Shown: positions 1 to 37,373 of the stretch, piece by piece
How the letters are laid out: each line of letters starts with the position of its first letter
Numbering within the stretch: the stretch's first letter is position 1
Origin: Caulobacteraceae bacterium
Lineage (GTDB): Bacteria; Pseudomonadota; Alphaproteobacteria; Caulobacterales; Caulobacteraceae
DNA: 37,373 nucleotides
Reading direction: 5' to 3'
Assembly (NCBI GenBank): GCA_947475845.1
Contig: CANJMO010000020.1
Span: forward strand, 1-37,373
Position numbers and translations under genes: made by a program
Notes under the pieces: generated by a model
What the model saw: only the letters and a program-made list of their open reading frames with translations
Told to the model about the DNA's origin: nothing
Database searches by the model: none

Positions 1-474
1 GAGGAGTTCAAGAACGCCCAGACCGCCGGCGGCTACGCCAAGGAAATGAGCGCCGAGTACAAGGCCAAACAGGCGGCCCTGACTTCCGAGCACATCAAGA
101 AGCAGGACATCGTCATCACCACCGCCCTGATCCCCGGCCGCCCCGCGCCGAGGCTGGTGTCGGCCGAGCAGGTGGCGTCGATGAAGCCCGGTTCCGTGCT
201 GGTCGACCTGGCCGTCGAGCAGGGCGGCAATGTCGAGGGGGCCAAGCTTGGCGAGATCGTCCAGGCAGGGCCGGCCAAGATCGTCGGCATCGCCAACCTG
301 CCGGGCCGCATCGCGGCGGACGCCTCGGCGCTCTATTCGCGCAACCTGTTCGCCTTCGCCGGACTGCTGCTCAAGGACGGGGCCCTGGCGCCCGACCTGG
401 AAGACGAGATCCTCAAGGCCTCGCTGGTCACACACGGCGGCGCGATCGTCCACCCCGCGCTGAAGGAGGGCTGA
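1..474 (+). CDS. pntAA: NAD(P) transhydrogenase subunit alpha part 1, 3' end (partial)
   Basis: The gene enters from the left edge, so only about 157 C-terminal residues are visible. This subunit forms the NAD(H)-binding domain I of the proton-translocating transhydrogenase, which uses the proton gradient to drive hydride transfer from NADH to NADP+. The visible part carries the family's IVITTALIPGRPAPRL and VLVDLAVEQGGN segments, which belong to the alanine-dehydrogenase/PNT fold. The frame is open from base 1 and ends in TGA one base before the next ATG (476), so it is clearly co-transcribed with the following two pnt genes. The split into alpha-1 and alpha-2 is usual for alphaproteobacteria. 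Confidence 0.95.
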   Translation, partial: EEFKNAQTAGGYAKEMSAEYKAKQAALTSEHIKKQDIVITTALIPGRPAPRLVSAEQVASMKPGSVLVDLAVEQGGNVEGAKLGEIVQAGPAKIVGIANLPGRIAADASALYSRNLFAFAGLLLKDGALAPDLEDEILKASLVTHGGAIVHPALKEG

Positions 475-475
475 C

Positions 476-820
476 ATGGAAGCCGTCGATCCCACCGTCT
501 TCCGCCTGGCCATCTTCGTCCTGGCGATCTTCGTCGGCTATTATGTGGTCTGGAGCGTGACCCCGGCCCTGCACACGCCGCTGATGGCGGTGACCAACGC
601 CATCTCCTCGGTGATCATCGTCGGCGCGCTACTCGCGGCGGCCGCCCACGGCGCGGCGGGTGAAGGGATTAGCGGCTCGGTCTGGGTGTCCAAAGGCGCC
701 GGGGCCATCGCCGCGGGCCTGGCGGCGGTCAACATCTTTGGCGGCTTCCTGGTCACGCAGCGCATGCTGGCGATGTACAAGAAGAAGGTCCACGCGCCCA
801 AAGCCGGGGCCGGCAAGTGA
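476..820 (+). CDS. pntAB: NAD(P) transhydrogenase subunit alpha part 2 (membrane)
   Basis: A 114-residue membrane protein with three to four hydrophobic helices (about residues 8-27, 35-60 and 72-97), matching the short membrane subunit of three-gene transhydrogenases. It supplies part of membrane domain II, the proton channel. The segment ALHTPLMAVTNAISSVIIVG is the hallmark of this subunit. It starts one base after the stop of the preceding pnt gene, and its last bases (GTGA at 817-820) hold the GTG start of pntB, so translation of the three is probably coupled. Confidence 0.95.
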   Translation: MEAVDPTVFRLAIFVLAIFVGYYVVWSVTPALHTPLMAVTNAISSVIIVGALLAAAAHGAAGEGISGSVWVSKGAGAIAAGLAAVNIFGGFLVTQRMLAMYKKKVHAPKAGAGK

Positions 821-2247
821 ACGCCAACCTCGCCTCCATCCTCTACCTCGTCTCCGGCGTCCTGTTCATCCTGGCGCTGAGGGGGCTGTCCAGCCCCGAG
901 ACCAGCCGACTGGGCAATCGCCTGGGTATGATCGGGATGGGGCTGGCGGTGCTGACCACCCTGGTCACCCTGTTCGGCCAGGGCGCGCTGGATCCCATCA
1001 CCATCGTGCTATTGATCGTCGGCGTAGGCGCGGGGGGCACGGTCGGGGCCCTGGCGGCCAAGCGCATCGCCATGACCGACATGCCGCAGCTGGTCGCCGC
1101 CTTCCACTCTCTGGTCGGCCTGTCCGCGTGCCTGGTGGCGGTCGCCGCCATCTACACCCCCGACGCCTACGGCATCGGCAACGACGCATTCGGCGCGGCG
1201 GCGGGCATCAAGACCGAATCCCTGATCGAGCTGTCCCTCGGCGTGGCTATCGGCGCCATCACCTTCACCGGCTCGCTGATCGCCTTCGCCAAGCTCAACG
1301 GCAATATGTCGGGCGCCCCGATCCTGCTGCCCCAGCGCCACCTGCTCAACCTCGGCATCGCCGCCCTGATCGTGGTGCTGGTCGTGCTTTTGGTGATGTC
1401 GGGCGGAAACGCGCTCTGGGCCTTCTGGCTGATCTTCGCCCTGTCGCTGGCCATCGGCGTGACCCTGATCATCCCCATCGGCGGGGCCGACATGCCGGTC
1501 GTGGTGTCGATGCTCAACAGCTACTCCGGCTGGGCCGCGGCGGCGCTCGGCTTTACCCTGGAGAACACCACCCTGGTGATCACCGGGGCCCTGGTCGGCT
1601 CATCCGGTGCCATCCTCAGCTACATCATGTGCAAGGGCATGAACCGCAGCTTCATCTCGGTGATCCTCGGCGGCTTCGGCGCCACCGACGCGGCGGCGGG
1701 CGGCGGCGGCACGGTCGAGACGCGGCCGGTGAAGCAGGGCTCGGCGGACGACGCGGCCTTCATCATGAAGAACGCCTCCAAGGTGATCATCGTGCCCGGC
1801 TACGGCATGGCGGTGGCCCAAGCCCAGCATGCCTTGCGCGAGATGGCCGACCGGCTGAAGGCCGAGGGCGTCGAGGTCAAATACGCCATCCACCCGGTGG
1901 CGGGCCGCATGCCCGGGCACATGAACGTGCTCTTGGCCGAAGCCAACGTCCCCTACGACGAGGTGTTTGAGCTGGAGGACATCAACTCGGAATTCTCCAC
2001 CGCAGACGTCGCCTTCGTCATCGGCGCCAACGACGTCACCAACCCGTCGGCCAAGACCGATCCGTCCAGCCCGATCTTCGGCATGCCGATCCTGGACGTA
2101 GAGAAGGCGCGCACCGTGCTGTTCATCAAGCGCGGCATGGGCTCGGGCTACGCCGGGGTCGAGAACGAGCTGTTCTTCCGCGACAACACCATGATGCTGT
2201 TCGGCGACGCCAAGAAGATGGTCGAAGGGATTTTGAAGTCGCTCTGA
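817..2247 (+). CDS. pntB: NAD(P) transhydrogenase subunit beta
   Basis: A 476-residue subunit with about eight to nine membrane helices in the first 280 residues (membrane domain II) followed by the soluble NADP(H)-binding domain III. Domain III shows the GYGMAVAQAQ fingerprint near residue 325, the HPVAGRMPGHMNVLLAEA segment and the IGANDVTNPSA loop, all typical of PntB. The start is GTG at 817, overlapping the TGA of the preceding gene in the sequence GTGA. With its two upstream partners it makes NADPH at the cytoplasmic membrane. Length and motifs are normal for the family. Confidence 0.97.
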   Translation: MNANLASILYLVSGVLFILALRGLSSPETSRLGNRLGMIGMGLAVLTTLVTLFGQGALDPITIVLLIVGVGAGGTVGALAAKRIAMTDMPQLVAAFHSLVGLSACLVAVAAIYTPDAYGIGNDAFGAAAGIKTESLIELSLGVAIGAITFTGSLIAFAKLNGNMSGAPILLPQRHLLNLGIAALIVVLVVLLVMSGGNALWAFWLIFALSLAIGVTLIIPIGGADMPVVVSMLNSYSGWAAAALGFTLENTTLVITGALVGSSGAILSYIMCKGMNRSFISVILGGFGATDAAAGGGGTVETRPVKQGSADDAAFIMKNASKVIIVPGYGMAVAQAQHALREMADRLKAEGVEVKYAIHPVAGRMPGHMNVLLAEANVPYDEVFELEDINSEFSTADVAFVIGANDVTNPSAKTDPSSPIFGMPILDVEKARTVLFIKRGMGSGYAGVENELFFRDNTMMLFGDAKKMVEGILKSL

Positions 2248-2266
2248 CTTCCCGCTAAATCGACAA

Positions 2267-3232
2267 ATGACACCCGCCCGCCTGCTTGCGACATTCGGCC
2301 GTATCATCGCCGGCCTATTGGTCTGCCTCCTGGCCTACATCGCCGTGGGAGGCGCCATGATCGCTGCAGCAGGTCCCATGTCCCAGCGCGGACAGATGAT
2401 CGACGTCGGCGGACGGCGCATGCGCATCATCTGCGCCGGACCGCCCGAAGCCCGCCCGGTGGTGATCTTCGAAAGCGGCGCGTTCGGCTCCGGCGCCGAC
2501 TTCGCCGTGGTGCAGGACAAGCTGACGGCAAAGGGCATGCGCTCGTGCGCCTATGACCGGGCCGGCATGGGCCTGTCGGACCCCAGTCCCGAGCCCCGTG
2601 ACGGCATCGCCATCGCCTCCGACCTGGAAAAGCTGTTGAAGGCCGCCGATGTCCCCGGCCCCTATGTCATGGTCGGCCACTCAATGGCGGGCCTGCGCCT
2701 GCGTGAGTTCGCCGGGCGCAATCCGGACAAGGTAGCCGGCGTGGTGCTGGTCGACGCGGCGACGCCCGAGGCCCTGACCGACGGCCAGACCCGCAAGTTC
2801 GTCACCCGCTTTGCCGGGGCCAGCAAATGGGCCGCCTTCGCCGCCTCGATCGGCACGCTATCGGGCACCGGGCTCGGCAACAAGATCGGCCTGTACGGCG
2901 AGGCGGAAAAAGAGAAGCGGCGGTTCTTCGCCAGTGGCCGGCACAACCGCACCGCCTCCGCCGAGGTTGGGATGTGGCCCCAGGCCTCGGATCAGGCCGC
3001 CGCCACCCCGCCGTTCGCCCCCGACGTGCCGGTGGCGGTGATCACCGCCGGCGCCCTGGCCGACTGGAACGGCGCGCGCAAGGCGATGCAATCAGCGCCG
3101 GCCGATCATGCCGCCCACGGCTACATCGACCATGTGGCGGGCGCGCAGCACAACACCCTGCTGGGGCCAGTCTACGCGGACCACATCGTCAAGGGCGTGG
3201 ATTTCGTCCTGGCCAACCTGGCCAAGCGCTAG
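2267..3232 (+). CDS. alpha/beta hydrolase, membrane-anchored
   Basis: A 321-residue protein of the alpha/beta hydrolase fold. The nucleophile elbow GHSMAG lies at residues 137-142, giving a probable catalytic Ser139, and a probable catalytic His sits in GAQHNTLLGP near the C-terminus. A hydrophobic segment at about residues 12-37 looks like an uncleaved signal anchor, so the catalytic domain would face the periplasm. The YDRAGMGLSDPSP segment is typical of haloperoxidase/epoxide-hydrolase-like members. It begins 19 bases after pntB on the same strand and may be read through from that operon. Substrate cannot be told from sequence. Confidence 0.85.
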   Translation: MTPARLLATFGRIIAGLLVCLLAYIAVGGAMIAAAGPMSQRGQMIDVGGRRMRIICAGPPEARPVVIFESGAFGSGADFAVVQDKLTAKGMRSCAYDRAGMGLSDPSPEPRDGIAIASDLEKLLKAADVPGPYVMVGHSMAGLRLREFAGRNPDKVAGVVLVDAATPEALTDGQTRKFVTRFAGASKWAAFAASIGTLSGTGLGNKIGLYGEAEKEKRRFFASGRHNRTASAEVGMWPQASDQAAATPPFAPDVPVAVITAGALADWNGARKAMQSAPADHAAHGYIDHVAGAQHNTLLGPVYADHIVKGVDFVLANLAKR

Positions 3233-3241
3233 GAGAACGCG

Positions 3242-3270
3242 CGCTCAAGCAGCGCGCAGCGCGGTAGCGC
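3242..3270 (+). repeat. Shortened copy of the dispersed repeat found in tandem at 35091-35216
   Basis: Ten bases after the hydrolase stop, the sequence cgctcaagcagcg ... cggtagcgc repeats the two outer blocks of the 44-bp unit seen three times beside cpdR at 35091-35216. Here the 12-base middle block is replaced by 7 bases. Both places lie just outside the 3' end of a gene. The match of 13 plus 9 bases with conserved order, in the same orientation, is more than expected by chance. Confidence 0.6.
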
Positions 3271-3286
3271 AAAAGGGACTCAAACG

Positions 3287-3315
3287 ACAAAAGCCGCGCA
3301 GGGCCCGCGCGGCTT
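3287..3315 (-). terminator. Rho-independent terminator of rpsU
   Basis: Read on the minus strand, aagccgcgc (3315-3307) pairs perfectly with gcgcggctt (3299-3291), with a 7-base loop, and is followed by a short T run (TTTT at about 3292-3289 including stem end). It lies 31 bases beyond the rpsU stop. Confidence 0.75.
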
Positions 3316-3345
3316 CATCGTAGTCCAGACCTTGGGAAAAGGCCT

Positions 3346-3582
3346 TTAGGGGCGCGCCGGCTTCTTCGGAGCGGCGATCAAGCCTTCGCGCTGCATGCGC
3401 TTGCGGGCCAGCTTGCGGGCGCGGCGGATAGCTTCGGCCTTTTGACGGGCGCGCTTTTCCGACGGCTTTTCGTAGTGCACGTGGCGCTTCATCTCGCGGA
3501 ACGAGCCTTCGCGCTGCATCTTCTTCTTCAGGGCCTTGAGGGCCTGGTCGACGTTGTTGTCGCGGACAAAAATCTGGACGAT
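3346..3582 (-). CDS. rpsU: 30S ribosomal protein S21, apparent ATC start
   Basis: A 78-residue, very basic protein matching S21 of the small ribosomal subunit: [20 protein letters not shown] at the N-terminus and repeated Arg/Lys-rich helices after it. S21 of this lineage normally begins Met-Val-Gln-Ile-Phe. Here the codon in the Met position is ATC (3582-3580), preceded by a perfect AGGAGG eight bases upstream. The nearest in-frame canonical starts are ATG at 3642 and GTG at 3660; they would add 20 or 26 residues unlike S21, and neither has as good a ribosome site. ATC initiation is therefore the best reading, though a base error cannot be excluded. A terminator follows at 3287-3315. Confidence 0.88.
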
Positions 3583-3771
3583 GACTAGGCCCTCCTGGGT
3601 TCGCGGCGCCGATTTCCCATTGGCGAGCGAACAACGATGCATAACCCGGTGGTTCCCCACCGTGCTTAGGGGCGGGCTTATGCCAGAGCGATTGGCAAAT
3701 GTCCACGACCCAAGACGCTGATTAGACTCGCAAACATGGCGGGTTGTGGCGGGCCGGGTTATCCTTGGACC

Positions 3772-4425
3772 ATGAGCGCCGCCGCCACCACATCCGACTG
3801 GGTCGAAACTGCAGAACAGCGCCTGTTGGACGCGGCCTTGCTGCTCGCCCCGACCCTAGGCTGGAGCGCCGAGACCGTACGCCTTGCCGCCCGCGACGCA
3901 GGCCTTCTAGAGGCCGACGCCGAACTCCTGCTGCCCAATGGACCGCGCGACCTTGCCGCTCTGCTGTCGCGCCGGCACGATCGCGCGGCGATGCAGGCGC
4001 TGGTCGACGTCGATCCGCGCAGCCTGAAGATCCGTGAGCGCATCCGCCGCGCCGTCCTGGCCCGGGTCGACGCCGTGGCCGCCGACGAGGCCGCCGCGCG
4101 CCGTCTGCTGGGCTTCCTGGCCCTGCCGTCCAACCTCCCTCTAGCCGGACGGCTGCTGTGGGAAAGCGCCGACCTTATCTGGCGCTGGGCGGGCGATGTC
4201 GCCACCGATGAGAATCACTATTCCAAGCGGGCGATTCTGACCGGGGTGCTGGGCCCGGCCATCGCCCTGCGCCTGTCCAGCGGCCCTGCCGCCGCCGAGC
4301 AATATGTGTTTGATCGCATCGACAACGTGATGGCCTTCGAGAAGTGGAAGGCCGGCCTGCCCAAGAGCGACGCCGGCGCGCAGATCGCCGGGCTGCTGGG
4401 CAAGCTGCGCTACGCCGCGCGCTAG
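3772..4425 (+). CDS. COQ9 family ubiquinone biosynthesis protein
   Basis: A protein of 217 residues when started at ATG 3772 ([10 protein letters not shown]); an ATG at 3736 would add 12 residues unlike the family. COQ9 proteins have a TetR-like helical fold, bind lipid and present quinone intermediates to COQ7-type hydroxylases. Family marks are [11 protein letters not shown] in the middle and the C-terminal block [17 protein letters not shown] followed by AILTGVLG. The stop codon overlaps that of the converging purK in a shared CTAG (4422-4425). UbiX, another enzyme of the same pathway, lies 4 kb to the right. Confidence 0.9.
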
Positions 4426-5507
4426 ACCAGCGGCGTCAACCGATTGACGTGGCCCATCTTGCGGCCGGGACGGGCCTCGCGTTTGCCGTAGAGCCAGACG
4501 CGGGCGTTGGGCTCAGAGGCCAGGGCTTGCCAGTCGTCGGCTTCGTCGCCGAGCAGGTTGGTCATCTCGACCTGGGCCAGGGCGTCGGTCTTGCCCAGCG
4601 GCCAGCCGGCGATGGCGCGGACATGCTGCTCGAACTGATCGACCTCGCAGCCGTCCAGGGTCCAGTGGCCGGAGTTGTGCACCCGGGGCGCGAACTCGTT
4701 GACCAGCAGATCGCCGTTCGCAAGCTCGAACAGCTCGACACCGATCACCCCGACGTAATCCAGCGCATCGAGAGCGCCGCGGGCGATGGCGACGGCCTGT
4801 TCGCGCGTCGATTCGCTGGCTTCGGCGGGGGCGACGGTGCGGCGCAGGACCCCGTCCTCGTGCCAGTTCTCGCCAAGCGGATAGCAGGCGATCTCGCCGG
4901 TGCGGCCGCGCGCGGCGATCACCGACAGCTCGCGCACGAACGGCACTCGCGCCTCCAGGATGGCCGGCTTGGCCCCGATGCGCTGGAAGGCGGCGTCGGC
5001 GTCGGAGGCGCCTTCGACCCAGGTCTGGCCCTTGCCGTCATAGCCTTCGCGGCGGGTCTTCAGCAGGCCGCGCCCGCCCATCCGGCTTAGGCCCGAAACG
5101 ATGTCGCCAGGACCGGCGACGGCATAGAAATCGGCGGTCTCGATGCCGTTCTCGCGGAAGAAGTCCTTCTCGCTGACCCGGTCCTGGGCCACCGCCAACG
5201 GCTGGCGGCCCGGCGCGGCTAAGGCGCCCAGGGTCTTCAGCTGGTGGAGCACGGCGGCCGGGACATTCTCGAACTCGAAGGTGACCACATCGCAGGTCGC
5301 CGCCAGCGTCTTCAATGCCTCGGGGTCGTCATAGGGCGCCACGAGGGTGCGCGCGGCCACGCGCGAGGCGGGGGAGTCGGGTTCCGGCTCGAGCACGGTG
5401 ACGTCGAAACCCAGACGGCCGGCGGCCAGGGTCAGCATGCGGCCAAGCTGACCACCACCGAGCACGCCGATCATCGAGCCCGGCTTCAGGGGAAAACGCT
5501 GCGCCAT
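4422..5507 (-). CDS. purK: 5-(carboxyamino)imidazole ribonucleotide synthase
   Basis: A 361-residue ATP-grasp enzyme that carboxylates aminoimidazole ribonucleotide with ATP and bicarbonate, the first of two steps replacing the single eukaryotic AIR carboxylase. The N-terminal nucleotide-binding turn is GVLGGGQLGRM (about residues 14-24). The ATP-grasp core contains LLKTRREGYDGKGQ and the metal site VELFELANGDLLVNEFAPR, followed by HNSGHWT. The ATG at 5507 overlaps the TGA of purE by one base (TGATG), so the two are co-translated. Length is normal. Confidence 0.97.
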   Translation of the reverse strand: MAQRFPLKPGSMIGVLGGGQLGRMLTLAAGRLGFDVTVLEPEPDSPASRVAARTLVAPYDDPEALKTLAATCDVVTFEFENVPAAVLHQLKTLGALAAPGRQPLAVAQDRVSEKDFFRENGIETADFYAVAGPGDIVSGLSRMGGRGLLKTRREGYDGKGQTWVEGASDADAAFQRIGAKPAILEARVPFVRELSVIAARGRTGEIACYPLGENWHEDGVLRRTVAPAEASESTREQAVAIARGALDALDYVGVIGVELFELANGDLLVNEFAPRVHNSGHWTLDGCEVDQFEQHVRAIAGWPLGKTDALAQVEMTNLLGDEADDWQALASEPNARVWLYGKREARPGRKMGHVNRLTPLV

Positions 5508-6004
5508 CAGACGGTGGGGTCTTCCACGGTTTCCAGGACCGACGCGGTAAGGTCGGCGCGCCAGGCGGCTAGGCGCTCGGCCAAGGCAGGATCGGACAGG
5601 GCGAGGATCTGGGCCGCCAGCAGGCCGGCGTTCTTCGCCCCCGGCAGACCGACCGCGAGAGTAGCGACCGGCACCCCGGCGGGCATTTGCACGATCGACA
5701 GCAAGCTATCCATGCCCTTCATGGCGTCGGACATCACCGGCACGCCCAGCACTGGCAGTTGGGTCAGGCTGGCCGTCATGCCCGGCAGATGCGCGGCGCC
5801 CCCGGCGCCGGCGATGATCACCTTGAAGCCCGCGGCCTTGGCGCCCTTGGCGAAGGCGTAGAGGCGCTCGGGGGTGCGATGCGCCGAGATGATCTTGGCC
5901 TCATAGGCTACGCCCAGGGCGTCGAGATTGTCGGCGGCGCCCTTCAGCGTCGGCCAGTCCGAACGGCTGCCCATGATGATGGCGACCGGCGCTTTAGCGC
6001 CCAT
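5507..6004 (-). CDS. purE: 5-(carboxyamino)imidazole ribonucleotide mutase
   Basis: A 165-residue class I PurE, which moves the carboxylate of N5-CAIR to C4 in purine synthesis. Residues 12-17 (GSRSDW), His42 in SAHRTPERL and the glycine-rich [12 protein letters not shown] at 65-76 form the known active site. I chose ATG 6004 (MGAKAPVAI) because it has AGGGGAG upstream at good spacing and gives the usual N-terminus; an upstream GTG at 6058 would add 18 residues unlike PurE. First gene of the purE-purK pair. Confidence 0.96.
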
Positions 6005-6122
6005 GGCGGTGCTCCCCTGGAAGGGCGCGGAGTATAGGCGCCCGCGCTGCGCCCGCAAGGCGGTCCGGGCCGCGGCGTTACGCCCATTTCAAGACGGTGC
6101 TTCCCTGATAAGCTTAGGCGGT

Positions 6123-6728
6123 ATGCCCAAGTCCGACGCCCGCTCCCCCGTCGCTGCCGCCCCGGACTCCGAACGCCTTCGCTTGACCGCGGAAATGGAG
6201 CTGCTGCGCGAGCAGGTCGCGCGGCTGACCAAGCGGCTGGCCGAGGCCGAACGACTAGCCGACCGCGACGTCCTGACCCCCCTGCTGAACCGGCGCGCTT
6301 TCCTGCGCGAGGTCGAGCGCGCCATCGCCATCGCACGCCGCTACAAGGCGCCGGCCAGCGTCATCTTTCTCGATCTGAACGGATTCAAGGACGTCAACGA
6401 CCGCTATGGCCATGCCGCGGGCGACGCGGTGTTGGTGGCGGTGGCCGAGCGGCTGCTGGCGGCGGTGCGGGCCGAAGACGTAGTCGGTCGGATCGGCGGC
6501 GACGAGTTCGCGGTGCTGCTGCAACGGGCCGACGCTCACGCCGCCAGCCTCAAGGCCTGGACCCTTCGCGAAGGCATCGCCACCGAGCCGGTCGTCTTCC
6601 ACAGCCAGCAGATCACCGTGGGCGTCGCCTATGGCGTGCGTGAGATCAGCGGCGCGGATTCTGCGGAACAGGCGATAGCCGAGGCCGACGCCAACATGTA
6701 CCTGCGCAAACCCAGCCGGGAGCGCTAG
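6123..6728 (+). CDS. GGDEF diguanylate cyclase
   Basis: A 201-residue protein made of an N-terminal coiled coil (about residues 18-46) and one GGDEF domain. It should make cyclic di-GMP from two GTP. The active-site motif GGDEF is intact at 125-129, and RAED at 116-119 sits five residues before it, exactly the spacing of the RxxD product-inhibition site. The segment DLNGFKDVNDRYGHAAGD is also canonical. There is no membrane segment or sensor domain, so dimerisation through the coil may control it. Start ATG 6123 was chosen over upstream starts that would run across the purE promoter region. The stop overlaps the converging GNAT remnant in a shared CTAG. Confidence 0.93.
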   Translation: MPKSDARSPVAAAPDSERLRLTAEMELLREQVARLTKRLAEAERLADRDVLTPLLNRRAFLREVERAIAIARRYKAPASVIFLDLNGFKDVNDRYGHAAGDAVLVAVAERLLAAVRAEDVVGRIGGDEFAVLLQRADAHAASLKAWTLREGIATEPVVFHSQQITVGVAYGVREISGADSAEQAIAEADANMYLRKPSRER

Positions 6729-7310
6729 GGCGCGCGCCGATAGCGGTAGCGGTAGAATTCCCGGTCGAAGCGGAGGCGGCGGTAGACCGACTGGGCCACG
6801 TGGTTGTCGGCCTGGACCTGCAGCCCGGCGGCGATCGCGCCGCGCCGCGCGCCCCACGCCATCAACGCCCCGACGCAGGCCGCCGCCGCCCGCCAGGGTC
6901 CGGCCGTTGATGCGATTGCTGGCCGCCAGCCACTCGGTCGAGGGAGCGTTATCTAGCTCGACGGCTTCGCGCGCCGGGGCGTGTGACAGGGCAGCGGTCA
7001 GGGTAAGGCTCTCGCCTTCGGCGCCATAGCCGCGCGCGGTCAGCAAAGCCTCGGACTGGCCATCGAGGTAGGAGGGAACGCGGATGAAGGCCGGCTGGCC
7101 CGCCCGGCGGTAGGCGTCTTCGATCGCCTCTATCACCTCGGGGGTCAGCGCCGCGCGCGGATGATCGGGGTTGGCGGAGTTGCTGCGGCGGGAGACGCCG
7201 CCACCGAACTTCAACGTCCAGTCGCCGATCGTCCGAGTTTCGAGCGACGGCCAGGCGGCGCTGAACGCCCTTTCCAGGCTCTGGGCCAAGTCGAGGTCGC
7301 GCGGCGTCAG
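6725..7310 (-). pseudogene. GNAT family N-acetyltransferase, frameshifted
   Basis: Two adjacent frames together spell a full GNAT protein. The first runs from about 7310 to LAASNRINGRTLAGG near 6890. The second continues with ACVGALMAWGARRGAIAAG, LQVQADNHVAQSVYRRL and FDREFYRYRYR, ending at TAG 6725. LQVQADNHVAQSVY is the acetyl-CoA-binding/C-terminal signature of GNAT enzymes. Removing one C from the CCC at 6889-6891 (+ strand) restores a single frame with an alanine run. The likely start is CTG at 7310, overlapping the TGA of the upstream DUF465 gene as CTGA; no ATG or GTG fits. It is either a real inactivating frameshift in a repeat of GGC/GCG or a sequencing error. Substrate unknown. Confidence 0.8.
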
Positions 7311-7528
7311 GCGATGATGTCCGGGGTTAGCTGATCTTCCAACTGCTTGAGCTCGTCGCGCAGGCCGAGCTTCTTCTTCTTCAGCCGGGCGATCTGAATC
7401 TGGTCGGGGCGGGCGCCCTGCTCCAGGGCGTGGACGGCGTCGTCGAGATCCTGGTGTTCCTGACGGAGCTTGGCGATACGCACGCGCAACACGACCATGG
7501 CTTCCGCCGAAAGATCGTCGTCGTTCAT
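7307..7528 (-). CDS. DUF465 (YdcH/SlyX-like) coiled-coil protein
   Basis: A 73-residue protein, nearly all helical, with charged heptads and the family core DQIQIARLKKKKLGLRDELKQ. DUF465 proteins are small alphaproteobacterial coiled-coil proteins of unknown function. ATG 7528 is the obvious start (MNDDDLSAEA). It lies between the TIGR02444 gene (51 bases upstream) and the GNAT remnant, which overlaps its stop. A second DUF465 gene sits at 8775-8969 on the other strand. Confidence 0.85.
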   Translation of the reverse strand: MNDDDLSAEAMVVLRVRIAKLRQEHQDLDDAVHALEQGARPDQIQIARLKKKKLGLRDELKQLEDQLTPDIIA

Positions 7529-7576
7529 GCGAATGACGCTCCCTGTGCGACGCCCCAAGACGCGCCGCCAATACAC

Positions 7577-8038
7577 CTAATCGAGGGCGCCCGCCAGACG
7601 GCGAAGGGCGGATTCGGGGGCGGCGGAGGTCCAGGCGGCGGCGGCGGCTTCCAGGGCCTCCGGCAGGGGACGCGGGACGCCGGCGGGCTCGGATGCGATC
7701 GGCTCCAGAGCCCGCATCAGCATCTCCTCGGCGCGCAGTTCCAGCGCCTTTACCTCTCCGCGCAGCTGCTCGCGCGCCGTGTCGGCGATCCCGGCGAGAG
7801 CCGGTTTCAAGCCGCGCCGCGCCTGCCTCAGAGGGCTGACGGCCGCCGCCTCCCAGCAGGCGGCGAGAGAGGCGGCTTGCGCCAGGGCGCCCGGCGGCAG
7901 CGCCAAGCCTTCCCGCGCCGTCCAGGCGGCCCACAGCAGGTAAGGGATCGACTGACCATGGCGGTCCTGCAGCGCCAGGCATGCCTCCTGGACGCCCGGG
8001 CGGGCGTAGGCGTGCAGGGCCCAGGGCCACAGCTTCAT
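7577..8038 (-). CDS. TIGR02444 family protein (DUF2390-like)
   Basis: A 153-residue protein starting MKLWPWALHAYARPGVQEAC, with QDRHGQSIPYLLWAAWTA following, which matches the small TIGR02444/DUF2390 family. No biochemical function is known to me. The rest is alanine-rich and helical. ATG 8038 overlaps the ubiX stop as ATGA, so it is translated with ubiX. I see no membrane segment or metal site. Confidence 0.82.
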   Translation of the reverse strand: MKLWPWALHAYARPGVQEACLALQDRHGQSIPYLLWAAWTAREGLALPPGALAQAASLAACWEAAAVSPLRQARRGLKPALAGIADTAREQLRGEVKALELRAEEMLMRALEPIASEPAGVPRPLPEALEAAAAAWTSAAPESALRRLAGALD

Positions 8039-8640
8039 TCCGAAGCGTTCCCCGTGATCGGCCCGATGTCGTCGCCCCAGCGTTTGACCGGCTCCCAATG
8101 CAGGCCGAACAGGTCCAGCGCCCGGCCGACCGACTGGTCGACCATATCCTCGATGCTCTGCGGCTGGGCGTAGAAGGCCGGCAAGGGCGGGCAGACGATG
8201 GCGCCCATCTCGGTCACGCGAACCATGGTGCGCAGGTGGCCCAGGTGGAATGGAGTCTCGCGCACCATCAGCACCAGCGGCCGGCGCTCCTTCAAGGTCA
8301 CGTCGGCGGCGCGGCTCATCAGGGTTGAGGTCACCCCGGTGGCGATCTCAGACAGGGTGCGGATCGAGCAAGGCGCGATGATCATGCCGAGGGTGCGGAA
8401 CGATCCGGAAGCGACCGGAGCGCCGATATCGCTCTGGCGGTGCACCACATCGGCGCGGGCGGCCAGGTCGGCCGGGGTCAGGCCCATTTCCTGCGACAGG
8501 GTCAGGGCCGCGGCCTTGGACACGATAAGGTGAGTTTCGACGCCGAGGTCGGCCGCCGCCTTAAGCGCGCGGGCGCCGTAGATGGCGCCGGACGCGCCGG
8601 TGACGCCGATCACCAGACGGGGGCGTTCGTGACCTGCCAA
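8035..8640 (-). CDS. ubiX: Flavin prenyltransferase UbiX
   Basis: A 201-residue enzyme that attaches dimethylallyl to FMN to make the prenylated cofactor used by the UbiD decarboxylase in ubiquinone synthesis. The flavin-binding GVTGASGAIYG lies at about residues 12-22, and IAPCSIRTLSEIATG and VLMVRETPFHLGHL are family marks. The start is TTG 8640, preceded by GGGAGAG five bases upstream; a start at 8754 would add 38 residues unlike UbiX. It heads a minus-strand run with the TIGR02444 gene. Confidence 0.94.
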   Translation of the reverse strand: MAGHERPRLVIGVTGASGAIYGARALKAAADLGVETHLIVSKAAALTLSQEMGLTPADLAARADVVHRQSDIGAPVASGSFRTLGMIIAPCSIRTLSEIATGVTSTLMSRAADVTLKERRPLVLMVRETPFHLGHLRTMVRVTEMGAIVCPPLPAFYAQPQSIEDMVDQSVGRALDLFGLHWEPVKRWGDDIGPITGNASE

Positions 8641-8774
8641 ATGACTCTCCCTGCCCAACGATCGGGCGCCTGTGCGTTGGAGAGCCAAGGCTCCGCTTCG
8701 CACTGGTTTGTGATCTGACACTGGCCTCCGGCGGGTGTTCACTTCAAGCGCCAATCAAACAAGGAGCCGCGATC

Positions 8775-8969
8775 ATGGCTATCGAAGCCCGTATTCGTGA
8801 ACTTGGCGTCCGTCACCAAACCCTAGAGCGCGCTATCGAGGACGAGCTGCGCCGACCTGCCTCGGACACGATCCGGTTGAAGGACCTCAAGCGACAGAAG
8901 CTGAGGCTGAAGGAACAGATCGAATCGATGCGCCGCGAGCGCGGCCCGATCGAGATCAGGGCGCACTAG
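8775..8969 (+). CDS. DUF465 (YdcH-like) coiled-coil protein
   Basis: A 64-residue helical protein with the DUF465 core DTIRLKDLKRQKLRLKEQIE. It starts at ATG 8775 with AAGGAG upstream and stands alone, divergent from ubiX and convergent with trcR. It shares the KRQKLRLKEQ-type core with the DUF465 protein encoded at 7307-7528 and is probably a paralogue. Function unknown. Confidence 0.85.
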   Translation: MAIEARIRELGVRHQTLERAIEDELRRPASDTIRLKDLKRQKLRLKEQIESMRRERGPIEIRAH

Positions 8970-8981
8970 CCCCATATGAAA

Positions 8982-9007
8982 TCGGCGCGGGTTTGACCCC
9001 GCGCCGA
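8982..9007. terminator. Hairpin between convergent DUF465 gene and trcR
   Basis: A perfect 10-bp stem, tcggcgcggg (8982-8991) with cccgcgccga (8998-9007), and a 6-base loop. It stands between the two converging genes and probably ends both transcripts. There is no strong T run on either side, so confidence as an intrinsic terminator is moderate. Confidence 0.55.
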
Positions 9008-9033
9008 CCGATCTTCCAGATTTCCAGCCTCGG

Positions 9034-9732
9034 CTAGTTTTCGTCTTCTTCCTCAGGCGCCGCCTGCAGGTTGGAGAACACGCTTTCCTGGCTCAGGTGC
9101 TTTTGGCGAGGCTCTTCGGCCTCGACTTCCAGCACGCCGGTTTCGGCGGCGGGACGCAGGGACGGGCCCTCGGGCACGATGCCGTTCTTGGCGTCTTCCT
9201 TGAGCTTCTTTTCGTGGGCCTTGCGCACCACCGCGTCGAGCTCGAGCTGCATCACCAGGCCCAGGCTGACGGGGTCGACCGGCTTGATGTTGCTGGAGTT
9301 CCAGTGCGAGCGGCTACGCACCTGGTCGATGGTGGCCTTGGTGGTGCCCAGCAGCTTGGAAATCTGGGCGTCGGACACTTCGGGGTGGCTGCGCAGGAAC
9401 CAGGCGATGGCGTCCGGGCGATCCTGACGGCGCGACACCGGGGTGTAGCGCGGGGCCTTCTTCTGGGGCTTCAGCAGCTCGGCGTGCCGGCTCTTCTGCG
9501 CCTTCATCATGTAGGCGGGGCTGTCCTGAGCCGCGTCCAGTTCCTCGCGGTTCAGCTGGCCGTTGGCGATCGGGTCCGCGCCGCGGATGTCGCGCGCCAC
9601 TTCGCCATCGGCGATGCCCTTCACTTCCAACGGGTGCAGGCCGCAGAAGTCGGCGATCTGCTCGAAGGTGAGCGAGGTGTTGTCCACCAGCCAGACGGCG
9701 GTGGCTTTGGGCATGAGGATGGCATCGGACAT
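9034..9732 (-). CDS. trcR: Cell cycle transcriptional regulator TrcR (DUF1013)
   Basis: A 232-residue protein of the alphaproteobacterial DUF1013 family, known as TrcR. The N-terminal part (MPKATAVWLVDNTSLTFEQI, then ADFCGLHPLEVKGIADGE) and the middle part around IAWFLRSHPEVSDAQISKLL each look like helix-turn-helix units, followed by GTTKATIDQVRSRSHWNS. The acidic tail ends EEEDEN. TrcR is reported as a regulator linked to the CtrA/CcrM cell-cycle circuit; targets are not visible here. A GNRA-capped hairpin lies in the leader at 9757-9778. Confidence 0.9.
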   Translation of the reverse strand: MSDAILMPKATAVWLVDNTSLTFEQIADFCGLHPLEVKGIADGEVARDIRGADPIANGQLNREELDAAQDSPAYMMKAQKSRHAELLKPQKKAPRYTPVSRRQDRPDAIAWFLRSHPEVSDAQISKLLGTTKATIDQVRSRSHWNSSNIKPVDPVSLGLVMQLELDAVVRKAHEKKLKEDAKNGIVPEGPSLRPAAETGVLEVEAEEPRQKHLSQESVFSNLQAAPEEEDEN

Positions 9733-9756
9733 GATGACGGGCTCCAGAAACGACGG

Positions 9757-9778
9757 CGCCCGGCCTTGCGGCCGGGCG
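9757..9778 (-). promoter_or_regulatory. GCAA-tetraloop hairpin in the trcR leader
   Basis: On the minus strand cgcccggcc, loop GCAA, ggccgggcg: a perfect 9-bp stem closed by a stable GNRA tetraloop, ending 24 bases before the trcR ATG. It could end transcripts from the upstream quinone oxidoreductase gene or shape trcR mRNA. No T run follows, so a simple intrinsic terminator is less likely. Confidence 0.5.
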
Positions 9779-9855
9779 GAGTAGGAATTGCCTCAGGTGT
9801 ATACGCCCTTTTTGGGCGAAGGGAACGGCTTTCCAATCAGCCGGTTGCGGCGGTT

Positions 9856-10842
9856 CTAGACGGTCAGCACCACCTTACCGAAGTGATTGCCGGCTTCCAG
9901 ATAGGCGTGGGCTTCAGCCGCCTGTTCCAGGGGAAAGGTGCGGTCGATGACCGGCCTGAAGGCGCCCGACACGATCAGCGGCCAAACCTCTTTCTCCACC
10001 GCCGCTGCCAACCGCGCCTTTTCGTCGGCGTCTCGCGGACGCAAGGTCGAGCCGGTCAGGACAAGGCGCTTGCGCTGCACCGGCAGCAGATCGAGCGCCA
10101 GCTTCGCCCCGGCCTTGAAGGCGATGAACACCAGTCTGCCGAACGGATTGAGCACGGCGATGTCCTTAGCCACATAGTCGCCGCCGACCATCTCCAGCAC
10201 CACGTCGGTGCCGCCCGCCGCCTTGACCGCCCCGACGAAATCTTCGGCGCTGACGTCGATGGAGATATCGGCCCCCAGCGCCTTGGCCTGGGCCGCTTTG
10301 GCCGCCGTGCGCGAGGTGGCGATGACCTTGGCGCCGCGCGCCTTGGCCAACTGGATGGCTGCGACGCCGATACCGGAAGTCGCGCCGTGGATGAGCAGGG
10401 TCTCGCCCGCTCGCAAACCGCCGATCTCGACCATGTTGGAGAACACGGTGAACACCGTCTCGGGCAAGGCCGACGCATGGATGAAATCAAGTTTCACGGG
10501 GATCGGCAGGGCATGGCGGGCGTCCACCACCGCGTACTGGGCATAGCCGCCGCCGCCGAGCAGCGCCGTGACCTTGTCGCCGGATTTCCAACGCGACACG
10601 CCCGCGCCGACCATCGCGACCTCGCCGGCGACTTCCAGGCCCAGGATTTCAGGCGCGCCCGGCGGCGGCGGATAGTGGCCGTTGCGCTGAGCGATATCGG
10701 GACGGTTGATGCCAGCCGCCTTCACCGCGATCAGTATCTCGCCAGGCCCCGGTTGCGGACGCCCGATGGTGTGGGGTTGCAGCGCCGAAGCCGGGCCCTT
10801 GCCGCCGTGGATTCGGATCGCGGTCATAGTCTCGACAGGCAT
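9856..10842 (-). CDS. NAD(P)H quinone oxidoreductase, PIG3/QOR type
   Basis: A 328-residue zinc-free medium-chain dehydrogenase/reductase. The catalytic fold starts with AVKAAGINRPDIAQRNGHYP, and the NADPH-binding turn is IHGATSGIGVAAIQ at about 151-164. The absence of the zinc-ligand cysteines and the high similarity in the first 70 residues to the PIG3 subgroup support one-electron or two-electron quinone reduction with NADPH. ATG 10842 has GGAG eight bases upstream and is preferred over GTG 10848 and ATG 10827. It is divergent from the DUF1192 gene. Confidence 0.88.
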   Translation of the reverse strand: MPVETMTAIRIHGGKGPASALQPHTIGRPQPGPGEILIAVKAAGINRPDIAQRNGHYPPPPGAPEILGLEVAGEVAMVGAGVSRWKSGDKVTALLGGGGYAQYAVVDARHALPIPVKLDFIHASALPETVFTVFSNMVEIGGLRAGETLLIHGATSGIGVAAIQLAKARGAKVIATSRTAAKAAQAKALGADISIDVSAEDFVGAVKAAGGTDVVLEMVGGDYVAKDIAVLNPFGRLVFIAFKAGAKLALDLLPVQRKRLVLTGSTLRPRDADEKARLAAAVEKEVWPLIVSGAFRPVIDRTFPLEQAAEAHAYLEAGNHFGKVVLTV

Positions 10843-10937
10843 AGACACCGCTCCAAACGCCTCGGCGAAGCTTGCGTCGCCTTGCCGTCATGTTTCAGAT
10901 AGACTGGAGAGCCGATCGAGCAAAGGGAAGACGCCCC

Positions 10938-11147
10938 ATGCTGGAGGACCCGGTTGAACCGCGGAAAATTCGCGGCGCCGCGCTGAGCGACCTGACCAGG
11001 GAAGACCTGGAGCTCTATGCCGTGGACGAGTTGGAAGACCGTATCGAGCACCTGCAGGCTGAGATCGTCCGCACCAAGGCGCAACTCGACCGCAAGAAGA
11101 GCGGCCGCGAGGCGGCGGACGCTCTGTTCCGGTTCGGTAACGATTAA
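10938..11147 (+). CDS. DUF1192 family protein
   Basis: A 69-residue protein with the DUF1192 pattern: LELYAVDELEDRIEHLQAEI, then a Lys/Arg-rich helix and the tail SGREAADALFRF. These small coiled-coil proteins are common in alphaproteobacteria and of unknown function. ATG 10938 fits the family length and has GGGAAGA upstream. It lies 103 bases before rcdA, which is also its common neighbour in this group as far as I recall. Confidence 0.82.
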   Translation: MLEDPVEPRKIRGAALSDLTREDLELYAVDELEDRIEHLQAEIVRTKAQLDRKKSGREAADALFRFGND

Positions 11148-11198
11148 TATCCGTCCGCTAATCTAGGTCGCCCTCGCCCCTTGGCATGAGGATTGCAG

Positions 11199-11214
11199 TT
11201 AACGATCCGATAAC
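11199..11214 (+). promoter_or_regulatory. Candidate CtrA box upstream of rcdA
   Basis: TTAA-N7-ATAAC, one mismatch from the CtrA consensus TTAA-N7-TTAAC. It lies 37-52 bases before the rcdA ATG. CtrA is reported to activate rcdA in Caulobacter crescentus, so the site is where one would expect it. This is sequence matching only. Confidence 0.5.
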
Positions 11215-11250
11215 GGGCGAGTGTCCGATGCCTGGAAAGGGCGGATATCG

Positions 11251-11760
11251 ATGAGCGATGTGAGCATGAACGGGGCCGGACGTTTCAGGACCAGCAGCGT
11301 GCAGGATTTCGCGGCCTCCGAACTGTTCGACCGCACCTTCCAGGAAGGCATGGAACTGGTCGAGGAGACCGCCGCCTATCTGGACGGCTCGGGCCGTCAG
11401 GATTCCAAGCTGCTGTCGCGCAGCGCCGCCCTGGCCTATGCGGGCGAGAGCATGCGCCTGACCACCCGCCTGATGCAGGTGGCGTCCTGGCTGCTGGTGC
11501 AGCGCGCCGTGCGCGAGGGCGACATGGCCCCGACCGAAGCCTGCCAGGAGCGGTATCGCCTGTCAGAGCCGGCCAAGGAAGACTGCGCCGACGATCTGCC
11601 CGGCGGCCTGCTGACCCTGCTGGACCGCTCTGCGCGCCTCTATGAGCGGGTGCTGCACCTGGACAAGCGCATGTATGTCGAGGAACCGGCCGAAGACGCA
11701 GCCAACCCGGTGCTGTCCCAATTCGAGAGGCTTCAGGCCCATTACGGCAAGGACAGCTGA
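11251..11760 (+). CDS. rcdA: RcdA, adaptor for CtrA degradation (DUF1465)
   Basis: A 169-residue DUF1465 protein, the family of RcdA. RcdA is a three-helix-bundle adaptor that, once CpdR has primed ClpXP, delivers substrates and, with PopA and cyclic di-GMP, brings CtrA to the protease at the cell pole. The conserved core is FQEGMELVEETAAYLDG, ALAYAGESMRLTTRLMQVAS and WLLVQRAVREG. ATG 11251 is preferred over GTG 11221 because the family starts close to this point. A candidate CtrA box precedes it, and a bidirectional terminator follows at 11785-11810. Confidence 0.9.
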   Translation: MSDVSMNGAGRFRTSSVQDFAASELFDRTFQEGMELVEETAAYLDGSGRQDSKLLSRSAALAYAGESMRLTTRLMQVASWLLVQRAVREGDMAPTEACQERYRLSEPAKEDCADDLPGGLLTLLDRSARLYERVLHLDKRMYVEEPAEDAANPVLSQFERLQAHYGKDS

Positions 11761-11784
11761 TACTCAGTCAGGTCTGAAACGAAA

Positions 11785-11810
11785 AAAGCCGGCCCGCGAG
11801 GGCCGGCTTT
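11785..11810. terminator. Bidirectional rho-independent terminator, rcdA/rpmE
   Basis: aaagccggcc (11785-11794) pairs perfectly with ggccggcttt (11801-11810), loop of six bases, with an A run on the left (11782-11787) and TTTT on the right. It serves rcdA on the plus strand and rpmE on the minus strand. Confidence 0.9.
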
Positions 11811-11834
11811 TGCGTGTCTGGCTGACGCCTGACC

Positions 11835-12059
11835 TTAGGACTTGATGAAGCCGGCGAACTTCGAGTTGAAGCGCGACACGCGGCCGCCGCGGTCGAGCAG
11901 GGTCTGGTTGCCGCCGGTCCACGCCGGGTGGGTCGAGGGATCGATGTCCAGGTTCAGGGTCGCGCCTTCCTTCTGGTAGGTGGAGCGCGTCTGGTACTTG
12001 TCGCCATTGGTCATCACGACGGTGATGAAGTGGTAGTCGGGATGGATGTCTTGTTTCAT
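11835..12059 (-). CDS. rpmE: 50S ribosomal protein L31, zinc-free form
   Basis: A 74-residue L31 protein beginning [20 protein letters not shown] and ending with [14 protein letters not shown]. The four zinc-binding cysteines of the C+ form are absent; the only protein form here is the C- type. ATG 12059 is standard. Terminator at 11785-11810. Confidence 0.96.
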
Positions 12060-12234
12060 CGTCTGGACCAGGACCGGGGCGGCCGCCGAGGCGGCGGGCA
12101 AATGAGGAACGGGGCGTATAGCCAACCGGCCCCGGAAAGGCAAGTCCGCGCACCCCGCCGATAAAACGCCGACGGCCGTAGACTCGCGCTCCATTCCGAG
12201 CCTTGATCGTGGCGACAACAGCCAGGGTGATATT

Positions 12235-13497
12235 TTGAAGCGTTACTTCGCCTATCTGATCCTGGGCGCCATGGCCCTGGGCGTGATCGTCGGCTACCTG
12301 CTGAACACCACCCTGACCCCCGCCGACGCCAAGGCCTGGGCCGGCAACCTCTCCATCATCACCGACGTGTTCCTGCGGCTGATCCGGATGGTGATCGCGC
12401 CCCTGGTGTTCTCGACCCTGGTGGCCGGCATCGCCCACATGGAGGACAGCGCGGCGGTCGGGCGCGTGGGGGTCAAGGCCCTGGTCTGGTTTTTCGGCGC
12501 CGCCCTGATCTCGCTGGTGATCGGCATGGTCATGGTTCAGATCGTCGATCCTGGCGTCGGAGTGAACCTGCCGCGTGACATCGCCGCCGAGGCGTCCAGC
12601 GTATCGACCGCCGGTTTCACACTGAAGGAGTTCATCTCGCACATGGTGCCGTCCTCGATCGTCGACGCCATGGCCAAGAACGAAGTGCTGCAGATCGTCG
12701 TGTTCTCGGTCTTCGTCGGCACCGCGATCTCACAACTTGACGACAAGGCGCCGGCCCTGATCACCGCCGCGGAGCAGTTGGCCCAGGTCATGCTCAAGGT
12801 GACCAGCTACATCATGGTGCTGGCGCCCCTGGTGATTTTCGCGGCCCTGGCCTCGACCATCGCCGTGCAGGGCATCGGCATCATCGTCGTCTACGCCAAG
12901 TTCGTGGGCGGCTTCTACGCGGCCCTGGCGATCCTGTGGGCGCTGCTGCTGGCCGCCTCGACCATCGCCGTGGGCAAGCGGTTGCCGGAACTGATCAAGG
13001 TGATGCGCGAGCCGACCTTGCTGGCCTTCTCCACCGCCACCTCCGAAGCCGCCTATCCCGGCACACTGGAGGGGCTGCAGAAGTTCGGCGCCCCGCGCAA
13101 GATCGTCAGCTTCGTGCTGCCCCTGGGCTATTCGTTCAATCTGGACGGGTCGACCATGTACACGACCTTCGCCGCCATGTTCATCGCCCAGGCCTATGGC
13201 ATCGACCTGACCCTGGGTCAGGAGATTCTGATGATGGCCATGCTGATGATCACTTCCAAGGGCATCGCCGGGGTGCCGCGCGCCTCGCTGGTGGTGATCA
13301 TGGCGGTGCTGCCGTTCTTCCACATCCCGGTGGAGGGAATCGCCTTGGTCCTTGGCGTGGACCACATCCTGGACATGGGCCGCAGCGCCACCAATGTGGT
13401 CGGCAACTCGGTGGCGACGGTGGTGGTCAGCGCCTGGGAGAAGCAGCTCGGTCCGGCGATGATCGACGAGAAATCGATCGAGAAGGCGGTCGCCTAG
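12235..13497 (+). CDS. Dicarboxylate/amino acid:cation symporter (DAACS family)
   Basis: A 420-residue membrane transporter of the GltP/DctA family, importing dicarboxylates or acidic amino acids with Na+ or H+. The substrate and ion-binding hairpin regions are visible: [40 protein letters not shown] and [17 protein letters not shown]. These correspond to the serine-rich hairpin and the NxDG motif. The start is TTG 12235 with AGGGTGA upstream, giving [11 protein letters not shown]. Exact substrate cannot be told. It converges with suhB, only one base between stops. Confidence 0.93.
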
Positions 13498-13498
13498 A

Positions 13499-14293
13499 TC
13501 AGGCGGCGGCGCGGATCCGTTCCAGAATCAGCGGGTGCAGTTCCATGTTGCCGGCGACGACATTGCCGGTCTCCAGCACGTCTTCGCCCTCGTCGATGCC
13601 GGAGACCTTGCCCCCGGATTCGGTGATCAGCAGGATGCCCGCCGCCACGTCCCAGGGGCGCAGGGAGCGCTCCCAGAACCCGTCCAGGCGCCCGGCGGCG
13701 ACCCAGGCCATGTCGAGCGCGGCAGAGCCGAACCGGCGCACGCCGGAGACGCGCTGACTGATCTGGTGCAGTTCCTTGAGAAAAGCGGCATGGCCCGGAC
13801 GGCCGGCGAACGGAATGCCGGTGCCGAGCACGCTGTCCACCAGCTGGGTGCGGGCGGCCACGCGGATGCGCTTATCGTTGAGGAAGGCGCCCTTGCCCCG
13901 TTCGGACCAGAACATCTCGTTGGTCGCCGGGTTGTAGGTCACCGCCGCCACGATCATGTCGTCGCGCTTGAGCGCGATATTGACCGCGAACTGCGGGATG
14001 GCGTGCAAGAAGTTGGTGGTGCCGTCGAGCGGATCGACGATCCAGGTGTGGGTCTTGTCGGTGCCCTCGGTGATCCCGCTTTCCTCGCACAGGAACCCGT
14101 AGCCGGGCCGCGCCTTGGTCAGCTCCTCGATCACCACCTTCTCGGCCTTGAGGTCGGCGGCGGAGACGTAGTCGCCCAGGCCCTTCTTGGAGACCTGCAG
14201 CTCGTTGAGTTCGCCGAAGTCGCGCGCCAGCCCACGGCCGGCCTTGCGGGCGGCGTCGATCATGACTTTCAGAAGGGCGGTCGGCGTACTCAC
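13499..14293 (-). CDS. suhB: Inositol monophosphatase family protein
   Basis: A 264-residue Mg2+-dependent phosphatase of the IMPase/SuhB family. Metal-site motifs are CEESG (69-73), WIVDPLDGTTNF (84-95) and RPWDVAAG (212-219). SuhB proteins dephosphorylate inositol-1-phosphate or related sugars, and in enterobacteria SuhB also acts in rRNA antitermination; which role applies here is not visible. Length is normal. Confidence 0.92.
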   Translation of the reverse strand: MSTPTALLKVMIDAARKAGRGLARDFGELNELQVSKKGLGDYVSAADLKAEKVVIEELTKARPGYGFLCEESGITEGTDKTHTWIVDPLDGTTNFLHAIPQFAVNIALKRDDMIVAAVTYNPATNEMFWSERGKGAFLNDKRIRVAARTQLVDSVLGTGIPFAGRPGHAAFLKELHQISQRVSGVRRFGSAALDMAWVAAGRLDGFWERSLRPWDVAAGILLITESGGKVSGIDEGEDVLETGNVVAGNMELHPLILERIRAAA

Positions 14294-14357
14294 GCGGGGT
14301 CACCTAGGGGCGGCTGAATGGGCGCGGACCCTAACGGCGGGGCCCCCCATAGGCAAG

Positions 14358-15011
14358 CTAACCGCGCGCCTTGAGCCCAGCGTCGATCTCGGCCAGCAGA
14401 GCCTTGACCCCCACGGCAGGGCCCTGCGGGTGGGCCCAGACGTAGGATGAGACCGCCAGAAAGTCGGCGCCGGCCTCTACCAGGGGGCGGCAGTAGTCGG
14501 CGGTAATGCCGCCGATCGCAACGCACGGCGTCGACATCACCTCCTGCCAAATCGACAGCGTTTCGACCTCCGGCGTGGGCGTCACGGCCTGTTTGGTGCT
14601 GGTTTCGAAGAACGGACCGAAGGCGACGTAGTCGGCGCCGGCTTCGGAGGCCTCCATGGCCAGGTGGCGGCTGTCGTGGCAGGTGACGCCGATCATGGCG
14701 TTCGGCCCCATGGTTTTGCGCGCGGCGGCGACCGTGCCGTCGCCCTGGCCGATATGCACCCCGTCACAGCCCGAGCGTGCGGCCAGATCCGCGCGGTCGT
14801 TGAGGATCACCGCCACCCCGTGCTTTTGGGCAACCGGCAGGATGGCGCGCACGGCGCCCTCGACCTGCGCATCGGAGATGTTCTTCAGCCGGACCTGCAG
14901 GGCGGCGACGTCGCCGGCCGACAGGGCGGCCTCCAGCACGATCAGGAAGGCGGGCATGTCGGCGATGGCCGGCGGGGTGATCAGATAGAGGCGACAGGCG
15001 GGCGGGGTCAT
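14358..15011 (-). CDS. thiE: Thiamine phosphate synthase
   Basis: A 217-residue TIM-barrel protein of the ThiE family, joining HMP-pyrophosphate and thiazole phosphate. Motifs are [20 protein letters not shown] with GQGD next, [10 protein letters not shown] and [14 protein letters not shown]. The pyrophosphate-binding segment is QVRLKNIS, slightly off the more common QLRxK, and the middle GGIT loop is intact. No TPP riboswitch is visible upstream. It stands alone between suhB and the cyd genes. Confidence 0.9.
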
Positions 15012-15042
15012 GCCCTGGCGCTAAGCCCGGCGCGGGCCGCCG

Positions 15043-15171
15043 TCAATGCAGGATCAGGAAGCGTAGACCTTCGGCGATCGCCCCCACGACCAGCGCGCTG
15101 CCCGCCGCGATGCCGACGAACCAAGCCAGCCGAACGCGAAGCGGCGCGCGAGGTTCAGTGATATCCGGCAT
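15043..15171 (-). CDS. DUF2474 small membrane protein, bd oxidase-associated
   Basis: A 42-residue protein (MPDITEPRAPLRVRL then AWFVGIAAGSALVVGAIAEG, ending FLILH) with one transmembrane helix at about residues 14-37. Such single-helix proteins follow cydAB in many proteobacteria and play a part like CydX, a small subunit that stabilises the oxidase. Its ATG (15171) lies within the last 17 bases of cydB in another frame, so its translation is coupled. It is too short for most gene callers. Confidence 0.8.
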   Translation of the reverse strand: MPDITEPRAPLRVRLAWFVGIAAGSALVVGAIAEGLRFLILH

Positions 15172-16186
15172 CGGCGCCGACCTTTCCGCGGAAGACCCAG
15201 TAGACCCAGGCGCTGTAGGCCAGGGTGACCGGCAGCAGGATCGCCGCGCCGATCAGGATCAGCTTGAGGGCGCCGGGCGTCGAGGCCGCCTCCTCGTAGG
15301 TCATGGCATAGGGCACGATGAACGGCAGGAACCCAACCGCGAGGCCGAGGTAGCCGGACAGGAAGGCCAGGGCGGCGCCGACCATGGGCGTGTGCGGATG
15401 GGCCGTGTCGCTGCGAGCGCCCGCGTAGGCCATCAGGAGGCCGACCGCGCCCATCAGAGGGATCGGCAGAAGGGGCAGGAAACGCGGAAAGTCGATCTGG
15501 TGCGCGCCGATGCCCCAGCGGATCGCGATCAGGGGATGGATCAGAAGCGTGGCGATGCTGACCATCGCCAGGATCGCCGCGACGGCGACCGACGCACGCA
15601 TCGCCCACAGGCGGCCAAGGCCGTGCAGGGCATCCTCGGTTTTCAGCACCAGCCAGCCCGCGCCGAGCAGCACGTACCCGGCGACGAGCCCCAGCGCCAC
15701 CGCCAGGCTGTAGGGCGTCGCCCAATCGAGCGGCCCGCCGGCGAAGTGATCGCCCTCGACCTTGATCCCCTGGATGAAGCCGCCCAGCACCAGCCCCTGC
15801 GATAGGGTCGCCAGCAACGATCCCCCGGCGAAGGCCCAGGTCCAGAACGGCTTGCCGCGATTCCTGCCGTGCAGGCGGAACTCGAAGGCCACCCCGCGCA
15901 GGATCAGGCCCGCCAGCATGAAGGTCACCGGCAGGTAGAGGGCCGGCATCAGGATCGCATAGGCGCCTGGGAAGGCCGCCATCAGCCCGCCGCCGCCCAG
16001 CACTAGCCAGGTCTCGTTGCCGTCCCAGACCGGGGCGATGGACGCCATCATCACGTCGCGGTCTTTGTCCGAACCGGCGAAGGGAAACAGGATGCCGACC
16101 CCGAGGTCGAACCCGTCCAGCAGCACATAGAGCAGCACCGCCAGGGCCAGGAGGCCGGCCCATACCAGGGGAAGGTCGAGGGTCAT
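15155..16186 (-). CDS. cydB: Cytochrome bd ubiquinol oxidase subunit II
   Basis: A 343-residue membrane protein with about eight to nine helices. It starts MTLDLPLVWAGLLALAVLLY, followed by VLLDGFDLGVGILFPF, the CydB hallmark. The sequence PVWDGNETWLVLGGGGLMAA contains the conserved acidic and Trp residues. It forms the heterodimer with CydA but carries no haem itself. ATG 16186 overlaps the cydA stop as ATGA, and its end overlaps the DUF2474 gene. Confidence 0.96.
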   Translation of the reverse strand: MTLDLPLVWAGLLALAVLLYVLLDGFDLGVGILFPFAGSDKDRDVMMASIAPVWDGNETWLVLGGGGLMAAFPGAYAILMPALYLPVTFMLAGLILRGVAFEFRLHGRNRGKPFWTWAFAGGSLLATLSQGLVLGGFIQGIKVEGDHFAGGPLDWATPYSLAVALGLVAGYVLLGAGWLVLKTEDALHGLGRLWAMRASVAVAAILAMVSIATLLIHPLIAIRWGIGAHQIDFPRFLPLLPIPLMGAVGLLMAYAGARSDTAHPHTPMVGAALAFLSGYLGLAVGFLPFIVPYAMTYEEAASTPGALKLILIGAAILLPVTLAYSAWVYWVFRGKVGADAGYH

Positions 16187-17562
16187 TGTTCGACTCCCGC
16201 GCCGAGCGCAGAGCCGGGCGCGCGGGACATCGAGCCCTCGCCGATATCGGCTTTCACCGGACCTTCGGCGATCAGCCGAACTATGTAGAGGGGCCCGACG
16301 CAGAAGACCAAGGCGTAGACCACTACGAAGGTGAGCAGCGATACCGACACCGATGCTGCTCCAACCGGCGACACCGCGTCCACCGTGCGCAACTGGCCGT
16401 AGATCACATAGGGCTGCCGACCGACCTCCGCCGTGGCCCAGCCGGCGACGACGGCCACGAATCCCGCCGGACCCATGGCCACCGAGAACCACAGATAGAG
16501 AGAGGCGGTCTCAAGCCGTTTCATCAGCCACAGAACGAGGCCGACCACCCCTTGCAAGATCATCAGCAGGCCGAGCCCGACCATGATCCGGAAGGCCCAG
16601 AACACCACCGCCGCCGGCGGCTGATCCTTTGGCGCGAAGGCCTTCAGGCCGGGCACAACGGCGTCGGCGGCGCCGTGGGTGATCAGACTGCCGAGTTCGG
16701 GAATCGAGACGGCGAAGCGGTTGGCCTGAACCGCGCGGTCGGGCCAAGCGACGAGGTTGAAGGCTTGGTGGCCCTTGGTCTCCCAGAAGCCCTCGATAGC
16801 CGCCAACTTGGCCGGCTGATACTCGCCCACCAGCTTGCCGGAGACATCCCCGATCAGAAGCTGCAGCGGCGCCACGATCAGGGCCATGCCCACGGCCATG
16901 CGCAGAGCGATGTTGGATTCCGGCTGGCGGGGCTGGCGCAGCAGGCGCCAGGCCGAGGCTGCGCCGACCATCAGGGCGGTCGACAGATAGGCGGCCAGGA
17001 CCATGTGGGCGAGGCGCGCCGGGAAGGTCGGCGAGAAGATCACCTGCAGCCAGTCGACGGCCACGAACCGGCCACGGGCGTCGATCTCGAACCCCACCGG
17101 ATGCTGCATCCAACTGTTGGCCGAGATGATGAAAAAGGCCGACACCAGGGTGCCGAGGGCGACCACGCAGGTGGCCAGAAAATGCAGTCCCGGCCCGACC
17201 TTCTTGGCCCCGAACAGCATGACCCCTAGGAAGCTGGCCTCCAGGAAGAAGGCGGCCATCACCTCGAACGCCAGCAACGGCCCGAGCACCGGCGACGCCT
17301 TGGCCGAGAACACGCTCCAGTTAGTGCCGAATTCGTAGCTCATCACCACACCCGACACGACGCCCATGCCGAAGGAGATGGCGAAGATCTTGAGCCAGAA
17401 ACGGTACAGGGTGTGAAAGCTCTCCCGCTTGGTCGCCAGCCACAGCCCTTCCAGCACCGCCAGGTAGCTGGCCAGGCCGATGGTGAAGCTGGGGAAGATG
17501 ATGTGCCAGGCGATGGTGAAGGCGAACTGCAAGCGCGCCAGAAGGATCGCGTCCAGATGCAT
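16183..17562 (-). CDS. cydA: Cytochrome bd ubiquinol oxidase subunit I (short Q-loop)
   Basis: A 459-residue subunit holding haems b558, b595 and d; it oxidises ubiquinol and reduces O2 at high affinity. The haem ligand His20 (TIAWHIIFP), the haem b558 ligand in LAHMVLAAYL near residue 185, and the GRQPYVIYGQLRT block are present. The length is about 60 residues less than E. coli CydA, because the Q-loop is short, as in cyanide-insensitive CioA-type enzymes. A FixK/FNR-like box lies 56-69 bases upstream of the ATG. Confidence 0.96.
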   Translation of the reverse strand: MHLDAILLARLQFAFTIAWHIIFPSFTIGLASYLAVLEGLWLATKRESFHTLYRFWLKIFAISFGMGVVSGVVMSYEFGTNWSVFSAKASPVLGPLLAFEVMAAFFLEASFLGVMLFGAKKVGPGLHFLATCVVALGTLVSAFFIISANSWMQHPVGFEIDARGRFVAVDWLQVIFSPTFPARLAHMVLAAYLSTALMVGAASAWRLLRQPRQPESNIALRMAVGMALIVAPLQLLIGDVSGKLVGEYQPAKLAAIEGFWETKGHQAFNLVAWPDRAVQANRFAVSIPELGSLITHGAADAVVPGLKAFAPKDQPPAAVVFWAFRIMVGLGLLMILQGVVGLVLWLMKRLETASLYLWFSVAMGPAGFVAVVAGWATAEVGRQPYVIYGQLRTVDAVSPVGAASVSVSLLTFVVVYALVFCVGPLYIVRLIAEGPVKADIGEGSMSRAPGSALGAGVEQ

Positions 17563-17617
17563 GTCGACTCCAGGAACGAGCGGGCCTGTTCCCTACTGAA
17601 CCCACCATAGGCCTCGG

Positions 17618-17631
17618 TTGCGCTGCATCAA
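17618..17631 (-). promoter_or_regulatory. Candidate FixK/FNR box upstream of cydA
   Basis: On the minus strand TTGATGCAGCGCAA: the left half TTGAT is perfect, the right half matches CAA of ATCAA, 8 of 10 defined bases. It lies 56-69 bases before the cydA ATG. If it overlaps the -35 region, the leader would be about 20 bases. FixK control of bd oxidase is established in hypoxic Caulobacter. Sequence match only. Confidence 0.45.
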
Positions 17632-17662
17632 ACCCAAGCCGTTTTGCCGCACAGTTTTTTGC

Positions 17663-17700
17663 TGCGAATGAGTTGCAACGGCATTCGCATGTGCTACATA
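17663..17700 (+). promoter_or_regulatory. bfd-bfr promoter with overlapping Fur-like inverted repeat
   Basis: TGCGAATG (17663-17670) and CATTCGCA (17682-17689) form a perfect 8-bp inverted repeat with an 11-base spacer. It overlaps a good match to the Caulobacter housekeeping promoter: TTGCAAC (17673-17679), 13 bases, GCTACATA (17693-17700). A repressor bound to the repeat would cover the -35 element. The iron-related genes downstream make a Fur-type regulator the first guess. Confidence 0.55.
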
Positions 17701-17748
17701 AGAATGGCTCGCACGAGACTCGTCGCGCGAACAGGAAACGCCAGGGCC

Positions 17749-17934
17749 ATGTACGTCTGCAATTGCAACGGCATCCGCGAGAAGGACGTTCACTCCGCAA
17801 TCGATTGCGGCGCCGAGCGGCCGTCGGACGTTTTCCGTCATTGCCAGTCCGCACCCCAATGCGCCAAATGCGTCTGTGAGATGCGACGGATGATTCAGGC
17901 TTCCGAGGAGGCTCTGCGCTTCGCCGCTCAATAG
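17749..17934 (+). CDS. bfd: Bacterioferritin-associated ferredoxin
   Basis: A 61-residue [2Fe-2S] protein with the Bfd cysteine pattern at positions 4, 6, 38 and 41 (MYVCNCNG and CQSAPQCAKCVC). Bfd gives electrons to bacterioferritin to reduce and release stored iron. ATG 17749 places the cysteines at the exact family positions; upstream starts would add residues across the promoter. It precedes bfr by 14 bases. Confidence 0.95.
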   Translation: MYVCNCNGIREKDVHSAIDCGAERPSDVFRHCQSAPQCAKCVCEMRRMIQASEEALRFAAQ

Positions 17935-17948
17935 TTGAGAGGACGGCC

Positions 17949-18428
17949 ATGCAGGGCGATCGCGACATCATCAAGCTGCTGAACGCGGTGCTCACCAACG
18001 AGCTGACGTCGGTCAACCAGTACTTCCTGCACGCCCGCATGCTGCAGAACTGGGGGCTCAATCGCCTCGGGAAGATCGTCTACGACGAATCGATCGAGGA
18101 GATGAAACACGCCGACAAGCTGATCAAGCGCATCCTGTTCCTGGACGGCCTGCCCAACCTGCAGGACCTGCACAAGCTGGCCATCGGCGAGAACATCCGC
18201 GAGGTGCTGACCTCGGACCTGTCGCTGGAAATCAAGGGCCGCGCGACCCTGGTCCCCGGCGTCACCCAGTGCGAGGCGGCCAAGGACTACGTCACCCGCG
18301 AACTGCTGGTGGACATCCTGTCGGACACCGAGGACCACATCGATTTCCTGGAAACCCAGGTGACCCTGCTCAACAGCCTCGGCGACCAGAACTACCTGCA
18401 AAGCGCGCTCGGCGAACTCGAAGGCTAG
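17949..18428 (+). CDS. bfr: Bacterioferritin
   Basis: A 159-residue iron-storage protein forming a 24-subunit shell with haem. The ferroxidase ligands are in place: Glu18 (LTNELTSVNQY), Glu51 and His54 (EEMKHAD), Glu94 and Glu127/His130 in the last helices (DTEDHIDFLE). Met52, the haem ligand, is present, so this is a haem-binding Bfr rather than a plain ferritin. ATG 17949 has GAGAGGA upstream. Co-transcribed with bfd; its stop shares CTAG with the converging photolyase gene. Confidence 0.97.
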   Translation: MQGDRDIIKLLNAVLTNELTSVNQYFLHARMLQNWGLNRLGKIVYDESIEEMKHADKLIKRILFLDGLPNLQDLHKLAIGENIREVLTSDLSLEIKGRATLVPGVTQCEAAKDYVTRELLVDILSDTEDHIDFLETQVTLLNSLGDQNYLQSALGELEG

Positions 18429-19804
18429 TCGGCCCTCATCGCCTTGAAGGCCGCCAGCGCCCGCTGGCGCGCCATGGCGTGATCCACGATCGGACCCGGA
18501 TATCCCTCCACGCCCTGTCCGGGCTGATGGATGGTCTTGGCCGGCAGATGCGCCAGCTCCGGAATCCAGCGTCGTACATATTCCCCGTGCGGATCGAACC
18601 GCTCGCCCTGCGCCACCGGGTTGAAGATGCGGAAGAACGGCGCGGCGTCGGCGCCGGAGCCTGAGCTCCACTGCCAGTTGGCCGGGTTGTTGGCCTCGTC
18701 GGCGTCCACCAGGGTGTCCCAGAACCAGGCCTCGCCCTCACGCCAGTCGATCAGCAGGTGCTTGATCAGGAACGAGGCCACGACCATCCGAACGCGGTTG
18801 TGCATGAACCCCGTGGTCCACAGCTGGCGCATGCCGGCGTCGACCATCGGATAGCCGGTGCGCCCTTCCTTCCACGCCTGCAGGCCCTCGGGGTCGTGAC
18901 GCCATTGGAAGCGGTCGAAGTCGCGGCGGATGTTCCGCTCGTAAAGGGCGCCGTGCTGGTAGAGCAGATGGTGATTGAACTCGCGCCAGCCGAGCTCGGC
19001 CATGAACTTGGCGGCGGCCGGGCCGCCCGCCTTCTCGATCGCCGCGCGGATCTGGCGCGGCCCGATCTCGCCCCAGTGCAGATGCGCCGACAAGCGCGAG
19101 GTCCCGGCGATGTCCGGCCGGTCACGGCCGCGCGGATAGTCGTCCAGATGCGCGCGGATGAATTGGGTCAGGGCGGCATGGGCCCCCGCCTCGCCGGGCG
19201 TCCCCTCGAAATCCTTCGACCAGTCCGGCTTCGAAGGCTGCAGCGTCCAGTCGTCGATAGGGTCGCTGTCCGGCCACTGGTCGGGCGCAGGGATTTGCTC
19301 CGGCGCACGGTGGACTACCGTGTCTTCGATCACGCCCTGTGCCGCTTTCCAGAACGGTGTGAACATCTGATAGGTGCCGCCGGTCCCAGTCTTCACCGCC
19401 CACGGCTCCACCAGCAGTGACCCGTTGCACGAGATGGCGCCGAACTCCGCCTTCAGGTCGCTATCGCGGCCCACCGCCGACTGGCCGTAGAGCCGGTTCC
19501 AGAACAGCTGGGCGCGCAACTCCTGAGCCAGGGCCGGCAGGATCATCGCCGGATCGCCGCGCCGCAGGATCAGCCGCGAGCCGCGCGAGCGCAGGTCGGC
19601 GTCGAGCGAGCGCAGGGACTTGTCCAGCCACCACAGCGAGGCGGCGCCCCAATCGCGCCCGTCCGAGGCCTGATGCAGGATGAACAGCGGAATCACCGGC
19701 CGCCCGGTGGCCACGGCCGCCGCCAGCGCCGGGTTGTCGGCTAGGCGCAGGTCCTGACGCAGCCACAGGATCACGGGAAGATCGGAAAGCCGCGGCGAAG
19801 ACAT
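18425..19804 (-). CDS. phrB: Deoxyribodipyrimidine photolyase
   Basis: A 459-residue cryptochrome/photolyase family protein that repairs UV cyclobutane pyrimidine dimers with light. The N-terminal antenna domain starts VILWLRQDLRLADNPALAAA. The FAD-binding domain carries GTSRLSAHLHWGEIGPRQIR, ELGWREFNHHLLY, YPMVDAGMRQLWTTGFMHNR and DADEANNPANWQWSSGSGAD, typical of class I CPD photolyases. ATG 19804 (MSSPRLSDL) is preferred over 19840. It is divergent from the TspO-like gene. Confidence 0.95.
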   Translation of the reverse strand: MSSPRLSDLPVILWLRQDLRLADNPALAAAVATGRPVIPLFILHQASDGRDWGAASLWWLDKSLRSLDADLRSRGSRLILRRGDPAMILPALAQELRAQLFWNRLYGQSAVGRDSDLKAEFGAISCNGSLLVEPWAVKTGTGGTYQMFTPFWKAAQGVIEDTVVHRAPEQIPAPDQWPDSDPIDDWTLQPSKPDWSKDFEGTPGEAGAHAALTQFIRAHLDDYPRGRDRPDIAGTSRLSAHLHWGEIGPRQIRAAIEKAGGPAAAKFMAELGWREFNHHLLYQHGALYERNIRRDFDRFQWRHDPEGLQAWKEGRTGYPMVDAGMRQLWTTGFMHNRVRMVVASFLIKHLLIDWREGEAWFWDTLVDADEANNPANWQWSSGSGADAAPFFRIFNPVAQGERFDPHGEYVRRWIPELAHLPAKTIHQPGQGVEGYPGPIVDHAMARQRALAAFKAMRAD

Positions 19805-19895
19805 CGCGTCTGATACGGATCGCGGCGGCGGCCGGATCACGAAACCAGCGGCCTCGGTGGCCGTTCAGTCTTCAGACAATCGCCGGAGACGAACC

Positions 19896-20450
19896 ATGCT
19901 GCAAGGGATCGGTCAGGAACTGGAAACCCTGATCAACGCCGAAGGGCGCTCCAGAAACCATGTGGCGGAGGGCGTGGCATTGTGCGCCGGGGCGGTGCTG
20001 CTGTCGGCCTTCCTCGCCGCCAAGGCCGCGCCGACGCGTAAGAACCCCAAGCGCTATCTGGAGAACGAGCTGCTGCAGCATCCCAAGATCGAGCCGCCGC
20101 GCAAATCCTTCGCCCTGGTCTGGCCGCCGCTGTTCCTGACCCTGACCCTGTCGGGCCTGCGCATCTGGAACGCGCCGGCGAGCAAGGAGCGCACCAAGGC
20201 CCTGGGCTTCTGGGGCGCGGTGCAGGGGCTGAACGCCCTGTGGATGCTGTGGGGCCCGCGCCGCCAGAGCGCGACCCTCGCCACTGCCGCCGCCACTCTC
20301 GGCAGCGCCGTCGCCTACATGAACAGCGCGCGCAAGGTCGATGGCCCGGCCGCGGCCATGGTCAGTCCGTATCTCGGCTGGATCAGCTTCGCCGGCATCC
20401 TCACCGAGGAGCTATGGCGCAAGAACCGCGACCGCCCGACGATCCACTAA
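19896..20450 (+). CDS. TspO/MBR-like membrane protein
   Basis: A 184-residue protein with five likely membrane helices and the TspO/MBR signatures: FALVWPPLFLTLTLSGLRIW, FWGAVQGLNALWMLWGP and the last helix VSPYLGWISFAGILTEELWR. TspO proteins bind porphyrins and sterol-like ligands and act in tetrapyrrole and stress control. The N-terminal 70 residues are longer than in standard TspO (about 160). GGAGA lies seven bases before the ATG. It is divergent from photolyase, 91 bases between starts. Confidence 0.72.
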   Translation: MLQGIGQELETLINAEGRSRNHVAEGVALCAGAVLLSAFLAAKAAPTRKNPKRYLENELLQHPKIEPPRKSFALVWPPLFLTLTLSGLRIWNAPASKERTKALGFWGAVQGLNALWMLWGPRRQSATLATAAATLGSAVAYMNSARKVDGPAAAMVSPYLGWISFAGILTEELWRKNRDRPTIH

Positions 20451-20459
20451 GAGAAGCGA

Positions 20460-21545
20460 CTACTCCGCCGCCTGGCGCGTATCGCCGATCTTGGCGTTGA
20501 GTTCGCCTGCCGCGTAGCGCTTAGCCATCACGGCGGTCGACAGCGGCTTAATCTTGGAGGCCTGGCCTTCGCAGTTGAACTGAACGAAGCGTTCCTGGCA
20601 CAGCTTGCGCATGGCGTCCTTGGCCGGCTTGAGGAAGGCGCGCGGATCGAACTCGCCCTTCTTCTCGGACAGGATTTTGCGGATCGCGCCGGTCATGGCC
20701 ATGCGGTTGTCGGTGTCGATATTGACCTTGCGCACGCCGTTCTTGATGCCGCGCTGAATCTCTTCCACGGGCACGCCCCAGGTCTGGGGCATCTGGCCGC
20801 CGTACTCGTTGATGATGTCCTGCAGGTCCTGCGGCACCGACGACGAGCCGTGCATCACCAGGTGGGTGTTGGGCAGGCGGCGGTGGATTTCCTCGATCAC
20901 GTTCATGGCCAAGACAGCGCCGTCCGGCTTGCGCGAGAACTTATAGGCGCCGTGGCTGGTGCCCATGGCGATGGCCAGGGCGTCGACCTGGGTCGCCTGG
21001 ACGAAGCGAACGGCCTCGTCCGGATCGGTCAGCAGGGACGAGTGGTCGAGCTTGCCCTCGAAGCCGTGGCCGTCTTCCGCTTCGCCCATGCCGGTCTCCA
21101 GCGAACCGAGCACGCCCAGCTCGCCCTCGACCGACACGCCGCACGAGTGGGCCATGTCGACTACCTGGCGGGTGGTTTCGACGTTGTAGTCGTAGTCGGC
21201 GGGGGTCTTGGCGTCGGCCTTGAGGCTGCCGTCCATCATCACGCTGGTGAAGCCGTACTGGATGGCGGTGGCGCAGGTCGACGGGCTGTTGCCGTGGTCC
21301 TGGTGCATGCAGACGGGGATGTTGGGATAGAGCTCGACCAGGCCGTCGATCAGGTACTTCAGCACCACGTCGTTGGCGTAGGAGCGGGCGCCCCGACTGG
21401 CCTGGATGATGACCGGCGCGTTGACGGCCTCGGCCGCCTCCATGATCGCCAAGCCCTGTTCCATATTGTTGATGTTGAACGCGGGCAGACCGTAATCGTG
21501 CTCGGCCGCGTGATCCAGCAGTTGCCTCAGAGTGATGCGCGCCAT
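20460..21545 (-). CDS. fba: Fructose-bisphosphate aldolase class II
   Basis: A 361-residue zinc-dependent aldolase of the class IIB (Calvin-cycle) type, cleaving fructose-1,6-bisphosphate. Zinc and catalytic motifs include [39 protein letters not shown] and [12 protein letters not shown], with [20 protein letters not shown] near the end. It is the last gene in the gap-pgk-fba run, starting 17 bases beyond pgk. Confidence 0.97.
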
Positions 21546-21562
21546 CGTCCCCTAGTCCTCTA

Positions 21563-22771
21563 TCAGGCTTCCAACGCCGCCACGCCGGGCAGGGTCTTGC
21601 CTTCCATCCATTCCAGGAATGCGCCCCCCGCGGTCGACACGAAGGTGAAATCCTCCGTCACGCCCGCCGCATTCAGGGCCGCCACCGTATCACCGCCGCC
21701 GGCCACCGCCACCAGCTTACCAGATTTGGCCAGGGACGCCGCGTGCCGCGCCGCCTCCATGGTGCCCTTGTCGAAGGGCGGAATCTCGAACACGCCGAGC
21801 GGACCGTTCCAGACCAGGGTCTTGGAGTTGCCGATGGCGCGGCACAGGCGCTCCACGGTCTCGGGACCGGCGTCCAGGATGCGCTCGTCCTCATCGACTT
21901 CGCCAAGTCCCCGCACGCGGGCCGCGGCGCCGGGCGCCAGCTTTTCGGCGACCACGATATCCAGCGGCAGGAACAGCTTGCAGTTGTTCTGGCCGGCGAG
22001 GCGGATGATGTCGCGGGCGGTCTCGGCCAGTTCCTTCTCGCAGTAGGAGGCCCCGACGTCGTGCCCTTGGGCATAAAGGAAGGTGTTGGCCATGCCGCCG
22101 CCGATGGCCAGCTTGTCGAGCTTGGTCACCAGGTGGCGCAGAAGCTCCAGCTTGGTCGAGACCTTGGAGCCGCCGACGATGCCGATCACCGGCCGCTCGG
22201 GGTTGCCCAGCGCCTTGTCCAGGGCGTCGAGCTCGCGGCGCATGGCTTCGCCGGCATAGGCGGGCAGCAAGCGCGCGACGCCTTCTGTTGAGGCATGGGC
22301 GCGGTGCGCGGCGGAAAAAGCGTCGTCGACATAGAGATCGCCAAGCGCGGCAAGGTCCTTGGCGAAAGCGGGGTCGTTCTTCTCTTCGCCGGCGTGGAAG
22401 CGCAGGTTCTCCAGCAGCAGGACACCGCCGGGCTGCAGCGCGGCGACGGCCTTTTGCGCGGTCGGGCCGATACAGTCGTCGGCGAAGGCGACCGGCTTGC
22501 CGAGCAGGTCGGCCAGGGGCTGCACCACCGGCTTCAGGCTCATGGTCGCGACGCGCTTGCCCTTGGGCCGGTCGAAGTGGGCCAGCAGCACCACCTTGGC
22601 CCCGGCGTCGGTCAGCTTGGCGATGGTCGGCATGGCCGAGCGCAGGCGGGTGTCGTCCGACACGCAGCGCTTGCCGTCCGCGCCCTCAGCCATCGGCACG
22701 TTGAAGTCGACGCGCACCAGGGCCGTCTTGCCCTGGATATCGGTCGCTTCATCCAGGGTGCGGAACGGCAT
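21563..22771 (-). CDS. pgk: Phosphoglycerate kinase
   Basis: A 402-residue kinase converting 1,3-bisphosphoglycerate and ADP to 3-phosphoglycerate and ATP. The N-terminal substrate site has ALVRVDFNVPMAEG and VVLLAHFDRPKG; the hinge is VGGSKVSTKLELLRHL; the nucleotide site has VWNGPLGVFEIPPFDKGTM and VAVAGGGDTVAAL. Its ATG follows directly on the TAG of gap with no gap between, so it depends on translation of gap. Confidence 0.97.
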   Translation of the reverse strand: MPFRTLDEATDIQGKTALVRVDFNVPMAEGADGKRCVSDDTRLRSAMPTIAKLTDAGAKVVLLAHFDRPKGKRVATMSLKPVVQPLADLLGKPVAFADDCIGPTAQKAVAALQPGGVLLLENLRFHAGEEKNDPAFAKDLAALGDLYVDDAFSAAHRAHASTEGVARLLPAYAGEAMRRELDALDKALGNPERPVIGIVGGSKVSTKLELLRHLVTKLDKLAIGGGMANTFLYAQGHDVGASYCEKELAETARDIIRLAGQNNCKLFLPLDIVVAEKLAPGAAARVRGLGEVDEDERILDAGPETVERLCRAIGNSKTLVWNGPLGVFEIPPFDKGTMEAARHAASLAKSGKLVAVAGGGDTVAALNAAGVTEDFTFVSTAGGAFLEWMEGKTLPGVAALEA

Positions 22772-23779
22772 CTAGAGGAACTTGCCCATGGCCAGGGCCG
22801 TGTCGGCCATGCGGGTCGAGAAGCCCCACTCGTTGTCGTACCAGCTGAGCACCCGCACCAGCTTGCCGTCGATCACCTGGGTCTGGGGAAGGGCGACGGT
22901 CGAAGAGGCGGCGATGTGGTTGAAGTCGATCGACACCAGCGGCTCGTCGGTGATCGCCAGGACGCCCTTCATCGGGCCCTCGGCGGCGGCGCGGATGGCG
23001 GCGTTGACCTCTTCCACCGTGGTGTCGCGGCCCGGCACGATCTTCAGGTCGATGACCGAGACGTTGGGGGTCGGTACCCGGATCGAGGAGCCGTCGAGCT
23101 TGCCCTTCAGCGCCGGCAGCACCAGGCCGACGGCCTTGGCCGCGCCGGTGGAGGTCGGGATCATCGACACCGCCGCGGCGCGGCCGCGGTAGAGGTCCTT
23201 GTGCATCTGGTCCAGCGAGGGCTGGTCGTTGGTGTAGCTGTGCACGGTGGTCATGTAGCCGCGCTCGATGCCCAGCAGGTCGTTCAGCACCTTGGCCACC
23301 GGGGCCAGGCAGTTGGTGGTGCAAGAGGCGTTGGAGACGACGATGTCGCCGGCGGTCAGCACCTCTGTGTTGACGCCGTAGACGATGGTCTTGTCGGCGT
23401 TATCGCAGGGGGCGGACACCAGCACGCGCTTGGCCCCGCCGGCGAGGTGGGCGGCGGCCTTGTCGCGGGTGGCGAAGATGCCTGTGCATTCGAAGGCGAT
23501 ATCGACTCCGAGGTCGGCGTGCGGCAGCTGCGACGGGTCGCGGATGGCGGTGACCTTGATCGGGCCGAAGCCGATGTCGAGGCTGTCGCCGTCGACCTTG
23601 ACCACCCCGGTGAAGCGGCCATGCGAGGAGTCGTAGCGCAGCAGGTGGGCGTTGGTCTCGATGGGGCCGAGGTCGTTGATCGCCACCACCTCGATGTCGC
23701 GGCGCCCGTGCTCGTAGATCGAGCGCAGAACCAGGCGGCCGATGCGGCCGAAACCATTGATGGCGACGCGGAGAGCCAT
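22772..23779 (-). CDS. gap: Glyceraldehyde-3-phosphate dehydrogenase type I
   Basis: A 335-residue NAD-dependent dehydrogenase. The dinucleotide fold starts [16 protein letters not shown], and catalytic Cys153 lies in [12 protein letters not shown] with [12 protein letters not shown] after it. [12 protein letters not shown] closes the C-terminal domain. ATG 23779 has CAGGAG at good distance; the longer frame to 23881 crosses the leader. The leader contains a GGACGC/GCGTCC inverted repeat at 23845-23864 that could be an operator. First gene of gap-pgk-fba. Confidence 0.97.
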
Positions 23780-23934
23780 GTCGAACTCCTGCTGCGGGCG
23801 CCTAGGGATGGAGGAGGCACCCTGCGTGGGCGAGATATGTGTTTGGACGCGCGGTTTTGCGTCCGAAGGGCGTCGAGTCAAGCCTTGAGGGGTGCAAAAC
23901 GCGACGGCTCCGCTTGGAGGCGCGGCGATTGGCC

Positions 23935-24273
23935 CTATCCGTCGTCGTCCGATGAGTCCGATCTGGCCGGCGGCGCGCGCTGTCCGAATCGGTTCTTCTT
24001 CGGCTTACCCGAGGCCTTGGCCGCGATCTCCCTGAGCTTGAAGCCCTGCATGGCCGACAGCGGCGCCCCCGCGGCGCCCTTGTCCGGATCGGCGAAAGCG
24101 CGGCCGTAGGTCTTGACCCGGGTGCTGACCGACTCGAGGAACTCGCCCTCCCATTCCGACAACGCGATTCCGGCCTTGTCCGCCGTGCGTTTGGCGCGCT
24201 TCAAGGCGTTCAAGGCGGCGCGCTTGGCCGCCTCGCGGGGATCAGGCCGCTTGGGAGGCTTCTTGCTCTGCAC
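23935..24273 (-). CDS. Hypothetical basic protein
   Basis: A 112-residue protein I do not recognise. The first 35 residues are very rich in Lys, Arg and Ala ([20 protein letters not shown]), the middle has [20 protein letters not shown], and the tail ends with SDSSDDDG. There is no signal peptide or membrane helix. The GTG start at 24273 lies 17 bases beyond gapR, so the two are probably one transcript; a nucleic-acid-binding role is possible but unproven. Confidence 0.7.
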
Positions 24274-24289
24274 CTATGGCGCGCGGCCC

Positions 24290-24556
24290 TTACAGACCGC
24301 CGATGGCCGACAGGTACAGGTCGAGGATCGCCTCTTCCTCCATCCGCTTGGCCTTGTCCTGTTTGCGCAGACGCACGACCTTGCGCAGGATCTTGACGTC
24401 GAAGCCCTCGCCCTTGGCTTCGAGGAACACTTCCTTGATGTCGGCGGCCACGGCGGCCTTGTCCTCTTCGAGGCGTTCGACGCGTTCGATGATGGTCTTC
24501 AGGCGGGTCTGGGCGGTGGCGTTCAGCACTTCGATGCTGGAGGAATCGTCGGCCAT
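24290..24556 (-). CDS. gapR: GapR-like nucleoid-associated protein (DUF2312)
   Basis: An 88-residue DUF2312 protein. In Caulobacter this family is GapR, which forms a tetrameric clamp around overtwisted, AT-rich DNA ahead of polymerases and is needed for growth. The conserved parts are [40 protein letters not shown] and [20 protein letters not shown]. Length and motifs match GapR closely; paralogues exist in some genomes, so orthology is inferred. Confidence 0.88.
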
Positions 24557-24673
24557 GCGGAAAGCGTCTCCAAGGGCGCAGTAACGGGTACGGGTTTGGC
24601 GGGACCCTAGCGGCTAGGTCTCGCCGGTAGAACGGCTTTCAGGAAGTTATCCCCAGACCAGGCCGCGCCGTCC

Positions 24674-25675
24674 TCAGTTGAGATGCAGCGACAGGATGAT
24701 CGCCACGAACGCAAGGTAGAACGCCGCCATCGACGACAGCCAGGCGCGCGACATCCGCCCGCTCCTGAACCCCATGAACAGCACGATCACCGCCGCCAGG
24801 GTAACGCCCCCCGCCACGATCAGCGATGGATCGAGAATCCAGGGGGTGAAGAACAGGCCGAAGGCGGTAGGGATGGTGGCCTGGATCATCATGGCGCCGG
24901 AGATGTTGGCCAAAGCCAGCTTCACCTTGCCCTGGCGAATCCAGATGATGGCGTTGAGCGTCTCTGGCAATTCGGTGGCGATGGGGGACAGCAGCAGGGC
25001 CAGCAACTGCGGCTTGAGGCCAAGGTGGTGGCCGAGCGCGTCGATCTGGCCGACGAACAGGCGCGAGGCGATGAAGATCACCCCGAGGGCGGCCACGGTC
25101 TGGATCACCGCCAGGCGGGTGGCCGGATGGGCCGAGCGGGGGGCTAGCTTCAGCGGCTCCAGTTCGCCCTCGCTCTCGCCCTGCTCGCCGCGGGTTTCCT
25201 GCCAGACGTAGGCGCCGTAGGCGGCCAGGAACACCACCCCCAGCCACGGCTTGAAAGCAAAGGCGATCAGGCCGGCGGTGAGCTTGAACACGAAGATGGC
25301 CAGGAACCAGCCCTGGTCGCGGCTCAATCCCTTGAAGTCTTCGGCGGCGGTCGCGGTCTTGAGCGGGCGCTTGGCGGCGTAGAGGGTCCAGGCGGCCACG
25401 GCGTAGGCGATGGTGGCCAGGACCAGCGGTCCGCCCAGCGCCGCGCCGACGCCGATCTGTTTTTGGGCGGGCGTGGCGCCGAAGGCCACGGCGACGAAGG
25501 TGATCACGCTTTCGGGCAGGGCGGTGCCGAACGCCGCCAGGATGGTGCCGGTCGCTTTCTGGCCGACCGCGAAACGGTCGCCGATCCACTCGACCCCGTT
25601 CACGAAGAACTCGCAGGCCAGATAGATCAGACCGGCGGAGCCGAGCAGGATCAGGATGGTGAGGTAAAGCGGCAT
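24674..25675 (-). CDS. CaCA-family cation exchanger, probable Mn2+/Ca2+ efflux
   Basis: A 333-residue sodium/calcium exchanger family (YrbG-like) membrane protein with about ten helices. The two alpha-repeats that bind the cation are visible: AAFGTALPESVITF near residues 48-60 and LLLSPIATELPETLNAIIW at about 225-243, each with its Glu-Ser/Thr pair. The family normally moves Ca2+ out against Na+ or H+. The 237-base leader contains a yybP-ykoY-type Mn2+ riboswitch (25800-25880), which points to Mn2+ as a physiological substrate. ATG 25675 is preferred over 25735, which lies inside the leader. Confidence 0.9.
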   Translation of the reverse strand: MPLYLTILILLGSAGLIYLACEFFVNGVEWIGDRFAVGQKATGTILAAFGTALPESVITFVAVAFGATPAQKQIGVGAALGGPLVLATIAYAVAAWTLYAAKRPLKTATAAEDFKGLSRDQGWFLAIFVFKLTAGLIAFAFKPWLGVVFLAAYGAYVWQETRGEQGESEGELEPLKLAPRSAHPATRLAVIQTVAALGVIFIASRLFVGQIDALGHHLGLKPQLLALLLSPIATELPETLNAIIWIRQGKVKLALANISGAMMIQATIPTAFGLFFTPWILDPSLIVAGGVTLAAVIVLFMGFRSGRMSRAWLSSMAAFYLAFVAIILSLHLN

Positions 25676-25799
25676 GGTGGGACTCTTCGGGGGTCGGGCG
25701 GCGGACAGGCCAATGGCGCGGCGCCCCTCGCCCAACCCATCAGGCGGAGGCCGCGACCACTGGTCTCGCCAAACCGGAAACTCCGGCCACCCGCGCCAT

Positions 25800-25880
25800 G
25801 ATCCCGAAAGACCAAGTATGTTGACGCGGGCCCTGCTGAAACGCGCAGGCGGCTACTCCCCAAAGGATGACAGGGTTCTA
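25800..25880 (-). promoter_or_regulatory. yybP-ykoY type Mn2+ riboswitch
   Basis: On the minus strand the leader contains CTTTGGGGAGTAGCC (25865-25851) and CGCGTCAACATACTT (25828-25814), the two most conserved single-stranded blocks of yybP-ykoY Mn2+ riboswitches, in the right order. Between them CCTGC (25849-25845) pairs with GCAGG (25836-25832). It lies about 125 bases before the exchanger ATG. No clear terminator with a T run follows, so control is probably at translation or through another structure. Confidence 0.82.
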
Positions 25881-25912
25881 GCAGCCGTCCGCCGCCGGTC
25901 AACCGGGGCCCG

Positions 25913-26284
25913 TCAACTGGAGAGGGGCGCGCCGGGCAGATACAAGGTGATCGGACGGATTTCGTAAAGCGCGCTGGGATTGGCTTCGCCCAGTTCGGTG
26001 AGGGCGGCGACGGCGGCGTCGAGGTCCGGGAAATCCATCACATAAAAGCCGAGCAACTGCTCCTTGGTCTCGGCGAAGGGCCCGTCGGTGACCACGCGGC
26101 GCTTGCCGCGCTGCAGGGTTGAGGCGGTGACGGTAGGGCCCAGACGTGCGGCGGGGCCAAGCCGACCCTCGTCCAGCAGCTTGTCGTGGACCCGATGCAT
26201 ATCGGCCATCAGGGCGTCATCCTCCGCCTGAGACCAGGACTGGACGATGGCTTCGTCGTGATAGGCCAGGACGGCGTAAAGCAT
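25913..26284 (-). CDS. YCII/DGPF domain protein
   Basis: A 123-residue small protein of the YCII superfamily. It starts MLYAVLAYHDEAIVQSW, has the DGPF motif at 67-70 (VTDGPFAETKEQLLGFYVMD) and ends in a short strand region. Such proteins often accompany ECF sigma factors, but none is seen here. ATG 26284 has GGAAAGGGAAC upstream. The riboswitch leader of the next gene begins right after its stop. Confidence 0.85.
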   Translation of the reverse strand: MLYAVLAYHDEAIVQSWSQAEDDALMADMHRVHDKLLDEGRLGPAARLGPTVTASTLQRGKRRVVTDGPFAETKEQLLGFYVMDFPDLDAAVAALTELGEANPSALYEIRPITLYLPGAPLSS

Positions 26285-26429
26285 GGGGTTCCCTTTCCGG
26301 TGTCTCAAGCCAGGACGCATCGGGCCCGCGCCAGCCGACATTCGCCCGTCAGCCTGCGAGCTTTCCCAGGCCATAAAAAGGGATCAATGTCGGACCAAGG
26401 TCCGGTCGAAGACCATGGAGGAGGTTCGC

Positions 26430-26837
26430 ATGACGGCTCGCATCGCAGCGCTCGGCGCCCTGGGCGTGCTCGCAATCGCCATGGCCGCCTCCGCGCCCCT
26501 GACCAAGGCCTCGGCCCAGGACAGAGCGCGTCAGTGTTTCCGCGCTTCGGACTGGCAGGGCACCACCTCGGGTGGGCCCCGCGACCTCTATGTCCGGATC
26601 GGGATGAAGGACGTCTGGCACGTGGGGCTGGCGCAGGACTGCCACGGCGCCACCTATCCGGGCCCTGTGCAGGTGATCGCCAACATCACCGGAAACAACG
26701 AAATCTGCGCCGCCGCCGACCTGCAGATCAGCGTGGCGCCCCAGGGCTTTTCCAACTCGACCTCCTGCATCGTCGGCAGCCTGCAAAAGCTGACCCCGGC
26801 TCAGATCGCGTCCCTGCCGCGCAAGGCGCTGCCGTAA
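26430..26837 (+). CDS. DUF6491 family secreted protein
   Basis: A 135-residue protein with a signal peptide (residues 1 to about 30, ending ASAQ) and four cysteines in the mature part (CFRASDW, LAQDCHG, NEICAAAD, TSCIVGS) that may form two disulfides. Its pattern, including LYVRIGMKDVWHVGLAQDC and the tail LTPAQIASLPRK, matches DUF6491 proteins of unknown function. ATG 26430 has GGAGG upstream. A terminator follows at 26850-26877. Confidence 0.78.
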   Translation: MTARIAALGALGVLAIAMAASAPLTKASAQDRARQCFRASDWQGTTSGGPRDLYVRIGMKDVWHVGLAQDCHGATYPGPVQVIANITGNNEICAAADLQISVAPQGFSNSTSCIVGSLQKLTPAQIASLPRKALP

Positions 26838-26841
26838 CCGG

Positions 26842-26877
26842 GAATCAAAAACGCCGCCTGGGCATCCAGACGGCGTT
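26842..26877 (-). terminator. Rho-independent terminator of rpmJ (also faces the DUF6491 gene)
   Basis: aacgccg (26850-26856) pairs with cggcgtt (26871-26877), and the stem continues with ctgg (26858-26861) and ccag (26666+200, i.e. 26866-26869) after one mismatch, with a 4-base loop. On the minus strand it is followed by TTTTTGATT, a good terminator for rpmJ. Confidence 0.85.
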
Positions 26878-26901
26878 CGATAGACCGGCGATTTGCCGAG
26901 C

Positions 26902-27027
26902 TTAGCCCTGGCGGGCCTTGAAGCGCGGGTCGGTCTTGTTGATCACATACAGACGGCCCTTGCGGCGCACCAGCTTGCAGTCGCGGTGGCGACCTTTGAG
27001 CGACTTGAGCGAGCTGCGGACCTTCAT
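26902..27027 (-). CDS. rpmJ: 50S ribosomal protein L36, zinc-free form
   Basis: A 41-residue L36 ([20 protein letters not shown] then [20 protein letters not shown]). It has only one cysteine, so it lacks the CxxC zinc ribbon of the standard form and is the C- type. Too short for many callers. Divergent from the transglycosylase gene; terminator directly downstream. Confidence 0.95.
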
Positions 27028-27163
27028 GACGTCTACTCTTCGGCGGGCCGCTCGAACCAGCGGCCAGTGATCAGGAGGGCGTGCTATTAGTGGCTGGTCC
27101 GATTTGAGTCAATCTCGGGCTTTTGATTGAGGCGAACGGGCGGCTGCGTCTAGCCTAGCGCAT

Positions 27164-28459
27164 ATGGACCGTCGCGCCTTCATGATCCTCACCGCCGCCG
27201 GCCTTTTGCAGCCGGAGAGCTCGACGCCGGTCGCGGCCGTCCCGGACCCCGCCCCCCTGCCGCCGCCCGATCCCGTGCTGGTCAAGTTCGACGCCTGGAT
27301 GGGCGACTTCCAGATCCGCGCCATCTCCGCCGGCTGGCCCGCAGACCTGATCACCCGCGAACTGTCGGGTCTGACCCCCAATCCCCGGGTCATGCAGCTA
27401 GACAACCAGCAACCGGAGTTCTCGCGGCCGTTCGGCGACTACATGCGCTCCTCGGTGACCGACAACCGGGCGATCAGGGGCCGCACCAAGAAGGCCGAGA
27501 TCGTGCAGATGCCCGAGATCGAGACCCGCTTCGGCGTGCCAGGCGACATCCTGACCGCCATCTGGGCTCAGGAATCGGCGTTCGGAACCTTTCAGGGCGA
27601 CCTGGACGTGATCCGCTCCCTGGCCACCCTGGCCGCCGAAGGCCGCCGCCGCGACTGGGCCGAGGCGCAGATTTTCGCCGCTCTCAAGATGATTCAGACC
27701 GGCGAGGCGACGCGGGACCAGATGCGCGGATCGTGGGCCGGGGCCATGGGCCAGACCCAGTTCATCCCCGAGGCCTATCTGGCCACAGCCGTGGACGCCG
27801 ACGGCGACGGCAAGCGCGACATCTGGCATTCGGCGCCCGACGCCCTGGCCTCGGCGGCCAACCTGCTGGCCAAGGGCGGCTGGCGGCGCGGCGAGATCTG
27901 GGCCCGAGAGGTGACCTTGGCGCCGCAGTTCGACCTGTTCATGACCGAGGGGCCGCGCCTGACCCCCGCCGAGTGGGAGACCGCCGGAGCCAAACGCGCA
28001 GATGGCCTGCCGTGGAACGACGCCGACAGGTTGAGCCAGGCGCAACTGGTGGTCCCGGCAGGCGCCGAGGGACCGGCGTTCCTGCTGTTCCCCAACCACT
28101 TCACGATCCGCAAGTACAACAACTCCACCGCCTACGCCCTGGCCGTGGGCCTGCTGGCCGACCGCATCGCCGGGGCCGACCCCCTGACCATCGCTTGGCC
28201 CACCGGCCTGCCTCTGTCCCTGGCCGACCGCATTGGGGCGCAAAGGGGGCTGATCGCCCTGGGCTTCGACCCCGGCGCGCCCGACGGGGTGATCGGGACC
28301 AAGACGCGTGTGGCTATCCGCGCCTGGCAGAAGGCTCGCGGCCTCCCCGCCGACGGCTACCTGACCCCGGCCCTGTCGGCGCAGATTCAGGCTGAGGTCA
28401 TGCCCCTGCTTCCACCCGCCGCATCCTCTTCCTTGGGCCCCGACGCAACGCCGCATTAA
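27164..28459 (+). CDS. Lytic murein transglycosylase, MltB family
   Basis: A 431-residue protein that cleaves peptidoglycan between MurNAc and GlcNAc to give 1,6-anhydro ends. The N-terminus is a twin-arginine or Sec-type signal (MDRRAFMILTAAGLL). The MltB core runs from about residue 40 to 340, with catalytic Glu137 in IWAQESAFGTFQGD and MRGSWAGAMGQTQFIPEAYL. A peptidoglycan-binding domain lies at about 362-415 (LGFDPGAPDGVIGTKTRVAI). Start ATG 27164 fits the signal. Confidence 0.93.
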   Translation: MDRRAFMILTAAGLLQPESSTPVAAVPDPAPLPPPDPVLVKFDAWMGDFQIRAISAGWPADLITRELSGLTPNPRVMQLDNQQPEFSRPFGDYMRSSVTDNRAIRGRTKKAEIVQMPEIETRFGVPGDILTAIWAQESAFGTFQGDLDVIRSLATLAAEGRRRDWAEAQIFAALKMIQTGEATRDQMRGSWAGAMGQTQFIPEAYLATAVDADGDGKRDIWHSAPDALASAANLLAKGGWRRGEIWAREVTLAPQFDLFMTEGPRLTPAEWETAGAKRADGLPWNDADRLSQAQLVVPAGAEGPAFLLFPNHFTIRKYNNSTAYALAVGLLADRIAGADPLTIAWPTGLPLSLADRIGAQRGLIALGFDPGAPDGVIGTKTRVAIRAWQKARGLPADGYLTPALSAQIQAEVMPLLPPAASSSLGPDATPH

Positions 28460-28531
28460 GCATTAACGCCGATCCTGGGCCCCGAATCGGGACCCAGGGC
28501 TGCATGCTTCAGATCATCGGCATCTTGCACG

Positions 28532-29359
28532 GTGTTCGGCAGCTACCTCATGTCCGGCGGCAAGCTGGACGTGATCATCGAGGCCGCGCCGCACGAACTG
28601 ATGGCCATCGGCGGCGCCGGCGTGGCCGCGTTCATGATCTCCAACAGCATGGCCACCATCAAGGGCGTAGGGGGCGGCTTCGGCAAGGTGTTCAAGGGGC
28701 CAAAGTGGAAGCCCCAGGACTACCGCGACCTGCTGTCTCTGCTGTTCCTGCTGACCAAGACCATGAAGTCCAAAGGCGTGATCGCCCTGGAAAGTCACAT
28801 CGAGAAGCCGGGCGAGAGCAACATCTTCGGCAAATTCCCGAGGATCACCCACGACCACTTCGTCGTCGATTTCATCTGCGACACCCTGCGGATGATGACC
28901 ATGAACCTGGAGGATCCGCACCAGGTCGAGGACGCGATGGAGAAGCAGCTCGAAAAGCACCACCATGAGGCGCTCGGTGTGGCTCACGCTCTGCAGGGCC
29001 TGGCCGACGCCCTGCCCGCGCTGGGCATCGTCGCCGCCGTGCTGGGCGTCATCAAGACCATGGGCTCGATCACCGAGCCGCCGGAAATCCTGGGCGGCAT
29101 GATCGGCGGCGCCCTGGTCGGCACCTTCCCGGGCGTGTTCCTGGCCTATGGCCTGGTCGGTCCGTTCGCCACGCGGCTGAACGAGACGGTCGAGGAGGAA
29201 GGATCCTTCTACAAGATCATCCAGGCGGTACTGGTCGCACACCTGCACGGCAACGCGGCGCAGATCTCGGTCGAAATCGGCCGCGGCAGCGTGCCATCGA
29301 CGGCCCAGCCCAGCTTCCTGGAAATGGAAGAAGCGCTGAACAATATCCCCAACGACTGA
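28532..29359 (+). CDS. motA: Flagellar stator protein MotA, 5' end disrupted
   Basis: The frame from 28532 gives 275 residues of MotA, the proton-channel stator subunit: YRDLLSLLFLLTKTMKSKGV, DFICDTLRMMTMNLEDPHQV, HALQGLADALPALGIVAAVL with GVIKTMG, and GGMIGGALVGTFPGVFLAYG. But MotA should begin about 14 residues earlier with a first helix starting M-x-QIIGI. Exactly that start, MLQIIGIL, is found at ATG 28504 with AGGG upstream, in a different frame. The 28 bases to VFGSYLMSGGK should be near 42, so about 14 bases of helix 1 are missing. Either the gene is inactivated or there is an assembly gap; GTG 28532 has no ribosome site. No motB is nearby, as in Caulobacter. Confidence 0.88.
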   Translation: MFGSYLMSGGKLDVIIEAAPHELMAIGGAGVAAFMISNSMATIKGVGGGFGKVFKGPKWKPQDYRDLLSLLFLLTKTMKSKGVIALESHIEKPGESNIFGKFPRITHDHFVVDFICDTLRMMTMNLEDPHQVEDAMEKQLEKHHHEALGVAHALQGLADALPALGIVAAVLGVIKTMGSITEPPEILGGMIGGALVGTFPGVFLAYGLVGPFATRLNETVEEEGSFYKIIQAVLVAHLHGNAAQISVEIGRGSVPSTAQPSFLEMEEALNNIPND

Positions 29360-29383
29360 TAAAATAAGCGCCGTATAAGCTTA

Positions 29384-29419
29384 GCCTTTGGCGCAAAACG
29401 ACTTGCGAACGCCAAAGGC
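29384..29419. other. Nested inverted repeat downstream of motA
   Basis: gcctttggcg (29384-29393) and cgccaaaggc (29410-29419) are perfect 10-bp inverted arms with a 16-base spacer; alternatively cgcaa/ttgcg pairs inside an outer 8-bp stem. No T run follows. It could end motA transcripts or act as an operator for the lipoprotein gene. Confidence 0.5.
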
Positions 29420-29537
29420 GACGGCATATTGCGCGGCAGCGTCGCATTGGCGGCTTGCCGGTTGACCTCGAAACAGGCTAACTCGGCGATGCGCTGATGC
29501 TATTTAGGCGCACTAACCTCCAAAGGGGACCAGGACC

Positions 29538-29771
29538 ATGACCTCCGAAGCTCTTCGTAAGATTCTCGTCGCCGGCGCCGCCGTTGCTGCTCTTTCGGTT
29601 GTTGCTTGCCAAAAGAAGGCTGAAGTCGCTGCTTCCGACGCCGCTGCCGCCGCTTCTGACGCGACTGCCGCTGCTTCTGACGCCGCTGCCGCCGCTTCCT
29701 CGGCTGCCGACGCCGCGACTGCCGCCGCCTCTTCGGCTGCCGACGCTGCTTCTTCGGCTGCGCCGAAGTAA
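29538..29771 (+). CDS. Alanine-rich repetitive small lipoprotein
   Basis: A 77-residue lipoprotein precursor. The signal has the lipobox VVAC with Cys24 as lipidation site; the mature 54 residues are almost only Ala, Ser, Asp, Thr and Glu in repeats of the type AASDA and SSAADA, forming a long helix or coiled coil. It resembles abundant Lpp-like envelope lipoproteins in architecture. Codon use is unlike the neighbours, with many GCT, TCT and CTT codons, as in highly expressed genes. AGGGGA precedes the ATG, and a double-hairpin terminator follows. Own promoter likely in the 178-base gap after motA. Confidence 0.83.
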   Translation: MTSEALRKILVAGAAVAALSVVACQKKAEVAASDAAAAASDATAAASDAAAAASSAADAATAAASSAADAASSAAPK

Positions 29772-29777
29772 GACGAC

Positions 29778-29822
29778 AACTACGCCTAGCGTAGTTGAAG
29801 GGCCGCCCTCGGGCGGCCCTTC
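29778..29822 (+). terminator. Tandem-hairpin terminator of the lipoprotein gene
   Basis: Two adjacent perfect hairpins: aactacgc/gcgtagtt (29778-29785, 29789-29796) and gaagggccgcc with its complement at 29812-29822, followed by tctcattt. A strong terminator is consistent with an abundant, monocistronic mRNA. Confidence 0.85.
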
Positions 29823-29840
29823 TCATTTCTGGGTCCTATT

Positions 29841-31637
29841 TTGCCGCTAGACCCCGCCGCCCTGAACTGGACGCCCGAAGGCGCCCCCCGCTCCCAGCGG
29901 TTCGGCGACATCTATTTTTCGCGCGAAGGCGGGCTCGATGAGACCCGCGCGGTGTTCCTGCACGGCTGCGGGATGCCGGATGTCTGGCGCGGCCGCTCCC
30001 ATTTCACCGTCGGCGAACTCGGCTTCGGCACAGGGCTGAACATCCTGGCGCTGTTGGAGCTGTGGCAGGCCACACGCCAGCCGGGCCAGGCCCTGTCGAT
30101 ATTCTCGGTCGAGGCCTATCCGCTATCGCGCGATGAAGCCGAGCGCGCGCTTTCCGCCTGGCCTGAACTGTCCGACCTCTCACAAGGCCTGCTCGACGCC
30201 TGGCCGCGCCTGGCGCCCGGCGTACACCGAATCGCCTGGCCCGACCTGGGCGCCACGCTCGATCTGGCCATCGGCGAGGCGCAGTGGGCGCTGGAGCAAT
30301 GGAGCGGGGCGGCGGACGCCTGGTTCCTGGACGGCTTCTCCCCCGCCCTCAACCCGCAGATGTGGCGGCCCGAGGTGCTTCGCGCCGTCGCCGCGAAATC
30401 CACACCCGGCGCGGTCATCGCCACCTTCACCGTGGCCGGGGCCGTGCGGCGCGGGCTGCAGGCGGCCGGCTTCACCGTCGACAAACGGCCCGGTCACGGC
30501 GCCAAGCGCGAGCGGCTGGAGGCGCGTCGGCCGGGCGTTGTCGAACCCGCCCCGCCCAGGCCGAGCGTGGCGGTGATCGGCGCGGGCATCGCCGGTGCGG
30601 CTCTGGCGCGGGCGCTGAAAGCTCTGGAGCTCGACCCCGTCATCGTCGAAGCCGATACGGCCGGCGCCGGGGCGTCGGGCAATCCGGCAGCCCTGGTCAC
30701 CCCGGCGCTCGACGCGGGCGGCGGGGTCCGCGCGCGCTTCTATGCCCAAGCCTTCGCCCGGGCGGCGGACCTCTATTGCGCCACGGCAGGCGTGGTCGCC
30801 AACCAGGGCGTGCTGCAACTCCAGGCCGTGGAGCGGGACGCCGCGCGGTTCGAGGCGGTCATGGCGGGCGATGTATTCGCGCCGGGCGCGCTGGAAAGCG
30901 TGACTGCCGATCAGGCCTCACGGGCCCTGGGTGAGCCGGCGGCGAGCGGCGGCCTGCGGTTCACCGAAGGGCTGGTTGTCCATCCGCTTGTGCTGTTGGA
31001 TCACTGGCTGGCCGCAACCCGGCGGATCACCGCCACAGTCGCGGCGCTGCGGCGAGACGCCGAAGGCTGGAGCCTGCTGGACGACGCCGGCGGCGTGGTG
31101 CTGCAGGCCGATGTGGTGTGCGTGGCGGCCGGCACCATGGGTGACGCCCTTTTGCAGGAACCCTTGCCCCTCATACCCGTGCGCGGCCAGGCCAGTTGGG
31201 CCGAGGGGCTGGCCCTGCCCTGCGCCGCCGCCTGGGGCGGATACGCCGCGCCTTTCGCAGGCGGAGTGCTGTTTGGCGCCACCCACGACCGCGGACGCAC
31301 CGACACCGCCGTCGATGACGCCGACCACGAGCGCAACCTCGACACCCTTGGCAAGGCTCTTCCCGTCCTGGCCCAAGCCGCCCGCCGCCTGTCCCTGAGG
31401 GGGCGCACCGGTATCCGTGCCACAACTTCCGACCGCATGCCCGTGGCCGGCGCCGTGGCCGAAAACCTCTATGTGCTGGGCGGGCTGGGCTCGCGCGGCT
31501 TCACCACCGCGCCGCTCCTGGCCGAGCATATCGCCGCCTTGATAGCCAATACGCCCTCGCCGCTGCCTCTAGACCTGCATGCGGCCGTCGGACCCTCGCG
31601 CCTGCAAAAAAAGCGGCCCGCTCCCACCGCTTGTTAA
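29841..31637 (+). CDS. mnmC: Bifunctional tRNA mnm5U34 modification enzyme MnmC
   Basis: A 598-residue two-domain enzyme finishing the wobble-uridine modification made by MnmEG. The N-terminal domain is a SAM methyltransferase: VGELGFGTGLNILALLELW at about 57-75 and DAWFLDGFSPALNPQMW near 155-172. The C-terminal domain is an FAD oxidase: VAVIGAGIAGAALARAL at about 244-260, with GIRATTSDRMPVAGAV and LYVLGGLGSRGFTTAPLLAE near the end. Start TTG 29841 lies just beyond the upstream terminator. Length is normal for the fused enzyme. Confidence 0.95.
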   Translation: MPLDPAALNWTPEGAPRSQRFGDIYFSREGGLDETRAVFLHGCGMPDVWRGRSHFTVGELGFGTGLNILALLELWQATRQPGQALSIFSVEAYPLSRDEAERALSAWPELSDLSQGLLDAWPRLAPGVHRIAWPDLGATLDLAIGEAQWALEQWSGAADAWFLDGFSPALNPQMWRPEVLRAVAAKSTPGAVIATFTVAGAVRRGLQAAGFTVDKRPGHGAKRERLEARRPGVVEPAPPRPSVAVIGAGIAGAALARALKALELDPVIVEADTAGAGASGNPAALVTPALDAGGGVRARFYAQAFARAADLYCATAGVVANQGVLQLQAVERDAARFEAVMAGDVFAPGALESVTADQASRALGEPAASGGLRFTEGLVVHPLVLLDHWLAATRRITATVAALRRDAEGWSLLDDAGGVVLQADVVCVAAGTMGDALLQEPLPLIPVRGQASWAEGLALPCAAAWGGYAAPFAGGVLFGATHDRGRTDTAVDDADHERNLDTLGKALPVLAQAARRLSLRGRTGIRATTSDRMPVAGAVAENLYVLGGLGSRGFTTAPLLAEHIAALIANTPSPLPLDLHAAVGPSRLQKKRPAPTAC

Positions 31638-31677
31638 CCGCGCTCTGCTTAGAGAGGGAAGGAGTAGAGGTCCTTCC

Positions 31678-32241
31678 ATGGCTGACGACGCCGCCCGATA
31701 CCTTGGTTTTGCCTTCGCCAGCGCCGATCTGTTGTTCGAGCTGAACAGCGGCGGCGTGGTTGCCTTCGCCGTCGGCGCCGCGCGTCAGGTGGCGGGGATG
31801 GACCTGGACGCCATGAAGGGCAGCGCCTGGCGCGATTTCGTGGCCGAAGAGGACCAGGGCATCGTCGAGGCCTTCCTGGGCGGCCTGGAGCCGGGCGACC
31901 GGCGCGGGCCCATCCGTATCGGCCTGAAGCCCAAGGCCGGCCGCAAGCTGAAGCGATACGGCGCCCTGTGCGCCTGTCGTCTGCCGCAGATGGACCCCTA
32001 CATCTCCTGCTCACTGACACTGCGCGTGCTCGGCGAAGCCCACGGCGAGGCCAAGGGCAAGAACGGGCTGCACACGTCCGAGAGCTTCGCCGCCATCGCC
32101 CAGATGGTGGAGACGCCCGAGACCGTGTCGGCCCTACGCCAGGTCGGCGTCGACTGCGGCCAGGGCTTCCTGTTCGGGCGGCCGGAGCCCCAGCCCATGC
32201 CGGTGCAGCGTCCGAGCTCGGCGATGGCGGCCCAGCGCTGA
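31678..32241 (+). CDS. PAS-like protein with C-terminal EAL remnant
   Basis: A 187-residue protein. Residues 1 to about 115 look like a PAS sensor (YLGFAFASADLLFELNSGGV, then the GMDLDAMKGSAWRDFVAEED segment). After GLHTSESF the sequence jumps to AAIAQMVETPETVSALRQVG and VDCGQGFLFGRPEP, which is the last 30 residues of an EAL phosphodiesterase domain; the catalytic middle, including the EAL motif, is missing. An in-frame internal deletion of a PAS-EAL protein explains this. It cannot hydrolyse cyclic di-GMP. Its last 108 bases overlap the open frame of the converging acyltransferase. ATG 31678 begins the PAS homology. Confidence 0.75.
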   Translation: MADDAARYLGFAFASADLLFELNSGGVVAFAVGAARQVAGMDLDAMKGSAWRDFVAEEDQGIVEAFLGGLEPGDRRGPIRIGLKPKAGRKLKRYGALCACRLPQMDPYISCSLTLRVLGEAHGEAKGKNGLHTSESFAAIAQMVETPETVSALRQVGVDCGQGFLFGRPEPQPMPVQRPSSAMAAQR

Positions 32242-33204
32242 GGCCAGCGGCCGCTCGATCAGGCGGTAGCAGATCAGGCCGGCGCCCAGCGCGAGCGCAA
32301 AACCCAGCGGAACCCTGATCCAAGGCGACAGCTCCGGCGTCAGCCATTTCAAGACGCACACCACCGGCAACTGGCAAATGTAGAGCGAATAGGACGCGTC
32401 GCCGATCGCATCGAGCGGGCGGCCCACCCGGTCCGGACCCGACGCCCCGGCGGCTTCCAGCACCAGCGCGCCGGCCAGGATCAATGCGGCGGGCGGCGCC
32501 CAGATCAGCGGCCGCCAGAAATCGCTGCGCACGCTGCCCAGTTGCAGTCCGGCGAACATCAGGACTCCAAGCCCGAGAATGACCCAGCCCCAGCCGGCGC
32601 CGGCCCCGCGCAGGTCGCCTTTGCTCCACAGCCGTGCCAGCCCGACCCCGATCAGAAACTCCAGCAGCAGTGGATTGGCGCCGAAGGTGTAGGTCTGGTG
32701 ATAGATCAAACCCACCAGGGCCATAACCGAGACCAGGCCGCACAGCACCTGCAACCGCCGTTGAAGCGGCGCGGCCAGAGCCAGGGCGAAGGCGAGGTAG
32801 AAGAAGGCCTCGTAAGTCAGGGTCCAGCCGCTGACCAGCAGCGGAAAGGCGTCCCCCGCCGGGTCATTGTGCGGGATGAACAATAGCGAGAGCACCAGGT
32901 GCAGCGGCTCGAACTGAGCCACCGGCATCGCCTGCGGCCGCCACGGCACCAGGACCGCCACCGCAAGGGTCGCCAGCCAGTAGAGCGGCGCCACCCTGGC
33001 CGCCCGCGCGATCAGGAACCGGCCCGGCGACACGGCCCGGCCCTCGCTGGCGTTCCACAGCACGAAGCCGGAGATGATGAAGAACAGATCCACCCCCGCC
33101 GCCCCGACCGCGAAGTCCTGGCCCGACCATTGGCAGGCGTGGAACAGGGTCACGCTGAGAGCGGCGACCGCACGCAGTCTTTGGATGGAGGAGAGCCTGA
33201 TCAC
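32134..33204 (-). CDS. Acyltransferase 3 family membrane protein
   Basis: A 356-residue protein with about ten membrane helices, of the family that O-acylates surface sugars and lipids. The start IQRLRAVAALSVTLFHACQW includes the conserved RaxaalxVxxxH pattern with catalytic His, and GVDLFFIISGFVLW follows. The helix ending ICYRLIERPL is the usual C-terminal mark. The last 29 or so residues (after RHRR) run antisense to the EAL remnant gene and are probably not conserved, so the natural stop may have been lost. Substrate unknown. Confidence 0.88.
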   Translation of the reverse strand: MIRLSSIQRLRAVAALSVTLFHACQWSGQDFAVGAAGVDLFFIISGFVLWNASEGRAVSPGRFLIARAARVAPLYWLATLAVAVLVPWRPQAMPVAQFEPLHLVLSLLFIPHNDPAGDAFPLLVSGWTLTYEAFFYLAFALALAAPLQRRLQVLCGLVSVMALVGLIYHQTYTFGANPLLLEFLIGVGLARLWSKGDLRGAGAGWGWVILGLGVLMFAGLQLGSVRSDFWRPLIWAPPAALILAGALVLEAAGASGPDRVGRPLDAIGDASYSLYICQLPVVCVLKWLTPELSPWIRVPLGFALALGAGLICYRLIERPLASALGRHRRARTLHRHGLGLRPPEQEALAAVDADLA

Positions 33205-33246
33205 GCTCCCGATGTTTCACGCAGCCGCTGGCGAGGCAAGGAAACC

Positions 33247-33491
33247 CTAGGCGGGGTCTCCGGCGCCTTCGACGAATTCAGGCCATACACCCTGCAGGCG
33301 ATAGACGCTCCAGCCATCGCCGGCCGGCGCGCGCTAGCCCGGATTGAGCAGGCTGAATTCCCAGGCGTCGTCGCCTCGCGTTTCCCCAGGCAGCAGATCG
33401 CGGAACGCCAGGTCCTTGCGGGCCGCGTAGGCATCCTCGATCCGGCGCGTCAGCAGCCGTCGAACGCTGCCAGATGCTCATGGATGTTCAT
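33247..33491 (-). pseudogene. Decayed small gene of about 81 codons
   Basis: From ATG 33491 (GGAGAG upstream) the frame reads MNIHEHLAAFDG, then hits TGA. Inserting one base there continues LLTRRIEDAYAARKDLAFRD and LLPGETRGDDAWEFSLLNPG, an in-frame TAG at 33336-33334, then AGDGWSVYRLQGVWPEFVEG and a final TAG at 33247. One frameshift plus one amber codon break an otherwise well-formed small protein. I do not recognise the family. Confidence 0.55.
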
Positions 33492-33654
33492 GGAAAGACG
33501 CTCTCCAACGGACCCGCATCCTGCCCCGCGGACCTGACTTTCGGCCTAACAAAGAGAGTCAACGGAAGGTTGCCCTTTGTGGGCTGATGCAACGATGGGC
33601 GGGCTTTGCGCATTGTGGGCGGTAGACCCCGCAATCCATGCGCCGGAGACTCCG

Positions 33655-34188
33655 ATGACCGACCACGCGGCCCCCATCAGCCACACCACCCCGCGCACAG
33701 GCTTGCCGCCGGTGAGCCGCGGCTTCGTTCTCGGCGCCGTCGTCGGCTTAGTCATCGGCGTCGGCTTCGCCATGGCCGGCGGGATCAAGACCAAGCCGAG
33801 CTGGACCGACGCCTCGGCCGCGTGGATGAAACTGCCTGAGCAAACCTCCATGGGTGTCCCGCCCCAGACGTTCGCCATTCCCGGCTCGTCCTACGATTTC
33901 GGCGGCGTCGCCCAGCCGTTGAACCCGACCGTGACCGACACCGCCGCCATCATCCGCATCGATCTGGCGGCTCAGGCCGGACGGGTCGGGTTGTCCCTGG
34001 CGCGTCCGGATGGCGGCGAACTGGTATCCCGGGAAGCGGTGATCACGCCGCAGCAGGGCGAGACGACCGTCTATCTGCACACCGTTCCCGGCTCTGGTCC
34101 GGTGACCCTGCTGCTGCGCGCGGCCGACAACAACGGCGCGGGCGTCTCGGCCAAGGTCTCCAAGGTGCAGTCGGCGACCGCGGCCTGA
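33655..34188 (+). CDS. Hypothetical membrane-anchored protein
   Basis: A 177-residue protein I do not recognise. One membrane helix lies at about residues 24-43 (FVLGAVVGLVIGVGFAMAGG) and the remaining part looks beta-rich and periplasmic, with repeated short hydrophobic strands (IIRIDLAAQAGRVGLSLARP, TTVYLHTVPGSGPVTLLLRA). ATG 33655 is preferred over 33577. It lies in the accessory stretch beside tRNA-Val, and the AlpA-like gene follows at once. Confidence 0.7.
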   Translation: MTDHAAPISHTTPRTGLPPVSRGFVLGAVVGLVIGVGFAMAGGIKTKPSWTDASAAWMKLPEQTSMGVPPQTFAIPGSSYDFGGVAQPLNPTVTDTAAIIRIDLAAQAGRVGLSLARPDGGELVSREAVITPQQGETTVYLHTVPGSGPVTLLLRAADNNGAGVSAKVSKVQSATAA

Positions 34189-34196
34189 GTTTCGCG

Positions 34197-34520
34197 GTGG
34201 GCAGTGAGCTCAAGTTCGGGGCCGTGGCCAAGCCGATCACAGGTTCGGGCGCGGTGACCTTGGCCTCCACCGGCGGTGTCGTCACCGCCAGCGGCAGTGC
34301 GTCGGCGCTGCCGATCGTCGCCGCGTTCGACGATCTCCCGGCGTCCTCATTCGTGAAACGACCCGTTGTGATGGCCCTCTTGGGTGGCATCTGCGACGAG
34401 GAAGTGGATCGGCTCGAAAAGCGAGGCAAGCTGCCCCGACGCATCAAGCTCGGCTCCCGCGTCAACGGCTGGCAGGTCGGCGCGCTTCGCACCGCCCTCG
34501 CCGCGCTAGCGGAGGGCTGA
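34197..34520 (+). CDS. AlpA-like helix-turn-helix protein (element remnant)
   Basis: The C-terminal half of this 107-residue frame, FVKRPVVMALLGGICDEEVD and RLEKRGKLPRRIKLGSRVNG then W, matches the AlpA/excisionase winged helix-turn-helix used by prophages and integrative elements. The first 50 residues are low-complexity (Gly, Ser, Ala, Thr, Val) and may not be coding; the true start may be GTG near 34352. The stop is TGA 34518. Its place near the 3' end of a tRNA gene fits a leftover of an integrated element. Confidence 0.55.
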   Translation: MGSELKFGAVAKPITGSGAVTLASTGGVVTASGSASALPIVAAFDDLPASSFVKRPVVMALLGGICDEEVDRLEKRGKLPRRIKLGSRVNGWQVGALRTALAALAEG

Positions 34521-34957
34521 GCGGTGTTCGTGAACCTGGCGGACCGTCGCGCAGTAGAGGCCGCTTAGCTGCCTTCGGATATGGGTCGGAAGCGGCCATT
34601 CGCTAACGGCGGGCATCCAATGTCCGCTAACGACCCTAACTCACCGTATGGGCAACCCGGCGCGGTCGAGGTGCGCTACTTGGGCCGATGCCAAACTGTG
34701 TTGACGCCCCAGCCTATTGCCCGTCGCGACAAAAATTCCGGGAGGCTTGGGGTAAGCAAATCGCGCAGGGCCGCGGACCCCCTCCCCAGGGGTCGGTCAC
34801 CTGGGCGACACCTTGCATGAACCCGCTAAGACCCAAAGCCCGGTGCGTTTCACCGGCCGATGCTATTGGCCGCGCGAAGCGCAATCGAATTTAAGATGGG
34901 CTGGATGATGGGTAACCCTGTTGGAATGAGAAATTTCCCAATTCAAACAAAGGTAAG
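34521..34957. other. Gene-free stretch between AlpA-like gene and tRNA-Val
   Basis: 437 bases with lower GC than the surroundings and no frame I can support. Short open frames (for example 34581-34820) lack family resemblance and ribosome sites. No integrase remnant and no clear repeat of the tRNA 3' end was found by eye. It is probably decayed element DNA. Confidence 0.5.
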
Positions 34958-35032
34958 TGGTGGACGCGACAGGGATTGAACCTGTGACCCCCTCGATGTC
35001 AACGAGGTGCTCTCCCGCTGAGCTACGCGTCC
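34958..35032 (-). tRNA. tRNA-Val(GAC)
   Basis: A complete cloverleaf on the minus strand: acceptor ggacgcg/cgcgtcc, D-arm gctc/gagc, anticodon stem cctcg/cgagg with loop TTGACAT (anticodon GAC, valine), T-arm acagg/cctgt with TTCAATC, discriminator A and encoded CCA at 34960-34958. Confidence 0.97.
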
Positions 35033-35090
35033 GCTCCAGAAGAAGGGGCGGTATATCGACAGGCACCGCGAGGCGCAAGGCGCAAGGCCG

Positions 35091-35216
35091 CGCTCAAGCA
35101 ACGAGCGTATACGAGCGGTAGCGCCCAAGCGACGCGCTCAAGCAGCGAGCGGATGCGAGCGGTAGCGCCCAAGCGACGCGCTCAAGCAGCGAGCGGATGC
35201 GAGCGGTAGCGCCCAA
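35091..35216 (+). repeat. 44-bp tandem repeat, almost three units
   Basis: Units at 35091-35134, 35135-35178 and 35179-35216 (last one cut at 38 bases) share cgctcaagcagcgagcg, then gatgcgagcggtagcgcc. The first unit has a few changes (acgagcgtatacgagcgg). Each contains CGCTC ... GAGCG inverted pieces able to form a small hairpin. The array lies between tRNA-Val and the 3' end of cpdR. A shorter copy is at 3242-3270. Confidence 0.9.
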
Positions 35217-35225
35217 AGAATATCT

Positions 35226-35588
35226 TCAGGCGGCTTTCATCATCCGCTCCACCTCGGCGACGATCTCGCGCAGGTGGATGGGCTTGGACAGCACCTTGGC
35301 GCCCTGGGGCGCGCTTTCCTTGGCGGCCAGGCCGACGGCGGCGAAGCCGGTGATGAACATGATGCGCAGGTCCGGCTGGGCCACGGCCGCTTGGCGCGCG
35401 ACCTCGATGCCGTCGGCGCCGGGCATGACGATGTCCGTTAGCAGAAGGTCCCACTCCGCTTCCGGCAGAGCGTGCAGGGCTTCCTCGCCATCGGCGCAGG
35501 CGCGCACTTCGTAGCCGGCCCGTTCCAGGGCCCGGGTCAGGAAGCCGCGCAGGGAGTCATCGTCTTCGGCAAGCAGGATTCGCGTCAT
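35226..35588 (-). CDS. cpdR: CpdR, single-domain response regulator priming ClpXP
   Basis: A 120-residue lone receiver domain with no output domain. Phospho-acceptor Asp52 lies in LLLTDIVMPGADGIE, the acidic pair in ILLAEDDDSLR, and Lys102 in VLSKPIHLREIV. The sequence IMFITGFAAVGL is typical of CpdR. Unphosphorylated CpdR binds ClpX, brings it to the pole and primes it for PdeA, RcdA and then CtrA degradation; phosphorylation by the CckA-ChpT relay turns it off. It ends in Ala-Ala, as in known CpdR. Divergent from an N-formylglutamate amidohydrolase gene. Confidence 0.9.
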   Translation of the reverse strand: MTRILLAEDDDSLRGFLTRALERAGYEVRACADGEEALHALPEAEWDLLLTDIVMPGADGIEVARQAAVAQPDLRIMFITGFAAVGLAAKESAPQGAKVLSKPIHLREIVAEVERMMKAA

Positions 35589-35723
35589 GGTCTCGATCGG
35601 ATGTCGCGGGGCGAAATGGCGGGGCGAGCGAGCGCGATCATAGGCGGCAGGTGTAAACCGCCGATAAACCCCGTTGGCGACGGGCGCGTTGACGGGGTGG
35701 GCCGCCTTGGCCCAAATGACCCC

Positions 35724-36653
35724 ATGACGGCATGGGAAGGCTTGTCCGAGCCTGCAATCGATGGGAACGCCGCCGCCGGCGCGCGAAGTCCGCGCCAGGA
35801 CGGCGCCGACGCCCCCTTTACCCTGCGCCGGGCGGAAGGCGCCGCCGCACCCTTCGTGTTCGCTTCACCTCACTCAGGCCGCGACTATCCCGCCGATATG
35901 ATGGACGCCGCCATGCTCGACAGCGCCGCCATCCGCCGATCCGAGGACGCTTTTGTCGACGAATTGATCGCCGACGCGCCGATCAGCGGCATCTCCCTGA
36001 TCACCGCGCGCTACGCTCGCGCCTATATCGATGTGAATCGCGAGGCGTACGAACTCGACCAGACCATGTTCGAGGACGAATTGCCCGCCTTCGCCCGGGC
36101 GCGTACGGCGCGGGTCGCCGCTGGCCTTGGCACCATCGCCCGGGTGGTGGGCGAGGGGCAGGAAATCTACCGCCGCAAGCTGATCTTCGCCGAGGCGCGC
36201 GGGCGCATCGAGGCGGTGCACCAGCCCTACCACCGCGCTCTGGCTGAGATGCTGGAGGAGACTCGCGCCGTCCACGGCCGCGCCGCCCTGATCGACTGGC
36301 ACTCCATGCCCTCGGCCGCCTCCGGCGAGCCCGCCTATGGCCGCAAGGGTTGCGACATGGTGCTGGGCGACCGCTTCGGTTCGGCCTGCGCCCCGGGACT
36401 GACCCGGCTGGTGGAGCGCGAACTTGAGGGCATGGGCTATCGGGTGGCGCGCAACGCCCCCTACGCCGGCGGCTACACCACCGAGTTCTACGGACGTCCG
36501 GACGAGGGCGTCCACGCGCTGCAGATCGAGATCAACCGAGGGGTCTATCTGGATGAGGCGGCGCTGCGGCCCACCAGCGGGTTCGCCCGGCTGAAGCACG
36601 ATCTTGACCGGCTGAGCACGGCCCTGGCTCGCGATTGGCGCAAGGCGCTCTGA
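35724..36653 (+). CDS. N-formylglutamate amidohydrolase family protein
   Basis: A 309-residue zinc-type hydrolase of the FGase/HutG family, which releases formate from N-formylglutamate in histidine breakdown or acts on related N-formyl compounds. Motifs include FVFASPHSGRDYPADM, YARAYIDVNREAYELDQTMF, ALIDWHSMPS and GGYTTEFYGRPDEGVHALQI with EINRGVY next. ATG 35724 is chosen; a second ATG at 35716 is out of frame, and the longer frame to 35472 runs through cpdR. No other hut genes are present. Confidence 0.88.
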   Translation: MTAWEGLSEPAIDGNAAAGARSPRQDGADAPFTLRRAEGAAAPFVFASPHSGRDYPADMMDAAMLDSAAIRRSEDAFVDELIADAPISGISLITARYARAYIDVNREAYELDQTMFEDELPAFARARTARVAAGLGTIARVVGEGQEIYRRKLIFAEARGRIEAVHQPYHRALAEMLEETRAVHGRAALIDWHSMPSAASGEPAYGRKGCDMVLGDRFGSACAPGLTRLVERELEGMGYRVARNAPYAGGYTTEFYGRPDEGVHALQIEINRGVYLDEAALRPTSGFARLKHDLDRLSTALARDWRKAL

Positions 36654-36720
36654 ATTCCGCGAAACAAGCTGAGCCGCTGAACCTGTTGCAGGCCTTGGCC
36701 TTGCGGGCCGGCGATCAGGC

Positions 36721-36748
36721 AAAAAAAAGCCGCGCACGAGGCGCGGCT
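36721..36748 (-). terminator. Rho-independent terminator of the candidate sRNA
   Basis: Perfect 8-bp stem agccgcgc (36728-36735)/gcgcggct (36741-36748), loop of five bases, and a run of eight T on the minus strand. It is orientated for a minus-strand transcript although the adjacent protein genes are both on the plus strand. Confidence 0.88.
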
Positions 36749-36803
36749 AGTCAATAGGGAGGAAACGCCCAGGAAGGGCAGCGGCGTCATCGACGCCGCG
36801 CAG
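36721..36803 (-). ncRNA. Candidate small regulatory RNA with anti-Shine-Dalgarno segment
   Basis: On the minus strand a promoter TTGATC-N17-TATAAA (36837-36832, 36814-36809) predicts a start near 36803. The about 80-base RNA would have three hairpins: gcggcgtc/gacgccgc (36781-36799), gccc/gggc (36767-36779), and a terminator agccgcgc/gcgcggct (36728-36748) followed by eight T. Between hairpins 2 and 3 lies single-stranded GUUUCCUCCCUAUUGACU, with CCUCC that can pair with ribosome sites. No gene on that strand needs this terminator. I cannot match it to a named sRNA. Confidence 0.6.
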
Positions 36804-36808
36804 TTGTG

Positions 36809-36837
36809 TTTATACGGTGCATCGCAGCAGGGATCAA
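36809..36837 (-). promoter_or_regulatory. Promoter of the candidate sRNA
   Basis: TTGATC (-35) and TATAAA (-10) with exactly 17 bases between, five of six matches to each consensus hexamer. The predicted start is about six to seven bases downstream, 80 bases before the terminator end. Confidence 0.55.
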
Positions 36838-37113
36838 CCACCGAAACGGGTTTTTTGGACCAGACAAACTGCCGCAGTCCCCAGAAACCCTGATAGTTTA
36901 AGGACAAAGCCAGCATTTCAGCGGCGAAACAATGTGCTGCGCTGCACAATATTCCTGGCTTGTCGTGTCATAACCCCTTATAAAATAAGGAACGGGGCGT
37001 CATCGCTGTGCAGCGTGATGCCTCAACTCGAAAGGCCGGGGTGGCTTTAGACACAACGCTCGCGTACAAGGCCCCCGCTTCCTCCCCCGAAATTTTTTCC
37101 GGTTCGCACTCCT

Positions 37114-37373
37114 ATGGCTCTGCGCAATATCGCCATCATCGCTCACGTCGACCATGGCAAGACCACTCTGGTGGATCAGCTCCTCGCGCAATCGGGTGTC
37201 TTCCGAGACAACGAAGCCAAGGTCGAGCGGGCCATGGACTCCAACGATCAGGAGCGTGAGCGCGGCATCACCATCTTGGCCAAGTGCACCACGGTGAACT
37301 ACAAGGCCGACAGCGGCGACATCTTCACCTTCAACATCGTCGACACACCCGGACACGCCGACTTCGGTGGAGA
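37114..37373 (+). CDS. typA: Translational GTPase TypA/BipA, 5' end (partial)
   Basis: The first 86 residues of the ribosome-binding GTPase TypA (BipA), cut by the right edge. It starts [20 protein letters not shown], so the P-loop is AHVDHGKTT (10-18); [16 protein letters not shown] is the switch I region and [13 protein letters not shown] the G3 motif. TypA helps 50S assembly and growth under cold or stress. The 113 bases before the ATG contain ccttat/ataagg (36976-36990) and weak promoter matches. Confidence 0.95.

Follow-up and report, generated by a model that had tools for sequence, protein, structure and literature searches.

The DNA analysed here, a stretch of 37,373 nucleotides from a member of the Caulobacteraceae (contig CANJMO010000020.1, assembly GCA_947475845.1) which we shall call the window, carries on its minus strand the gene of an exchanger of the CaCA superfamily, placed directly behind a leader of the yybP-ykoY type (Table 1). 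The match to the Rfam family RF00080 runs from 25877 to 25771 and reaches 62.1 bits in cmscan against a gathering score of 45, with an E value of 3.9e-14 that is expressed for the whole window and all Rfam families. An earlier note, made from the letters of the sequence, had proposed that a riboswitch of this class controls a CaCA gene, had quoted its two consensus blocks, and had called for a search with the covariance model: the blocks are present, and both the class of the riboswitch and the nature of its target are borne out. This is a real match, not a chance one, and it is the sole one at E<=0.001 across the 2.65 Mb assembly.

The end of the Rfam match at 25771, considered as the end of the aptamer, is ruled out, as the P1.1 3' strand sits further 3'. 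Indeed, the 3' half of L1/P1.1 reads GAGACCAGTGG in the window (25767-25757), similar to the GAGACCAGGGAU given for the corresponding half in Xanthomonas oryzae (extract of PMC6754395), and positions 25763-25757 are able to pair with 25866-25860 with a single mismatch, forming P1.1. The hallmarks of RF00080, the L1 and L3 consensus blocks and the P1.1 3' strand, are thus all found in the window. Because the aptamer extends in this way past the end of the match, the expression platform comprises some 81 bases (25756-25676), rather than the 125 bases first proposed. On the 5' side, a consensus promoter scan returned 0 promoter-like sites; the motif TTGAC, which begins the putative promoter of Table 1, lies 41 to 42 bases 5' of the GGGG of the aptamer in 9 of 16 leaders of the family.

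Two further features of the window deserve mention in their own right. Downstream of the exchanger, an 88-residue reading frame (24556-24290, minus strand) has the appearance of a GapR/DUF2312 protein. At 36786-36714, again on the minus strand, an mmgR/suhB small RNA (RF00519) is recognised at 58.3 bits for a cut-off of 41, and it is accompanied by a run of U.

Table 1. Features of the exchanger locus, with the grounds on which each was placed
Feature	Sequence	Positions	Strand	Basis
Putative promoter	-35 TTGACC (25902-25897), 16-base spacer, -10 TAGAAC (25880-25875)	25875..25902	-	Inferred from reading the sequence
Mn2+ (yybP-ykoY) aptamer, from P1.1 5' strand to P1.1 3' strand		25757..25866	-	RF00080 and comparison with PMC6754395 (extract)
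Conserved block 1 (P1.1 5' strand and L1)	CTTTGGGGAGTAGCC	25851..25865	-	Sequence and RF00080
Conserved block 2 (L3)	CGCGTCAACATACTT	25814..25828	-	Sequence and RF00080
Strand A, P1.1 3' strand and extension	CCAGTGGTCGCGGC	25750..25763	-	Duplex swaps and pair counts
Strand B, 5' arm of crossing helix H	GGGTTGGGCG	25729..25738	-	Duplex swaps and pair counts
Strand A', anti-P1 partner of A	GCCGCGCCATTGG	25710..25722	-	Own-versus-swapped duplex test and pair counts
Strand B', 3' arm of crossing helix H	CGCCCGACCC	25691..25700	-	Duplex swaps; 99.0% of cells paired
Ribosome-binding-site-like motif, 7 bases before start codon	GAAGAG	25683..25688	-	Read from the sequence
CaCA-superfamily exchanger, 333 aa, predicted Mn2+ exporter		24674..25675	-	ATG at 25675; Pfam, NCBIfam, structural model, alignment

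The exchanger and its ion-ligand signature

The protein is recognised by the Pfam model Na_Ca_ex (PF01699) at 99.7 bits for a cut-off of 24.9, in two stretches that correspond to two repeats, and the central glutamates of both alpha repeats (E55 and E238) are conserved in 58 of 58 relatives. The CaCA part of the designation 'YrbG-like exchanger', which had been used in the earlier note, therefore stands. The YrbG part does not: the protein scores 25.7 bits, where the cut-off is 432, against PRK10734 (NF008005), which we take to be the model of YrbG, and the ion ligands that E. coli YrbG possesses are missing from it. Orthology with YrbG is ruled out by the NCBIfam scores and the ligand positions together. 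The score remains likewise low (77 bits for a cut-off of 179.65) with TIGR00367, the model of general calcium/sodium antiporters. An AlphaFold2 model with a mean pLDDT of 87.9 has as its best Foldseek match the H+/Ca2+ exchanger CAX (4kpp; TM 0.78 by query length), followed by NCX_Mj.

The comparison with NCX_Mj was also made at the level of individual positions, which we number according to the alignment made here, and for which we assume a list of ion ligands made of Ser, Asn and Asp residues around the central site. T50, E54, T209 and E213 of NCX_Mj are kept in all 58 aligned relatives, while S51, S77, N81, S210 and D240 are replaced in all 58 by A, G, L, E and Q, respectively; at S236 the residue is A in 52 relatives and S in six. 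At the same five positions eight canonical rows, namely YrbG and seven paralogues of which three are truncated, show S, S, N, S and N, gaps aside. The assignment of D240 depends on a part of the alignment that lies close to a two-residue gap, and the S210E change was built into the best-80 set described below, as the patterns used in the scan include SP[IV]ATELPE. Unbiased checks come from the 20 proteins of the family, which were found without the motif and all match the signature at each of the nine positions that remain once S236 is set aside, and from six of nine plasmid-collection proteins, which carry the same signature motifs.

Canonical exchangers of the YrbG and NCX type thus share with this clade the CaCA fold, the two alpha repeats and the central Glu and Thr residues, and they differ from it in the ligands around the centre. 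The tree tells the same story: once the three truncated paralogue reads had been removed, the clade stood apart from the five remaining canonical rows with a support of 100/100. The loss of Na+-type ligands, combined with the gain of an extra glutamate, suggests coupling to H+. On the exchanger tree, the presence of a riboswitch at the Rfam cut-off requires nine changes, so that the riboswitch must have been gained or lost repeatedly.

Riboswitch linkage and the probable exchange of exporters

We explored a set of 199 genomes of the family, calling exchangers at E<=1e-20. RF00080 is found at E<=0.001 in 155 of them, 121 being above the cut-off. The exchanger is present in 20 genomes, and the riboswitch lies directly upstream in 16 of these; in the other four (G025, G045, G075 and G114) no Rfam family was matched up to an E value of 1 and, as G025 belongs to the window's own genus, it counts against a strict rule that would bind riboswitch and exchanger. 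No such association is seen beyond the clade among the matches listed: of their 88 CaCA genes, 19 belong to the clade, and none of the 69 others is within 2500 bases of a riboswitch among these matches, one of the 69 (G195) residing in a genome where the place of the riboswitch falls outside them.

The distribution of UPF0016/GDT1, a family of manganese exporters, is nearly complementary to that of the exchanger. Of the 199 genomes, 135 encode it, with a score over the cut-off in 134, and 117 of the 135 also possess the riboswitch. Nineteen genomes have the exchanger only, 134 have UPF0016 only, 45 have neither, and a single one (G073) has both, with two riboswitches, one before each gene; this near-exclusion corresponds to a Fisher p of 8e-10, a value not corrected for kinship. 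Both exporter states coexist within the genera g6, g12, g14, g19 and g21, and the swap therefore probably happened several times. Twenty-three genomes display the riboswitch with neither gene; 20 of these loci were sampled, and there it precedes MntP in 19 cases and a CDF protein in one, the Pfam check covering two of the MntP genes and the CDF gene. One MntP behind a riboswitch (G154; L148, 842-1412, minus strand) is recognised in two separate segments, as a frameshift or an assembly error would produce. As for the genome of the window, it gave no UPF0016 match and no MntP match, and it encodes one Nramp and two TerC proteins; given the latter two, the exchanger may not be its sole manganese outlet.

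The earlier note had restricted its proposal to the lineage at hand, which proves too narrow, since the pairing of riboswitch and exchanger spans Alpha-, Beta- and Gammaproteobacteria. A scan with one genome per species produced at least 549 confirmed relatives, and the best 80 of these were taken on: they come from Pseudomonas, Novosphingobium, Sphingomonas, Luteibacter, Dyella, Rhodanobacter, Massilia, Burkholderia, Clostridium and others, some from the family itself, and some of these loci probably coincide with genomes already in the other set and are not independent. RF00080 is upstream at or above the cut-off in 18, 12, 16 and 14 of each 20, that is in 60 of the best 80, and eight more have it at E<=1e-5, which brings the count to 68 of 80. 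It was not found at E<=1e-5 in the remaining 12, four of which (L071, L073, L086 and L100) are probably identical to L039, L040, L033 and L044, searched without a match. Relatives also occur in nine records of a plasmid collection, where four bear the annotation 'sodium:calcium antiporter'; six were read, and RF00080 is above the cut-off in four, the Streptomyces record reaching only an E value of 0.006 and the Legionella record having no match at E<=0.01.

Several of these loci have peculiarities of their own. In Clostridium carboxidivorans (L126, upstream of 1501), a clade member follows a leader that has an aptamer-like GGGAGTAG and ends in a hairpin with a U-run, with no Rfam match up to an E value of 0.01. 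Three Pseudomonas loci (L057, 730-905; L062 and L064, both 765-939) have a second metal riboswitch back to back with the one for Mn2+: on the opposite strand, some 400 bases upstream of the latter and its exchanger, an M-box for Mg2+ (RF00380) scores over 136 bits. On plasmids of Massilia putida (L166) and Legionella fallonii (L170) the clade members neighbour metal genes, a metal/formaldehyde-sensitive repressor and dmeF in one and a heavy-metal P-type ATPase in the other, with transposase genes upstream.

Crossing helices in the expression platform

Beyond the aptamer, four strands succeed one another in the order A-B-A'-B', and as a consequence the helices A/A' and B/B' cross. Strand A has two alternative partners, the P1.1 5' strand (25866-25860, one mismatch) and A', so that, as is characteristic of RF00080, a strand of P1.1 is common to the aptamer and to a competing downstream helix. 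These pairings were evaluated by swapping strands between 100 non-redundant leaders (76 of exchangers and 24 of UPF0016), with start codons picked by rule, some of which may be wrong, and with the shared ancestry of the leaders left in place. For A/A' the mean energy of own duplexes is -19.05 kcal/mol versus -14.39 for swapped ones, and 0 of 2000 shuffles were as good; for P1.1 the figure is again 0 of 2000 over the 100 leaders, and the 24 UPF0016 leaders taken alone show no advantage of own over swapped pairings (1926/2000). With B/B' the 76 exchanger leaders give -24.26 versus -20.10 and 0/2000, a result also obtained with the 24 UPF0016 leaders and with 18 MntP leaders, whereas 17 of 2000 swaps were as good in the 16 exchanger leaders of the family. 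When 20 exchanger leaders are aligned, 88.5% of cells are paired, against 32-54% when the strands are slid; changes on both sides affect six of 13 pairs in A/A' (80.3% paired) and four of 10 in B/B' (99.0% paired).

Folding of the window leader yields A/A' when left free (MFE -99.0) and B/B' when P1.1 is enforced (MFE -91.2), and the L025 and L045 leaders behave likewise. This suggests that the two helices are mutually exclusive rather than parts of one pseudoknot, a structure that the folding programs used cannot model. The Mn2+ riboswitches of Lactococcus lactis and X. oryzae, as described in extracts of PMC11087558 and PMC6754395, have in common with the window the aptamer class, the P1.1 3' strand and the competition for P1.1; there, however, the competition comes from an intrinsic terminator hairpin, while in the window a second covarying helix crosses A/A', which lacks a U-run. 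Among the papers listed by a narrow search, no title or abstract opening describes a crossing-helix platform for yybP-ykoY, which is slender ground for calling it new.

The earlier note had seen no clear U-run terminator in the leader and had supposed from this that the switch may act by a different mechanism. The observation holds, with 0 terminator-like sites between 24500 and 26450, and the supposition holds in part: the switching step, competition for P1.1, looks canonical, and it is the output that dispenses with an intrinsic terminator in the window. Elsewhere, at least four U follow A' in six of the 76 exchanger leaders, three of them from genus g14, and there A/A' looks like an intrinsic terminator; none of the 24 UPF0016 and none of the 19 MntP leaders has such a run. 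In the window, the segment CCCCGAAG (25692-25685) is able to pair with CTTTGGGG (25865-25858), in the P1.1 5' strand. Own pairings of this kind were matched by 4 of 2000 swaps in the 16 exchanger leaders of the family and by 0 of 2000 in the 100 leaders; they are weak in subsets (162/2000 for UPF0016 alone, 104/2000 for the exchangers of the best-80 set alone). When P1.1 is enforced, opening of the start region increases from 0.33 to 0.60 in the window leader, and among the 16 exchanger leaders of the family it rises in five and falls in nine. A general model in which Mn2+ would free the ribosome-binding site from the CTTTGGGG/CCCCGAAG duplex is accordingly weakened, the swaps being suggestive and the enforced folding inconsistent. 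For the window we lean towards an output through translation start or Rho, not through an intrinsic terminator.

Probable manganese export and its alternatives

Placed together, these features make it highly probable that an ON switch responsive to Mn2+ here precedes a Mn2+ exporter belonging to a distinct clade of the CaCA superfamily. At low Mn2+, the 3' half of P1.1 (strand A) would pair with A' downstream and the exporter would be off. An excess of Mn2+ would stabilise the aptamer, P1.1 would capture A and A' would be released; helix H, formed by B with B', could then appear and the exporter be made. The protein keeps the two Glu and two Thr of the CaCA centre while having lost the Na+-type ligands around it and gained a third Glu, and it would for this reason probably swap Mn2+ for H+. 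Export of Mn2+ is predicted from relatives, an inference that is well supported: it gains strength from the link of this clade, and of no other CaCA gene among those listed, with the riboswitch, from the near-exclusion with UPF0016 in the same genomes, and from the fact that the same riboswitch fronts UPF0016, MntP and CDF genes in sister genomes. It gains further from BP3410 of Bordetella pertussis, a published manganese exporter of the CaCA superfamily under the same riboswitch (extract of PMC8546581).

That a CaCA manganese exporter may be controlled by this riboswitch is indeed already in print. According to the same extract of PMC8546581, BP3410, a calcium:cation antiporter, is induced by manganese through the yybP-ykoY riboswitch behind which it lies, and a functional copy lowers cell manganese about fivefold; like the gene of the window, it encodes a Pfam CaCA protein directly behind RF00080, with NCX_Mj as the closest solved structure by sequence, as for the window protein. 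The likeness is drawn here from the published description; the clade holds relatives from Burkholderiales and from Aeromonas, the Aeromonas caviae relative (L165) displaying both the clade signature and RF00080, and Aeromonas (as A. veronii) is among the BP3410 homologues listed in that extract. A table in a review files BP3410 under 'Ca2+:cation exchanger, YRBG' (extract of PMC9936198), and yrbG is given, from RegPrecise, under a yybP-ykoY riboswitch in Vibrio vulnificus (extract of PMC13274385). UPF0016/GDT1 proteins (MneA, Mnx) resemble the exchanger in having the same riboswitch, the same bacterial family and probably the same job, and differ from it as non-homologous transporters of about 190 residues; in a screen covering 333 strains that possess a UPF0016 gene, this gene was under yybP-ykoY in 328 (extract of PMC7380456). 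What may be new here is the ligand signature extending over the whole clade and the platform with crossing helices.

The exchanger might mainly export Ca2+, or Ca2+ and Mn2+ alike, and respond to Mn2+ since an excess of this ion upsets the handling of calcium. The calcium-antiporter models of Pfam and NCBI do match it, its closest fold is that of CAX, and MgtA of Streptococcus pneumoniae exports both ions under extreme manganese toxicity (extract of PMC9936198), so that Ca2+ could be a substrate or co-substrate. We nevertheless deem this account improbable, as the TIGR00367 score is far under its cut-off, the exchanger alternates with UPF0016 in a family where the same riboswitch also fronts MntP, and the BP3410 analogue under this riboswitch lowers cell manganese (extract of PMC8546581). 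Still less credible, to the point of being very unlikely, is a riboswitch that would be a chance neighbour or a decaying remnant in front of a constitutive exchanger: the exchanger of G025, in the same genus, indeed has no detectable riboswitch, but in the window the aptamer reaches 62.1 bits with both consensus blocks intact, and the linkage recurs in 16 of 20 exchangers of the family and 68 of the best 80 of at least 549 relatives outside it.

A quite different matter is whether a manganese exporter is controlled here by nothing but transcription termination, either at a terminator that lacks a U-run or through Rho loading on the C-rich B' when H is open. This is a serious possibility, against which we lean only slightly. 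The strand 3' of A' is C-rich in the window, A/A' looks like a terminator in the six exchanger leaders with U after A', and mntP of E. coli combines Rho with a riboswitch (extract of PMC11647493); against it stand the absence of terminator-like sites between 24500 and 26450 and the duplexes between the P1.1 5' strand and the start region, with the reservation already made for UPF0016 leaders and for the best-80 exchangers. To return to the Mn2+ switch before a Mn2+ exporter, a broader proposition can be held tentatively, as one just short of evenly balanced. The clade named 'sodium:calcium antiporter' would be a separate H+-coupled and Mn2+-selective branch of the CaCA superfamily (S51A, S77G, N81L, S210E and D240Q in NCX_Mj numbering), the A-B-A'-B' platform of its riboswitch would be common to CaCA, UPF0016 and MntP leaders, and the switch would have been kept while the exporter was swapped several times.

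The locus and its relatives provide a testable correction for many genes now annotated as Na+/Ca2+ antiporters, with at least 549 relatives concerned. They bring out, in a superfamily that has been studied mostly for Ca2+, a sequence signature that may mark Mn2+ selectivity, and they uncover a natural series, in which, in a single bacterial family, one RNA switch stands before exporters of four unrelated families.
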